From positions 1 through 54,382 of the forward strand of contig JAGBIJ010000031.1 of the NCBI GenBank assembly GCA_017935045.1: a DNA stretch of 54,382 nt. The letters are read 5' to 3'. Numbering within the stretch: the stretch's first letter is position 1; every line of letters begins with the position of its first letter. The notes beneath the pieces were generated by a model, which was given only the letters and a program-made list of their open reading frames with translations, searched no databases and was not told where the DNA came from. This stretch comes from Muribaculaceae bacterium (lineage in GTDB: Bacteria > Bacteroidota > Bacteroidia > Bacteroidales > Muribaculaceae). Shown piece after piece: positions 1-54,382 of the stretch. The position numbers and the translations under genes were made by a program.

Positions 1-439
1 AACCTTTTTTATTTGGTTGAAACCGTAGGTGGAAGTTCTGCCTCGACTATTTCCGAAATCGGCAATCCGGGCTGCATTCGGCAAACCCGAAGCAAGCTTC
101 GTTTTTGCGCTCATTGGCACCGGATTTGATATGTTGCTGTTCGTTTTCATCGTGCGACATTTTTTTATGCGTATATCGACTATCGAAGTTTTGCTTGCTC
201 GTTGACATGGCGCCGTGCGGAGGCACAGAAGGGCTGTTCGCCCTTTGGTGGAAAAATACAAGCCGTAGGTCTGGAGATTTTTCAGCCAAAAGGCAAAAGA
301 ATAGCCCTGCTCCGCACGTTCTTGAATCCGAGCAAGCAAGGCTTCCTTAGTTGATAGTATCGCATAATCTGGAGCTAAGACTCCGTGACGGTGAAAACAA
401 ATGACAGCATATTGGCACTGAAATCCCGTGAAAAATAGC
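1..439. other. Left-edge intergenic region, no supported gene
   Basis: I see no convincing gene here. A minus-strand reading frame (47-289) and a plus-strand frame (105-350) overlap almost completely. Neither has a promoter, a recognisable domain or a plausible ribosome binding site. From about 375 the sequence becomes similar to 975-1035, the promoter block of the next gene, so the right end belongs to a repeated regulatory unit. A short GGAG/CTCC hairpin lies near 373-386. Confidence 0.5.
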
Positions 440-449
440 TAACTTTGCA
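395..449 (+). promoter_or_regulatory. Promoter block, copy 1 (repeated at 995-1046)
   Basis: About 50 bp nearly identical to 995-1046. It ends in a perfect Bacteroidetes -7 box, TAACTTTG, at 440-447. The start codon of the DUF6194-like gene follows only 4 nt later, so the transcript would be leaderless or nearly so. The -33 element is weak: the nearest TTG, at 412-414, is too far upstream. Confidence 0.6.
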
Positions 450-451
450 GA

Positions 452-901
452 ATGAAACCGAAAGATATAATCGAGTATTGTAAGATAAATTTACCGGATA
501 TCTGCGTGGTGGAGAGCTGGGGAGAAACTGGCATTTTCTATAACCCTAATAATAAATTCAAGAGATGAGTATACGTTCTGACTCTCAAAGAAAAAGATGG
601 GGACAATGACAAGGCGTCCAATCTTGACAGGCCTGACATTTACCGTCTGAACATTGGCGTGAGCAAGAATACTTTCCTTAGACATTTTGCCGAGATTCCG
701 GTTAGACCTCCAAAAGGAGGGGTAATAGATATGGATTGTGATTTTACACAGACGGGGATTCTCATGCCTCATCCTGTATATGGATGGATGAATTGGATAT
801 GCATATTGAATCCAACAGTTGAATATTTTAATTCATCTTTGAAAACATTTATTACCGAGGCTTATGAATTAGCCAAACAAAAAGCCCAAAAGCGTAAATA
901 A
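452..901 (+). pseudogene. DUF6194-like protein gene interrupted by an in-frame TGA
   Basis: Read from the ATG at 452, one frame gives about 149 codons with a single stop, TGA at 566-568 (codon 39). Both sides belong to the same protein. Upstream there is a WGE..IFYNP segment. Downstream there is VLTLKEKDGDND.ASNLDR, an LNIGV segment, and LMPHPVYGWMNWICILNP near the C terminus. This order (an FFY-type strand, a ValThrxLys-(D/E) strand with ASxLDR, then LPHPVYG) is what I know of the DUF6194 family, whose function is unknown. The stop sits where a glycine codon (GGA) would be expected, so one G-to-T change explains it. The GTG at 659 cannot give a full product. It could also be a sequencing error. 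The gene lies between two matching promoter blocks and is followed by a palindromic element. Confidence 0.7.
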
Positions 902-909
902 CTCATTAC

Positions 910-985
910 CAGTCCCGGCAGAGAGAGTCTGTGATAAGCAGACAACGCGAGAAGATGATTATCACTGTCTCGCCTCGTGGACAAT
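910..985. repeat. Imperfect palindrome element, copy A
   Basis: This element begins 8 nt after the DUF6194-like stop codon. It shares CAGTCCCGGCAG, GTCTGTGATAA and TTATCACTGTCTCG with copies at 1725-1800 and 4856-4931. Nested arms (GTGATAA/TTATCAC and outer GAG/CTC pairs) would fold as a long hairpin. It is directly followed by the second promoter block. Confidence 0.7.
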
Positions 986-994
986 TGAAAAAAC

Positions 995-1046
995 GAATGG
1001 CAGCATATTGGCACTGAAATCCCGTAAAAAATAGCTAATTTTGCAA
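995..1046 (+). promoter_or_regulatory. Promoter block, copy 2 (AlkD gene)
   Basis: Near-identical to 395-449. The -7 box TAATTTTG is at 1036-1043 and the AlkD start codon at 1052, so the 5' leader would be only a few nucleotides. Confidence 0.65.
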
Positions 1047-1051
1047 TCCAA

Positions 1052-1723
1052 ATGACAACATACATAGATAAGTATCAGGAAATAAAAGAGGCTTTTGAAC
1101 TGTTGCGCGATGAGGATAACGCTAAGAAGATGTCTTCATATATGCGTGATAAGTTCAAGTATTACGGTCTTCCGACGCCTAAAAGAAAGGCTGTCTATAA
1201 ATCCATTCTCAATAAAGAAAAGAAGGCTGGTGCCGTTGACTGGGGCTTCCTTGAAAAATGCTGGAATGATGAATTCCGCGAGTTCCAATATGTAGTCATG
1301 GACTATCTGGTGGCGATGCAGAAATTCCTGAAATATGATGATGTTGCCGCCATCGAAAGATTTATCCGTTCAAAACAATGGTGGGATACGATAGACGGTC
1401 TTGACAGGATCGTCGGCAATATCGCTTTCATTGATAGCCGGATAAATGATCTTATGTTGAAATGGTCTGAAGATGATGACTTCTGGGTACGTCGTATCGC
1501 CATAGATCATCAGTTGTGCCGTAAACTCGACACGAATGTGGAGCTGCTTGAAAAGATTCTTGTCAATAACTTCGGCAGTTCAGAGTTTTTTATCAACAAG
1601 GCGATTGGATGGAGTCTTAGGGATTATTCCAAGTCCAATCCCGAATGGGTACGCGGTTTCATAGAAAGATACCGTGATAAGATGAATCCTGTTAGCCTTA
1701 AAGAGGCAAGCAAGTATCTCTGA
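1052..1723 (+). CDS. DNA alkylation repair protein, AlkD family
   Basis: A 223-residue protein of the AlkD/AlkC-like HEAT-repeat DNA glycosylase family, which removes bulky or charged alkyl bases such as N3- and N7-alkylpurines without base flipping. Family landmarks are visible in order: an N-terminal YMRDKFKYYGLPTPKRK helix pair, REFQYVVMDYL, SKQWWDTIDGLD (Trp and Asp near residues 109-114), FWVRRIAI, and the C-terminal FFINKAIGWSLRDYSKSNPEWV with a final REASK-like KEASKYL. Length is normal for the family. The start at 1052 follows a -7 box by 8 nt, so I expect a nearly leaderless mRNA. The stop codon is 1 nt from a palindromic element. The last ~20 codons are repeated, degenerate, at 4793-4853, so the 3' end of this gene was part of a duplication. 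Confidence 0.92.
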   Translation: MTTYIDKYQEIKEAFELLRDEDNAKKMSSYMRDKFKYYGLPTPKRKAVYKSILNKEKKAGAVDWGFLEKCWNDEFREFQYVVMDYLVAMQKFLKYDDVAAIERFIRSKQWWDTIDGLDRIVGNIAFIDSRINDLMLKWSEDDDFWVRRIAIDHQLCRKLDTNVELLEKILVNNFGSSEFFINKAIGWSLRDYSKSNPEWVRGFIERYRDKMNPVSLKEASKYL

Positions 1724-1724
1724 C

Positions 1725-1800
1725 CAGTCCCGGCAGGGCGAGTCTGTGATAACCCGACAACGAAGGAAGGCGGATTATCATTGTCTCGACCCGTGGACTG
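1725..1800. repeat. Imperfect palindrome element, copy B
   Basis: Begins 1 nt after the AlkD stop. Nested arms are CAGTCC/GGACTG (outer), GGGCGAG/CTCGaCCC (middle, one bulge) and TGATAA/TTATCA (inner), around a purine-rich loop. It could be a terminator-like RNA hairpin or a recombination or REP-type element. There is no T-tract after it, which argues against a simple terminator. Confidence 0.75.
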
Positions 1801-2143
1801 CTGAAACAAGCGGCAAGTGGCTGGACAGTCGTAAAAGGTCTTGTCAGGCAACAGCGAAAAAGAACACGGAGGAACGGCAAGAAGTCTCCGATGTGGCATC
1901 AGCGAAGCCGTTGCAAATCTTCGGAGGCGTTGACGGTTCTCGGTGTTGCGGTAAGTCCGAATGCTTCGCACCGCGCACCGGCTTCGCCGACTTGCGCTTT
2001 CGGCTTACTCGCGAATGTTATTTCCGCAGTTGCCCATAGGCGCGATGCGGTCGAAAGGTGTCAGTGCCAGCACCGTCACCTTTTGACGGCATAACCGCCG
2101 CCAACAATGCAGACCGCCCAGCCTCTTGTCGCTTTAGCATGAA

Positions 2144-2243
2144 TATCCCCTATGGGGTATAATCTTCATTGTTGTATAATACTTTATACCCTTAATGGTG
2201 TAATCTGAATAATTTCCTGTTTTGTGCACCCTATAGGGTATAT
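2144..2243. promoter_or_regulatory. Three operator-like palindromes without an adjacent hipB
   Basis: Sites at 2144-2161 (TATCCCCTATGGGGTATA), 2185-2202 (TATACCCTTAATGGTGTA) and 2227-2243 (core ACCCTATAGGGT, a perfect dyad) correspond one to one with the sites upstream of hipB. The promoter -7 box present in the right copy is lost here. The sites now lie just beyond the 3' end of the LysR gene. Confidence 0.55.
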
Positions 2244-2259
2244 CGCAAGGATAAATTAG

Positions 2260-3159
2260 CTAAATCCAATTGTTCTGGAGGCGTTTGACAGCTATTGATT
2301 CGGTAAGAATACGGATGAATTCCTGCATGGAATGCTTACGATAGGTGTCCTTCAGGATGTGGACGCACCCCGTCATTTCATTGTCGGGGACATCGATATG
2401 TACTGCTTTCACATCCTGGATATCATATATGGAGTCTTCTGCCAGTACTGTGACAAGACCGGTTTGTCGAATAAGTTTAAGCAGTGTGTTTACCTCATTG
2501 AGTTCAATTCGGATATTTAAGCTATTGTAATCCGGTGCGATGCTGTCGAAAGCATTACGGGCTTGCAATCCCTTTGATGGAAGCGCAAGTTCGTATTTTT
2601 CAAGCTCCGCAATGGAAATCTTCTCCTTGGAGGCAAGAGGATGATGCTTGCCGACTATCGCCGACAATGCGTTCTGAAACAGGATATGCGACTCTACATC
2701 CGGCATCGGCTGGAGAGGTCTGAATGCGAGGACAAAATCTATCTCTCGCTTTGCGAGCAATTCCATAAGCTCGTTCATCTGTTTATATACGATGTTCAGT
2801 TTTATTTTCGGATACATCTTCATGAACGAAATGACAGATTCCGTCAGGATGGGGCTGAAAGAATGAGTGACCCCGATATTAAGAGTTCCAGTAAGCAGTT
2901 TCTGCAAATCATGAATACGATCGACACAAGATTCGGCTTCATGAAGCGTCCTCAGCGCGAAAGGAAGCATCATCTCGCCGGCTTCAGTCAGACGAACGGA
3001 GTGGCTGCTGCGGATGAAAAGCTGTGTCCCGAGTTCATCTTCCAGTTGTTTAACTTGCTGCGAGAGCGAACTTTGTGCTATGTTGAGGCACTTTGCCGCA
3101 TCGGAGAAGTTCAAGGTCTCAGCGGCTTTGGCGAAATATCTTAACTGTCTTAATTCCAT
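2260..3159 (-). CDS. LysR-family transcriptional regulator
   Basis: A 299-residue LysR-type regulator. The N-terminal winged helix-turn-helix is canonical: MELRQLRYFAKAAETLNFS, AAKCLNIAQSSLSQQVKQLE, then LGTQLFIRSSHSVRLTEAG. It is followed by a two-lobe ligand-binding domain from about residue 90. The start is fixed by this N terminus. A perfect -7 box (TAAATTTG, minus strand, 3174-3167) lies 7 nt upstream of the start codon, so the gene probably has its own near-leaderless transcript. It lies 27 bp downstream of the ThrE-type exporter operon on the same strand and is the obvious candidate regulator of it, responding to an unknown ligand. The 3' end coincides with the boundary of a long direct repeat. 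Confidence 0.93.
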   Translation of the reverse strand: MELRQLRYFAKAAETLNFSDAAKCLNIAQSSLSQQVKQLEDELGTQLFIRSSHSVRLTEAGEMMLPFALRTLHEAESCVDRIHDLQKLLTGTLNIGVTHSFSPILTESVISFMKMYPKIKLNIVYKQMNELMELLAKREIDFVLAFRPLQPMPDVESHILFQNALSAIVGKHHPLASKEKISIAELEKYELALPSKGLQARNAFDSIAPDYNSLNIRIELNEVNTLLKLIRQTGLVTVLAEDSIYDIQDVKAVHIDVPDNEMTGCVHILKDTYRKHSMQEFIRILTESIAVKRLQNNWI

Positions 3160-3186
3160 CGGATTGCAAATTTACAAATAATATGG

Positions 3187-3681
3187 CTATCGTGTAGCAG
3201 TAAATGAAAGTTTTTTGAACAGGAATACCGGAACCGTGGCCCCGACAACCAGACTTAGAATAATAAACGAACAAGTCAGCCCATTATATGCAAGCAAGTA
3301 GAAATAATATTCGAATGCGTCCTCCTGAGTATGATAAAGGCATGACAAAAGAGCTTCGATAGTACGATAGGCGTACATACCCGGTATCATAGGTAGCAAA
3401 GCCGGAAAGAAGCAGACTTCGGCAGGACATTTTATGCGAGCGGCAAACAGCACGGCGAGCACACCGATGGCAAATGACGCCAGAGTACTTGCAGGGATGA
3501 TGTGCATTATTCCGAACGCGGGCGTGGTCAGCACATAACGTATAGTATGACCGGCGGCGGCAATCAGCCCACAGGTCAGATACGCACGTCTGGGCGTGTT
3601 GCTGATGCTTGAAAAACCGATGGCAGCTATCGCCGCAAACAAGCCGTCCTCTAAAATATTAATCAGAATATCATTCCACAT
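3187..3681 (-). CDS. Threonine/serine exporter subunit, ThrE_2 type (small, YjjB-like)
   Basis: A 164-residue integral membrane protein with four or five hydrophobic segments. It matches the small half of split ThrE exporters (DUF3815/YjjB type), notably the FPALLPMIPGMYAYRTIEAL stretch near residues 92-111, where the PxxPGxxxY motif is a family hallmark. With the preceding gene it rebuilds the full-length ThrE transporter, which moves threonine, serine or small dicarboxylates across the inner membrane. The gene starts 7 nt after the large-subunit stop, so the two are certainly co-transcribed. Confidence 0.88.
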   Translation of the reverse strand: MWNDILINILEDGLFAAIAAIGFSSISNTPRRAYLTCGLIAAAGHTIRYVLTTPAFGIMHIIPASTLASFAIGVLAVLFAARIKCPAEVCFFPALLPMIPGMYAYRTIEALLSCLYHTQEDAFEYYFYLLAYNGLTCSFIILSLVVGATVPVFLFKKLSFTATR

Positions 3682-3688
3682 AATTACG

Positions 3689-4495
3689 CTAAAACCATTT
3701 TAATCCAAGTAAGAGCATACCGGCACAAAGTCCTGCTGAAAGACAGACTGTCAGAACGAAGGAATCAAGGAAACGGCTGATACAGCAAAGATAATGACGG
3801 TATATCAGATCGCTGACGGAATTAATATATGGCACTCCGGGAATCAGATACAGAACGCTCGTGCCAAGTGCTATTTCCGGTGTGGAGCCGATGTTGAATA
3901 TGTGGCCTCCGGCACTCATTGCTGCTGAAAAAAATGATGCACACAGAAATGTGAGCCGAATGTCGCGTTTGTCTTCGAGCATTATCTGCTTCAGCCTGTA
4001 TCCTGCAAGCGTGGATATGAAAACAATGAGCATTGCAACCTCGTCGCCGCCGAAAAGACGGCAGAAAGATGCGTTGGCAAGACTTGTGAGAAATAGTGTC
4101 TCCCACTTTCCTGTCGGTTTCGTCTTTCGTATCCGCTTAAACCGTTGGATCGCAGCGGCCAGTCCTAAGTTGTTGTCTGATACTTCCCAGCTGAGGCGGC
4201 TTAACTTGGCATTGAGATTGAAACTGATACCGCAGGCAATTGTTTTACGGACAGTCATCACGGCTTCGGCGGGATTGTCATCCCATACAGATACATACAC
4301 GTGTGTCGGCATTATGGAAATGTCGAAACCCACGCGAAATGTATCAGCCAGCCTCCGGGTGTTTTTCTCAATACGGATACAGGTGGCACCACACCCTGAC
4401 AACAGAGAGGCATATTCAGCAAGAAAAGCGGCAGTTTCGCGTAGAACTGATTCGTCAAGAGACTTATTACTATTCATCGAAGTCATCGTTCTCAT
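3689..4495 (-). CDS. Threonine/serine exporter subunit, ThrE_1 type (large, YjjP-like)
   Basis: About 268 residues. It has a soluble N-terminal half (LAEYASLLSGCGATCIRIEKNTRRLAD, typical of DUF1212/YjjP) and a C-terminal half with roughly five membrane segments, including the LIPGVPYINSVSDL motif. It pairs with the downstream small subunit to form a split ThrE-like exporter in the inner membrane. I chose the ATG at 4495 because a GGAG sequence lies about 8 nt upstream; a TTG one codon earlier and two later in-frame ATGs are alternatives. The 5' end overlaps the preceding 65-aa gene by 26 nt, which implies translational coupling. Substrate cannot be read from the sequence. Confidence 0.88.
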   Translation of the reverse strand: MRTMTSMNSNKSLDESVLRETAAFLAEYASLLSGCGATCIRIEKNTRRLADTFRVGFDISIMPTHVYVSVWDDNPAEAVMTVRKTIACGISFNLNAKLSRLSWEVSDNNLGLAAAIQRFKRIRKTKPTGKWETLFLTSLANASFCRLFGGDEVAMLIVFISTLAGYRLKQIMLEDKRDIRLTFLCASFFSAAMSAGGHIFNIGSTPEIALGTSVLYLIPGVPYINSVSDLIYRHYLCCISRFLDSFVLTVCLSAGLCAGMLLLGLKWF

Positions 4496-4667
4496 CAATA
4501 TCTCCAGGCAAATAGAAGATATCTTTGTCCTTGCCTATTTCGAAAATATGTCGGGGTTTGTGGTCACGGTGACTACATTCCGACTTATACCGCTCGAGAG
4601 CCCTGAAGAGTAATGCGCATAACAGCACACCCACTATCACACACCAAACAATAATCGGATGGTTCAT
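4470..4667 (-). CDS. Small membrane protein, first gene of the thrE-like operon
   Basis: A 65-residue frame beginning MNHPIIVW. Residues 4-24 form one hydrophobic segment and the rest is polar and ends in an acidic tail (DIDENDDFDE). A promoter with a -7 box TACTTTTG (minus strand, 4700-4693) lies about 25 nt upstream. Its stop overlaps the start of the ThrE_1 gene by 26 nt. I do not recognise a family. Promoter position and overlap suggest an accessory or regulatory subunit, or a leader that couples translation of the exporter. Confidence 0.65.
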   Translation of the reverse strand: MNHPIIVWCVIVGVLLCALLFRALERYKSECSHRDHKPRHIFEIGKDKDIFYLPGDIDENDDFDE

Positions 4668-4692
4668 AACTTTTGCTTTTTTAATTTCGCTG

Positions 4693-4730
4693 CAAAAGTA
4701 GCGCCTACAGAAAAAACGAAAAACTATCAA
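4693..4730 (-). promoter_or_regulatory. Promoter of the thrE-like operon
   Basis: Minus strand: -7 box TACTTTTG at 4700-4693 followed by CAGC, upstream of the 65-aa gene. A T-rich stretch 18-22 nt further upstream could serve as the -33 region. Confidence 0.55.
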
Positions 4731-4855
4731 GCAAGGATTTTTCCTATTGCTGTCATAGGCAATAGTAAATTCTGAATAGGTACGTTCTTGTGTAGAAAGA
4801 TACCGTGATAAGATGAATCCTCTTAGCCTTAAAGAGGCAAGCAAGTATCTCTGAC

Positions 4856-4931
4856 CAGTCCCGGCAGGGCGAGTCTGTGATAAACCGACAACGCAGGAAG
4901 GCGGATTATCACTGTCTCGACCCGTAGACTG
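4856..4931. repeat. Imperfect palindrome element, copy C
   Basis: Same element as at 910 and 1725. The inner arms GTGATAA/TTATCAC are perfect; the outer arm has one mismatch (CAGTCC/AGACTG). It directly follows the AlkD 3' remnant. Confidence 0.7.
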
Positions 4932-5274
4932 CTGAAACAAGCGGCAAGTGGCCGGGCGGTCGTAAAAGTCCTTGTCAGGCAACAGCGAAAAATAACACGG
5001 AGGAACGGCAAGAAGTCTCCGATGTGGCATCAGCGAAGCCGTTGCCAATCCCCGGAGGCGTTGCCGATTTTCGGTGTTGCAGTAAGTCCGAATGCTTCGC
5101 ACCGCGCACCGGCTTCGCCGACTTGCGCTTTCGGCTTACTCGCGAATGTTATTTCCGCAGTTGCCCATAGGCGCGATGCGGTCGAAAGGTGTCAGTGCCT
5201 GCACCGTCACCTGTTGACGGCATAACCACCGCCAACAATGCAGACCGCCATGCCTTTTGACGCTTTAGCATGAA

Positions 5275-5374
5275 TATCCCCTAAAGGGTATAATCCACGC
5301 TATTGCGAATTATTTTATACCCTTAATGGTGTAATATGAATAAAATTTGCTATCTTTGCACCTTAAAGGGTATA
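5275..5374 (+). promoter_or_regulatory. hipB promoter with three HipB operator-like palindromes
   Basis: The -7 box TATCTTTG is at 5351-5358, about 20 nt upstream of the hipB ATG. Three palindromes, 5275-5292 (TATCCCCTAAAGGGTATA), 5316-5333 (TATACCCTTAATGGTGTA) and 5359-5374 (CACCTTAAAGGGTATA), share the half-site AAGGGTATA. The third overlaps the transcription start. This is the layout expected for HipB autorepression. Confidence 0.7.
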
Positions 5375-5378
5375 TTAT

Positions 5379-5582
5379 ATGACGCAGTTAGCTAAATACG
5401 TTAAGGAGATGCGCAAGCAGTTCGGGCTTACGCAGGTTGATCTGTCCCAGAAATCCGGGGTCGGTCTGCGCTTTGTGCGCGAACTTGAACAAGGGAAGAC
5501 AACCCTTCGCCTTGACAAGGTAAATCAAGTTCTTGCAATGTTCGGAGCAGAAATGACCCCGGCTAAAATCACTGAGGTATGA
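5379..5582 (+). CDS. hipB: HipB-type antitoxin / XRE repressor
   Basis: A 67-residue Cro/C1-type helix-turn-helix protein. The HTH spans about residues 6-60 (MRKQFGLTQVDLSQKSGVG, then FVRELEQGKTTLRLDKV). Length, downstream partners and the palindromic operators at 5275-5374 identify it as the DNA-binding repressor/antitoxin of a HipA-family module. Its TGA overlaps the next ATG (ATGA at 5579-5582), so HipS-like synthesis is coupled to it. It probably binds TATACCC-type half-sites and represses the operon together with the kinase. Confidence 0.9.
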   Translation: MTQLAKYVKEMRKQFGLTQVDLSQKSGVGLRFVRELEQGKTTLRLDKVNQVLAMFGAEMTPAKITEV

Positions 5583-5905
5583 AACAGGCAAATGTATTTC
5601 TAAATAAAACGCTCGCCGGAATTCTGACCGAAGATGATTTGGGTTATGAATTTCGCTACGATTCCGATTATCTGAAATCGGATGGTGCCGTTGCTGTGAG
5701 CCTGACTTTGCCGCTGACAGATAAGCCGTACCGCGACAATGTGCTTTTTCCGTTCTTTGACGGACTCATTCCAGAGGGTTGGCTCCTCGATATAGCGGAA
5801 CAGAGCTGGAAAATTTCAGCCCGCGACAGATTCTCATTGCTACTCGCCTGCTGTAAGGACTGCATCGGTAACATAAGCGTCATACCGACGCAAATGGAGA
5901 ATTGA
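5579..5905 (+). CDS. hipS: HipS-like protein (HipA N-terminal subdomain 1)
   Basis: A 108-residue stand-alone version of the HipA N-terminal subdomain, with the diagnostic VSLTLPLTDKPY and FPFFDGLIPEGWLL stretches and a C-terminal RDRFSLLLACCKDCIGNISVIP. In the tripartite HipBST systems described from enteropathogenic E. coli, this subdomain is a separate protein and acts as the antitoxin towards the kinase HipT. The separate hipB, HipS-like and kinase genes here fit that arrangement. The last residues (QMEN) come from the AT-rich flank of the inserted S23 element, so the native C terminus may have been altered. Whether HipS or HipB neutralises the toxin here is inferred only. Confidence 0.82.
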   Translation: MKQANVFLNKTLAGILTEDDLGYEFRYDSDYLKSDGAVAVSLTLPLTDKPYRDNVLFPFFDGLIPEGWLLDIAEQSWKISARDRFSLLLACCKDCIGNISVIPTQMEN

Positions 5906-5987
5906 GAATTGAGAGTTGAAAATTTAAAATTAGGCTACGCGATTCTCCAATCAAAACTCTCCATTTTAAACAGTAAATTCTAAATTC
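5894..5987. repeat. AT-rich left flank of the S23 element
   Basis: Contains tandem GAGAATTGAGAATTGAGAG and, at 5957-5987, a segment (CTCCATTTTAAAC then AAATTCTAAATTC) repeated in direct orientation at 6359-6389. The outer GGAGAATTGAGAATT run is roughly the inverse complement of the right flank. The gene is thus framed by related short repeats. Confidence 0.6.
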
Positions 5988-5995
5988 GAAAGATT

Positions 5996-6358
5996 ATGGG
6001 CGAGAATATAATTGTCAACAAAAGCGAAGACTTCGCCGTAAGAATAGTAAATCTCAATAAAATACTGAGGGGTCAAAGGGACGAATATATTATGTCCAAG
6101 CAACTTATTAGATGCGGCACAAGCATTGGAGCAAATATAGCCGAAGCACAGGAAGCTCAGAGTGATACTGATTTCATCGCAAAACTCTATATATCTCTAA
6201 AAGAATGTAGTGAGACACGATATTGGTTGAAATTGCTTTATCGAACAGAATATCTTTCCGAAAATGAGTATCATTCTATTTGCAATGATGCTTCAGAATT
6301 AAAGGCACTGCTGACAGCGATAATCAAATCGAAAAAGCAAAATATGAAATCGGTATAA
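5996..6358 (+). CDS. Four-helix bundle protein (S23 / 23S rRNA IVS-type)
   Basis: A 120-residue protein of the S23-like four-helix bundle family. Recognisable family segments are SEDFAVRIVNL, MSKQLIRCGTSIGANIAEAQ (a nearly invariant helix), DFIAKLYISLKECSETRYWL and a final helix to the C terminus. Members are encoded in intervening sequences of some 23S rRNA genes and as scattered single genes in Bacteroidetes, and resemble the Avd accessory protein of diversity-generating retroelements. Function is unknown; the basic bundle may bind nucleic acid. Here it lies between the HipS-like and HipT-like genes, flanked by short AT-rich repeats, so it looks inserted into the operon. Confidence 0.88.
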   Translation: MGENIIVNKSEDFAVRIVNLNKILRGQRDEYIMSKQLIRCGTSIGANIAEAQEAQSDTDFIAKLYISLKECSETRYWLKLLYRTEYLSENEYHSICNDASELKALLTAIIKSKKQNMKSV

Positions 6359-6392
6359 TTCTCCATTCTAAACTTTAAATTCTAAATTCTTC

Positions 6393-7337
6393 ATGAAGTG
6401 TCTTTACTGTTATAAGCCGTTGGCGGAAGGCGAAGTCGATTACCATAAGGCTTGTGCCCGCAAAATATTTGAATCGACGACGGTACCAGTGTTGCCCTAT
6501 ACACGTGCCAATATCAAGGAACTGGCAAGGGAGATAGTGACGGCAAGCACGACCGTAACCGGTGTTCAGGCGAAGCTGTCGCTCGATATCTCACGCGGTC
6601 ATGTCGGGAAGCCTCAGCGGTTCACTATCGTAGGACAGTGGGGAAGGTTTATACTGAAACCGCAGACAGACCGCTTCGCCAATCTACCGGAGAATGAAGA
6701 TCTGACCATGCACATGGCGGAGGCAGCCGGAATCAAGACCGTGCCACATTCGCTGATACGGTTTGCCGACGGCGAACTATGCTACATCACCCGTCGCGTT
6801 GACCGAACGAAGAAAGGCGCCAAGATTGCTATGGAAGATATGTGCCAGCTCTCAGAACGACTTACCGAGGACAAGTACAAAGGTTCATACGAGCGTATTG
6901 CCAAATTAATACGCCAACATTCCTCTGCCCCATTGTTAGATGTCGTCAACTTTTGGGAAGTGGTGCTGTTTTCATGGCTGACAGGCAATGCCGACATGCA
7001 TCTGAAGAATTTCTCCCTCTTCAGTCCTGCCGACAACTATATGCTGACCCCGGCATACGACCTCCTGTCAACCGCTCTCGCCATGCCTGAGGATGACGAA
7101 GAACTGGCTTTGACTTTGAACGGCAAAAAGAAACGGATAAAGCGGGAAGATTTCGAGAAAGCGATGCGCGACAGCGGCATGGATGAAAAAGCCATAGCTA
7201 ACCTTTTCGCCCGATTCTCCAAAGCCATCCCCAAATGGCATGAGCTGATAAATGCCTCGTTCCTTCCGACGGATTTACAGGAAGCCTATCATGACAAGAT
7301 AGATACAATGGCAAAGAGAATTTCAATCACAGAGTAA
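6393..7337 (+). CDS. hipT: HipT-like serine/threonine kinase toxin (HipA kinase domain)
   Basis: A 314-residue HipA-family kinase lacking the N-terminal subdomain supplied by HipS. It begins with a probable zinc site (Cys3, Cys6, His18, Cys21). The flexible Gly-rich/P-loop region TASTTVTGVQAKLSL spans residues 50-64; autophosphorylation of Ser/Thr here is how HipA kinases are regulated, and this one is Thr-rich. The ATP-binding Lys is in FILKP (Lys89), the catalytic loop NADMHLKN is at 199-206 with Asp201, and the metal-binding AYD is at 221-223. All catalytic residues are present. HipA/HipT kinases phosphorylate aminoacyl-tRNA synthetases (GltX or TrpS) and halt growth; the target here is unknown. 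The start is 34 nt after the S23 gene, inside its AT-rich flank. Confidence 0.88.
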   Translation: MKCLYCYKPLAEGEVDYHKACARKIFESTTVPVLPYTRANIKELAREIVTASTTVTGVQAKLSLDISRGHVGKPQRFTIVGQWGRFILKPQTDRFANLPENEDLTMHMAEAAGIKTVPHSLIRFADGELCYITRRVDRTKKGAKIAMEDMCQLSERLTEDKYKGSYERIAKLIRQHSSAPLLDVVNFWEVVLFSWLTGNADMHLKNFSLFSPADNYMLTPAYDLLSTALAMPEDDEELALTLNGKKKRIKREDFEKAMRDSGMDEKAIANLFARFSKAIPKWHELINASFLPTDLQEAYHDKIDTMAKRISITE

Positions 7338-7520
7338 AAGATATTTATTTAAGATGCGTCAGCAGTGCCCGACAGATGCTAATCATGATTATAGCCGGTA
7401 TCACGCATGTAATGCCGATTTCCTCAAACAATCTTCTGTGGTTGCTATGCTCTCGCCCAATGGGTCGGTATTAGTTACTGTTTCAAAGGTAACTAAATTC
7501 TGCCGAAACGGCATCTCTTT

Positions 7521-8429
7521 TCATTCACTTTGATGAAAGCCGTTCCTGTCAGTTTCATTTATCTGTAATAATTGTAATTCAACATGTCTGTAAAACGAGG
7601 CTTCAATTAACTCTGACAGCATTTCAATATTAATCTTTCGCATCTTTTTATTCAATCCATCCTCCAGATATCCTCTAAGCTCGTAGATATCAAAACAATC
7701 GCAATAAAATGTATTGCATGCAACAACGGCATTGTAACTACTGCCATCAGTAGCATTTGCGACCTCTGGCGTAAAATCTCCACTAATCCAAACATCTGGG
7801 TTAGTCTTTTTTTTAATCTGACGGTCAATTTCTTCAATATTTCCAGTCAGAACAGCATGACAAAGTAGACATTCATCTGCATCATATCCTTTCTTTATCA
7901 AGTAATCAAGGTCGCCATCCAGTATTTCATCCATATCACAATCTACAAAATGCCCCCTCTCTTCAGGGAATAGAGAATAGTCAACATCGCCTGCAAAATC
8001 AAGTCCATTGCTTTCAAAATATTTCAGGAGACATCTGCAATTATTTAAAGAAGGAACCACGACATTATTGTAATAATCATTGACCCAATTGGTGTCCTCA
8101 AGTAAAATCTCATTGCATTTCACAAGCCAATATAATGGGAACGGCTTATTCAATAAACCTATGTTCTCCAGTAAAGACTTGGAATATCTCTTAGTTTCTA
8201 AAATATCAATGGCTTCATCTGCCATGTTTTGAAAAACACAGCAAATTAAGCGGGAATCAATGTCATTGACAAACATAAGAAGATTATCATCAGAATTCAG
8301 TTTCAAAATTAATACAATTTCATGAGTCTTGCAACCTAATCCTGTCAAATCTTTAAGAAATGCAAAATCATTCCATACATTAAAATGATAACATAGAAAT
8401 TCTTTTATCTTATCGGCCTCGTTTTTCAA
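7521..8429 (-). CDS. Hypothetical protein, weakly ankyrin-like
   Basis: A 302-residue, Cys- and Asp-rich soluble protein with no signal peptide or membrane segment. I do not recognise a family. The stretch DLDYLIKKGYDADECLLCHAVLTGNIEEIDRQI (about residues 185-217) has the rhythm of an ankyrin repeat pair, and two Cys pairs (CLLC, CDC) are present. The only in-frame start before the frame closes is TTG at 8429; the next ATG would remove 50 residues. It is AT-richer than the genes to its right and sits beside the hip module, so it is probably accessory. Stand-alone proteins of this build are often immunity or effector-neutralising proteins, but that is only a guess. Confidence 0.6.
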   Translation of the reverse strand: MKNEADKIKEFLCYHFNVWNDFAFLKDLTGLGCKTHEIVLILKLNSDDNLLMFVNDIDSRLICCVFQNMADEAIDILETKRYSKSLLENIGLLNKPFPLYWLVKCNEILLEDTNWVNDYYNNVVVPSLNNCRCLLKYFESNGLDFAGDVDYSLFPEERGHFVDCDMDEILDGDLDYLIKKGYDADECLLCHAVLTGNIEEIDRQIKKKTNPDVWISGDFTPEVANATDGSSYNAVVACNTFYCDCFDIYELRGYLEDGLNKKMRKINIEMLSELIEASFYRHVELQLLQINETDRNGFHQSE

Positions 8430-8608
8430 TAAGCACTAATTTTACTTTGCGCTTTAGACGTTTAACTGAAATTCTGACACAAAGTAAATAGAAATACTCG
8501 CCACCGCTTTTTTTCAGTTGACATGCTGTTCACAAGTTTGTAGTGGGCAATATTAAAGATGCGGCTGCCGCTTATGCATAACTGTCGAAACGTTAAAAAG
8601 AGTGGGAA

Positions 8609-8641
8609 GGCTTGTCGTCTTGAAGGAAAATTGTAATTTTG
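8609..8641 (+). promoter_or_regulatory. Promoter of the acyltransferase gene
   Basis: TTG at 8612-8614 and -7 box TAATTTTG at 8634-8641, spaced 19 nt, with a 28-nt leader to the ATG at 8670. Confidence 0.65.
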
Positions 8642-8669
8642 CATCCCGAAAACCAACGAATCATCTTAC

Positions 8670-9737
8670 ATGACTTTAACAAGTCTTATCAACACTGTCT
8701 TACACCATCGCTCCATCCGGCTGGCCGCACAACCGGCCGTCTGTACTGCGGCGAAGGGCTCAAGGATAGAATTCATCGATCTGGCAAAGGGAGTGTGCAT
8801 ACTGCTCGTAGTATTGCTTCATTCTGAAGTTCTTCCTTTCGATCTTCCTAACTTCAAGGCTGTCAGGATGCCGTTGTACTTCATTCTGTCCGGACTTTTC
8901 TTCCGCGATTACGGCAACATCGCCGTCTTTCTTGAGAAAAAGATAAACCGTATGGTGGTGCCTTTTCTGTTCTTCATTTTTCTAAATCTCGCCATCTACT
9001 TCGCCATACAACTGCTGGTAACCGGGCAGCCTGTGCATTGGGAGTGGATATACATGCCATTCACAGACCGCATATATGTCAACTATCCCCTGTGGTTTCT
9101 GATTTGTCTGTTCAATGTAAATGTAATTTTCTCGCTCATCTACCGCCTGACACGAATCTCTTCAATACAGATGGGAATGTGCCTGGCATGCGCGGCCACC
9201 GGCTATTATCTCTTTCGACAGGGCATCCAGCTGCCGCTGCATCTCGACACTGCCCTTACGGCCATGCCGTTCTTTTGCGCGGGCCGTCTGCTTGCGGGTA
9301 CAACACTCTTTTTCCCAAACAGATACGACAACCTGAGCATGCCTATGGGCATCGGCCTATGCGCTCTGTCATTCCTTATATATTCTGTCGGCGGTACCCA
9401 GTGCATTGACTTCCTGTCCAACCAGTATTTCGGGTCGCTTCCGCTGATATATCTTAATTCGCTGCTCTTTACAATAGGTATAATGATGATTTGCAAATCC
9501 ATAGGTCATCTGCCCGTAATATCATACATGGGGCGGTATTCCATCATTATACTCTGCACACATTATCTGTATCTGCTTAACATAGGCACTGTACTCAATC
9601 ACTTTGTCGACCCGGTCACTGCCAAATGGGGCACTATATTCGGGATGACAATTCTGTTGAGCTTTACCATACCTCTTTGCCGTCGATATCTTCCTCGATT
9701 CACGGCACAGAAGGATCTGATACACATTGTAAAATAA
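8670..9737 (+). CDS. Membrane acyltransferase, acyltransferase_3 (OafA-like) family
   Basis: A 355-residue inner-membrane protein with about ten hydrophobic helices. The N-terminal core motif RIEFIDLAKGVCILLVVLLHS (around residues 32-52) carries the family His, followed by MPLYFILSGLFFRDY and the basic loop KKINRMVVPFLFF. Members transfer acetyl or other acyl groups onto extracytoplasmic sugars (O-antigen, exopolysaccharide) or other acceptors. The ~30 residues before the core are an ordinary non-membrane extension. It is monocistronic, with its own promoter and a strong convergent terminator downstream. The acceptor is not predictable. Confidence 0.88.
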   Translation: MTLTSLINTVLHHRSIRLAAQPAVCTAAKGSRIEFIDLAKGVCILLVVLLHSEVLPFDLPNFKAVRMPLYFILSGLFFRDYGNIAVFLEKKINRMVVPFLFFIFLNLAIYFAIQLLVTGQPVHWEWIYMPFTDRIYVNYPLWFLICLFNVNVIFSLIYRLTRISSIQMGMCLACAATGYYLFRQGIQLPLHLDTALTAMPFFCAGRLLAGTTLFFPNRYDNLSMPMGIGLCALSFLIYSVGGTQCIDFLSNQYFGSLPLIYLNSLLFTIGIMMICKSIGHLPVISYMGRYSIIILCTHYLYLLNIGTVLNHFVDPVTAKWGTIFGMTILLSFTIPLCRRYLPRFTAQKDLIHIVK

Positions 9738-9754
9738 TACAGTTTGTAAAAACA

Positions 9755-9789
9755 GCACGGCGGGCGGCCCCAGAAGCCGCCCGCCGTGC
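9755..9789. terminator. Bidirectional terminator
   Basis: Perfect 14-bp GC stem (GCACGGCGGGCGGC / GCCGCCCGCCGTGC) between convergent genes. The minus-strand side is followed by TGTTTTTA. Confidence 0.85.
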
Positions 9790-9812
9790 ATATTTCATAT
9801 AGAGCTAACTCC

Positions 9813-10196
9813 TCAATTATTCTGACGGAGCTGCTCAAGCCGGGAAGCGATTCTGCGGCTTTCTTCCTCCAGTGCCTGAATCTGAGCCTCGCGCCGCTTT
9901 TCCAGCGTCGCGCCTACGGTCTGACGCAGCGCTTCAAGCTCGTGGCTGACAGCCGAGGCATCGTCTTCGGCAAATTCCGGAGCGTTTACTATCATCTGCC
10001 CTACCTTTTTCAGCATGTCGGTAATCTCACGCGTACTGCGGGGCGTGCTTTCCTGTATCCGCACCTTGCGGCGCCATTGCATGATCGAACTGTACTGCTT
10101 ATTCAAGTCTTTCGATCGGAAGCGTTCACATGCCTCTGGGCCGCGGCCTTGTAAAAATTCGTCGATATATTTGTTTACAGTATCCTGTCTGCTCAT
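9813..10196 (-). CDS. Hypothetical coiled-coil protein
   Basis: A 127-residue soluble, charged protein beginning MSRQDTVNKYIDEF. The N-terminal half carries a basic segment (QWRRKVRIQ). The C-terminal half, from about residue 65, is a heptad-patterned Glu/Arg/Gln coiled coil ending RIASRLEQLRQNN. I chose the ATG at 10196 because a -7 box TAAATTTG lies at 10230-10223; a longer in-frame start upstream would put the promoter inside the gene. I recognise no family. It may be a DNA- or ribosome-associated oligomer, but nothing shows this. Confidence 0.7.
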   Translation of the reverse strand: MSRQDTVNKYIDEFLQGRGPEACERFRSKDLNKQYSSIMQWRRKVRIQESTPRSTREITDMLKKVGQMIVNAPEFAEDDASAVSHELEALRQTVGATLEKRREAQIQALEEESRRIASRLEQLRQNN

Positions 10197-10222
10197 AATT
10201 ATTCGTTTTTTCGTTCTGACTG

Positions 10223-10230
10223 CAAATTTA
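10223..10230 (-). promoter_or_regulatory. -7 box of the coiled-coil gene
   Basis: TAAATTTG on the minus strand followed by CAG, about 27 nt upstream of the ATG at 10196. Confidence 0.55.
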
Positions 10231-10352
10231 CGAAAATTATCTGACATTACATCCCGGCTGCGTCATTAACTTTTTTTTAATCTCGGCTGTTAAACCTTTT
10301 TTATACGTGCGTGTCTAACCTTCGGAATAATTATTAAAGACCTTTATTATTA

Positions 10353-12812
10353 ATGAAACGAGTGATGTTCGCCGCCGCAGCGCTTTCCGTGGCTCTTACT
10401 TGCCTGGCCGAAGGCAAGATTACGGGCAACGTGACTAATAAAGCTACCGGAGAGGCAATTGACTACGCCAATGTACAGCTCATCGATGCCAAAACAGGCA
10501 AAGCGCTGACTATCGGCACCAATACAGATGAAAATGGAAACTTTACCATATCGGGCGTGCCCGACGGCTCTTACTTGGTAAGGATTACCAACTTAGGCAG
10601 CATCAGCCAGGAGAGACCAGCCACGGTCAAGGGCGCTGACGTAAACATAGGCAAGGTACGGCTTGCCGAAGACGCAAAGCTTCTTAACGAAGTGGTGGTT
10701 ACCGGACAGGCCTCGACCATGAAGTTTGAGCTGGACCGAAAGGTCTTTACCGTAGGCAACGACATTACCACAGCCGGCTCCTCGGCCAGCGAACTGCTGG
10801 AATCCATACCTTCGGTCGAGGTTGACCAGGACGGCGAAGTCAGTCTGCGAGGGAACTCGTCGGTCACAGTGTGGATCAACGGTAAGGAGAGCGGTCTTAC
10901 TGCCGACAACCGGGCTCAGATTCTGGAACAGATTCCGGGCGAGACTATTGAGAAAATCGAAGTCATTACCAACCCTTCGGCCAAATATAGTCCTGAAGGC
11001 ACGGCTGGTATAATCAACATTGTACTCAAGAAAGACCGGCGTGGCGGTTACTTCGGCAGCGCGGAAATCGGAGCCAATTCACGCGGAGGAGGCAATGTAA
11101 ATTTCTCCATCAACTATAATACTGCCAAATGGGATACGTACGCCTCTATAGGCTTCCGTATGCGTCATAATTCGGGCGGTTCGTCATCGCGCCGCAGCTA
11201 TGACAACGGCAATTTCCTCAACTCCGACGGCGACAGCAAGAACCACGGCAACAACCTGTTCCTGCGCCTGGGCGCCACATATCATCTTACCGACAACGAT
11301 GACATCAGCGCAAGCGCTTTCGGCATGCTGGGCCACCGCTGGGGCCACACCCTGACCGAATACGCTTCCAATCTTCCTTCCCACTGGCTTACCAACTCCA
11401 ATCTGGCACGTACCACCAACGATATGCGCGGCGCCCATGCCGAACTCGGCTACACTCACCGATGGAGCGACACTCACTCGCTGGATATGACCGTAGGCTA
11501 CAATCACTGGGGAGGTCCCGGATGGAACAGTTATCTGCAGCACCAGGACTGGGGCGACGACTACGACATCGCCGACGTTTATCAGGAGCAGACCCAGAAC
11601 ATTGGCACCAATGCCGTGGAAGCCAAGCTCGATTATACCAATCAGCTGCTTCCGTGGTTGAAACTGGAAGCGGGCTACAACGGCAATTATTCGCACGAGA
11701 ATACACCCGTCAGCACCCTGCAGGGTACCAGCGACGAAGACATGACAATTAATCCGGCTCTGTGGAACCGATTCATGTATACCAACAACATCACGGCTTT
11801 CTACGCCACTCTCGGAGGCAAGTACCGCGCTTTAAGTTTCTCGGCCGGATTGCGTGCGGAGGCATGGCAGATACGTGCCAAGAGCCTGGCCTACGGACAG
11901 ACCCGCGACGAAGTGGAGCCTTACAAGCGCAACGATTTCGCCCTGTTCCCCTCGGCTTTCGTATCATGGGCGCTCCCTCACGACAACGAACTTCAGGTCA
12001 ACTACACGCGGCGCATACGCCGTCCGTGGGGCGGTCAGCTCAATTCATTCCGCAATATCTCGGACCCCACCAATATCTCTTACGGCAACGAGGAACTGCA
12101 GCCGCAGTACAGCAACGCCTTTGAGCTGAATTATATCAAGAGTTTCCCCAACCACGTATTGAGCGTATCGGCCTATCTGCGCACTACAAGCAACACGATG
12201 AACCGTATCAGTTATATCGTGGACGGTATCATGTACACCACCTCGGCCAATGCCGGTAACCAGACAGACGCCGGATGCGAGCTGGTAATGAAAAACTCGC
12301 TGTTCCACAACGTACTCAATCTGACCACGACGGCCAACCTATACAACAACCACGTAAGCGCATGGTCACTGGATTTCCCCTTTGAAGGCCAGCTCATCCC
12401 CGTAAGCGGCGAAAAACGCAACTCATTTGCATGGGACATACGCTGCATGGCGAGCGTGCGTCTGCCGTGGGACATCAGCTTCCAGGTCACAGGCCGCTAT
12501 AACTCCAAGCAGCTCACGGCTCAGGGCAACCGTGCCGCAGGCTGGAATGTCGATGCGGGCTTGCGCAAGACTGTAGGCAACTGGAGCTTTTCGCTCAACT
12601 GCCGCGACATCTTCGACTCACGCCGCATGCACTCCTATACTTACGGCATAGCCGACGGCATAGCTTATACTCAGGAAAACAAACGCTGGCGCGGCGGACG
12701 CAATCTGCGGCTCACTGTCAAGTATTCATTCGGCAATATGAAAGCCAAACGCAGCAAGACACAGATGGACGAGCCTATGGATGGATCCGGCTATGGCTCA
12801 GACATGGAGTAA
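10353..12812 (+). CDS. Outer membrane beta-barrel receptor, TonB-dependent-receptor-like (OMP_b-brl_3 type)
   Basis: An 819-residue outer membrane protein. After a signal peptide (residues ~1-19) come a carboxypeptidase-regulatory-like beta-sandwich (GKITGNVTNKATGEAIDYANVQL to VRLAEDAK, ~22-110), a plug-like domain (LNEVVVTGQ, SASELLESIPSVEVDQDGEVSLRG, IEKIEVITNPSAKYSPEGTAGIINIVLKK, to ~230) and a long barrel with alternating aromatic strands. This order matches the Bacteroidetes family of TonB-dependent-receptor relatives with PF14905-type barrels, and there is no SusD partner. The C terminus (Lys/Met-rich tail) extends past the last strand. It is followed 30 nt later by a secreted GHL10 glycosidase, so the pair may act on a glycan or peptidoglycan-like substrate. 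Confidence 0.88.
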   Translation: MKRVMFAAAALSVALTCLAEGKITGNVTNKATGEAIDYANVQLIDAKTGKALTIGTNTDENGNFTISGVPDGSYLVRITNLGSISQERPATVKGADVNIGKVRLAEDAKLLNEVVVTGQASTMKFELDRKVFTVGNDITTAGSSASELLESIPSVEVDQDGEVSLRGNSSVTVWINGKESGLTADNRAQILEQIPGETIEKIEVITNPSAKYSPEGTAGIINIVLKKDRRGGYFGSAEIGANSRGGGNVNFSINYNTAKWDTYASIGFRMRHNSGGSSSRRSYDNGNFLNSDGDSKNHGNNLFLRLGATYHLTDNDDISASAFGMLGHRWGHTLTEYASNLPSHWLTNSNLARTTNDMRGAHAELGYTHRWSDTHSLDMTVGYNHWGGPGWNSYLQHQDWGDDYDIADVYQEQTQNIGTNAVEAKLDYTNQLLPWLKLEAGYNGNYSHENTPVSTLQGTSDEDMTINPALWNRFMYTNNITAFYATLGGKYRALSFSAGLRAEAWQIRAKSLAYGQTRDEVEPYKRNDFALFPSAFVSWALPHDNELQVNYTRRIRRPWGGQLNSFRNISDPTNISYGNEELQPQYSNAFELNYIKSFPNHVLSVSAYLRTTSNTMNRISYIVDGIMYTTSANAGNQTDAGCELVMKNSLFHNVLNLTTTANLYNNHVSAWSLDFPFEGQLIPVSGEKRNSFAWDIRCMASVRLPWDISFQVTGRYNSKQLTAQGNRAAGWNVDAGLRKTVGNWSFSLNCRDIFDSRRMHSYTYGIADGIAYTQENKRWRGGRNLRLTVKYSFGNMKAKRSKTQMDEPMDGSGYGSDME

Positions 12813-12842
12813 TAAATGCTCTACTTCCCACGTTATCACTTT

Positions 12843-14375
12843 ATGAAGACAATATCACGCATCATCTGCATGCTCGCGCTGGCTCTGGCCGCCGTAATGC
12901 AGTCCTCAGCCCAGGAGCCGGCTCCCAAACGCGAGTTTCGCGGAGCCTGGCTGCAGGTCATCGGCCAAAGCCAGTATATGAACAAGACTCCCGAGCAATG
13001 CCGCGCTTATATAGCCGGGCTGCTCGACAAACTTCAGGAAGCGGGATGCAACGCCGTAATTTTTCAGGTGCGCCCTACCGCCGACGCCCTGTACATATCT
13101 TCTATCGAACCGTGGAGCAAATGGCTTACCGGCAAACGCGGCAAAGCCCCTGACCCTGTATGGGATCCACTGGCTTTCATCATAGACGAGGCTCACAAGC
13201 GGGGAATGGAGCTGCACGCCTGGCTCAACCCCTACCGTGTGACATCCGATTCACGTGAGACTCTCCCTGCCGACCATATAAGCCGCAAGCACCCGGAGAG
13301 ATTCTTCCGTTTCGACAACAAAATCTTCTTTGACCCGGCCTATCAGGAAAACCGCGATTATATTTCAGACGTAATAGCCGACATAGTGACGCGCTACGAT
13401 GTAGACGCCATACACCTCGACGACTATTTTTACCCCTATCCGGGCGCCAACGGACAGCGTTTCGACGGCGACGGCGCAAGCTATGCCAAGTTCGGCAACG
13501 GGATGAACAAGGGGGACTGGCGGCGCGACAACGTCAACAAGCTTGTCGAGCAGCTCCACGCGCGCATCAAGAGTGTGAAACCGTGGGTGCGTTTCGGTAT
13601 CAGTCCTTTTGGTATCTGGCGCAACAAGCGCAACGACCCGCGCGGTTCCGAGAGCTCTGGTCTCCAGAATTACGACGACCTCTACGCCGATATTCTGCTT
13701 TGGGCCGAAAAAGGCTGGGTCGACTATCTTACCCCCCAGCTCTATTGGTCGCTCGACAAGAAAGTGGCACCCTCGCGCGGGCTGGCCAAATGGTGGAATG
13801 ATAATGTGCCTGAGACATGTTATCTCTATGTCGGTCAGAACACACAGGGTACGATGGACACACCCTGCGCCGGCTACCGCAACGAACTTCAGGCAAAAAT
13901 CGACCTCTCGCGCCGGCTGAAGAATATCGGCGGCAACGCCTGGTACCACGGTTACTGGGTTACCGGCAATTACAAAGGGGTGCTCGACGAACTTTCGTCC
14001 AACTTCCAGCGCACGCTCGCACTGCCCAGCGCCTACAAGGAGGAGAAAGGCGGCCCTCAGCCCATTACAGGCCTGCGTACTGGCAAGATGGACGGCAACA
14101 ACGTAATTACCTGGGACATTCCCGCTAATTTCCACGGTTACGGCTCAAAGGATATCGGAGTGAAAGGCAAGGAGGACGACGTGGTAAAATACGTAGTCTA
14201 CGAATTTTTCAAAGGAGAAACCGTAGATACATCCGATCCGGAGGCCATAATAGCCGTCACGCCCTACAACGCCGTGCGCCTCGACAACGCAGAGCCGGGC
14301 ACGACCTTCATAGTGACCGCGCTTGACCGGCTCAATCGTGAGTCGGTGCCATCGCGCAAATTGATAATCAAGTGA
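12843..14375 (+). CDS. Secreted glycoside hydrolase-like GHL10 family protein (YngK/DUF187)
   Basis: A 510-residue protein with a signal peptide (MKTISRIICMLALALAAVM, cleaved near residue 23, SSAQ) and a TIM-barrel of the GHL10 family. The family opening FRGAWLQVIGQ, AGCNAVIFQVRPTADALY, GMELHAWLNPYRV, VDAIHLDDYFYPYP and VRFGISPFGIWRN are all present. The Asp pair in HLDDYFYP and the following acidic residues are the presumed catalytic site. A fibronectin-like or CBM-like C-terminal segment begins near residue 405. Family members are thought to act on peptidoglycan or related glycans, but specificity is not established. I start at ATG 12843, 30 nt after the receptor stop; an upstream ATG at 12816 would spoil the signal peptide. 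Confidence 0.88.
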   Translation: MKTISRIICMLALALAAVMQSSAQEPAPKREFRGAWLQVIGQSQYMNKTPEQCRAYIAGLLDKLQEAGCNAVIFQVRPTADALYISSIEPWSKWLTGKRGKAPDPVWDPLAFIIDEAHKRGMELHAWLNPYRVTSDSRETLPADHISRKHPERFFRFDNKIFFDPAYQENRDYISDVIADIVTRYDVDAIHLDDYFYPYPGANGQRFDGDGASYAKFGNGMNKGDWRRDNVNKLVEQLHARIKSVKPWVRFGISPFGIWRNKRNDPRGSESSGLQNYDDLYADILLWAEKGWVDYLTPQLYWSLDKKVAPSRGLAKWWNDNVPETCYLYVGQNTQGTMDTPCAGYRNELQAKIDLSRRLKNIGGNAWYHGYWVTGNYKGVLDELSSNFQRTLALPSAYKEEKGGPQPITGLRTGKMDGNNVITWDIPANFHGYGSKDIGVKGKEDDVVKYVVYEFFKGETVDTSDPEAIIAVTPYNAVRLDNAEPGTTFIVTALDRLNRESVPSRKLIIK

Positions 14376-14392
14376 TTATCCCAAGACAATAC

Positions 14393-14430
14393 AAACCGCT
14401 CCGGCCTGCTTTTTCAGACCGGAGCGGTTT
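14393..14430. terminator. Bidirectional terminator
   Basis: 12-bp perfect stem AAACCGCTCCGG/CCGGAGCGGTTT with a T-rich loop, between convergent genes. Confidence 0.8.
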
Positions 14431-14449
14431 GCTATATATATACTGTGAC

Positions 14450-14953
14450 TTACAGATTAAAATAGTAAGTGCCTGTAGACAGCACCACATAAAAATTGAA
14501 ATTCTGCCCTCGCAGATAATATGATGTATTGACCGCCGGCACATCTACATCCACATTCCACATATTAGTCCACGGATCCCAGGCGTTGAGAACTTCGACA
14601 TCATACTGTATGCCATTGTAGTTATACGACACTCTCAGCGGCAACACGCGCCACACACCCTGGGCATCGTAGCCACAGGCCATCACGTTCATAATACCGT
14701 TGTTCTGCCATCCGGGATTGCTGACCGGCCCCATGCCCGGGCCCCAGCCACCGTAAGCCGGGCCCCACGGGCTGCCCCACGAGGGCCCCATCAGCGTATT
14801 GGACGGAGCCATGCCTCCGGGAGCCGGCAGGCTGTTTCCGCCGCCCATTCCGCCGCCCGGAGCCATTCCTCCCGGAACCGGAAGACTCGACTGCGCTAAC
14901 GCGCAAGCGCAAACTACGGCTAAACTCGCTATTGTCAATACAATTTTCTTCAT
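14450..14953 (-). CDS. Secreted Gly/Pro/Met-rich hypothetical protein
   Basis: A 167-residue exported protein. The signal peptide MKKIVLTIASLAVVCACALAQ ends at about residue 21. Residues 22-85 are low complexity, with two copies of a LP(A/V)PGGMAP unit and Gly-Trp-Pro-rich WGSPWGP/WGPGMGP runs. The C-terminal ~75 residues form a compact beta-rich domain (VLPLRVSYNYNGIQYDVEVLNAW, then YYFNL at the end). No Cys lipobox is present. The family is unknown to me. The low-complexity linker followed by a small domain suggests a surface or periplasmic structural protein. The ATG at 14953 is preferred over one 9 nt upstream because it starts the Lys-rich n-region. Confidence 0.7.
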   Translation of the reverse strand: MKKIVLTIASLAVVCACALAQSSLPVPGGMAPGGGMGGGNSLPAPGGMAPSNTLMGPSWGSPWGPAYGGWGPGMGPVSNPGWQNNGIMNVMACGYDAQGVWRVLPLRVSYNYNGIQYDVEVLNAWDPWTNMWNVDVDVPAVNTSYYLRGQNFNFYVVLSTGTYYFNL

Positions 14954-15043
14954 AATTTCCATTATTTATTTTTATAACATCCTGACTCCCGATTGGTTTA
15001 ACGCCCCGAAGCGATTTTGCAGACACTAAAAACGGTCATTTCA

Positions 15044-15075
15044 TTTTGAAAATCTGACGGATTTTATTAATTTTG
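15044..15075 (+). promoter_or_regulatory. Near-consensus promoter with almost no leader
   Basis: -33 TTTTG (15044-15048), 19-nt spacer, -7 TAATTTTG (15068-15075). The first ATG is only 4 nt downstream. Confidence 0.75.
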
Positions 15076-15079
15076 CAAA

Positions 15080-15454
15080 ATGATGAAATTACACTTCGAT
15101 ATGCATAAGTCAACTATGGGCGCTCTTGCCCTGACATTGGCAGTCGCTCTTGCCTCTTGCGGCAAGTCGGGCGAAGATGCCGCCGATTCCATAGCCGCCG
15201 GCGAAGCAGCGCAGGCCAATGTAGAGGCAGCGATCATGGAAGGGCGCACTGCAGCACGTAGCTTTCTGGCCGCGGATCCAGCCGACACCATGGCTATGCA
15301 GGGAAAACTCCTGGAAGCACGCTCGATTCAGAGCAAATACGTGACCGCAGGCCGCAAGGAGGTCGCTGAAGCCTTCGACACCGCTTTCATCCATACCCTG
15401 CGGGCCGTACGCCCCGGGCTTGCGGAGCGTATCGAAGCTGTTTACGGTAAATAA
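15080..15454 (+). CDS. Small lipoprotein of unknown function
   Basis: A 124-residue lipoprotein with lipobox ALASC (Cys at residue 26 from this start). The mature part is an Ala/Glu-rich helical domain (AANVEAAIMEGRTAARSFL and onward), probably a helical hairpin. Three in-frame ATGs are possible. The one at 15080 lies 4 nt after the -7 box, so it would need a leaderless mRNA. The one at 15101 (MHKST) leaves a 25-nt leader and a more normal 19-residue signal peptide; I think that one is at least as likely. The next gene, pepT, starts 21 nt later, so the two may be co-transcribed. No known family. Confidence 0.68.
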   Translation: MMKLHFDMHKSTMGALALTLAVALASCGKSGEDAADSIAAGEAAQANVEAAIMEGRTAARSFLAADPADTMAMQGKLLEARSIQSKYVTAGRKEVAEAFDTAFIHTLRAVRPGLAERIEAVYGK

Positions 15455-15475
15455 CCCTCTAAATCTCAATACGAC

Positions 15476-16696
15476 ATGACACTTGTAGACCGCTTTTTGG
15501 ATTACGTGAAGTTTGACACTCAGAGTGACGAGCTGACCAATCTTACCCCCTCTACGCCGGGACAGATGATTTTCGCACAGTACCTGCAGAAAGAACTGGA
15601 AAAGATGGGGCTTGAAGACATTTCCCTCGACGAGAATGGCTACCTTATGGCCACCCTTCCTGCCAATATAGACAAGGAGGTTCCCACCGTCGGCTTCATA
15701 GCGCATCTTGACACCAGCCCCGACATGAGCGGCCGCCACGTCAATCCGCGTATTGTGAGCGACTATGACGGCGAAAACATTACCCTAAACGAAAAGGAGG
15801 GCATCATACTCAGCCCCGATGAGTTTCCCGAACTGCGCAACTATATCGGCCAGAACCTGATAGTTACCGACGGCACTACCCTGCTCGGCGCCGACGACAA
15901 GGCCGGCATCGCCGAGATAGTCTCCGCCGTGGCTTATCTGCAGGAGCATCCCGAAATCAAGCACGGCAAGATACGCATCGCTTTCAACCCTGACGAGGAG
16001 ATAGGCCTGGGCGCACATAAGTTTGACGTGGAGCGCTTCGGCTGCGATTTCGCCTACACCATGGACGGCGGAGAGGTCGGAGAACTTGAATACGAGAACT
16101 TCAACGCCGCTGTGGCCAAGATTACCGTCAAGGGCCGCAACGTGCATCCCGGCTACGCCAAGCACAAGATGATCAACTCTCTGCGTGTGGCCGGACAGCT
16201 GATGCTTATGCTGCCCCGCTGGGAAACGCCGGAACACACCGAAGGCTACGAGGGATTCTATCATCTCGTCGGTGTAGAAGGCACGGTGGAAAGCACCACG
16301 CTCACATATATCATACGCGACCATGACCGCGCACGCTTTGAGAGCCGCAAAAAAGAGATTGAGCATCTGGTGCGCAAAATCAATCAGGAGTTCCCCGGCT
16401 GCTGTACGGCTGAAATCAAAGACCAGTACTACAACATGCGCGAGAAAATCGAGCCTGTGATGCACATCATCGACATAGCCCTGCAGGCCATGCGTGATGC
16501 GGGCGTGACTCCTAAAGTACAGCCTATCCGTGGCGGCACCGACGGCGCGCAGCTCAGCTTCAAGGGCCTCCCCTGCCCCAATATCTTCGCCGGTGGGCTC
16601 AACTTCCACGGCCGCTACGAATTCGTACCCATCCCCTCGATGGAAAAGGCCCGCGACGTAATCGTGCAAATCGCCCGTCTCGTAGCTGAAAAGTGA
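15476..16696 (+). CDS. pepT: Tripeptide aminopeptidase (peptidase T)
   Basis: A 406-residue cytoplasmic M20B metallopeptidase, normal length for PepT, which removes the N-terminal residue of tripeptides. The two-zinc site is visible: [10 protein letters not shown] (His and Asp near 78-80), [11 protein letters not shown] (bridging Asp), [14 protein letters not shown] (catalytic Glu-Glu) and [18 protein letters not shown]. The C-terminal [23 protein letters not shown] and [14 protein letters not shown] segments close the site. The 3' end overlaps the miaA start by 4 nt. Confidence 0.95.
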
Positions 16697-17598
16697 ACAC
16701 ACTGATTGTCATCACGGGGCCTACCGGCGTCGGCAAAAGCGAGATAGCTCTGCGCGTGGCAGAGACGCTCCACACCGAAATTATCTCAGCCGATTCACGG
16801 CAGATATACGCCGATATTCCCGTCACGACAGCAGCCCCCTCTGATGAAGACATGCGCAGAGCGCCGCACCATCTGGTGCGTGCTCTGCCGCTTGACGCAT
16901 ACTTCAGCGCCTCCGCCTTTGAGCGCGAGGCGCTGAATCTGCTTCCAGGCATATTCTCCCGATGCGGGGGCCGGGCCATAGTCTGCGGTGGCTCCATGAT
17001 GTATGTCGACGCACTCTGCAACGGCATAGACGAAATTCCGACAATATCCGAAGCGGTGCGCCGGCGCGTGGCCGATTTCCACCGAGACCAAGGAGCGGAA
17101 GCCCTCTGCGCATGGCTGCGCAATCTCGACCCCGCGTACTGCGAGCAGGCCGACATGCGCAACACCAAGCGGGTAATGCACGCCGTCGAGATATGCCTGC
17201 AGGCAGGCGTGCCCTACTCCTCTCTGCGCAAGGGACAGAAAGCGGACAGAGACTTCCGCATACTGAAATTCCTCATTACCGCTCCGCGCGAGATACTCTT
17301 CGACCGCATCAACCGGCGCGTGGAGAGAATGGTGGAAGCCGGCATGGTAGACGAAGCGCGAGCCGTGCTGCCCATGCGCGGTCTGAACTCACTCAACACC
17401 GTAGGCTTCAAAGAGATGTTCCGCTATCTCGACGGCGAATGGGACCTTCCGACAGCCATATCGAGGCTCCAGAAAAACACTCGCGTCTACGCCAAGAAGC
17501 AACTAACCTGGTACGCCCGCGACCCCCTCATCATCCCCCTCGACATCACCCGCTGCAACCCCGCTGCCGAAATCCTCAAAGCTCTCGGAGAACTCTAA
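16693..17598 (+). CDS. miaA: tRNA dimethylallyltransferase
   Basis: A 301-residue MiaA, which transfers a dimethylallyl group from DMAPP to the N6 of A37 in tRNAs reading UNN codons. The P-loop GPTGVGKS is at residues 8-15, [12 protein letters not shown] carries the catalytic Asp-Ser, [16 protein letters not shown] is the Bacteroidetes form of the GGTGLY motif, and [13 protein letters not shown] is the C-terminal tRNA-binding motif. Translation starts at GTG 16693, overlapping the pepT stop as GTGA, so the two are translationally coupled. Confidence 0.95.
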
Positions 17599-17920
17599 GT
17601 ACTCTCTGGACTCTTGGCAGCCCCATAGCCCAGTGCCAGCATCGCTATAAAAAGGAGGCTGTGTGTTCGTTCACTTCACAGACGATTCAACCTGCTTTTG
17701 GTATAACTTGTTCGTTCTTGACCGATGCCCCCGCCCATTTTCACGTTATCGAGAAATTCAACGACTTCCCGAATACATCAACAGCATCGACGTTCACGAA
17801 TCGGACCATTGAGCGACAACTCAACCTCACATCCGGCCTTACGTGCAATAAGTTAGGGCGAAGTTTTAAAGGGGCAATATTCTCCAATTTTCTTCGTTAC
17901 AGAAAGAAAAAATATCTTCA
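17599..17920. other. Intergenic region, nothing recognised
   Basis: 322 bp between miaA and a lipoprotein gene. A frame continuing from a miaA shadow is open over part of it (to 17924) but has no start or RBS. I see no terminator hairpin, tRNA or clear -7 box. Codon-like texture on the minus strand near 17700-17850 may be a decayed gene fragment. Confidence 0.4.
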
Positions 17921-18748
17921 ATGAAACACCTTATCTGCATTGTGGTAACGCTGCTGATTTTTTCTTCTTGCAGCAACAATGATGAACCCGCGCCTGATGT
18001 TTTCTCCCAAGTGGCAGAGATTACAAATGGCGACAACGATATACAGACTATCGCCTACGATTCCTATGGTCGCGTAGCCAAATATACCATAAATGGAAAT
18101 GAAGAAGAAGTGATTGCCACATATTCTTATCCGTCTGACGATATAATAAAGATACACACTGAACATATCACAACATGGAGTAAAAACGCCTCTATAACGC
18201 GGAGTTATGACGATGAAGTTTATCTGGAAAACGGTCGTGCGGCTTATTGTGAGGGGATTTTTTCTACTGATGAGTTTGGTACTATAGTTCAGAAAAAATA
18301 TCGTCATGACTTTTCCTACACAGGAGGAAACCACCTTAACGTCGTGAAATGTACGCAATGGAGCAAGAATGGTAATGGATGGAATTATGAAAAGCCTTGG
18401 TCTTGGGAGAATTATTACATCTGGGAAGGCAATAACCTTGTTTCCATAGAAGATTGCGCCGGGCATGATAAGCCGACCTACATTTACAATTATTCTTATT
18501 CCTCAGTTTCGGGCATACAAAATCTTATCCCTCTACATTTCGGAAGATACCAATATTATCCTCTACAACTGAAAGGTTATTTTGGCTCGGCCTCCGAAAA
18601 TCTTATTAACGGATTGGAATCCGTTGCGCCCAATATGCCTGTCAGAAAGGTACAATACGAATATGTAATTCAGAAAAATAGAATCACAGGATATTCAGAA
18701 ACCAGGAACGGTAAATCAGAACATTTTTCAGTAAACTGGACTGAATAA
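17921..18748 (+). CDS. Lipoprotein, DUF4595-like repetitive beta-strand protein
   Basis: A 275-residue lipoprotein: signal peptide MKHLICIVVTLLIFSSC with lipid-anchored Cys17, then SNNDEPAPD. The mature chain is a series of short Tyr/Asn-rich strands (IAYDSYGRVAKY, YIWEGNNLVSIED, YIYNYSYSS, VQYEYVIQKNRITGYSE), the YD-repeat-like texture of Bacteroidetes DUF4595 secreted proteins. Its function is unknown; such proteins are usually periplasmic or surface exposed. Base composition is AT-richer than that of the neighbouring miaA and aspS genes, consistent with an accessory gene. Confidence 0.75.
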   Translation: MKHLICIVVTLLIFSSCSNNDEPAPDVFSQVAEITNGDNDIQTIAYDSYGRVAKYTINGNEEEVIATYSYPSDDIIKIHTEHITTWSKNASITRSYDDEVYLENGRAAYCEGIFSTDEFGTIVQKKYRHDFSYTGGNHLNVVKCTQWSKNGNGWNYEKPWSWENYYIWEGNNLVSIEDCAGHDKPTYIYNYSYSSVSGIQNLIPLHFGRYQYYPLQLKGYFGSASENLINGLESVAPNMPVRKVQYEYVIQKNRITGYSETRNGKSEHFSVNWTE

Positions 18749-18772
18749 ACCTTGTCTTTTCCCCATTGAGCG

Positions 18773-18811
18773 CTTTACCGTACTTTCGCAGTACGGTAAA
18801 GTACTTTTTTT
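18773..18811 (+). terminator. Terminator of the DUF4595-like gene
   Basis: 11-bp stem CTTTACCGTAC/GTACGGTAAAG, 7-nt loop, followed by TACTTTTTTTA. Confidence 0.88.
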
Positions 18812-18900
18812 ATGCAGACAATCTTGATTTACTTCAACGTGCAGGATGGCTGTCACAAGTCCTTCCGAGAACTCTGCATAGCTTGATACCGGCATTGGCA

Positions 18901-18932
18901 TAAAAAGAGCGCGCCGGAATTTCCAGCGCGCT
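18901..18932 (-). terminator. Terminator of the aspS-nif3-zinc ribbon operon
   Basis: Stem AGCGCGC/GCGCGCT, with CTTTTTA after it on the minus strand, immediately beyond the zinc-ribbon stop codon. Confidence 0.8.
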
Positions 18933-18954
18933 ACTTTTTATGATAAAGACGGCT

Positions 18955-19761
18955 TTACTTCTTGGAAGCGCGTTTCTTGGGTGCGGGTTCGGGAACTACG
19001 GGCTCCTCGATGCCGGCTAACTGTCCGTCGATCATGATGCGGCCGCAGTACTCGCAGACGATGATTTTCTTGTGCATCTTGATCTCAAGCTGACGCTGAG
19101 GCGGGATACGGTTGAAGCATCCGCCGCAGGCGTTGCGCTGCACGGTCACGATGCCCAGTCCGTTGCGGGCGTTCTTGCGTATGCGCTTGAAGGCGGCGAG
19201 GGTATAGGAGTCAATCAGCGGCTCCAGAGCCTGGGCCTGGGCGCGGAGGTTCTCCTCCTCGGCCTTGGTCTCGCTCACGATGTCCTCAAGCTCGGCGCGC
19301 TTCTCGGCCAGTATGTGCTGTCCGTCGGCCAGCTCCACCTCGGCTGCTGCTATGTCGGCGTTGCGTGCCTCCTGAGCCTCGGTATACTTACGGATATTTT
19401 TCTCGGCGAGCTCGATTTCCAGACCCTCGAACTCTATCTCCTTGGTAAGGAAGTCGTACTCGCGGTTGTTGCGCACGTTATCCTGCTGTGAGCGATAACG
19501 CTCTATCTTTGCCTGACGGTCCTGAATCTCGCCGTTGCACTGGAGTACCTGCTTCTTCAGATTGGCTACCTCCTCCTTATATTTCTGTATGCGGGTCTGG
19601 TAACGGACGATATTGTCCTCCAGATCTTTCACTTCGTTGGGAAGCTCGCCGCGCAGGGTCTTGATGCGGTCTATTTCAGAAAAAATGGTCTGCAGCTCAT
19701 AGAGCGATTTGAGGCGCTCTTCCACACTGCGTTCTTTTTCAGCTTTATTTTCAGTGGCCAT
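18955..19761 (-). CDS. Coiled-coil zinc-ribbon protein (DUF164/CT398-like)
   Basis: A 268-residue cytoplasmic protein. Residues ~15-185 are a long antiparallel coiled coil rich in Glu, Arg and Gln, and residues ~205-245 form a C4 zinc ribbon (CGGCFNRIPPQ and VCEYCGRIM), followed by a Lys-rich tail (APKKRASKK). The family is widespread and described mainly as a nucleic-acid or chaperone-like adaptor; CT398 of Chlamydia binds secretion proteins and sigma54. Function here is unproven. It is the last gene of the operon with nif3 (28 nt upstream) and aspS. Confidence 0.88.
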   Translation of the reverse strand: MATENKAEKERSVEERLKSLYELQTIFSEIDRIKTLRGELPNEVKDLEDNIVRYQTRIQKYKEEVANLKKQVLQCNGEIQDRQAKIERYRSQQDNVRNNREYDFLTKEIEFEGLEIELAEKNIRKYTEAQEARNADIAAAEVELADGQHILAEKRAELEDIVSETKAEEENLRAQAQALEPLIDSYTLAAFKRIRKNARNGLGIVTVQRNACGGCFNRIPPQRQLEIKMHKKIIVCEYCGRIMIDGQLAGIEEPVVPEPAPKKRASKK

Positions 19762-19789
19762 ATTTATATTATAGTAATTATATTTCTGT

Positions 19790-20575
19790 TTATAAGCAAT
19801 TTACCGGGTTCGTATCCGATTCGGCAGTATAAAGCTGCAAATCGGGAAAACGGTCGGCCAACAGACGCATGAAAATCTGCTTTGTACATATTTCACTCTC
19901 GTAGTGGCCTATATCGGCGATAAGAATCCGCGAAGCCCAGGTGGTAAAGTCATGATATTTCACATCGCCGGTCACTATCACATCGGCGCCGGCAGCCGCG
20001 GCCTCTCGTATGAGCGAGGCGCCGGCTCCGCCGCAGACGGCGACACGCTTCACGGTCAGACGGGGAAAGTTGTCGGAATAACGCAGACACCTGACGTGGA
20101 ACGTGTCCTTTACTTTGCGCAGGAACTCCAGAGCCGGCATCTGGTCAGTGTTACCGACTATGCCAAGCCCGACTTCCGGATCGGCATTGTCTTTCTCCAG
20201 CACTTCGAGCTGACGCAATCCGAGCATACGGGCTATCTCCCAGCTTACGCCCTCTCTGGCACGGTCCAGATTCGTATGTGCCGAATAGATTGATATACCG
20301 GCTTTTATCGCTTCGATGACTATGCGGCCGCGGCCGCTATCGGCCGTAACCTGCCGGATACCGCCGAAGAGCAGCGGATGATGGCTGATAATCAGTCCGC
20401 ATCCGCGCTCCACAGCTTCCGCTACGATTTCTTCTGTGACATCCAGACACATCAGCACCGCCGAGACATCAACCTCGCGGTCGCCTACCTGAAGCCCGGC
20501 GTTGTCGTATGACTCCTGAAGCCGTACGGGCGCAAAACTCTCTATTATACTTATTATGTCGGCTATCTTTGCCAT
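19790..20575 (-). CDS. Nif3-like dinuclear metal centre protein
   Basis: A 261-residue Nif3/YbgI family protein. The metal-binding motifs are intact: LIISHHPLLFGGIRQ (two His), YSAHTNLDRAREGVSWEIA (His and Asp) and ADIGHYESE near the C terminus (His and Glu). These proteins form toroidal hexamers with a two-metal site; some are annotated GTP cyclohydrolase 1 type 2, but the true role is unclear. This is the short form, without the extra PII-like insert of ~100 residues found in many Bacteroidetes homologues. It starts 3 nt after the aspS stop, so it is operonic with aspS. Confidence 0.92.
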   Translation of the reverse strand: MAKIADIISIIESFAPVRLQESYDNAGLQVGDREVDVSAVLMCLDVTEEIVAEAVERGCGLIISHHPLLFGGIRQVTADSGRGRIVIEAIKAGISIYSAHTNLDRAREGVSWEIARMLGLRQLEVLEKDNADPEVGLGIVGNTDQMPALEFLRKVKDTFHVRCLRYSDNFPRLTVKRVAVCGGAGASLIREAAAAGADVIVTGDVKYHDFTTWASRILIADIGHYESEICTKQIFMRLLADRFPDLQLYTAESDTNPVNCL

Positions 20576-20578
20576 CAG

Positions 20579-22336
20579 TTACTTTTTGAGGGGAAGCACC
20601 TCCAGATTAAGCTCCTCAAGCTGGGCGGGGTCAAGGGGCGAGGGAGACTCGTTCATCACGTCACGGCCCGAATTGTTCTTGGGGAAAGCTATGGTGTCGC
20701 GTATGGAGTCAAGCTCGGCGAGCATTGAGACAAAGCGGTCGAAGCCGAGCGCCAGACCGCCGTGAGGAGGCGCGCCGTACTTGAAGGCATCCATCAGGAA
20801 GCCGAACTGCTCGTGAGCCTTTTCAGGTGTGAAACCCAGAAGCTCGAACATGGTGTCCTGAAGCTCACTGTCATGTATTCGTATCGAGCCGCCACCCAGC
20901 TCCGTGCCGTTGACCACGATGTCGTAGGCCGTAGCGCGCACCTTGCCGGTATCGGTATGCAGCAGAGGTACATCCTCGGGATTGGGCGAAGTAAAGGGAT
21001 GATGCATGGCGTAATAACGCTGAGTCTCTTCGTCCCACTCAAACAGGGGGAAGTCTATTACCCACAGCGGGGCAAACACGTTTTTGGGACGCAGACCCAG
21101 ACGGTTGCCCATCTCCAGACGCAACTCACACAGCTGCTTGCGCGTCTTCATGGCCGGACCGCTCAACAGCAGAAGCATGTCGCCGGGCTTGGCGTCCATA
21201 CGCTCGGCCCATGCGCGCAGGTCGTCGTCGCTGAAGAATTTGCCTACGCTGCTCTTAATAGTGCCGTCTTCGGCTATCTTGACCCATACCAGGCCCTTGG
21301 CGCCTATCTGCGGGCGCTTTACGAATTCCGTCAGCTCGTCAGTCTGCTTGCGTGTATATCCTGCGCATCCCGGCACGGCGATACCGACGGTAAGCTCGGC
21401 ATCGTCCATGACAGAGAAACCGTGACCCTTGACCAGATCGGTCAGCTCAACGAACTTCATGCCGAAACGGATATCCGGTTTGTCGGAGCCGTATAGACGC
21501 ATAGCGTCGTTCCAGGTCATGCGGGGGAACGGATCGGTAAAGTCAATATTCTTGACATACTTGAATATATGCTTTACGAGTCCTTCGAACATCCGGATGA
21601 CATCCTCCTGCTCCACAAAGCTCATCTCGCAGTCTATCTGAGTGAACTCGGGCTGGCGGTCAGCACGCAGGTCTTCGTCGCGGAAGCACTTGGCTATCTG
21701 AAAGTAACGGTCGAAACCGCTGACCATAAGCAACTGCTTGAACAGCTGAGGACTCTGGGGCAAAGCATAGAACTCGCCCGGATTCATGCGTGAAGGCACC
21801 ACGAAGTCACGCGCGCCCTCAGGCGTTGATTTCACAAGAATCGGAGTCTCGATCTCCAGGAAATCGTGGGCGTCCAGATAGCGGCGTATCTCGAAAGCCA
21901 TACGATGGCGCAGCTCCAGATTGGAGCGTACGCCGGGACGACGGAGATCCAGATAGCGGTACTTCATGCGGAGGTCGTCGCCGCCATCGGTGTTGTCCTC
22001 GATGGTAAAAGGAGGAACCTCGCTGCGATTCAGCACCTTGAACGATTCAGCTATAATCTCGATGTCGCCCGTAGGCAGGTGCGGATTCTTCGACGTACGT
22101 TCGGCCACGGTGCCTTTGACCTGGACTACGAACTCGCGTCCGAGTTTATTGGCCCTCTCGCAGAGAGCCGCATCCGTATCATTGTTGAACACCACCTGGG
22201 TTATACCATAACGGTCGCGGACATCGACAAAAGTCATACCGCCCATCTTGCGTGTACGCTGCACCCATCCGGCCAGCGTTACCGGTTTTCCGGCATCGGA
22301 GAGTCGCAACTCTCCGCACGTTTTGTCTCTATACAT
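20579..22336 (-). CDS. aspS: Aspartyl-tRNA synthetase
   Basis: A 585-residue bacterial-type AspRS charging tRNA-Asp (discriminating or Asx type cannot be told by eye). The order is an N-terminal OB-fold anticodon-binding domain ([25 protein letters not shown]), the class II catalytic core with motif 2 [18 protein letters not shown], a GAD insertion domain (around residues 290-415), and motif 3 [14 protein letters not shown] at the C-terminal end. Length is normal. It heads an operon with the Nif3 and zinc-ribbon genes and has its own promoter about 80 nt upstream. Confidence 0.97.
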
Positions 22337-22416
22337 GAATTCTTAGTAAATATCTATTACGTATTCATAAACCGTCCGTACCAGCCAGTCCGGACAGCGG
22401 GAAATCATAAAACATG

Positions 22417-22448
22417 CAAAGATAATATCAAAAAAGCGCGAAAGCAAA
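22417..22448 (-). promoter_or_regulatory. aspS promoter
   Basis: Minus strand: -33 TTTG (22448-22445), 20-nt spacer, -7 TATCTTTG (22424-22417). Leader about 75 nt. Confidence 0.8.
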
Positions 22449-22459
22449 TTTTAATCCGA

Positions 22460-22740
22460 TTTTTTTTCGCACATGCACTCCGTAGATATGCCCGGCATGA
22501 ATGTATGACCTCGATGTAGCCCCGACTCTTCCAAGTGGCAAGCAATCCGGGAATAGTGTAAGTCAGGCCGTGTTTGAAATTCGGCAAAACGGTGCCACAT
22601 ATAGGGCCGGACATGCGCTGCATATTGCGCAGAACTGACGCGCGAGATACTGTCCATGCTAACGGCAATATTCGCGTCGATAAACCGGGCGACACGTCGG
22701 GACTTGTTAAAGAAAGCTCTTTTCTCTCATCTGTAATTTT
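22460..22740. other. Intergenic region, no supported gene
   Basis: Between the aspS promoter and a small membrane-protein gene. A 96-codon minus-strand frame (22405-22695) crosses the aspS promoter and has no recognisable domain. It could be a decayed gene; nothing else was recognised. Confidence 0.4.
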
Positions 22741-22787
22741 TTGCTTTAATTTGCGTTTAATAAGAACAACCTCAAATACAATTCAAC

Positions 22788-22961
22788 ATGAGAGCGCCTT
22801 GGTATTTCATCCTCTTATATATAGTTGTCGGTTATATCCTGCTATTGATGTCTGACCGCTACAAGATTATAAAATCGAGAGGATTACGTTACTTTCTTGT
22901 CATATTCGTCTATTCATTCTTCGCCTGGTTGATTTACGACCTCGTCTTCGCTCCAAAATGA
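22788..22961 (+). CDS. Small two-segment membrane protein
   Basis: A 57-residue frame, MRAPWYFILLYIVVGYILLLMSD...: hydrophobic segments at about residues 4-21 and 35-53 separated by a basic loop (RYKIIKSRGLRY), ending FAPK. The pattern of two membrane helices with a positively charged turn is coherent and unlikely by chance. There is no clear Bacteroidetes -7 box (an imperfect TAATTTGC near 22756). Its TGA overlaps the ATG of a following 48-codon frame. Family unknown. Confidence 0.5.
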   Translation: MRAPWYFILLYIVVGYILLLMSDRYKIIKSRGLRYFLVIFVYSFFAWLIYDLVFAPK

Positions 22962-23104
22962 CGTTTCAATTCAAGATTCACATTCCCGGACTCGGCGTCC
23001 TCAATATCGATGGTTTAGGCACGATACTTCTCAATCATTACCGCGATGTTGCCGCTATGTTTGGCATGGTATACCGATATATTCATTTTTACGGTATCCA
23101 ATAG
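22958..23104 (+). CDS. Possible 48-aa protein
   Basis: This frame starts within the stop of the preceding gene (ATGA) and reads MTFQFKIHIPGLGVLNIDGLG, then HYRDVAAMFGMVYRYIHFYGIQ. The overlap is the main support. Against it, the last 16 nt overlap the 3' end of the convergent nucleotidyltransferase-like gene, and there is no domain. Low confidence. Confidence 0.25.
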   Translation: MTFQFKIHIPGLGVLNIDGLGTILLNHYRDVAAMFGMVYRYIHFYGIQ

Positions 23105-23679
23105 TAAATCGGTTTCTTCCGATGCTCTTCAATCCACTTGCTTAAGCCGGATAACGAGTCGACGCCATCGGCAATAACAGCTTCATAATACTCCACACCA
23201 TGATAATCATATCCTGATGGAGTCTCAAACTTCAGACGGAGGATAGTGTCCCGCTGTTCGTCGCTCATAACCGCGACTATACGGTCAGCCATTCTCTCAA
23301 AATAGCCGTCGTATGCCGAACCTTCCTCTATATGAATGACATCAAACTGCCATATTTCATCTTCATGTCTATAAAAGAAATGCCATGCCATACAATGCTC
23401 ATCTGTATGGAGGCCATTGATACATTTAATTTCTGTAACATTGGGATTTTCCGCGATTCTGGAGGCTATAGCGAAACTGCTTTTCGCTGTGATACCCGTA
23501 GAATAGACATGCAAATCTATGTCCCGCCGAGACGCCAGCAGCCCCATGCGCAGCGAGCCTACAAGATTGACCCGGCATCCCGCCTCAGACCAGACATCGG
23601 CAATGCCGGACTCTTTTAACACCGACATGGCTTTAATACGATTGGCGGAAGCCAATCCGTTGATTTCTTTTTGGTTCAT
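23089..23679 (-). CDS. Nucleotidyltransferase-fold protein
   Basis: A protein of 196 residues. The motif NLVGSLRMGLLASRRDIDLHVYS (residues ~38-60) is the GS...DxD signature of the nucleotidyltransferase fold: Gly-Ser in a turn and an Asp-Ile-Asp metal pair. Later segments (IWQFDVIHIEEG, LRLKFETPSGYDYHGVEYYEAVIADGV) are family-like, and the third Asp could be in FDVIH. I take the ATG at 23679 because a perfect -7 box TAACTTTG lies at 23711-23704; the longer frame upstream runs through that promoter. Substrate unknown. No HEPN partner is adjacent, so it is not an obvious MNT/HEPN toxin-antitoxin. Confidence 0.75.
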   Translation of the reverse strand: MNQKEINGLASANRIKAMSVLKESGIADVWSEAGCRVNLVGSLRMGLLASRRDIDLHVYSTGITAKSSFAIASRIAENPNVTEIKCINGLHTDEHCMAWHFFYRHEDEIWQFDVIHIEEGSAYDGYFERMADRIVAVMSDEQRDTILRLKFETPSGYDYHGVEYYEAVIADGVDSLSGLSKWIEEHRKKPIYYWIP

Positions 23680-23703
23680 CATTGATAAGATTAGATAAAT
23701 TTG

Positions 23704-23810
23704 CAAAGTTAATACTTTTTTATGACTTATCAGCATCCGACGCAAACACCTGCAAGCCCGTTTAATTATTACGCGATTGACAATAATTTTCAGATTTTTT
23801 CGTAATTTTG
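23704..23810. promoter_or_regulatory. Divergent promoters
   Basis: Minus: TAACTTTG at 23711-23704 for the nucleotidyltransferase-like gene. Plus: TAATTTTG at 23803-23810 for the META-domain gene. Confidence 0.65.
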
Positions 23811-23842
23811 CATATAGGCCATGTAATAATATATACTGATTT

Positions 23843-24334
23843 ATGAAGATACGAATCCATACATTTGCCGTCGCAGCTGTAGTGTCGGGAGTAATTTTAG
23901 CCGGCTGCTCCGACATCAAAAGGAATAAGACGGCCATAGCGTCCGACACCGCGAAGGCCATGACGGCGACTGTCGATATACGTGGACAGTGGTATATCGA
24001 AAACATAGTGTTCAGCGACTCAGACTATGTGCGCCTGGACGAAGCAGCGGCCGGAAGGCGGCAATATATCACTTTTGAAGACAGCACATATTTCATTATG
24101 ACCAGCTGCAACTCAATCTCCGGCTCCTACGTCATCAAAGGCGACTCCATCAATATTGGTAACGGAGCCATGACCGAGATGGCATGCGACAATATGGAGA
24201 CTGAAGACGCCCTGCGCCGCATATTGCCCAGAATATCGACAATAGATGTACAAAGTGATTCAGTAGTAAGACTGAACGGCGCGACACCGGTCGAGTGCAT
24301 CTTGCTTCGCAAATCTAAACATGAGATAAAATGA
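23843..24334 (+). CDS. META-domain lipoprotein (HslJ-like)
   Basis: A 163-residue lipoprotein: signal peptide with lipobox LAGC (Cys22) and a META/HslJ-type domain from about residue 46 (RGQWYIENIVF, ITFEDSTYFIMTSCNSISGSYVI, GNGAMTEMACDNMETEDALRRIL). The pattern W..N....I.F......G..CN...G.Y....I..G....T.MAC is that of the META family. Such proteins are linked to envelope stress in a few bacteria, but the biochemical role is not known. Its stop overlaps the next ATG (ATGA), so it is translationally coupled to the SIMPL gene. Confidence 0.85.
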   Translation: MKIRIHTFAVAAVVSGVILAGCSDIKRNKTAIASDTAKAMTATVDIRGQWYIENIVFSDSDYVRLDEAAAGRRQYITFEDSTYFIMTSCNSISGSYVIKGDSINIGNGAMTEMACDNMETEDALRRILPRISTIDVQSDSVVRLNGATPVECILLRKSKHEIK

Positions 24335-25011
24335 AAAGATATCTGCTATTAGCTGCCATACTGATAGCCGCTGTCAGTCTCGGCCGTGCCGAAAGTGATA
24401 AAGCACCCATGATTGAGGTAAAAGGATCAGCCACAATCAACATAGTGCCTGACCTAATTACCATAGAAATAGGTATGGAAGAATATTACCGGCAGCAGGC
24501 AGCCGAAGACAGCGTAATCGTCCGTATGCCCGAAATCGAGAGAGGTGTCCGGCAAGTGCTTCGTGAAGCCGGCATACCGGACTCGCTGACCGTAGTCTCG
24601 GACTTAGGCAATTACCGCAACCGTAATGTATCGCAGACATTCCTGTTAGCTAAACGGCTGTCCGCCACAGTTTCCGATTTCGATCAGATAGACCGCATAT
24701 CTGACCGGCTCGACCGCAACGGCATTGTCAGCTTCAACATAATAAAAACGGACAATACCGACATGGCCCGGTTCAACCGGATGGGACTGAAAGCCGCTCT
24801 CGACGCCGCGAGACAGAAAGCAGAATTCATAGCCGATAACGAAGGGCTGAAGTTGATTATGCCTTACGAAGTAACCGAGACAACAAACGACGGAGCGGCA
24901 TACTCCGGAGTTAGCAACGTAGCCTATGACAGCGGCGCTGGAATGGAAAATATGCGCCGTATAGTCCGACGCTACAGCGTGACGGTACGCTACCTGTCTA
25001 AGCTCAAATAA
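24331..25011 (+). CDS. SIMPL (DUF541) domain periplasmic protein
   Basis: A 226-residue exported protein: signal peptide MKRYLLLAAILIAAVSLGRA, then the SIMPL fold (IEVKGSATINIVPDLITIEIGMEEY, LSATVSDFDQIDRISDRLDRNGIVSFNI, ARQKAEFIADNEGLKL). The opening V.G....V.PD...I.IG and the ALDAARQKAEFIA helix are diagnostic. Family members are oligomeric envelope proteins linked to oxidative stress. It is coupled to the META lipoprotein, suggesting a shared envelope role. Confidence 0.88.
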   Translation: MKRYLLLAAILIAAVSLGRAESDKAPMIEVKGSATINIVPDLITIEIGMEEYYRQQAAEDSVIVRMPEIERGVRQVLREAGIPDSLTVVSDLGNYRNRNVSQTFLLAKRLSATVSDFDQIDRISDRLDRNGIVSFNIIKTDNTDMARFNRMGLKAALDAARQKAEFIADNEGLKLIMPYEVTETTNDGAAYSGVSNVAYDSGAGMENMRRIVRRYSVTVRYLSKLK

Positions 25012-25251
25012 CCGCATCATAATTAAGCGACAGTTTAAACGCCGGCATATCGCCATATCCGCGTTACCACCGCCTGCGCTAAGATTTCCAACCTTAATTA
25101 TAACTCTGTCAAGACGTTTCTCTGCTTCAAGACCTGCGCAGCGTTTACCGTCAAATCCGCAACGGTCTTCCGTGAGTACGTTGACAAGGTGCCGACCATC
25201 ATAGTCAATAGTCATTAATCATTCCTACACCCATAGGAGCTACATAAAGAA

Positions 25252-25290
25252 GCATCGGCTACAACCTGATTGAGTTTAGCCGATGCCGTT
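25252..25290. terminator. Bidirectional terminator
   Basis: 10-bp stem GCATCGGCTA/TAGCCGATGC followed by CGTTTTAT on the plus strand, between the SIMPL gene and the convergent ATPase gene. Confidence 0.8.
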
Positions 25291-25310
25291 TTATCTTGGA
25301 TGTGTCATCA

Positions 25311-26858
25311 TCATTCTTCAACGATGTATGAATCAATCGTATGCGTATGCTCCGCAAATCCTATTCCGAGTTTTATGACCTTTCTCGCGTCTCTGGCAAA
25401 TGGGGCTGCATAATCGCGTTCATGTATCTGATCCATTGCTTCTGTGGCAGTTCCATTTATCTTAAGCTCGATAACATAGACGTAATCCTTCGTCTTTATA
25501 ACGATGTCGATCGAGCCTTCCGATGTGTGGTATTCTGCTTCAACATCCATACCCAAAAGTCGCAGCAACACATAGAAAACTGTATGGTAATAATTTTCAT
25601 ATTTCTCTACATTGCGACGCAAATCATAAGGGATATTGGCAAAAAACGTTTTCAGAGTTTCCACAAATTCGACCGGTTTTCCATCTTCAAGGAATGTTTT
25701 TAAGTCCGAGACCAGTACCCGAGAGTCAGAAGTATGGCCGTAGGCATTAAGCACATTATCCATCAATCCCGCCTCAACCTCTTTGTTAGGATAACCGAGC
25801 ACATATAGGCGTGAGGACTTATCATAGTCTTTGATGGTCAGATAACCGGTTTGATAAAACAGGGCAACAGGATTGATGTTAAGCGCAGATATATTGCCAA
25901 GCATATCTGCTGATGCCTTAAGGCCGTTTAGTTTTTCTATGCTGATAGAATTATTCTGTAATGTCTTTATAAGGATCGTCGGCGTGCCGGTCTGAAACCA
26001 ATAATCGGCGACTTCGCGACGTGCAAGAGCATTCATGACGCTGAAGGGATTGTAAACATCGATCAGCGATTTGGAGAAATGGTAACCGTCATACCATTCC
26101 TTCATCAAACCAAAGGCCTGATCAACGCTTATGCCATCTTCATTAGCCAACGAACGCACGCCGGGAGCCAAAGCATGCAGTTCATCTTCTGTAATACCGC
26201 AAATCCCGGCAAATTCGTTCTGCAGACTGATGTCAAGAAGATTGTTAAGGCCGCTGAATACAGAGAGATGACCATATTTTGTCACGCCCGTGAGCATACA
26301 GAAATGCAAATGCTCGTCCAAAGACTTGAGGGACGCATAAAAGCCATACAGAATAGATCGGAACCGCTCCTGCAATTCTGAATTTCCTATTGCCGACGTA
26401 ATCGGATTATCGTACTCGTCAATCAGCACTACGACGCGGCTACCTGTGGATTGGTGGAGAGTTCGTACGATTGAACGAAACCTTTCCGAGAGCGTTCTGT
26501 TGGCGGATTGCAATTCAAACGAGGATTCGAATCTATCAAGGAAAGAGCTCAATTTCATTTCAAGCACTTCAGAATCCTTATAATCCTCGCCCGATAGATC
26601 GAGATGAATTACAGGATGACATTCCCATGGCTCAGGCATCAGATTCGCAATCGCAAGCCCGTCAAACAGCTTCCGTTCACCCTTGAAAAATGATTCAAGC
26701 ATCGAGACAAGAAGACTCTTTCCGAATCGCCGGGGACGACTCAGAAACACATACTGACTGCTCTTCAGCAGCAAAGGAATATATTTCGTCTTGTCAATAT
26801 ACAAATAACCGGATTCCCTTATCTTGCTGAACGACTGAATGCCTATGGGATAGTTCAT
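25311..26858 (-). CDS. AAA-ATPase-like protein with C-terminal PD-(D/E)XK nuclease domain (DUF1703)
   Basis: A 515-residue soluble protein. The N-terminal MNYPIGIQSFSKIRESGYLYIDKT, the unusual Walker A FLSRPRRFGKSLLVSML (residues ~38-54) and VVLIDEYDNPI (Walker B) define the AAA-ATPase-like family common in Bacteroidetes. The C terminus has a PD-(D/E)XK-type core (GSIDIVIKTKDYVYVIELKIN, with Asp and Glu-x-Lys) as in DUF1703. Such genes occur in many near-identical copies per genome and may be mobile or defence-related; no function is proven. I start at ATG 26858; the upstream extension is not family-like. Confidence 0.88.
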   Translation of the reverse strand: MNYPIGIQSFSKIRESGYLYIDKTKYIPLLLKSSQYVFLSRPRRFGKSLLVSMLESFFKGERKLFDGLAIANLMPEPWECHPVIHLDLSGEDYKDSEVLEMKLSSFLDRFESSFELQSANRTLSERFRSIVRTLHQSTGSRVVVLIDEYDNPITSAIGNSELQERFRSILYGFYASLKSLDEHLHFCMLTGVTKYGHLSVFSGLNNLLDISLQNEFAGICGITEDELHALAPGVRSLANEDGISVDQAFGLMKEWYDGYHFSKSLIDVYNPFSVMNALARREVADYWFQTGTPTILIKTLQNNSISIEKLNGLKASADMLGNISALNINPVALFYQTGYLTIKDYDKSSRLYVLGYPNKEVEAGLMDNVLNAYGHTSDSRVLVSDLKTFLEDGKPVEFVETLKTFFANIPYDLRRNVEKYENYYHTVFYVLLRLLGMDVEAEYHTSEGSIDIVIKTKDYVYVIELKINGTATEAMDQIHERDYAAPFARDARKVIKLGIGFAEHTHTIDSYIVEE

Positions 26859-26881
26859 ACTAATTAAAATTGTAAAATGAG

Positions 26882-26921
26882 AAAGGATGCGCACAAGCGC
26901 TATGCATTGTGCGCATCCTTT
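26882..26921 (-). terminator. ppdK terminator
   Basis: 15-bp perfect stem AAAGGATGCGCACAA/TTGTGCGCATCCTTT, with CTCATTTT after it on the minus strand. Confidence 0.85.
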
Positions 26922-26944
26922 AATATTTAATTTTCGAAGAGGGA

Positions 26945-29662
<2,718 letters not shown>

Positions 29663-29726
29663 AAATTATATATAATAAATGTATGCGTTATTACAGGGCT
29701 GAGGTTCTACAGCCCGTTTGGAAATG

Positions 29727-29857
29727 CAAATTTAATGAAAATTACCGACATATCGACCATATTTAGCGTAAAATATACTAACCGGCCTGTCGAACATGAT
29801 ACACCATAACGTTTTCTTTCGCCCTGAACGATAAATAACATTTTTTTCGTATTTTTG
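29727..29857. promoter_or_regulatory. Divergent promoters of ppdK and the LRR gene
   Basis: Minus: TAAATTTG at 29734-29727 (ppdK); its leader folds GGGCTG/CAGCCC. Plus: TATTTTTG at 29850-29857 (LRR gene). Confidence 0.6.
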
Positions 29858-29896
29858 CGGGGAATATCACAACACTGGCACACGCCTCCTTATTGA

Positions 29897-31378
29897 ATGA
29901 ATATGGACAATAATAGTAAGCCACGCAAGAAGGTATGCTTCAATTATGACAGGCAGGGAAATCTTATATCCGGAGCTTCCATGACGACTATTGAAAGAGA
30001 GGGTATCGTCTACGAACTGCACAAAAATATCTCGTCCGGCGAATCATCCTGCCGCTATGCTGTGGCCATTGTAAGGGACAGCAGTAAAATTGAGCCCGGC
30101 GTTATGATTCCGGTCTACGAGTATCAGACCTTCAAGGAAAAATTCGGGGGAAACAGACTCATCGGGCACGACGGAGAGGAATATCCTGTAATCAGATACG
30201 TAGTCGACGGCTGGTCTTTCCGTATAAAACTCGGAATCGGCGTCTACCATACGTCAGCGATGACGGATGAGATCGGAATTGAGATATTCGATTTCGAGTG
30301 GCTGTCCATGATGGCCGGGAAGCTGGAGATACCGGGCCTAATTAAAGTCGGCATACGCCGATTCAGGACCTTGCGTATATCCGGTTGCGGAGACTGGCCG
30401 GACAACGAGAAAAACAGTCCTTTTAACAATCTTGCCGCGATCACATCACTGCATATTCCATCATCGGTTACCACGCTCGACTATGCCGGATTCAATGGTC
30501 TGACCGGTATCAAGTCTCTCGCGCTTCCTGAAAATTTAGTCACTGTCCAAGGAAAGTCTTTCTGCGGCTGCACCTCTCTTGAGAAAGTCAAAATCAATGG
30601 CAAGCTTGAAGTGATAGAACTAAACTTTCTGAACGGATGTCCTAACTTAAAAGAGATTGAGGTCGAAGACCTGCAAGCGTTTACGCGGCTCAGCGTATTC
30701 ATGCTTACAGAACGCCCGGAGGCTGACTCCTGGCTCCCCCTGTGGCAAGTCGCGCTAAACGGCTCATCTACCTTAAGCCTGATACGGCAGACTCTGAGAC
30801 CATCGGAAAGCTCGGAGCTGACAATCGACGAGACATGCGGTTATTTCGACCTGGATTTGCGAAATGTAAAGAAACTGATTTATGATTCGCCCTACAGTCC
30901 TGAACTGATACATGCCGACAATCTGCTTGAGCTTGAAATAATGCCACAGGCAGCGCTATCCATAGATATGCAAGATATAAAAGCGCCTAAACTCAAACGC
31001 CTGACATTGCACGGCGTAATATCAGCCATTGACACACTATCCACCGAAACAGCCGAATCGATAGAAGAAATCATCTATGCACCAATGCCTCAGGATTTGA
31101 GGGATTTCGACATAGATCAGCTGATTATCCGGCGCTATGCCCTACGCCTCTGCCGCAGAATGTGTAAGCTGCAGGTTCCTGACGGTTACAAAGAAATAGA
31201 GGAATATGCCTGTCATGGCTGCATAAGCCTGGAAGAACTGTCTGTGCCTGGCTCAATGCTCAAAATTGGCGCATACGCCTTTGCCGACAGCCACAAACTG
31301 AAGAACGTGACTATACCGGCAGACTGCGATGTCGACCCGCTCGCCTTCGCTCCGGAGACCATCATAAAAAGAGTATAG
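29897..31378 (+). CDS. Leucine-rich repeat protein, BspA/LRR_5-like
   Basis: A 493-residue protein with no signal peptide (MNMDNNSKPRKKVCFNYDRQ). Residues ~1-150 form a non-repeat domain. Thereafter LRR_5-type repeats are visible: LHIPSSVTTLDYAGFNGLTGIKSLALPENL, VQGKSFCGCTSLEKVKIN, and near the C terminus LQVPDGYKEIEEYACHGCISLEELSVPGSMLKIGAYAFADSHKLKNVTIP. BspA-like repeats usually mediate surface binding, but without a leader this one would stay cytoplasmic unless the start is wrong; an in-frame ATG at 29903 makes no difference. Role unknown. Confidence 0.8.
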   Translation: MNMDNNSKPRKKVCFNYDRQGNLISGASMTTIEREGIVYELHKNISSGESSCRYAVAIVRDSSKIEPGVMIPVYEYQTFKEKFGGNRLIGHDGEEYPVIRYVVDGWSFRIKLGIGVYHTSAMTDEIGIEIFDFEWLSMMAGKLEIPGLIKVGIRRFRTLRISGCGDWPDNEKNSPFNNLAAITSLHIPSSVTTLDYAGFNGLTGIKSLALPENLVTVQGKSFCGCTSLEKVKINGKLEVIELNFLNGCPNLKEIEVEDLQAFTRLSVFMLTERPEADSWLPLWQVALNGSSTLSLIRQTLRPSESSELTIDETCGYFDLDLRNVKKLIYDSPYSPELIHADNLLELEIMPQAALSIDMQDIKAPKLKRLTLHGVISAIDTLSTETAESIEEIIYAPMPQDLRDFDIDQLIIRRYALRLCRRMCKLQVPDGYKEIEEYACHGCISLEELSVPGSMLKIGAYAFADSHKLKNVTIPADCDVDPLAFAPETIIKRV

Positions 31379-31421
31379 AGGCTGCTTATTTTCAGCCGTC
31401 TTTCGCTTGCGGAAAAACAAA

Positions 31422-31452
31422 ACCGGGTGGCGCCATTCAGGAGCCACCCGGT
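31422..31452 (-). terminator. Terminator of the GH13 gene
   Basis: 10-bp stem ACCGGGTGGC/GCCACCCGGT; minus-strand continuation TTTGTTTTTCC is a good T-tract. Confidence 0.85.
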
Positions 31453-31473
31453 CCTATAGGGATTGAATCTGTC

Positions 31474-34341
31474 TTATCTTACGTATTCCTTGGTCACTTT
31501 GTTACCGCGACGTACGATGAAGATACCGTTGGCCGGATTAGTAACACGTACACCCTGCATGTTGAAGTATTCAACCTCAGCGTTGCCAGTTGTTATGCTG
31601 CTGATACCGTCAGTCTGATATACGCCCTGGTCACCGCTCAGCGTGTACCAGTGTCCGTGAACCGGAGTGAGGTCGCCAGACTGAGCCGAACCGTTGCTGT
31701 TGAAGACCATACCCTTAGTACCTGCAGGCAGCGTGATTGTATATACTTTGTCCTTGTAAAGCGTCATTTCCTTTCCAGGCCAGCTGGATGCTTCAGCGCC
31801 GCCCCAATAGTGGCACATAACCTTCGGCCAGTTGGTGGAGGTATTGTCGAAATATACCACGATTTCACCGGAGGGATCGGGATCTGGATCCGGGTCGGGA
31901 TCGGGGTCAGGAGTAGGATCAATCTGCTGATTGCCTTCGGGGATTACTTTTTCGAGATTGCCGCCGGCGTTATACATGCCGCCGTTAGTGAACACCATAT
32001 CCTTGGTCTGCGAACCAGAGGCATTGAAAATTATCAGGGCGCCTTCGGGAACTTCCTTGTCGCCGTTGCTCCATTTCCAGTAACCGTTACCCAGATTCTG
32101 GCAGGGAGTACCGGGCCATGTGCCGCCTGTGTAATTCTTGGAGTCAGTCCAGACCCATGCATACACAGTGCCGCCCCAGTTGGCGTCATTGTGGAAGAAT
32201 GCGCAATACTCGCCTTTCAGACGCTCGGGATCAATCGGATCAACGGGATCCGGATCAGGTGTGGGGCCGTCACCCTCGTCGCGTACAGTCTCCGTATCGA
32301 GAGCCTCCTCGTTGCCGTCGTATGAGGGCTGGGCGACTGTTGCCGGGCTTGAGGCATACAGATACTTGCTGTCATCTCCAATCTTGCCGGGAGCGGGAGT
32401 CTTGGAAGTGGAAAGCACATACACGCGGATATTGCCCTGGCCGGAGCAGCTTACGCTCATCGAGCCGTTGGTCACAGTCTTGACATCGCCTGTGATTACG
32501 TCGGTATATGTACCATTGAGGATATTGCTGAAACTGGCGTCGCCGCTGATAGCGATAAGTGCGTAGGAGTCAGTAGTGGCGTCTACATAGCGGCGCTTGA
32601 AGGCGATTTTGCCGGAGCATCCATCCACACTGTACTGACCCTTGCGCAGAGCGGGCACAGCGGCGCGGATTTTATTCAGACGCTGCAGATGCAGAGCCAG
32701 AGGATGGTTGAGCGTAGCGGCCAGGTTGCCGGTGGCGTTGCTGTACTCGGCGAAGCCGGTAGTGTTGACAGAACCGGTCAGATAGCCGCCGAAATAAGCG
32801 CGTGCGGTATTCTTCAGAGGCTCAATCGCGCCTTTGTCAATGAGGTTGCCTTTGCGGAAATAGCACTCCGAACCTTGCCAGATGCAGGGGATGCCGCGGA
32901 ATGTAAACATCAGCGAGTAGTTCTCAGCCCACTCGGCCTCGGAACCGCCGAAGCTCTTGGTATCCCATCCGTTCGGTCCGTAGTCATGTCCGTCTACATA
33001 AACCACGTTCCAGGTGGCGTCATTATACAGATTGTCCTGAGAGTTAACACCAAAAGCCTTTTTAGCAGATGCGAAGCGCCAGTGCATCGGGAAGTCAATC
33101 ACATTGAAGCCCGAGCTTTTGGAGTAATCGGGAGTATGGTACTCGTTGCCATTGAGCCAGGCGTTGTTGCTCTTTGACAGGATATTGTCGGCGTGTCCCT
33201 CATACTCCGTTGCCTGTGAAAGCACGGCAGCAGTGTTCGGATGGTTGGCGTAAGCCGAAGGAGCCACTTCGGAGTAGACCAGACCCTTCCAAGACTCCTC
33301 ACTTGAGTCCCATTTGTAGTCTTTGCTCTCAGCCCATGTATAGAAACAGGGGGAGCAGTTGTAGTTCTGGTCACGGTAGATTACCTCCTCGCCGCGGGCG
33401 CAGACCTCGCCGAACATATAGAACGGCGTGCCGCCACGCTTAGCCTTGGCAGCCTCACCGGCAGCCTTGAACTGGGGTATGAAAGCATTGTTGAAAGTCA
33501 CGCGGGCAATATGGCCGGAGGTATCAACTCGGAAACCATCCACGCCCATCTCGATGAACTTCTTATAGCAATTAGCTACATAATTGTATACATGCGGATT
33601 CTCGGTATTGAGGTCAACGCAGTCACCGGCGATCTGACCCCATACACGGGAATAGTCGTCCCAGTCCCAAGCCTGACCCACATGGTGCCAGTAGTTGTTG
33701 GGGTCTTTGCCTGAGTTGTCGTTGTTCTTCATCAGAGTCAGACGGGCCTGATACTGTTGGCCGGGAATAAGGGCATCGTAATTCTCCGGAAGCATGGACT
33801 GCGGATGGCGCTTCATGCTTTTGTTGATGTTGGAAAGCGGCTGGGTATAGTCCTTGGTAAACATCGGGCACAGATACTCCTCGCCGAAGTTGCCGGTATG
33901 CTGGAGCACAACGTCGAGAATCAGCTTCATGCCGCGTGCATGCACTGCGTCAATAAGATCCTGGAACTTGCAGTCCTCACTCTCATAACGGGGGTCTACT
34001 TTCGAGAAGTTCATGGCGTGGTAGCCGTGGTAATCCAGTCCGGAACCGTTCTCCACTACCGGAGTAATCCAGACAGCCGTGAAGCCGAGAGCCTTGATGT
34101 AATCGAGCTTCTCGATCAGACCCTTGAAGTCTCCGCGCCATTCGGGGTCATTCACATTCTTGACTCCGTCCCAACAATAAGTGTTGTTGGATTTGTCACC
34201 GTCATAGAAGCGGGTTGTCATGGCGAAATAGATGGTTTCGTCTCGGAAATCCGTTCTGTTCGCAAATGTTGACGAAGTCGCCGCTTGAAGTCCGGACACG
34301 CCAAGGAGCGCACCGGCAGCAAGTGATAAAATTCGTTTCAT
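31474..34341 (-). CDS. Secreted alpha-amylase, GH13 with two C-terminal starch-binding modules
   Basis: A 955-residue exported enzyme. A signal peptide ends near residue 20 (LQA), with no lipobox Cys, unlike SusG. The GH13 barrel shows DYHGYHAMNF, LILDVVLQHTGN, DGFRVDTSGHI (nucleophile Asp), MFGEVCARG (acid/base Glu) and VYVDGHDYG (transition-state Asp, in the usual HD position). After the all-beta C domain come two CBM26-like modules, GEYCAFFHNDANWGG and EIVVYFDNTSTNWPKV, joined by Asp-Pro repeat linkers. The C terminus (MQGVRVTNPANGIFIVRRG) resembles a type IX secretion or surface-sorting domain. I start at ATG 34341, the Lys-Arg n-region. It degrades starch or glycogen outside the cell. 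No susCD genes are adjacent. Confidence 0.92.
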   Translation of the reverse strand: MKRILSLAAGALLGVSGLQAATSSTFANRTDFRDETIYFAMTTRFYDGDKSNNTYCWDGVKNVNDPEWRGDFKGLIEKLDYIKALGFTAVWITPVVENGSGLDYHGYHAMNFSKVDPRYESEDCKFQDLIDAVHARGMKLILDVVLQHTGNFGEEYLCPMFTKDYTQPLSNINKSMKRHPQSMLPENYDALIPGQQYQARLTLMKNNDNSGKDPNNYWHHVGQAWDWDDYSRVWGQIAGDCVDLNTENPHVYNYVANCYKKFIEMGVDGFRVDTSGHIARVTFNNAFIPQFKAAGEAAKAKRGGTPFYMFGEVCARGEEVIYRDQNYNCSPCFYTWAESKDYKWDSSEESWKGLVYSEVAPSAYANHPNTAAVLSQATEYEGHADNILSKSNNAWLNGNEYHTPDYSKSSGFNVIDFPMHWRFASAKKAFGVNSQDNLYNDATWNVVYVDGHDYGPNGWDTKSFGGSEAEWAENYSLMFTFRGIPCIWQGSECYFRKGNLIDKGAIEPLKNTARAYFGGYLTGSVNTTGFAEYSNATGNLAATLNHPLALHLQRLNKIRAAVPALRKGQYSVDGCSGKIAFKRRYVDATTDSYALIAISGDASFSNILNGTYTDVITGDVKTVTNGSMSVSCSGQGNIRVYVLSTSKTPAPGKIGDDSKYLYASSPATVAQPSYDGNEEALDTETVRDEGDGPTPDPDPVDPIDPERLKGEYCAFFHNDANWGGTVYAWVWTDSKNYTGGTWPGTPCQNLGNGYWKWSNGDKEVPEGALIIFNASGSQTKDMVFTNGGMYNAGGNLEKVIPEGNQQIDPTPDPDPDPDPDPDPSGEIVVYFDNTSTNWPKVMCHYWGGAEASSWPGKEMTLYKDKVYTITLPAGTKGMVFNSNGSAQSGDLTPVHGHWYTLSGDQGVYQTDGISSITTGNAEVEYFNMQGVRVTNPANGIFIVRRGNKVTKEYVR

Positions 34342-34428
34342 AAAAAAGTTAACACAAGTAATAAATAAACATGTAAGAATCTGAGGGTTACACAGACTCA
34401 TCAAGAGCCTGCAGACCCATATCGGCCA

Positions 34429-34462
34429 CAAAGTTACAAAAAAAAATTCAAACAACTGCAAA
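34429..34462 (-). promoter_or_regulatory. Promoter of the GH13 gene
   Basis: Minus strand: -7 TAACTTTG (34436-34429) with a TTTG at 34462-34459 (22-nt spacer). Leader about 85 nt. Confidence 0.65.
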
Positions 34463-34495
34463 CTTTAGTTGACAATCATTTGCTATGAATAGTAA

Positions 34496-34532
34496 AAGGG
34501 TGTGCCAAAAGCTTATATTTTGACACACCCTT
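34496..34532 (-). terminator. Terminator of the RND efflux operon
   Basis: Stem AAGGGTGTGCCAAAA/TTTTGACACACCCTT (one mismatch) just after the outer-membrane factor gene. Confidence 0.8.
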
Positions 34533-34553
34533 AGGGTAACGATGTAACAATTA

Positions 34554-35927
34554 TCAGCGGCCTCCGCCTAACGCCTGATAGAGACTTACCATGGCGCTTA
34601 CCTGGCTATGCCAGCTGTTGATTTCCGACAGCTGGGCCGAAAGCAGACCCTGCTGGGCGGTCAGCACCTCAAGATAGGTGGACTGGCCGAGCGTAAGGAG
34701 CTGCTGCGTATAGTCTACCGACTTCTCCAGCTCATCTATCTGCTTGCTGAGGAACTCGGCCTTGCGGGCATTGGTACTGTACGACACGAGAGCGTCGCTT
34801 ACCTCGGCGCTGGCATTGAGTACGGTGTACTGGAAATCATTGAGAGCCTGCTGCTGCTGCGCTTTGGCGGCCTTAAGCGTGGCTATGTTCTGTCCGCGCG
34901 AGAAGATGGGCGCCGTCAGCGAACCTGCAAGCTGGATAAACCATTTACCGGGGTTGGTGATCATGCTGCCTATAGCGTTTGTAAAGCCGCCCTGAGCCGA
35001 TATTACCAGCGAAGGATAGAAATTGGCACGCGCAGAGTTGGTGGCGTAGTAAGCTGACGCGAATTTATTCTCAGCGGCGCGGACATCAGGACGAGCCGCG
35101 AGGTAATTCATCGGCACACCGTTCTTCAGCTCAGACGGAGCATTGAATTTCATATCCGAGGTCACGAGCCACTTCTGCGGGAAAGTATTGAGCAACAGAG
35201 ACATGGTATTCTGAGCCTCGTGTATGGCTGACTCCAGCTCGGGAATAGACGCTTTGATGGCATACAGGTTGGCGCGTGTCTGCACCACGGCGGCTTCGTT
35301 CACGCGTGCGGCCTGCTTCATCAGCTCCATACTCTTTACCTGTTCCTCCCACAGTACCGCGGTCTGATTGGTAACCTCAAGCTGCATGTTGAGGGCGGCT
35401 ATGGCGTAGTAAGTGTTGGCCACGGCGCCGATAATCTGCGAGCGGACAGCACGGCGGTAGTTCTCGGCCATCTCCACCCCGACCTCAGCGGCACGTTTGC
35501 GGTTCAGTATCTTGCCGAAGGCGTCTATCTCCCAGCTGGCCGACAAAGGAAGCGTATAGCTCCAGTTCATGTGCGAGCCGCCATAGGAGGCAGAGCCTCC
35601 GTTGGGAGTGAAAGCCAGCGAAGGGAAGTAGCTGAGCTTGGCTCCCTGCAGCTGCGCCTGAGCTATCTCCACATTGAGACGGGCGTTCTCAAGATCCTTG
35701 TTGTTGGCCAGAGCCGTGCGAATCAATGTCTGGAGCTGCGGATCGGTAAAGGTCTGCTCCCAGCTCAGATTGCCAAGCGACGATGAGTCTACCGGTGCTT
35801 CAAGAGCCTTCTTATAATTATTGATTATGGCGTTGTCCTCAGGCAGCTCATACTTCTGGTAGAGCTGGCAGCCGCTCAGAGCGACCGCCAACGCTGCTGC
35901 CATCAGGATTCTTCCGGACTTTTTCAT
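34554..35927 (-). CDS. Outer membrane factor of RND efflux (TolC/OprM-NodT type) lipoprotein
   Basis: A 457-residue OprM/NodT-type channel. Signal peptide with lipobox LSGC (Cys20), then the two repeated TolC halves (NAIINNYKKALEAP, LQTLIRTALANNKDLENARLNVEIAQAQL and the second ARPDVRAAENKFASAYYATNSARANFYPSL, which carries the family RPD motif). The long helices form the periplasmic tunnel and the beta strands the outer-membrane pore. It completes a tripartite drug or metabolite efflux pump with the two genes upstream. Its start overlaps the permease stop by 4 nt. Substrates unknown. Confidence 0.94.
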   Translation of the reverse strand: MKKSGRILMAAALAVALSGCQLYQKYELPEDNAIINNYKKALEAPVDSSSLGNLSWEQTFTDPQLQTLIRTALANNKDLENARLNVEIAQAQLQGAKLSYFPSLAFTPNGGSASYGGSHMNWSYTLPLSASWEIDAFGKILNRKRAAEVGVEMAENYRRAVRSQIIGAVANTYYAIAALNMQLEVTNQTAVLWEEQVKSMELMKQAARVNEAAVVQTRANLYAIKASIPELESAIHEAQNTMSLLLNTFPQKWLVTSDMKFNAPSELKNGVPMNYLAARPDVRAAENKFASAYYATNSARANFYPSLVISAQGGFTNAIGSMITNPGKWFIQLAGSLTAPIFSRGQNIATLKAAKAQQQQALNDFQYTVLNASAEVSDALVSYSTNARKAEFLSKQIDELEKSVDYTQQLLTLGQSTYLEVLTAQQGLLSAQLSEINSWHSQVSAMVSLYQALGGGR

Positions 35928-38900
35928 ACTTCAGGAAGGTTTTCGGGATTTATACTATATTGTGTCAATTCGGAATTGATACTGTCGTTGTTCTTGTCGT
36001 GCCACTTCGGAGGCTTGATTTTCTCCTGCAGGTGCATGAAGGCGACAAACAGAGCCGGCACAATCAGCACCTGAAGAATCATACCTATCAACATGCCGCC
36101 TACAGCGCCCGTACCCAGCGCCTGGTTGCCGTTAGCTCCGGCGCCGTGGGCAAACATCATGGGAAGCAGACCGATGATCATGGCCAGCGATGTCATAAGG
36201 ATAGGACGCAGACGGGCTACGGCTCCCTGTATGGCGGCCTTGGAAATACCCATGCCTGTCTGTCGGCGTTCAAGCGCGAACTCTACGATAAGGATGGCGT
36301 TCTTGGCCAGCAGACCGATAAGCATGATAAGCGCGATCTGCAGATAGATATTGTTGGCTATATCGCTGAAATGAGCGAACAGGAATGTACCCATCAGACC
36401 GAACGGAACCGAAAGTATCACGGCCCACGGCAGCACATAGCTCTCGTACTGAGCCGAGAGAAGCAGATATACGAACAGGAGTACCAGCGCGAATATGTAG
36501 GCCGTGGAGCCGCTGCCCTGTGTGGCCATCTCTCGCGTCATACCTGCGTACTCGAAGCCATATCCGGTAGGCAGCGTCTGCTGAGCCACCTCGTTGATTA
36601 TCTTGATGGCGTCGCCGGACGATACTCCGGGCATCGGGTTACCTGTCACGGAGATAGAGGTGTACATGTTGAAGCGGTCAAGCATGTCGGGCCCGTAGAC
36701 GCGCTCCAGCTTTACAAAATTGTCGATGGGAGCCATCTCGGCGCCATTGCGTATCTTAATCTGCTTCAGCGTCTCGGGACTTACGCGGGCCTCGGGAGAA
36801 GCCTGCATCATCACGCGGTACAATTTACCGAATTTATTGAAATTGGAGATATACATACCGCCGTAGTAGCCCTGCAGCGTCTGAAGCACCTGATTCTGGG
36901 TAAGTCCGGCCTGCTTTACCTTCGCCACATCGATTTCCACCATATATTGCGGGAAAGTCGGGTTGAAGGTCGAGTAAGCCATCTGAATCTCCGGACGGGC
37001 ATTCAAAGCGCCTACGAAGCGCTGATAAATCTGGAAGAATTTGTTGATGTCGCCGCCGGTACGGTCCTGCAGTTTTATCTCGAAACCGTTGGTCACGGAG
37101 TAACCGGTAATCATAGGAGGCTTGAAGAACATGACGCGGGCGTCAGGTATCGTGCCGCACTTCTGCATAAGCATACCCAATACAGCGTCGGCGCTCTCGG
37201 TGTTGGCGTCACGCTGATCCCATGGCTTCAGCTTGATGATGAAGGAGCCGTAGGAGTTGCCCTGGCCGCCGATGAAGCTGTAGCCCGTGATAGCCTGACG
37301 TATCTGAATGGCCGGAATAGTGCCGCATATACTGTCCACGCGGTTCATTACTGCCGTAGTGCGCTCCTGGCTGGTGGCGGGAGGCATATTGACGACACCC
37401 ATGATAGTACCGGTATCCTCATCGGGTACGAGCGCCGTAGGAGTAATGATCATAAAGTAGCTGAGTATGGCGATACACAGGGCTACTATGCCGAATGAAG
37501 TGACCTTATGGCGCAAAAAGAAATCAGCGACTTTGCGATAACTGCCAAGCAGACCGCTAAAACCGTTCTCAAAACCTTGTCTGAATCTGCTGCCGAACAC
37601 AGACATCAGGGCGAGCAAAGCTACCACACAAGCTGTGGCAAGCTGCCACACCGGGACCTCGGTGGAGTACCACCCCATTACCATGAAGACGATGGCGGCT
37701 ACAATCAGAGCCGTAGTGATAAGCGGATGCCAGTTGAGCGTGAAAGAGCGTTTGTATCTATTCTTCACTGTAGCGGCAGCCTCACTGTAAGCTTCGCCCA
37801 TACGCTCCTTGAGTGTCGAGTCGCTGTTATGCGGCTTAAGCATGATGGCGCAGAGCGCAGGAGTAAGCGTAAGGGCGTTGATCGCCGAAAGGCCGATGGC
37901 CATAGCCATGGTCAGACCGAACTGACGGTAGAAGACGCCCGAGGTACCGCCCAGAAACGACACGGGAATGAACACCAGCATCATTACCAACGTAATGGAG
38001 ATAAGCGCGGAGGCTATCTCTCCCATGGCGTCTATAGATGCCTTGCGGGCGCTCTTGTAGCCCTGGTCAAGCTTGGCATGCACCGCCTCGACCACCACAA
38101 TCGCGTCGTCGACCACAATCGCAATGGCAAGCACGAGGGCGGACAGGGTCAGAAGGTTGATTGAGAAGCCGAACAGGTAAAGAAGCGCGAAAGTACCGAT
38201 AAGCGCCACCGGAATCGCAATCATAGGAATCAGCGTGGACCGGAAGTCGCCGAGGAATATGAACACGACAAGGAACACAAGCACGAACGCCTCGATAAGA
38301 GTCTTGATAACCTCGTGGATTGAGGCAAAAAGGAAGTCGTTCACACTCATTACGGTCACAATCTTCAGTCCCTTCGGCAGCGTCTGCTCGGCCTTCTTGA
38401 CGATTTTGTCTATCTCCTCGATTACCGCCGTTGCGTTGGAGCCGGCGGACTGGAAGATAATCGCGGCTGTGCCGAGATATCCGTTATTGGTGTTTGAGAA
38501 TCCATAGGTCAGGCGGCCGAGCTCAACCTTGGCTACATCGCCCAGGCGAAGCACCTGTCCGCCGGCATCCGTACGGATGATGATGTCTTCAAATTCTTTG
38601 GCATCCTGCAGACGGCCCTTGTAGCGCATAACGTATTGGAACGTCTGGTTGCCCTGCTCGCCGAACTGACCGGGAGCGGCCTCGATGTTTTGCTCGGCAA
38701 GAGCGGCGGTCACATCGGTGGGCATCAGATTATACTGAGCCATGACATCAGGCTTCAGCCAGATACGCATGGAGTAATCGGCGCCGAAGGCCATGGCGTC
38801 GCCGACACCATACACACGCTTGATTTCGGGTATGATGTTTATGGCCATATAGTTGTCGATAAACTCCGAGGAGTAGCTGCCTGTCTCGTCATAAAGCGAG

Positions 38901-39322
38901 AGTACCATAAGCATGGACGACTGTCGCTTCTGCGTGATCACACCTACCTGATTGACCTCCGAAGGCAGGAAGCTCGCGGCTTTGGCCACGCGGTTCTGCA
39001 CGTCTACGGCCGCCATATCCGGATCCGTGCCCTGCTTGAAGTAGACAGAAATCTCGGCAGAACCGTTGTTGGTGGCGGACGACGTCATGTAGTCCATGTT
39101 CTCGGCGCCATTGATCTGCTCCTCGATGGGCGCGATTACAGAGTTCAGCACCGTCTGGGCATTTGCGCCTGTATACGAAGTAGAGACCCTGATGGTCGGA
39201 GGGGCTATGTCCGGGTACTGCTCGATTGGCAGACCGAGCAGACCGAGCAGACCGAATATCACGATGAATACGGAGATTACAGTCGACAGTACCGGTCTGT
39301 TAATAAAATTATCAAGTTTCAT
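35924..39322 (-). CDS. RND efflux permease, HAE1 (AcrB) family
   Basis: A 1132-residue inner-membrane proton-driven pump. N terminus MKLDNFINRPVLSTVISVFIVIFGLLGL is transmembrane helix 1. Motif D, FLVVFIFLGDFRSTLIPMIAIPVALIGTF, and motif A, VLAIAIVVDDAIVVVEAVHA with the proton-relay Asp-Asp, are in the first half. The GGTSGVFYRQFGLTMA and LVPDEDTGTIMG segments and the C-terminal LLFVYLLLSAQYESYVLPWAVILSVP are HAE1 landmarks. It is the central gene of the MFP-RND-OMF operon. The TGA at its end overlaps the next start (ATGA-type, 35924-35927). Confidence 0.96.
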   Translation of the reverse strand: MKLDNFINRPVLSTVISVFIVIFGLLGLLGLPIEQYPDIAPPTIRVSTSYTGANAQTVLNSVIAPIEEQINGAENMDYMTSSATNNGSAEISVYFKQGTDPDMAAVDVQNRVAKAASFLPSEVNQVGVITQKRQSSMLMVLSLYDETGSYSSEFIDNYMAINIIPEIKRVYGVGDAMAFGADYSMRIWLKPDVMAQYNLMPTDVTAALAEQNIEAAPGQFGEQGNQTFQYVMRYKGRLQDAKEFEDIIIRTDAGGQVLRLGDVAKVELGRLTYGFSNTNNGYLGTAAIIFQSAGSNATAVIEEIDKIVKKAEQTLPKGLKIVTVMSVNDFLFASIHEVIKTLIEAFVLVFLVVFIFLGDFRSTLIPMIAIPVALIGTFALLYLFGFSINLLTLSALVLAIAIVVDDAIVVVEAVHAKLDQGYKSARKASIDAMGEIASALISITLVMMLVFIPVSFLGGTSGVFYRQFGLTMAMAIGLSAINALTLTPALCAIMLKPHNSDSTLKERMGEAYSEAAATVKNRYKRSFTLNWHPLITTALIVAAIVFMVMGWYSTEVPVWQLATACVVALLALMSVFGSRFRQGFENGFSGLLGSYRKVADFFLRHKVTSFGIVALCIAILSYFMIITPTALVPDEDTGTIMGVVNMPPATSQERTTAVMNRVDSICGTIPAIQIRQAITGYSFIGGQGNSYGSFIIKLKPWDQRDANTESADAVLGMLMQKCGTIPDARVMFFKPPMITGYSVTNGFEIKLQDRTGGDINKFFQIYQRFVGALNARPEIQMAYSTFNPTFPQYMVEIDVAKVKQAGLTQNQVLQTLQGYYGGMYISNFNKFGKLYRVMMQASPEARVSPETLKQIKIRNGAEMAPIDNFVKLERVYGPDMLDRFNMYTSISVTGNPMPGVSSGDAIKIINEVAQQTLPTGYGFEYAGMTREMATQGSGSTAYIFALVLLFVYLLLSAQYESYVLPWAVILSVPFGLMGTFLFAHFSDIANNIYLQIALIMLIGLLAKNAILIVEFALERRQTGMGISKAAIQGAVARLRPILMTSLAMIIGLLPMMFAHGAGANGNQALGTGAVGGMLIGMILQVLIVPALFVAFMHLQEKIKPPKWHDKNNDSINSELTQYSINPENLPEV

Positions 39323-39413
39323 ATCTCTGTTTTTATATCATAAGAAAGCGGCAATCTCCCTCGGAGTCATCCGACCGAGGGGCGAATACGGCCTCTTGAT
39401 GTTTGGTTATGTC

Positions 39414-40604
39414 TTATTGTGCCGGTTGGGCGCCGCCTGTTTTGGGCTTGATGGTCATGCCTTCCTGAGCGGAAATACCTACACCTTCGATAAGCACTGT
39501 CTGACCGGGCTCAAGACCGGTTTCCACGATATAGTTCTTGCCGTCGTCTTTGGGGGAAACTGTAATAGGCGTCTGGACAAGTTTGCCGGCGCCGTCTACA
39601 GTGAAACAATACTTCAGGCCCTGAATCTCGTATGTCGCGCTCTGCGGTATCATTATGACATTGTTCATACGCGAAGGTATCATGACCTTGCCGGTGCTTC
39701 CGCTACGCAGCAGTCCGTCGGGATTGGGGAAAGCGGCCTTGGCTGTGGCTGAGCCGGTGGAAGTGTCGAGGACTCCGCTGATGGAGATAACCTTGCCGTC
39801 CAGAGGATAAATGTTGCCATCGGCGAGCTGAAGCTTGACCGCGGGCATGTGCTTGAGCGCAGACTCCACGCTTCCGGCGCCGTCTGAACCTGCGAATGAA
39901 AGCAATTCACGCTCTGTGAACGAGAAATAGGCTTCGATCGCGTTTGAGCTGGACAATACCGTCAGAAGTGTCTGGGGAGAAACGAGTGCGCCCTCCTTGA
40001 AATCGATAGTGCCGATGATGCCTGATTCCGGAGCGCGGACCACGGAATACGACAGATTCTTCTGTGCGCTGACAAGCTGCGCGCGAGCTGCCGAGACAGC
40101 GGCACGGGCCTGATTGAGCTGGGCGCGCATGGCATTGAGCTGGTCTACCGAAGTCTGGTACGCGGACTTGGCTATGATGTTCTGGTCAAGCAGAAGCTTA
40201 TTGTTGGTGGCATTGGTCTGAGCTGTGTTGACATTGGCTTCCGCTACTTTTACAGACGCTTCGGCCTGCATTATCTGGCTTTTGGCAGCATCTACGGCGG
40301 CCTGCAGCGATACCTGGTCTATGGTAAACAATACCTGTCCGGCAGCTACGTGCTGACCCTCCTGCACGTGGACATGCGTCAGGAAGCCGGTAATCTGCGG
40401 ACGTATTTCCACGTCATTACGGCCATGCAGCGTGGCAGGGTACGATGTATAGAGCGTTGCGCTGTCCGGGCCGACCGTGATTACAGCCAATTCGGGCACC
40501 TGCTGTTGCTGCTGCTGTGCATCCTGTTTCTTTGAGCAGGAACTGAGTGCGGCAGCTCCTATACAGAGCATTGCGGCATACTTAAATAATTGTCTATTCT
40601 TCAT
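39414..40604 (-). CDS. RND efflux periplasmic adaptor subunit (AcrA/MFP type)
   Basis: A 396-residue membrane fusion protein; signal peptide with lipobox LSSC (Cys23), then a poly-Gln stretch. The lipoyl half ELAVITVGPDSATLYTSYPATLHGRNDVEIRPQITGFL, the coiled-coil hairpin (residues ~100-175, SQIMQAEASVKVAEANVNTAQTNA) and second lipoyl half NLSYSVVRAPESGIIGTIDFKEGALV are in the classical order. It links the permease to the outer-membrane factor. It is the first gene of the operon; 91 bp separate it from the permease gene. Confidence 0.95.
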   Translation of the reverse strand: MKNRQLFKYAAMLCIGAAALSSCSKKQDAQQQQQQVPELAVITVGPDSATLYTSYPATLHGRNDVEIRPQITGFLTHVHVQEGQHVAAGQVLFTIDQVSLQAAVDAAKSQIMQAEASVKVAEANVNTAQTNATNNKLLLDQNIIAKSAYQTSVDQLNAMRAQLNQARAAVSAARAQLVSAQKNLSYSVVRAPESGIIGTIDFKEGALVSPQTLLTVLSSSNAIEAYFSFTERELLSFAGSDGAGSVESALKHMPAVKLQLADGNIYPLDGKVISISGVLDTSTGSATAKAAFPNPDGLLRSGSTGKVMIPSRMNNVIMIPQSATYEIQGLKYCFTVDGAGKLVQTPITVSPKDDGKNYIVETGLEPGQTVLIEGVGISAQEGMTIKPKTGGAQPAQ

Positions 40605-40641
40605 AATTATATTGTGAATATGGTTTATACAAAAGACGGCG

Positions 40642-40669
40642 CAAAGTTACTAAAAATGTTGCATAACAT
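40642..40669 (-). promoter_or_regulatory. Promoter and possible operator of the RND operon
   Basis: Minus-strand -7 box TAACTTTG (40649-40642). A 14-bp inverted repeat, ATGTTGCATAACAT (40656-40669, 5-bp arms), lies between the -7 and the -33 region and could bind a repressor. No regulator gene is adjacent. Confidence 0.5.
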
Positions 40670-40748
40670 AGTTTTCCAAAATCGAAAAATCGCGCCCAAG
40701 CCGCACTCAATCCGTATTTAATCGGAAAAAAACGGTGTTTTAGACCAA

Positions 40749-41447
40749 TTACTTGGCTCGGAACCAATAGCCGGCGGTTATCATCAGCCCCATTGAGTTG
40801 GCTGAGGAAAAAGCTTCGGTACGCCCGCACTTCATAACGTTGCCCAAGCCATAGTAGAACCGCGCTTCCAGACACACCGAACTCTTCCCGTTCAAGAAAA
40901 ACTCACCGCCAAGGCCACCCGATATTCCGTAGTCAATCCTGGTGTCACATGGCAATGTCAGCTGTGCTATCTGACGGTCTTTCAGTGGGAACCCCGGTAT
41001 ATCGGCTATTCTCTCGGGATCAAAATTGGCCGATGTGTTCTCCCCTGCTTGAAATCCTATTTCCGGACCGGCATTGACGAAGAAGTGTCCTCGCGGCGAA
41101 CCGAAATATATATGGGCCAACACGGGCACCTGTATGTAGTTCAGCGTTCGGCGATAGCTGAATTTCGTATCCTCAAAGTTTTCTTTCCAGCCGCGCTGCT
41201 CAAAATTCAATTCGGCTATAATACCGAAATGATTCTCCTCTATGTATCGGAACATCAATCCGGCAGTGGCGCCTACAGGGAATCCCTGCTTCACGGATGG
41301 ATTGAAAAAAACACGCGACATGCTCACTCCGGCTTTCGCACCGAAGAAAATGTTGCCTTCGTAGTGCGTCTGCGCTTCCGCGCCGCTGGCAATCAGCAAC
41401 GCGCACAGCACGGCTATGGCTTTAAAATACCGTAATCGTTCTCTCAT
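40749..41447 (-). CDS. Outer membrane beta-barrel protein, PorT-like
   Basis: A 232-residue protein with signal peptide (cleaved after SGAEA, residue ~24) and eight or so amphipathic strands (FFGAKAGVSMSRVFF, LMFRYIEENHFGIIAELNFEQRGW, LNYIQVPVLAHIYF, CLEARFYYGLGNV and the closing MGLMITAGYWFRAK). This is the PorT/OMP_b-brl_2 fold. PorT proper is needed for type IX secretion, but many paralogues have unknown roles. It starts 1 nt after the stop of the LysM gene, so the two are in one operon. Confidence 0.86.
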   Translation of the reverse strand: MRERLRYFKAIAVLCALLIASGAEAQTHYEGNIFFGAKAGVSMSRVFFNPSVKQGFPVGATAGLMFRYIEENHFGIIAELNFEQRGWKENFEDTKFSYRRTLNYIQVPVLAHIYFGSPRGHFFVNAGPEIGFQAGENTSANFDPERIADIPGFPLKDRQIAQLTLPCDTRIDYGISGGLGGEFFLNGKSSVCLEARFYYGLGNVMKCGRTEAFSSANSMGLMITAGYWFRAK

Positions 41448-41448
41448 G

Positions 41449-43419
41449 TCAAGGCATTATTTTTTTGACGGCGCCATCCGGACTGTAATTCAGCAGATAT
41501 ACGCCCTTATTCAGCAGGCCGCCCCAGCTGTTGACACTGCCGGGCTTGAAATCAAGCTGCAGGAGATCCCTGGCAGGAATAACCTTGTTCCAGTCTCCGG
41601 CTGTGTTGGCATAACTGTCTATGAAATATCTGGCCGCATCATATCCCATAGCGGCGTATGCTGGCAGAGACTTGACAGTGTGGGCCTTATAATAACCTCC
41701 GTATCTCTTTTCAAAAGCCTTGACTGCCGGATCATCGGCATCAAGATAAAAACGCGAGGGGAAATATGTGTCGGCTTTGCTCAGCTTCTCAGCGTTCGCA
41801 TCGGAAAAGACGAGCCAGGTAGGACGTCCGATGACCGACAGCGTCAAGCCGGGATGCGCTTCCTTAATGTCTATGACAGCATCTATCATGGGCATCACGT
41901 CGGTACGCCCCGACAATTCGGAAACCACGGCGTATTGCTTCGCCGGATCAAACTGATACGACTCAAGAGCAGATATATCCTCTATATACTCTATAGAAGC
42001 ATTGCCTCCCAAAGCATCTTTCAGGCAGACACTGAAGCTCTCCTCATCGGCATTGGGACTGCCGATAAAAATAAAAGTGCGCCCCCCCATCAGTCCGGCA
42101 ATATGGTCGGCTGTACGTCCAAAAAAGAAGTCAGTCGGAGCAAGCAGCTGGATATATCTGTCATTGTCGGTATATGCCTTGATTTTTGAGTCAAACACAT
42201 TGACAACGGTTATGTTGTTGTTCTGACCGAAAGCTATCAGTTCCTCGGGAAACGCCTTGTCGTCGGTGGCAAATATTATATCGGATTTGATTATCTCCTC
42301 GTCACTGAGTACATCTTCAAGGGGGGCTGTCTCGCTATTTATCTCAGCTACCTTCAGATGCACCTTGTATGGTGTCTTGCGCAGCGTCTCCAGACCGAGC
42401 ATGAAGCCTCTCATAAACTCTACACATCTCTTTCTTTCATTGGCGTTGGTGTTGACAAGCAGCGTGGCGTGGACATCTGATGGAGCTTGCCGGAGGAGTC
42501 CGTTGACCTCCCGGTATATCTGCTCCCTGCCCTCTTCCGTAAGTTCCCGGCCATCAAGTACCAGCACCTGTTTTGAGGCAGAGATATTCTCATATTGGGG
42601 AATATCGATGTTTTTCCCGTTTTTCAGTTCATCTGTCTTGGGATTGACGGCCTTGAGTTCCTCGGCAGAGACGCCCTTCTCAGCAGCAATGCTTTCCCAG
42701 GTATCTCCTTTTCTGACCTTATATCTGACCGGTTTCATAGGACGTCGCTCTGTTACCATACGTGCCTGTATATGGTTTGTCTCCGAGCCCGGGAGCAGCT
42801 TGATAAGCGACCCGACAACCATTCCGTCAGGACTAAGGCGGGGATTGAGTGCAAAGATGTCTGCCAAAGTCGTATGATACTCTCTTGCCAAAGACAACGG
42901 GGTGTCTCCCTGACGGGATATATAGACTATCGGTTCCTCGTATTCCTGAATCGAATCGGTCGGTACGGGCAATATAAGTTCGCTGCCCGATGCACCCGCC
43001 GGCATGCCGGCGGGGCTTACCCCTGCATCAGTCTTTTCTGTTGATGCTGCGATTTCTGTACGTATCGGCTGCTCTTCTGTCTGTTTTTCCGTTTCCGTCT
43101 TTACCGACACGGCGGCGGTCACGGTGTCGGGAGCTTCAGCCTTGGCTTCAGAGGCTACATTCAGCGGCTCCGCAGGATAATAAAGAACCACATCCTTGGT
43201 CAGCTCAGTCACTCCGGGATTGACTGCGCGAAACAGGTCTTCATCCCATCCGAACCGGGACAGGATACCAAATACACTTTCCCCTTTTACCGGGACATAG
43301 CGATAATAAGTCTTGCCCTCGCGCACCTCTGTAGGCAGTTCGGGACTGGAGGCCTGCACAGCCACAGCGCCGCCGATGACGGCGCACGCCAAACATACGG
43401 ATATGAATTTCTTTCTCAT
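41449..43419 (-). CDS. LysM protein fused to a periplasmic-binding-type domain
   Basis: A 656-residue exported protein. The signal peptide MRKKFISVCLACAVIGGAVAVQA is followed by three LysM-like motifs: YYRYVPVKGESVFGILSRFGWDEDLFRAVNP, VYISRQGDTPLSLAREYHTTLADIFALNP and RYKVRKGDTWESIAAEKGVSAEELKAVNP. A Thr/Glu-rich linker separates the first two. The C-terminal ~360 residues resemble a type I periplasmic binding fold of the branched-chain amino acid type (YKVHLKVAEINS, IIFATDDKAFPEEL, VVSELSGRTDVMPMID). The LysM repeats should bind peptidoglycan, so it may act as a wall-anchored sensor or ligand binder. An ATG at 43476 would give a non-signal extension; I use 43419. Operonic with the PorT-like gene. 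Confidence 0.85.
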   Translation of the reverse strand: MRKKFISVCLACAVIGGAVAVQASSPELPTEVREGKTYYRYVPVKGESVFGILSRFGWDEDLFRAVNPGVTELTKDVVLYYPAEPLNVASEAKAEAPDTVTAAVSVKTETEKQTEEQPIRTEIAASTEKTDAGVSPAGMPAGASGSELILPVPTDSIQEYEEPIVYISRQGDTPLSLAREYHTTLADIFALNPRLSPDGMVVGSLIKLLPGSETNHIQARMVTERRPMKPVRYKVRKGDTWESIAAEKGVSAEELKAVNPKTDELKNGKNIDIPQYENISASKQVLVLDGRELTEEGREQIYREVNGLLRQAPSDVHATLLVNTNANERKRCVEFMRGFMLGLETLRKTPYKVHLKVAEINSETAPLEDVLSDEEIIKSDIIFATDDKAFPEELIAFGQNNNITVVNVFDSKIKAYTDNDRYIQLLAPTDFFFGRTADHIAGLMGGRTFIFIGSPNADEESFSVCLKDALGGNASIEYIEDISALESYQFDPAKQYAVVSELSGRTDVMPMIDAVIDIKEAHPGLTLSVIGRPTWLVFSDANAEKLSKADTYFPSRFYLDADDPAVKAFEKRYGGYYKAHTVKSLPAYAAMGYDAARYFIDSYANTAGDWNKVIPARDLLQLDFKPGSVNSWGGLLNKGVYLLNYSPDGAVKKIMP

Positions 43420-43521
43420 AGCGGAAGTATGTTCGGGGCAGTGACCCAGCCTTGTGCCATGCGGCTTGTGGGCCAAGACACGCCCCTGATACGTCAGAAT
43501 AATTGTATAGTACTATATTTT

Positions 43522-44067
43522 TCAGAGTTTGGCCATAGCCGGCATATCGGCTATGTCTGTATAAGCCAGCACACCGCGCTCGCTCAGTTCTACAGTCGTG
43601 AAGTCGCCCTCGGGCGTAATCATACGTACGTGGTTGTCATCGATGAACGACATGAAGACATGCTCCTCGCCGTCGATATTTACCGCCCAGGCGTTGTCTT
43701 CTTCTATGAAGTCGAGGCGTACGCTCTCGCCCGATGTCTCGTTGATGACGTCGTAGCCTTTTCCGTCACATTTTACCAGATAACGGCCGTTTTCCGTATC
43801 TATGGCCTTGGTACCGCACGCCACCGGATTTGAGCCGCTCCAGAACTCGATGCTGTTGAGCACCAGCAGGTCGGCAATCGACGTTACCTCATAGACCGGA
43901 AGAATCCAGAAAGCCACGAATACCAATTCGTTGACAAATTTATTGCCCACCGAATTATTCCAGCTGAGTACCTTGTTGGTCAGCGAGAAGCTGCCGATGC
44001 ACGATGTCAGTGTGATGCTGCCGCATACAGTCAGTATGAGAGCTACAGTCAAAAATTTTTTCTTCAT
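43522..44067 (-). CDS. DUF3332 lipoprotein
   Basis: A 181-residue lipoprotein: signal peptide MKKKFLTVALILTVCGSITLTSC with lipid-anchored Cys23, then IGSFSLTNKVLSWNNSVGNKFVNELVFVAFWILPVYEVTSIADLLVLNSIEFW. This opening (hydrophobic, with a second membrane-like stretch at ~45-60) is characteristic of DUF3332. The C-terminal half is a small beta domain (YLVKCDGKGYDVINETSG, FMSFIDDNHVRM). Function unknown; probably inner-leaflet or outer-membrane attached. Confidence 0.86.
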   Translation of the reverse strand: MKKKFLTVALILTVCGSITLTSCIGSFSLTNKVLSWNNSVGNKFVNELVFVAFWILPVYEVTSIADLLVLNSIEFWSGSNPVACGTKAIDTENGRYLVKCDGKGYDVINETSGESVRLDFIEEDNAWAVNIDGEEHVFMSFIDDNHVRMITPEGDFTTVELSERGVLAYTDIADMPAMAKL

Positions 44068-44138
44068 AATATGTTTACTTTTAAATAAGCGGTCTGATTA
44101 AAACGTTTTCTTACGATTTGCCTTTGCCACAGGGGGCG

Positions 44139-45551
44139 TTATTCTTTTGCAGCATATACCTTATAAGTTTCGAGTACCCGGTCTACATATTCCACTGTCT
44201 GCGTTCCTTTGAAATATCCGCATTTTACCGCCGGGTCGCGGTAATAATCAGGATTGGATTTCAGTAGCAGAGCCTTGCGCACATTGCCATCCCATATTCG
44301 GGGATTCATGCCGGTCTTATCGGCTATGGCTATAGCATCCAGAATATGTCCGATGCCGGAATTATAAGCCGCCAGTATGAATTTAAGCCGTTCCTGTCTG
44401 TCCGGAACCTTATCGGCCAAAGCCTCGTCAAGAGCTGCTATGACTTTGACTGCGGCCTTGACATTGAGCTCCGGATCGGTAATACGATCCTGTCCGAGTC
44501 CTTGAGCCGCGGCCGTACGGGGCATCAGCTGCATCAGCCCGCGCGCACCGGCCCAAGATACCTGATTGACGTCAAAACGAGATTCCACGTATGCCTGTGC
44601 GGCAAGCATTTTCCAATCCCAGCCAAGTTCTCCGGCGTATCGCCGGAAAATCTCGTCATACTGCGATATCCTGCCGCCAGACCCGCTGCCGGCGACTGCC
44701 GGCGACTCAGTATCTTCGAGCAGACGCTTGCTGTCTACGTAATATCGTCTGTATATCTCTTTGGCAGACTTGTCGTCCCTGGTACTCGCGGCCCACTCGT
44801 CTATAACGCGGGCAAGCTGCCGATTGTTGTTTCCGACTGCCCATGATCCGCGTTGCTCCATCCCTACGGCTAAAGTGACGTCTATACCTTTATAATATGT
44901 ACTGGAAAATCTGGCGATATCGGAATCGATTACCGTGAACGGGATAGCGCCGTCTACCACCATCTCTATCAGATCCTCTGTAGCCATACTGTCGGCATCC
45001 ACAGGATGGATATGTATGCCTCCGCCGAGTTCCTTGCTCAGATTCTCCAGCCTGTAGTGATATTTGGAGTCTTTTTCCACATATATATCCATGCCGGGAA
45101 GCTGGGTCACGTCGCTGATAACAGGCTTACCGTCTTCAGTCCGCTGCACGAGTACCTGGTGCGTCTCGTTTTCAGGCCCGCAGTGCAGCACCTGCGAATT
45201 ATATTCTTTGGTTTCAGGCACATCGCATGCTATCACGTCTGCTTTACCCTCGTTGATCATCTTAATCATATCCTGCAGACTCGATGCGACAACCATCTTC
45301 AAAGCCACATCATTGTCTTTGGCAAAACGGGAAATCAATTCATATTGATATCCCATTTGCTCATCACGATACAAGAAATAGGAATCAGGACCGTAGAGAG
45401 TGACAGCCACAAGCGTGTCAGGCAAAGTATATTGACCGAATGTAGCCAATGTGCTGTCGCCATCTTTGGATGCAGTGGCGGCGCGCGAGCATGAGCATGA
45501 CAGCAATACCGTCAAGGACAGACACAGCGATATGTAGACCGACGGACTCAA
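44139..45551 (-). CDS. Membrane-bound lytic transglycosylase, MltF-like
   Basis: A 470-residue lipoprotein (lipobox-like LLSC near residue 18). An N-terminal solute-binding-protein family 3 domain (VTLYGPDSYFLYRDEQMGYQYELISRFAKDN) is followed by a C-terminal lytic transglycosylase (SLT) domain from about residue 310. There, AAQAYVESRFDVNQVSWAGARGLMQLMPRTA carries the catalytic Glu and LAAYNSGIGH closes the site. This matches MltF, which cleaves glycan strands to anhydromuropeptides. The start is TTG at 45551, the only start between the upstream in-frame purM stop and the signal sequence. Only 6 nt separate it from purM, so the two are co-transcribed. Confidence 0.88.
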   Translation of the reverse strand: MSPSVYISLCLSLTVLLSCSCSRAATASKDGDSTLATFGQYTLPDTLVAVTLYGPDSYFLYRDEQMGYQYELISRFAKDNDVALKMVVASSLQDMIKMINEGKADVIACDVPETKEYNSQVLHCGPENETHQVLVQRTEDGKPVISDVTQLPGMDIYVEKDSKYHYRLENLSKELGGGIHIHPVDADSMATEDLIEMVVDGAIPFTVIDSDIARFSSTYYKGIDVTLAVGMEQRGSWAVGNNNRQLARVIDEWAASTRDDKSAKEIYRRYYVDSKRLLEDTESPAVAGSGSGGRISQYDEIFRRYAGELGWDWKMLAAQAYVESRFDVNQVSWAGARGLMQLMPRTAAAQGLGQDRITDPELNVKAAVKVIAALDEALADKVPDRQERLKFILAAYNSGIGHILDAIAIADKTGMNPRIWDGNVRKALLLKSNPDYYRDPAVKCGYFKGTQTVEYVDRVLETYKVYAAKE

Positions 45552-45557
45552 TACGCG

Positions 45558-46739
45558 TTATGCTTCGTATTCGTAAGTGCCTCTGTCTGACATTATCGTG
45601 AGGGTCTTCTTCCCCTCGGTGCCGCGCTCCACACGGCCTACGATACGCGCCGGGATGCCGAATGATTCGGAAATACGTATGACTTCGGCAGCTTTCTCTT
45701 CGGGCAGATATATCTCGAAGCGATGACCCATATTGAATACCTTATACATCTCTTTCCAGTCGGTGCCGCTCTCCTTCTGTATCATCTCAAACAGGGGCGG
45801 AACGGGGAACAGATTGTCTTTCACGACATGCAGGCCTTCATGCAGGAAGTGCAGAATCTTGGTCTGCGCTCCTCCCGAGCAATGAATCATACCATGTATG
45901 GATGGACGCATCGCGTCCAGCAGCGCCTTCACTACAGGCGCGTATGTGCGCGTCGGGGACAATACCAGACGACCCGCATCGAGTCCTGTGCCCTCCACCG
46001 GGTCAGTCAGCCTGCGGGAGCCGGAGTATATCAGTTCCGATGGTACAGCGGAGTCACAGGTTTGCGGATACTTCTCGTACACCTCTTTGCAGAACACATC
46101 GTGACGGGCCGAAGTAAGGCCGTTGCTGCCCATGCCGCCGTTATATCGGTTCTCATACTTAGCCTGACCGAAGGAAGCGAGTCCCACGATTACGTCCCCT
46201 TCCCTGATATTGGCGTTGTCTATGACATCCGCACGCTTCATGCGGCACGTCACGGTCGAGTCTACTATGATCGTGCGTACCAGATCGCCGACATCGGCAG
46301 TCTCGCCCCCTGTGCTCACTATGTTCACGCCATGAGCGCGAAGCTCGGCCAGCAGCTCCTCCGTACCGTTGATTATGGCAGCTATAACCTCGCCGGGTAT
46401 CAGCAGCTTGTTGCGGCCTATAGTTGACGACAGCAGAATGTCGTCCGTAGCGCCCACACACAGAAGGTCGTCTATATTCATTATCAGAGAATCCTGAGCA
46501 ATGCCTTTCCAGACACTCAGGTCGCCCGTCTCACGCCAATAAGCGTACGCAAGGCTCGACTTCGTACCCGCGCCGTCGGCGTGCATTATGTTGCAATACT
46601 CCGGATCTCCTCCGAGTACGTCAGGTATAATCTTGCAGAACGCGCCGGGGAAAATACCCTTGTCCACATTCTTGATAGCCGAGTGGACATCCTCCTTGGT
46701 CGCGGAGACGCCACGCATGTCATATCTGTTGCTGTTCAT
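45558..46739 (-). CDS. purM: AIR synthase (phosphoribosylformylglycinamidine cyclo-ligase)
   Basis: A 393-residue PurM of the longer Bacteroidetes type. It converts FGAM and ATP to AIR in purine synthesis. Landmarks: VHSAIKNVDKGIFPGAF, HADGAGTKSSLAYAY (the DGxGTK motif), IAQDSLIMNIDDLLCVGAT, GGETADVGDLVRTIIVD, VGLASFGQAKYENRYNGGMGSNGLTSAR. I start at ATG 46739 (MNSNRYDMRGVSA); an upstream ATG at 46763 leads through a hydrophobic stretch not found in the family. A -7 box lies about 35 nt upstream. Gene order purM-mltF is probably incidental. Confidence 0.94.
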   Translation of the reverse strand: MNSNRYDMRGVSATKEDVHSAIKNVDKGIFPGAFCKIIPDVLGGDPEYCNIMHADGAGTKSSLAYAYWRETGDLSVWKGIAQDSLIMNIDDLLCVGATDDILLSSTIGRNKLLIPGEVIAAIINGTEELLAELRAHGVNIVSTGGETADVGDLVRTIIVDSTVTCRMKRADVIDNANIREGDVIVGLASFGQAKYENRYNGGMGSNGLTSARHDVFCKEVYEKYPQTCDSAVPSELIYSGSRRLTDPVEGTGLDAGRLVLSPTRTYAPVVKALLDAMRPSIHGMIHCSGGAQTKILHFLHEGLHVVKDNLFPVPPLFEMIQKESGTDWKEMYKVFNMGHRFEIYLPEEKAAEVIRISESFGIPARIVGRVERGTEGKKTLTIMSDRGTYEYEA

Positions 46740-46773
46740 AAATGTTAAAAAATGTCTAACCAAAACCTTTCCG

Positions 46774-46781
46774 CAAAGTTA
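46774..46781 (-). promoter_or_regulatory. -7 box of purM
   Basis: TAACTTTG on the minus strand followed by CGG, 34 nt upstream of the purM ATG. Confidence 0.6.
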
Positions 46782-46849
46782 CAAAAATTTTCCCATATAA
46801 ACCGAGAATCCTTGAAAACTATCCATAATTACACATCGCTCGCCCAATC

Positions 46850-47040
46850 GTGCAAAAAACTTCGCACAGTTCAGCCTTGAACGTGCAATTTTTTTGCACA
46901 CAGAAAGCCCAAGATGTGCAAAAAAGACTATTTTTGCACGGTTAGGCCTAATGTGTGCAAAATCATAAATAGAGTTAAATGATTGATAATAAAGGCAAAG
47001 CCGTTTGTCCATATCAAATGAAGTTTGTAATTTTGCACAC
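46850..47040. repeat. Cluster of GTGCAAAA half-sites forming inverted repeats
   Basis: Seven half-sites in 190 bp. Plus orientation: 46850, 46883, 46916 and 46955. Reverse orientation ending at 46899, 46939 and 47038. Two inverted repeats stand out: GTGCAATTTTTTTGCAC (46883-46899) and GTGCAAAAA/TTTTTGCAC with a 6-nt centre (46916-46939). Two of the reverse half-sites coincide with perfect -7 boxes, TATTTTTG (46929-46936) and TAATTTTG (47028-47035). An 89-codon minus-strand frame over the region is repetitive and not credible. Confidence 0.65.
47028..47035 (+). promoter_or_regulatory. Promoter of the NlpC/P60 gene
   Basis: -7 TAATTTTG, with TTTG about 21 nt upstream (47004-47007). Leader about 110 nt to the ATG at 47149. 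Confidence 0.6.
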
Positions 47041-47148
47041 GAAATCAAATCAAGCGCATAGCTGAAAGACGCCGGACGGTGTTATCACAGCAACCAAAAT
47101 AAAAGTTTTCCGTGCTTGAGCTAACCGCGAAAAATATCATTTATAGTA

Positions 47149-47766
47149 ATGAAGAAACTGAATTTCAAAGCAATAACCCTCTCCCTCGCACTCGGCCTCC
47201 TCGCCCCTGTAGCAGCCTTCGCACAAAATCCCACCGCACATACCCGCGCCCACCAGCAGCACAAGCATCATATAGCAAAAGCAACGACCGCATCCGACCG
47301 CGCACGCCTCGCCGGAGCAATAGAAGAAGAGATATCTTCTCACGAACGCATCAGCGGCCTCTCGGCCGAATCCAGCATGATGCTCGACGATCTCCTCAAA
47401 GAAGCTCATACCCATCTTGGCAAAAGATATGTCTGGGGCTCCAAAGGTCCTAATACTTTCGACTGCTCCGGCTTCTCCAGCTATGTCTACAAGCAGTTCG
47501 GATACAAGATTTCTCCGGCCTCACGCGTACAATATACCGAAGGAGTCCCGGTAGGACTCAATGAACTCCGCAAAGGCGACCTCGTCTTCTTTACCAGCCG
47601 CAGCAGCGGCCGCAATGTAGGTCACGTCGGCATCGTAATCTCCGCCGACAATGCCACGGGCAAATTCAAATTCATCCACGCCAGCGTCAAAGGCGTCCGC
47701 ATCAACGAAAACGAAGGCTACTATAAAGCCCGCTATGTAGGTGCCCGGCGAATCATAACAAAATAA
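47149..47766 (+). CDS. NlpC/P60 family cell-wall endopeptidase
   Basis: A 205-residue exported C40 peptidase. Signal peptide cleaved near residue 26 (AFAQ), a His-rich linker (HQQHKHH), and the NlpC/P60 domain from about residue 82. Catalytic Cys106 is in FDCSGFSSYV, His159 in GHVGIVI and the third polar residue, His177, in FIHASV. It is the same length and order as single-domain murein endopeptidases that cut the gamma-D-Glu-diaminopimelate bond. It has its own promoter in the GTGCAAAA-repeat region and a strong terminator downstream. Confidence 0.93.
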   Translation: MKKLNFKAITLSLALGLLAPVAAFAQNPTAHTRAHQQHKHHIAKATTASDRARLAGAIEEEISSHERISGLSAESSMMLDDLLKEAHTHLGKRYVWGSKGPNTFDCSGFSSYVYKQFGYKISPASRVQYTEGVPVGLNELRKGDLVFFTSRSSGRNVGHVGIVISADNATGKFKFIHASVKGVRINENEGYYKARYVGARRIITK

Positions 47767-47826
47767 ACACACTACCCTTTCTCCGCATACCCGTTTATCT
47801 TTCAAAGAGATACCGTCCCCATAAAG

Positions 47827-47877
47827 GAGAGTGCCACGATGAAGCTCCGCTTCCTCCGGCACTCTCTTTCCCTTTTT
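47827..47877 (+). terminator. Terminator of the NlpC/P60 gene
   Basis: 9-bp stem GAGAGTGCC (47827-47835)/GGCACTCTC (47858-47866) followed by TTTCCCTTTTT. Confidence 0.85.
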
Positions 47878-47899
47878 ACTATTCATACCGTGAAGCCGC

Positions 47900-48064
47900 G
47901 ACGAATACCACCCGTATTTCTGATGAGCTACATCATTTTATTATATATGCAATGAATCGCACCAAGATAAAGAAAAGTACAAACTGCATAAGCTGCCATT
48001 ACATTTGCCCTATCAATTATACATAATTATTACGTGACAAACGAATTGCAACTAATATCAGATA
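47900..48064. other. Intergenic, nothing recognised
   Basis: AT-rich DNA between the NlpC/P60 terminator and the candidate small RNA; no frame, repeat or promoter of note. Confidence 0.4.
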
Positions 48065-48067
48065 ATC

Positions 48068-48140
48068 TATAAACTAAGACACGAAGATTTCAAGTGAAAC
48101 CTTCGTGAATCCGGGGTTCAAACCCTTTCGGGATAGAACC
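48068..48140 (-). ncRNA. Candidate small RNA beside the CRISPR array
   Basis: Minus strand. A perfect promoter lies upstream: -33 TTTTTG (48177-48172), 19-nt spacer, -7 TAACTTTG (48152-48145). The predicted RNA starts near 48140 and folds into CCCGAAAGGG, the dyad GGGTTTGAACCC, and a long hairpin CACGAAG...CTTCGTG (48107-48080, extended by TTTC/GAAA after one mismatch), then TCTTAGTTTATAG, a weak terminator. There is no ORF. It has no visible complementarity to the CRISPR repeat, so it is not a tracrRNA. Its role is unknown; the promoter is the main evidence. Confidence 0.5.
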
Positions 48141-48144
48141 AATG

Positions 48145-48177
48145 CAAAGTTACAATTAATTATTTAATCCGCAAAAA
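48145..48177 (-). promoter_or_regulatory. Promoter of the candidate small RNA
   Basis: TTTTTG - 19 nt - TAACTTTG on the minus strand, one of the best promoter matches in the window. Confidence 0.75.
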
Positions 48178-48299
48178 CCAACAACATGATTTTTTAATTT
48201 TCACAACTCATCTGAGACATTCTGGGGACATTGAGGATAACACTCGAAAAATATTTTCAGCCTGAATCCCCCTAATAGGTAAGATCGAATCCCGCAAGC

Positions 48300-48805
48300 G
48301 TCGTGATTTGTTATACTATTATTACTTTTGCAGTATGAATCACACCCTAAATCTGTTCGCAGTATGCAAGAGGCTTGTTGTGATTTGCTTTATTATTATT
48401 ACTTTTGCAGTATGAATCACGCCTCTTACTCTTTTTCCAATTGTACTCATCCTGTTGTGATTTGCTTTATTATTATTACTTTTGCAGTATGAATCACACC
48501 ATCGCCATCTACACCTTCATCCTTGACGGGTTGTGATTTGCTTTATTATTATTACTTTTGCAGTATGAATCACACCTTAAAAAATACCTTTTGCACCTCC
48601 AATAAGTTGTGATTTGCTTTATTATTATTACTTTTGCAGTATGAATCACACCAACTTAAATACTAAATGTTCCTCCTGTCTGTTGTGATTTGCTTTATTA
48701 TTATTACTTTTGCAGTATGAATCACACCTTCGAGGTCAATTTCAACAGCGCCACGCGCGTTGTGATTTGCTTTATTATTATTACTTTTGCAGTATGAATC
48801 ACACC
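48300..48805 (+). CRISPR. Type II-C CRISPR array, 7 repeats, 6 spacers
   Basis: Seven 47-bp repeats start at 48300, 48377, 48454, 48530, 48606, 48682 and 48759. Each begins GTTGTGATTTGC and ends GCAGTATGAATCACACC. Spacers are 29-30 bp. The first repeat is degenerate in its 5' half; repeat 2 differs at one base near its end; the others agree. The crRNA strand is plus: the repeat 5' part pairs with the tracrRNA anti-repeat at 54115-54135. Inside each repeat a promoter is present: TTG at repeat positions 2-4, 19-nt spacer, TACTTTTG at positions 24-31 (the -33 is altered to TCG in repeat 1). Transcripts should therefore start at the repeat 3' end, one per spacer. The array ends 55 bp before a strong terminator. 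Confidence 0.97.
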
Positions 48806-48859
48806 AGAAAAGCTGTAACTAATTGATTTATTCATTATTACAATGTGGTGCAGAATTTT

Positions 48860-48892
48860 AAAAAGTCAGTGACATTGATTCACTGACTTTTT
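48860..48892. terminator. Bidirectional terminator between array and cas2
   Basis: 12-bp perfect stem AAAAAGTCAGTG/CACTGACTTTTT with a 9-nt loop. It can end both array transcripts (plus) and the cas operon (minus). Confidence 0.88.
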
Positions 48893-48993
48893 GGTATCCT
48901 GATTTTTAGTCATCCAAGCGCCACAATTTCCGCTGAAATTTATTGTAGTATCAAGTCTGAATTACGCTTGAACATTGTGGTTTAATTGATCTT

Positions 48994-49299
48994 TTAGAAT
49001 ATTTCAAGTTGAATGGCTGCCGGCATAGGTTGCGTTTTCTTCGATCCGGTAAATAACTGAATCTCATTGAATTGGCGCTCGGTAATTGTAATTATGCAGA
49101 CTTTACCTTCATCTGGCAGCATATTCTTTACTCTGTCTATATGCACCTTGGTATTCTCGCGCGAAGCGCAGTTGCGTACATATATTGAGAACTGAAACAT
49201 CGTAAATCCATCTTGAAGCAGAAAATTACGAAACCCGGCCGCACGTTTTTTCTGAGCTTTAGTCTCGGTCGGCAAGTCGAACATTACTAATATCCACAT
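48994..49299 (-). CDS. cas2: CRISPR-associated endoribonuclease Cas2
   Basis: A 101-residue Cas2 of the type II-C subgroup: ferredoxin-like fold with MWILVMFDLPTETKAQ (the catalytic-site Asp8 at the end of strand 1), FRNFLLQDGFTMFQFSIYVRNC, and VCIITITERQFNEIQLFTG. It is the structural partner of Cas1 in spacer integration. Last gene of the cas operon, 58 nt after cas1. The region to the array is 188 bp with a terminator. Confidence 0.95.
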   Translation of the reverse strand: MWILVMFDLPTETKAQKKRAAGFRNFLLQDGFTMFQFSIYVRNCASRENTKVHIDRVKNMLPDEGKVCIITITERQFNEIQLFTGSKKTQPMPAAIQLEIF

Positions 49300-49357
49300 A
49301 AGTTGATATGCGCTAACGCGATGATATGTGATAAAATCTGTTGGTATGTCGCAATCC

Positions 49358-50278
49358 TCAATCTTGTATTTCGATTGTCGGATAGACCAATTTCCGGCTC
49401 TCTCCGAGAAAGCATTTAGCCAATGAAGCCGTGGTCATTGAAGCGGCAATCATAAGCGGGCGAGTAAGACGTCCCATTCTTACATCCATGGAGGGTATGG
49501 TAAGTATCTGCTGCTTAGTCTCCTTCGACACCTTGGGAGCGAGCCTGTACTTTCTCAGAATATCCAATACCATCATATCTACGTATGGACGGTAAGGCTC
49601 CATTATATCGTCGGCGAGGCAGTAGGCATTGTATTTATTTGAATGATGTATACCAAGAGTAGGCATCAGTCCGCTCGCCACAAGACAGCGCGCTATGATA
49701 GCCCTTACGATGGCATAACCATAGTTCAGAAGGCTGTTAGGGTCATCTCCATCCTGTCGGCGTACAAAACCTGGATATTCGGTAAAAAGATTTCTCCAGT
49801 AGTAGGCTGCGGCACGTCCTTCAAGATTGTCGGGATCTCCGCTCCTTACCTTCGACGCCCATGCAAGCATATTGCCGGTCTCAGTCCCGTTGGCATGGGT
49901 CAGTACGGCAGCTTGATTTCGGATTTTCATGGCGACAGTCTGCTGCCACAGTTGCTTCTTCAGCGGAAGGGACGCTGATATCTGTGCGTCAAAACGCTCT
50001 GACTGCTCGCAGTTACCGTTCAAAGGCAGCATCAGTCCGGCAGGCATGTGTCTGTCGTCGCATATTATAAGGGCGACCTTATTTTCCAGTAATGAAGACA
50101 TAAGATATGCGGAAAGCGTAACCTGATTGTTCTCGATTACGATGACACCAATATCTTCTATAGGACGTGTATGTTCACAGGGCTTGCCTGTAGCTGGATC
50201 GACAATCCTGATAATGAGCTGACGATTCCGGCAAGAAAGGCAGGCTCGATTGCTAAAGCATAAGACTTTCTTTATCAT
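49358..50278 (-). CDS. cas1: CRISPR-associated integrase Cas1 (type II)
   Basis: A 306-residue Cas1, the integrase that inserts new spacers with Cas2. Start chosen at ATG 50278 (MIKKVLCFSNRACLS), matching the family N terminus; the eight codons upstream belong to the cas9 overlap. Catalytic residues are visible: Glu153 in DNLEGRAAAYYW, His211 in LGIHHSNKYNAYCLADD, and an acidic cluster near 223-227 (DDIMEP). It overlaps the cas9 3' end by 26 nt, so translation is coupled. Together with cas9 and cas2 and the absence of csn2 and cas4, this defines type II-C. Confidence 0.96.
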   Translation of the reverse strand: MIKKVLCFSNRACLSCRNRQLIIRIVDPATGKPCEHTRPIEDIGVIVIENNQVTLSAYLMSSLLENKVALIICDDRHMPAGLMLPLNGNCEQSERFDAQISASLPLKKQLWQQTVAMKIRNQAAVLTHANGTETGNMLAWASKVRSGDPDNLEGRAAAYYWRNLFTEYPGFVRRQDGDDPNSLLNYGYAIVRAIIARCLVASGLMPTLGIHHSNKYNAYCLADDIMEPYRPYVDMMVLDILRKYRLAPKVSKETKQQILTIPSMDVRMGRLTRPLMIAASMTTASLAKCFLGESRKLVYPTIEIQD

Positions 50279-53200
50279 CTGAGAGAGGATTAAGTTTACC
50301 AAGTATTGATACTGTCACTTTTCTGGGATGTAAGGCTGCCAACGCAGCAATAGATCTGAGTATAAAGTGTTGCTTCAATTCCTTATCGCCATCCACGACA
50401 GCCGCTATTGTGTTCGTAAAGTGCTTGAAACAATAATCTTTGCTGCCTAACTTCCAGACACGATAAAGGTGCTTGTTAATAGCTTTGATATTCTCGGAGG
50501 CTACGGCGTCATTCCATTCGTCATCCGACATGCCGAGTACAACCATCTCGTTGCGCTGCAGCGACATGATATATTCACTCCCGAAAGGGGGAAGCGTAGC
50601 GACAATCTCTTTCGTATCATCCGATGTACCGCAGGCAGCTACCAAGTCCCACGCTTCCATAGTATTTTTGATTATAGCGGGCAAACCGATGTTTTTACGT
50701 TTGACGCAATCCCAGAAGCTGACGGCTGTCTCGATTACTTTGCCTTCGGGAGTCCGGTAAAACGCCACATGGTGGTTGTTACGCTTCTGAGCATAACCGA
50801 CCGTCGTTCCCGCTTCATTTTTGCGGACTCCGGCAAGTGTAGGAATTTTAAGGCCGGGAAAAAGCCTAACAGTTCTTATGCGTTGCCGCCTTTCTGCATC
50901 AGAATAAAGAGGACGGTCCACAAGACTTTTCACAAATGCTAAATCGGCATTACCCACCTCGGCAAAACGAGTTTCAACGATGTTGCGGATATGCGAATCC
51001 ACTATGTATCTTACATCTTTATTAGTAATCGATTCCAAAGGATATTTGACCACAGTCTCCACACGAAAGCAGGCCACATCTTCCACTGACCGGCCGCCGA
51101 GTGAATAATCACTGTTCTTCAGCACTTTCAGGACTTTTGTGACGTTGCTGTCATTCTCTATCAAAAGTTGCTGAAGTTTCTTACGTAGAGCATTGTCGAC
51201 AATCAGCTCAAGATTCTGAAGAGCATACTTGAGTTTCTTTTTGCCGTCATATACTTTGATGCATCCATATATAGTCTCTTTATGCAGTGGAGCCCTTGGC
51301 ACTGATATACGCTTCTGTACGCATACACGCTTACCATTTTTGCGAATATAGCGTTTGCCGGACGTGACCAATTTCTTGCCCGCCTTGAAGGATACCGCCA
51401 TATTCTCCAGGGCGTTTATTACCTCCCGACGGTCGATATGCGGTCGTTCGGCAGCCCATTTGTCCAGCCCTCTCCGGGCATCGCCGCCAGCATTACCCGA
51501 TGACAAAACATTCAACGTATTCAGACGCTGTATGTATCCTTGGCGGGTAAGGGCTATTACCAGCGCGTCGAGCGCATGATGCCTGTGATCCTTACGTTTA
51601 GACCAGTCGGCTATTCTGTGCGCTGTATGCTTCTGTCCATGAGTCTCGTATTCTACATCTTCTGTTAAGCCTGCAGATTTGTATCTCGGAAGATTGATGT
51701 CGTGCAATATGGTATCATATCCCCACGCATGCCGGAAGAAATCTGTGACACTACCGGAAGAAGCATAGACATGACTTATCGCCTCAGACATAATCTCCAT
51801 AGATTTCTTGGTAATATATTGAGTCAGGCGCAGATCGCGCTCTATGAAATTGTCGGGAATAGCCGATGATGTCATGAGCAGTCTGTCGCGTTTACTTTTA
51901 GATATTTTGCCGCTCTTATATAGCTCCTCCACACGGTCAAGATAAGCATTAAATTCCTGCTCGCCTCTTGCCGCCATAAAATCGTATGCTGTCTGCGTCC
52001 CTTTCACGTGGTTACATTCGCGGCATGCACAGACTTTGTTGGTAAAGCTGTCGTCAAACAGACGCGAGCGGGGTACGATATGCTCTATTTCATATCCATG
52101 CCCCTCTATAAACTGAGTGGGAGTGATCGGCTTGCCGCAGTACATACATTTGCCATCAGTCTCATTGAGCATTTTCAATTTCTGTATGCGTCTGCGTGTA
52201 GGCAGAATATTCAGCTCTGCTATTTTCGCAGCCAATGCCTTGTTCTCCCGTTCGTTTTTCAAAATATTCTGAGACATTTTCGCTCGTCCCTCCTTGTCGC
52301 GCTTCAGCTCACGTGCAAGCTCCACACGCGCCTCGTCTATCGCGCCATATTCGTCAATTATGGCATTGACCACCCTGACTGCCTGGTTCAGTATTTTCTC
52401 CACCACAGGCTGTCGTAATTCTCCTCTCTGTATGGGAGCAAGATGACTCTGCAATTCTCTATTTTCGGTCTCCACCCGGCTCATGCTGTTGCTGTGGTTT
52501 ACTCCAAGCATGGCGCATGCGTCGCTATACTTCAGCCCTTCCTGAAGCAATGGCAGAAGTCTGCGGATAAATTTTGCCGATTTGTTGGCATATCCAGCCT
52601 TGACGAAATCAAGTGCATAAAGGCGATTGAGTGTCTCGGCATCGTTAATGCCAAACTTCTTCGTCAACGCATTAAAGAGTTCTTTTTTATCATCAATGGA
52701 GTACAAGGTGTGCCAGAGCATATATAGCGGCTGACTGGTGTAATCTGCAGATATGCGGGGCAGTATCTCGCCGCTAACATTATCGATATCCGGATTTGAG
52801 TCCGGAATAACACCAGATATATCAAACCTGAGCAACTCTTCCTTATCGGCGCGATTGCCAAGAGCTTTCTCTATCTGACATCTCGTTATATTGCCCTGGA
52901 TTCCCTTGCCGAGAGCTTTGTCTGACTTAAATCCGTCGGCAGACGACAACCCAAGCAACTTAAGCAGTTCCTTTTCAGATATCTTTTCGTGAGTATTCAG
53001 ATATTCAAATATCCTTTGCCGCTCTTCATCTGTGAAGACATATTGCTGCATTGATTTACGCATATCCGATGACGCGGCTCCCGGAGTATCGCACAGAGAG
53101 GAATTCATAGTTACACCTCTCTTGCTGCGCGTCCTGGTCAGACTGATATTATTGATGACCTCGTAGATACGGCAAATCTGCGCTAAGGGAGAGGTGCGCG

Positions 53201-54023
53201 GCGCGACTTTCGGACCGCTGTCCACTGTCACGCCATCCTTATTTACGAATACACGCCGCTCAAATTCGCAAAACGAGACAAGATTCTTACACGACTTCAG
53301 TGGCCGCTGGTAAAAGATGGTCTGCTTGATAGCTTTTCTATTCTCCTCAGTCAGCAAATCAGGATAAAATTCGCTTTGAACAGCGAGAATCCGATCGACT
53401 TCAGCCTCGTATGCCTGACGCGGACATACCTTCTCTTTAATTCGATACGTATAATACAGTTTGCCATTGCGACTAACGCTCTCGGATTCCTTAAGTCTAT
53501 CATAGAAATACTGCCCGACAGTTTTCCCGCTTTTAAGTATCTCGGCATAACGGCAACTAATTCTTGCAACATATTCTGTCTGCTTCGCGTCACAGAGATC
53601 CGACTTGGCATGCTTATAGCCACGCCTATGATTTATATGAAACAATACGGCGGCAAGCCTGTTCAAAGGCAATCTGACACCCGGAGTTGCAGCATCAGCC
53701 CTTGATTTCCATATTTCCACAGGACTGGCCGCACGGAGTTTGAAATCGACATCTATCATGCCTATGTGTGCAAGCAAGCTTTTCAACTGCTCACGATGCA
53801 ACTGAAATCTATCGATACTGCGTCGCATCTGCCTTCGCAACGTTCTTTCCCCACAGGCACTGACACCACTGCCCCTGGAAAAATTTGCGGCAGTTTGATC
53901 ATCGCTGTAAGGTATAACACGCGTCCCGAGTCCCAGAATTGACACGGGATTACCATTGTTATCTGTATCAATCAAAGCCCATCCGATAGAAGTAGTTCCG
54001 AGATCAAGTCCGAGTATTCGCAT
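50253..54023 (-). CDS. cas9: CRISPR-associated endonuclease Cas9 (type II-C)
   Basis: A 1256-residue Cas9. RuvC-I MRILGLDLGTTSIGWAL with Asp8; Arg-rich bridge helix (RRQMRRSIDRFQLHREQ); a helical REC lobe of ~450 residues; RuvC-II DEARVELAREL with Glu568; HNH domain with CMYC (Cys626, Cys629), EIEHIVPRSRLF with catalytic His648, NK at 662-663 and CREC (Cys667, Cys670) with Asn671; RuvC-III KDHRHHALDALVIAL with His815/816 and Asp819; then a C-terminal wedge/PAM-interacting region to residue 1256. All nuclease residues appear intact. The two Cys pairs around the HNH site could hold a zinc ion, as in other Bacteroidetes and type II-C Cas9s. It is the first gene of the operon, with a leader of about 30 nt. 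Confidence 0.98.
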   Translation of the reverse strand: MRILGLDLGTTSIGWALIDTDNNGNPVSILGLGTRVIPYSDDQTAANFSRGSGVSACGERTLRRQMRRSIDRFQLHREQLKSLLAHIGMIDVDFKLRAASPVEIWKSRADAATPGVRLPLNRLAAVLFHINHRRGYKHAKSDLCDAKQTEYVARISCRYAEILKSGKTVGQYFYDRLKESESVSRNGKLYYTYRIKEKVCPRQAYEAEVDRILAVQSEFYPDLLTEENRKAIKQTIFYQRPLKSCKNLVSFCEFERRVFVNKDGVTVDSGPKVAPRTSPLAQICRIYEVINNISLTRTRSKRGVTMNSSLCDTPGAASSDMRKSMQQYVFTDEERQRIFEYLNTHEKISEKELLKLLGLSSADGFKSDKALGKGIQGNITRCQIEKALGNRADKEELLRFDISGVIPDSNPDIDNVSGEILPRISADYTSQPLYMLWHTLYSIDDKKELFNALTKKFGINDAETLNRLYALDFVKAGYANKSAKFIRRLLPLLQEGLKYSDACAMLGVNHSNSMSRVETENRELQSHLAPIQRGELRQPVVEKILNQAVRVVNAIIDEYGAIDEARVELARELKRDKEGRAKMSQNILKNERENKALAAKIAELNILPTRRRIQKLKMLNETDGKCMYCGKPITPTQFIEGHGYEIEHIVPRSRLFDDSFTNKVCACRECNHVKGTQTAYDFMAARGEQEFNAYLDRVEELYKSGKISKSKRDRLLMTSSAIPDNFIERDLRLTQYITKKSMEIMSEAISHVYASSGSVTDFFRHAWGYDTILHDINLPRYKSAGLTEDVEYETHGQKHTAHRIADWSKRKDHRHHALDALVIALTRQGYIQRLNTLNVLSSGNAGGDARRGLDKWAAERPHIDRREVINALENMAVSFKAGKKLVTSGKRYIRKNGKRVCVQKRISVPRAPLHKETIYGCIKVYDGKKKLKYALQNLELIVDNALRKKLQQLLIENDSNVTKVLKVLKNSDYSLGGRSVEDVACFRVETVVKYPLESITNKDVRYIVDSHIRNIVETRFAEVGNADLAFVKSLVDRPLYSDAERRQRIRTVRLFPGLKIPTLAGVRKNEAGTTVGYAQKRNNHHVAFYRTPEGKVIETAVSFWDCVKRKNIGLPAIIKNTMEAWDLVAACGTSDDTKEIVATLPPFGSEYIMSLQRNEMVVLGMSDDEWNDAVASENIKAINKHLYRVWKLGSKDYCFKHFTNTIAAVVDGDKELKQHFILRSIAALAALHPRKVTVSILGKLNPLSDDKESLML

Positions 54024-54056
54024 AGTGATAATGATTCCTGTTGAGACGTTATCTCA

Positions 54057-54105
54057 CAAAATTACAAAAATAATTTGTGTAATCAAAAATAATTGTGTAA
54101 GTTTG
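54057..54105. promoter_or_regulatory. Interleaved divergent promoters of cas9 and tracrRNA
   Basis: Minus (cas9): -33 TTTTTG (54089-54084) and -7 TAATTTTG (54064-54057). Plus (tracrRNA): -33 TTTG (54074-54077), 20-nt spacer, -7 TAAGTTTG (54098-54105). The two -33 boxes lie inside each other's promoter. A 17-bp near-direct repeat (AAAAATAATTTGTGTAA, 54066 and 54085) covers them. Confidence 0.8.
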
Positions 54106-54108
54106 CAA

Positions 54109-54203
54109 CGCAAAAATAATAATAGCAAATCACAATAAGGATTATTCCGTTGTGAAAACATTTGGAGAGGGAAAGCCAACCGGTCTTTCTCTCTCGTCTT
54201 TTC
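54109..54203 (+). ncRNA. tracrRNA
   Basis: Transcribed opposite to cas9. The anti-repeat at 54115-54135 (AATAATAATA then GCAAATCACAA) pairs with the repeat 5' end TTGTGATTTGC and TATTATTATT, leaving a two-base TT bulge on the crRNA. Then come a short hairpin GGATTATTCC (nexus-like), the segment GTTGTGAAAACA, and a terminator hairpin GAGAGGGAAAG/CTTTCTCTCTC followed by CGTCTTTTC. A perfect promoter lies a few nucleotides upstream. Predicted length about 95 nt. Confidence 0.9.
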
Positions 54204-54251
54204 AAGAATATAGATTTTACTTTGGCTGCGCGGATTCTATCGGCGCGGAGA

Positions 54252-54284
54252 CAAAAAAGGAGGACAGCTGTCGGGCTGTCCTCC
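54252..54284 (-). terminator. rRNA operon terminator
   Basis: Stem GGAGGACAG/CTGTCCTCC, with CTTTTTTGT after it on the minus strand, just downstream of the 5S gene. Confidence 0.88.
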
Positions 54285-54289
54285 TCGGT

Positions 54290-54382
<93 letters not shown>

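What the first reader, a model, noticed from the sequence alone, without database searches (positions are those of the whole stretch)
5379..7337. HipBST-type module with an S23 four-helix-bundle gene inserted between antitoxin and toxin
hipB, a HipS-like 108-aa protein and a HipT-like kinase form a tripartite system, but an S23/IVS-type gene with repeated AT-rich flanks splits HipS from HipT. The usual tight coupling is lost (34 nt of flank before hipT), and the HipS C terminus now ends in insert-derived residues. This may unbalance toxin and antitoxin, or the S23 protein may have become a fourth member.
Basis: partly seen in the sequence, partly recalled or inferred. Interest (0 to 1): 0.7.

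Follow-up and report, generated by a model that had tools for sequence, protein, structure and literature searches.

The report
Hairpin-armed S23 insert splits toxin operon
A small DNA insert, one protein gene held between mirror-image runs of 7-letter repeats, sits between the antitoxin and toxin genes of a bacterial operon, and inserts of the same build surround this little-understood protein in several groups of bacteria.

Summary
In detail: hipB, hipS, an S23/IVP gene and hipT lie at 5379-7337, with S23 and repeated AT-rich flanks between hipS and hipT. The module is HipBST-like. S23 is not a fourth member: of 91 distinct relatives with a measured hipS-hipT gap, none exceeds 231 nt, too short for S23, and 78 are 10 nt or less. 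The insert is a unit of about 500 bp (5893-6389): inverted arrays of a degenerate heptamer around S23. Its nearest sibling, in another genus, sits in the remains of a hip operon (promoter and hipB start kept, hipS and hipT gone), so the unit outlived hip there. The build is general: best period 7 in 74 of 85 family S23 loci against 3 of 85 far flanks; arms match their own partner, not another locus's; 10 of 11 plasmid loci, mainly cyanobacterial, agree on the period. At one other site two genomes differ by an inversion of the whole S23 segment between its arms (94% over 494 nt). Best reading: an IVS-like unit whose arms recombine with each other; hip interruption is a side effect. Movement is unexplained.

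The parts
5279..5374 (+). three 14-nt boxes (5279, 5320, 5361; 41-nt spacing) before the hipB start, candidate HipB operator
   Evidence: the repeat finder; operator role inferred
5379..5582 (+). hipB, 67 aa, HTH protein
   Evidence: HTH_3 1.9e-8; couple_hipB 2.5e-25
5579..5905 (+). hipS, 108 aa; its stop codon TGA lies in the insert's left arm
   Evidence: (Couple_hipA 6.5e-28)
5893..6389 (+). inserted S23 unit, arms included
   Evidence: alignment with sibling L152 covers 5893-6388; empty relatives. Outer limits are approximate
5893..5931 (+). left arm A: degenerate 7-nt tandem array
   Evidence: array 5893-5931; lag-7 identity 0.84
5955..5987 (+). inner right arm A'1, inverted relative to A
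   Evidence: A:A'1 duplex -14.0 kcal/mol
5996..6358 (+). S23 / 23S rRNA-IVP four-helix-bundle gene, 120 aa
   Evidence: solved relative 2rld E 1.3e-37; dN/dS 0.08 against the sibling L152
6357..6389 (+). outer right arm A'2; overlaps the last two bases of the S23 stop codon
   Evidence: A:A'2 duplex -14.5 kcal/mol; pairs with the left arm in the MFE fold
6393..7337 (+). hipT kinase toxin, 314 aa, TVT motif at the Gly-rich loop
   Evidence: (HipA_C 1.9e-50)

Best explanation
A HipBST-like operon carries an IVS-like S23 unit: one S23 gene between inverted arrays of a degenerate heptamer, inserted between hipS and hipT. Shown: the measured hip relatives are empty; inverted period-7 arms are the rule around S23 genes; S23 is under purifying selection; in a second genus the same unit persists after hipS and hipT are gone; at another site the S23 segment lies in opposite orientations in two close genomes, with the breakpoints in the arms. 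Inferred: the arms recombine with each other at the DNA level, which flips the segment and keeps the arms mirror-like while slippage changes the heptamers; inside operons the sense orientation is favoured because S23 relies on the host transcript; the transcript may form a stem that RNase III trims, as in 23S rRNA IVSs. The effect on hip is a side effect: hipT lost its overlap with hipS and must start translation on its own, probably uncoupling HipT from HipS. How a unit reaches a new site is not known.
For: No gap above 231 nt in 91 distinct relatives. Best lag 7 in 74 of 85 family loci against 3 of 85 far flanks and 11% of shuffles. Own arms score 26.1 against 11.2 swapped; 0 of 10000 permutations reach the own mean. 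23 of 30 other Bacteroidota loci and 10 of 11 plasmid loci have best lag 7. dN/dS 0.03-0.20 in the 10 of 14 pairs where dS could be estimated. Sibling L152: window 5279-5477 (hip promoter and hipB start) aligns at 80%, no hipS or significant hipT hit, S23 unit intact. Inversion: L411 and L413 share flanks in one orientation (96.6% over 87 nt, 92.4% over 264 nt) and the interior inverted (94.1% over 494 nt), and 3 of 8 S23 copies at that site are antisense. G.T and A.C mismatches are equal in the arms (98 and 101), as DNA-level exchange predicts. S23 follows the upstream gene's strand in 57 of 62 resolved of 88 loci (baseline 380 of 525, P 1.3e-4). Coxiella IVS: S23 gene, closing stem, heptamers before S23, RNase III excision (PMC4990558, abstract and passages).
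Against: No transcript or processing data. The whole-unit RNA fold is ordinary (z -1.33, 10 of 100 shuffles as stable). Inversion was seen at one site only: among 132 S23 loci no pair was inverted on both sides, against 51 same-orientation DNA-similar pairs. Only 41 of 85 left arms rank their own right arm strictly first, as loci share heptamers. Arms are weak in the phylum sample (11 of 30 at score 18 or more). The nearest sibling is in hip remains, so it does not show movement to a new place, and it is old (dS about 1.6). The next nearest, L199 (68% DNA identity over query 95-468), has no hip hit nearby but is more distant. Downstream orientation is barely above baseline (51 of 62, P 0.05).
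Confidence: 0.72

Rival explanations
1. Passive unit: 7-nt arrays grow by slippage, template switching or recombination between inverted arms keeps them paired, and S23 genes ride along by ordinary recombination or horizontal transfer of neighbouring genes. S23 plays no part in the arrays and there is no dedicated mobility.
For: Equal G.T and A.C mismatches. Arrays without S23 exist: four Prevotella hip junctions, L230, L231, L234, L235, L237, L239 and L421 (S23 absent by HMM) and 9 arrays in 400 kb of G602. No RVT_1 match in this genome. The sibling shares the hip site.
Against: Period-7 arrays were found in S23-positive genomes (17 in 1.2 Mb of 12 genomes) and not in S23-negative ones (0 in 0.94 Mb of 7 genomes, 840 kb from two). 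Period 7 is nearly constant around S23 across phyla.
Confidence: 0.32
2. RNA-level reading: the arms are kept paired because the transcript must fold into a stem around S23 that RNase III removes, as in rRNA IVSs; DNA inversion is incidental.
For: Sense-strand bias; left and outer right arm pair in the MFE fold; own arm duplexes are stronger than swapped ones (-53.3 against -34.3 kcal/mol, 30 of 85 beyond the 5% point); rRNA IVSs behave so (PMC4990558).
Against: No excess of G.T over A.C mismatches; ordinary overall fold energy; antisense copies at one site.
Confidence: 0.25
3. S23 has become a fourth component of this HipBST system.
For: Intact S23 ORF under purifying selection, sense, between hipS and hipT; its nearest sibling also lies in hip remains.
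Against: No room for it in any of 91 measured relatives; purifying selection also at unrelated sites; in L152 it persists without hipS and hipT.
Confidence: 0.04
4. A MITE-like DNA transposon moved by a transposase in trans, with S23 as passenger.
For: Inverted arms, full and S23-less versions.
Against: Arm units differ between loci (50 heptamers in the 68 of 85 loci with a tandem pair), unlike fixed transposase ends; sense-strand bias. No target duplication was noticed by eye at the hip junction.
Confidence: 0.08
5. Assembly chimera in this draft genome.
For: 62 contigs, 90% complete; one copy seen.
Against: The same unit next to a hip promoter and hipB start in another genome.
Confidence: 0.01

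Closest known systems
S23p-encoding 23S rRNA intervening sequences (Coxiella IVS, PMC4990558: abstract and passages read; other species as cited there)
   Same: about 430-500 bp, one S23 gene between inverted ends; heptamer tandem repeats just before S23 in Coxiella
   Different: here in an mRNA operon between two protein genes; arms are degenerate 7-nt arrays; an extra inner right arm; S23 under purifying selection, whereas the Coxiella gene is said to decay
HipBST toxin-antitoxin system (PMC10627512, PMC8262856: passages read)
   Same: order B-S-T, HipS with E-G-W, HipT without the N-subdomain, T[IV][TP] motif group
   Different: hipS and hipT separated by an insert; changed HipS end and hipT start
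Heptanucleotide repeats: TAACTGA arrays of Beggiatoaceae (PMC4679880: two passages and the listed abstract start read); cyanobacterial STRRs (recalled)
   Same: 7-nt tandem units between genes
   Different: described as direct repeats of one sequence; here units vary by locus and flank S23 as inverted pairs
Avd of diversity-generating retroelements (PMC10053308, passages read)
   Same: PF05635 is said there to resemble Avd
   Different: no RVT_1 match in this genome; template and variable repeats not sought
23S_rRNA_IVP genes in cas loci (PMC3936711, passages read)
   Same: S23 family genes inside defence loci, 18 genes reported there
   Different: that passage does not mention flanking repeats

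Membership tests
HipBST toxin-antitoxin module | order hipB-hipS-hipT on one strand | tested here: met
   interrupted by S23
HipBST toxin-antitoxin module | HipS is the HipA N-subdomain 1 as a separate protein with a Glu and Trp contact | tested here: met
   Couple_hipA over residues 5-101; PEGW at 65-68, matched by motif only with E63/W65 of PMC10627512
HipBST toxin-antitoxin module | HipT core kinase without N-subdomain 1, S/T motif before the Gly-rich loop | tested here: met
   HipA_C over 54-281 of 314 aa; TVTG at 54, T[IV][TP] group in PMC10627512
HipBST toxin-antitoxin module | HipS neutralises HipT; HipT phosphorylates TrpS | not testable with these tools
   needs experiment
23S rRNA IVS element (S23p type) | S23 protein gene | tested here: met
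   PF05635 2e-29
23S rRNA IVS element (S23p type) | complementary ends that can form a closing stem | tested here: met
   A:A'2 -14.5 kcal/mol, paired in the MFE fold; overall z only -1.33
23S rRNA IVS element (S23p type) | located inside a 23S rRNA gene | tested here: not met
   lies between hipS and hipT; the only Rfam gathering hit in the window is 5S rRNA at 54291-54382. So it is called IVS-like, not a member
23S rRNA IVS element (S23p type) | excised by RNase III | not testable with these tools
   needs RNA work
Diversity-generating retroelement with Avd | reverse transcriptase | tested here: not met
   0 RVT_1 matches in G000, 90% complete

The most novel reading that the evidence does not exclude
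S23 genes and their inverted heptamer arms form a distinct class of minimal, invertible genetic element found in several phyla; the S23 pentamer recognises the 7-nt arrays and takes part in their copying or recombination, so the arms are rewritten in pairs while the architecture stays fixed. The 23S rRNA IVSs would be only the best-known landing place.
Probability: 0.3. Interest if true: 0.9.

Novelty: new variant of a known kind. Interest (0 to 1): 0.75.

Why it matters
S23/IVP genes are common (212 of 296 Bacteroidota genomes sampled) and the protein is described as having no known function (PMC4990558). A nearly constant period of 7, locus-specific units, mirror-paired arms and an inversion between those arms give a concrete handle on what the protein does and how rRNA IVSs arise. 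It also shows such units inside toxin-antitoxin, CRISPR, restriction and housekeeping operons, where they can break the overlap of partner genes.

Tried and rejected
S23 as a HipBST component: rejected on the gap data. REP-like family in this genome: a 21-nt arm pattern with up to 3 mismatches hit only this locus (5 hits). RNA-level covariation through G.U pairs: no excess. Unusual RNA stability: no. RT-driven homing here: no RVT_1 match. PADLOC: no family for S23. Consensus fold of two siblings: 6 pairs only.

Swapped-arm test inside 20 same-site groups: own above swapped in 16, tie in L160/L161, below in 3 (L244/L245/L253 14.3 and 15.0; L201/L205 23.0 and 23.5; L206/L207 29.5 and 30.0), groups whose arms are alike. 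Period-7 arrays in ten further S23-positive genomes were few (3, against 5 of period 8, in 400 kb).

I had taken the sibling L152 as lying at an unrelated place; searches show hip remains beside it. The claim that arm type follows the S23 clade at the PBP site holds for four copies but not for L411. 78, not 77, relatives have a gap of 10 nt or less. In consequence the interest rose slightly (0.72 to 0.75, inversion), the passive rival rose from 0.30 to 0.32, the transposon and chimera rivals fell, and an RNA-level rival was split off; the confidence of the best explanation, now reworded, is unchanged.

Literature: 10 searches, one of them on HipBST and two without any hit; no listing showed a paper on S23 genes with inverted heptamer arms. 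Most subscription papers and preprints are not held, so this does not prove that it is unpublished.
Full report
What is there. Pfam and NCBIfam name them HTH_3/couple_hipB, Couple_hipA, 23S_rRNA_IVP/TIGR02436 and HipA_C. A 33-nt repeat lies at 5955-5987 and 6357-6389 (88% identical) with an inverted copy in front of both. The window is contig C44 of a 2.2 Mb draft genome, 90% complete, in which this is the one S23 match above the family cut-off; three weak matches lie below it.

It is a HipBST-like operon. HipS matches the HipA N-terminal domain over residues 5-101, HipT has the kinase domain without it, HipS carries PEGW at 65-68 and HipT a TVT motif at 54, which fits the T[IV][TP] group and the Glu/Trp contact of PMC10627512 (passages). 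Three 14-nt boxes spaced by 41 nt precede hipB, a likely operator. Function was not tested.

The relatives are empty. Two searches gave 109 hipT loci besides the own one (capped lists, one genome per species as a rule); 5 lacked hipS in the stretch and 12 were duplicates, leaving 92 distinct relatives, 91 with a measured gap (L077 had no recognised hipT start). No gap exceeds 231 nt and tblastn found no S23 upstream of hipT in any of them. In 50 of 91 hipS and hipT overlap and in 78 the gap is 10 nt or less. Here it is 487 nt. In L006 (90% identical HipT) HipS ends IDRMEDGNG and hipT begins MDKC; in the window HipS ends TQMEN and hipT begins MKC. M-K/R-C starts are found in all 6 relatives with gaps of 60 nt or more and in 3 of the other 85.

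The same junction takes other inserts. Four Prevotella loci (L054, L057, L064, L069) have arrays of the same build with other sequences and no S23; L055 and L058 have an unrelated GC-rich repeat there.

The sibling. A DNA search of 397 family genomes found a near-full copy of the unit (query 21-509 of 516, 75% identity) in G171, another genus, aligning from 5893 to 6388 with arms and a conserved loop. Upstream of it, window 5279-5477 (hip promoter and hipB start) aligns at 80% over 201 nt; hipB is cut short, no hipS was hit and hipT gave only chance-level hits (0.023 at best). So two genera share the unit in a hip locus, and in one of them hip has decayed while S23 stayed intact (dN/dS 0.08). 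Of 132 S23 loci examined only these two show a hip gene at 1e-4. The next nearest relative, L199, has no hip hit. About 50 further rows are arm-only matches of 31-44 nt; the loci L230, L231, L234, L235, L237 and L239 among them have no S23.

Period 7 is general. PF05635 was found in 82 of 198 family genomes at 1e-10. I analysed 91 S23 loci: the window, 30 top-scoring loci fetched by the tool, and 60 that I chose from the lower-scoring rows of about 150 listed, counted by eye. Three truncated or N-rich loci and three near-identical copies were dropped, leaving 85. Lag 7 is the strongest from 4 to 12 in 74 of 85 near flanks and 3 of 85 far flanks; mean identity at lag 7 is 0.443 near and 0.240 far; shuffled near flanks give 11%. 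Units differ: 50 heptamers in the 68 loci with a tandem pair upstream.

The arms are mirror pairs. Upstream flank against reverse-complemented downstream flank scores 26.1 on average for the same locus and 11.2 for swapped loci; 68 of 85 own pairs reach 18 against 6.3% of swapped ones; 0 of 10000 permutations reach the own mean. Far flanks of 88 loci never exceed 15. Only 41 of 85 rank their own partner strictly first. RNA duplex energies agree in direction (-53.3 own, -34.3 swapped; 30 of 85 beyond the 5% point). Mismatches are as often A.C as G.T (101 and 98), so the constraint is not visibly on the sense-strand RNA. In 20 same-site groups own arms beat swapped ones in 16.

Breadth. In 30 top-scoring loci of the phylum sample 23 have best lag 7 (far 3 of 30) and 11 have arms of score 18 or more. 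Of 12 plasmid loci fetched from 25 hits, one (Bacillota, L270) has a broken S23 frame and was not analysed; of the other 11 (8 Cyanobacteria, 1 each Spirochaetota, Bacteroidota, Chloroflexota) 10 have best lag 7 (far 0) and 9 reach 18; the Chloroflexota locus is the exception in period. S23 occurs in 212 of 296 Bacteroidota genomes sampled. Ten neighbouring ORFs that I chose from nine loci belong to succinate dehydrogenase, PurH, MreB, a PBP, TsaD, a thiolase, NA37, GldL, HsdR and an aminotransferase; on plasmids S23 lies by cas2/cas1, hsdS/hsdR and helicase/methylase genes.

Orientation and selection. S23 lies on the strand of the upstream gene in 57 of 62 and of the downstream gene in 51 of 62 resolved loci, of 88 tried; against 380 of 525 adjacent pairs this gives P 1.3e-4 and 0.05. 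The median distance from the upstream stop is 65 nt. dN/dS is 0.03-0.20 in 10 of 14 S23 pairs; dS was saturated in the other four.

An invertible segment. After a PBP gene in one genus, 58 of 61 genomes have the gene and 30 loci were fetched. Eight have S23, five in the sense of the PBP gene and three (L403, L404, L413) reversed; 22 have none, one of them (L414) with S23 fragments between arms. L411 and L413 share both flanks in the same orientation (96.6% over 87 nt, 92.4% over 264 nt), but the 494 nt between, S23 and a terminator-like hairpin, are inverted at 94.1% identity, with the breakpoints in the arms. An inversion between the arms is the simplest account. It would also explain why arms stay mirror-like without a G.U bias. 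Elsewhere no pair inverted on both sides was found among 132 loci. Arm type follows S23 kinship for L389/L410 (87%) and L395/L398 (84%), but L411 has TTAATAG-like arms without being closer to the second pair. After purH two of ten loci have S23 and L421 a hairpin without it.

Free-standing arrays. Period-7 arrays numbered 9 and 5 in 400 kb each of two S23-positive genomes (one of the 14 near S23) and 3 in 400 kb from ten more; none was found in 940 kb of seven genomes without an S23 match at 1e-10, 840 kb of it from two. Suggestive, not settled.

How it most likely works. By analogy with 23S rRNA IVSs (PMC4990558) the unit is probably transcribed with hipB-hipS. The left arm can pair with the inner or the outer right arm with nearly equal energy (-14.0 and -14.5 kcal/mol), the second enclosing S23 as in the MFE fold (z only -1.33). 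On the DNA the arms are inverted repeats that can recombine. For hipT the consequence would be translation without overlap to hipS. All of this paragraph is inference. S23 is said to resemble Avd (PMC10053308), but no reverse transcriptase match was found in this genome.

Verdict. A real insertion of a unit related to rRNA IVSs, shared with one decayed hip locus, with inverted heptamer arms that I did not find described in ten searches of an open-access library. The hip interruption is one instance; the general architecture and the inversion are the interesting part.

Noticed in passing
window 5279-5374: Three 14-nt boxes with 41-nt spacing before hipB, probable HipB operator; partly kept in L152.
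   Followed up: partly
L055 and L058, just upstream of hipT: A different, GC-rich repeat sits at the same hipS-hipT junction in two Prevotella genomes, so this junction accepts more than one kind of insert.
   Followed up: no
L276, L281, L270, L278, L279 (plasmid loci): S23 lies inside defence loci: between cas2 and cas1, beside cas1, between hsdS and hsdR (broken frame), and between helicase and methylase genes in a cyanobacterium and a chloroflexotan. S23 genes in cas loci are already reported (PMC3936711).
   Followed up: partly
L045, L052, L053: Records titled Lachnospiraceae, Ruminococcus flavefaciens and Paenibacillus hold hipBST loci close to Bacteroidales ones, perhaps mislabelled metagenome bins.
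   Followed up: no
L389, L398, L411 and others at the PBP site: A terminator-like hairpin (by eye) lies between the S23 stop and the right arm and is inverted together with S23 in L413.
   Followed up: partly
L248, L249, L252, L254, L256, L267: Six loci share one S23 site before a thiolase gene; their heptamers differ while the arms stay partly paired (own 18.5, swapped 12.9; one of six ranks its own partner first).
   Followed up: partly
L171 and L190: A one-sided inverted similarity (82% over 193 nt) between the upstream flank of one S23 gene and the downstream flank of the other, possibly a second inversion.
   Followed up: no
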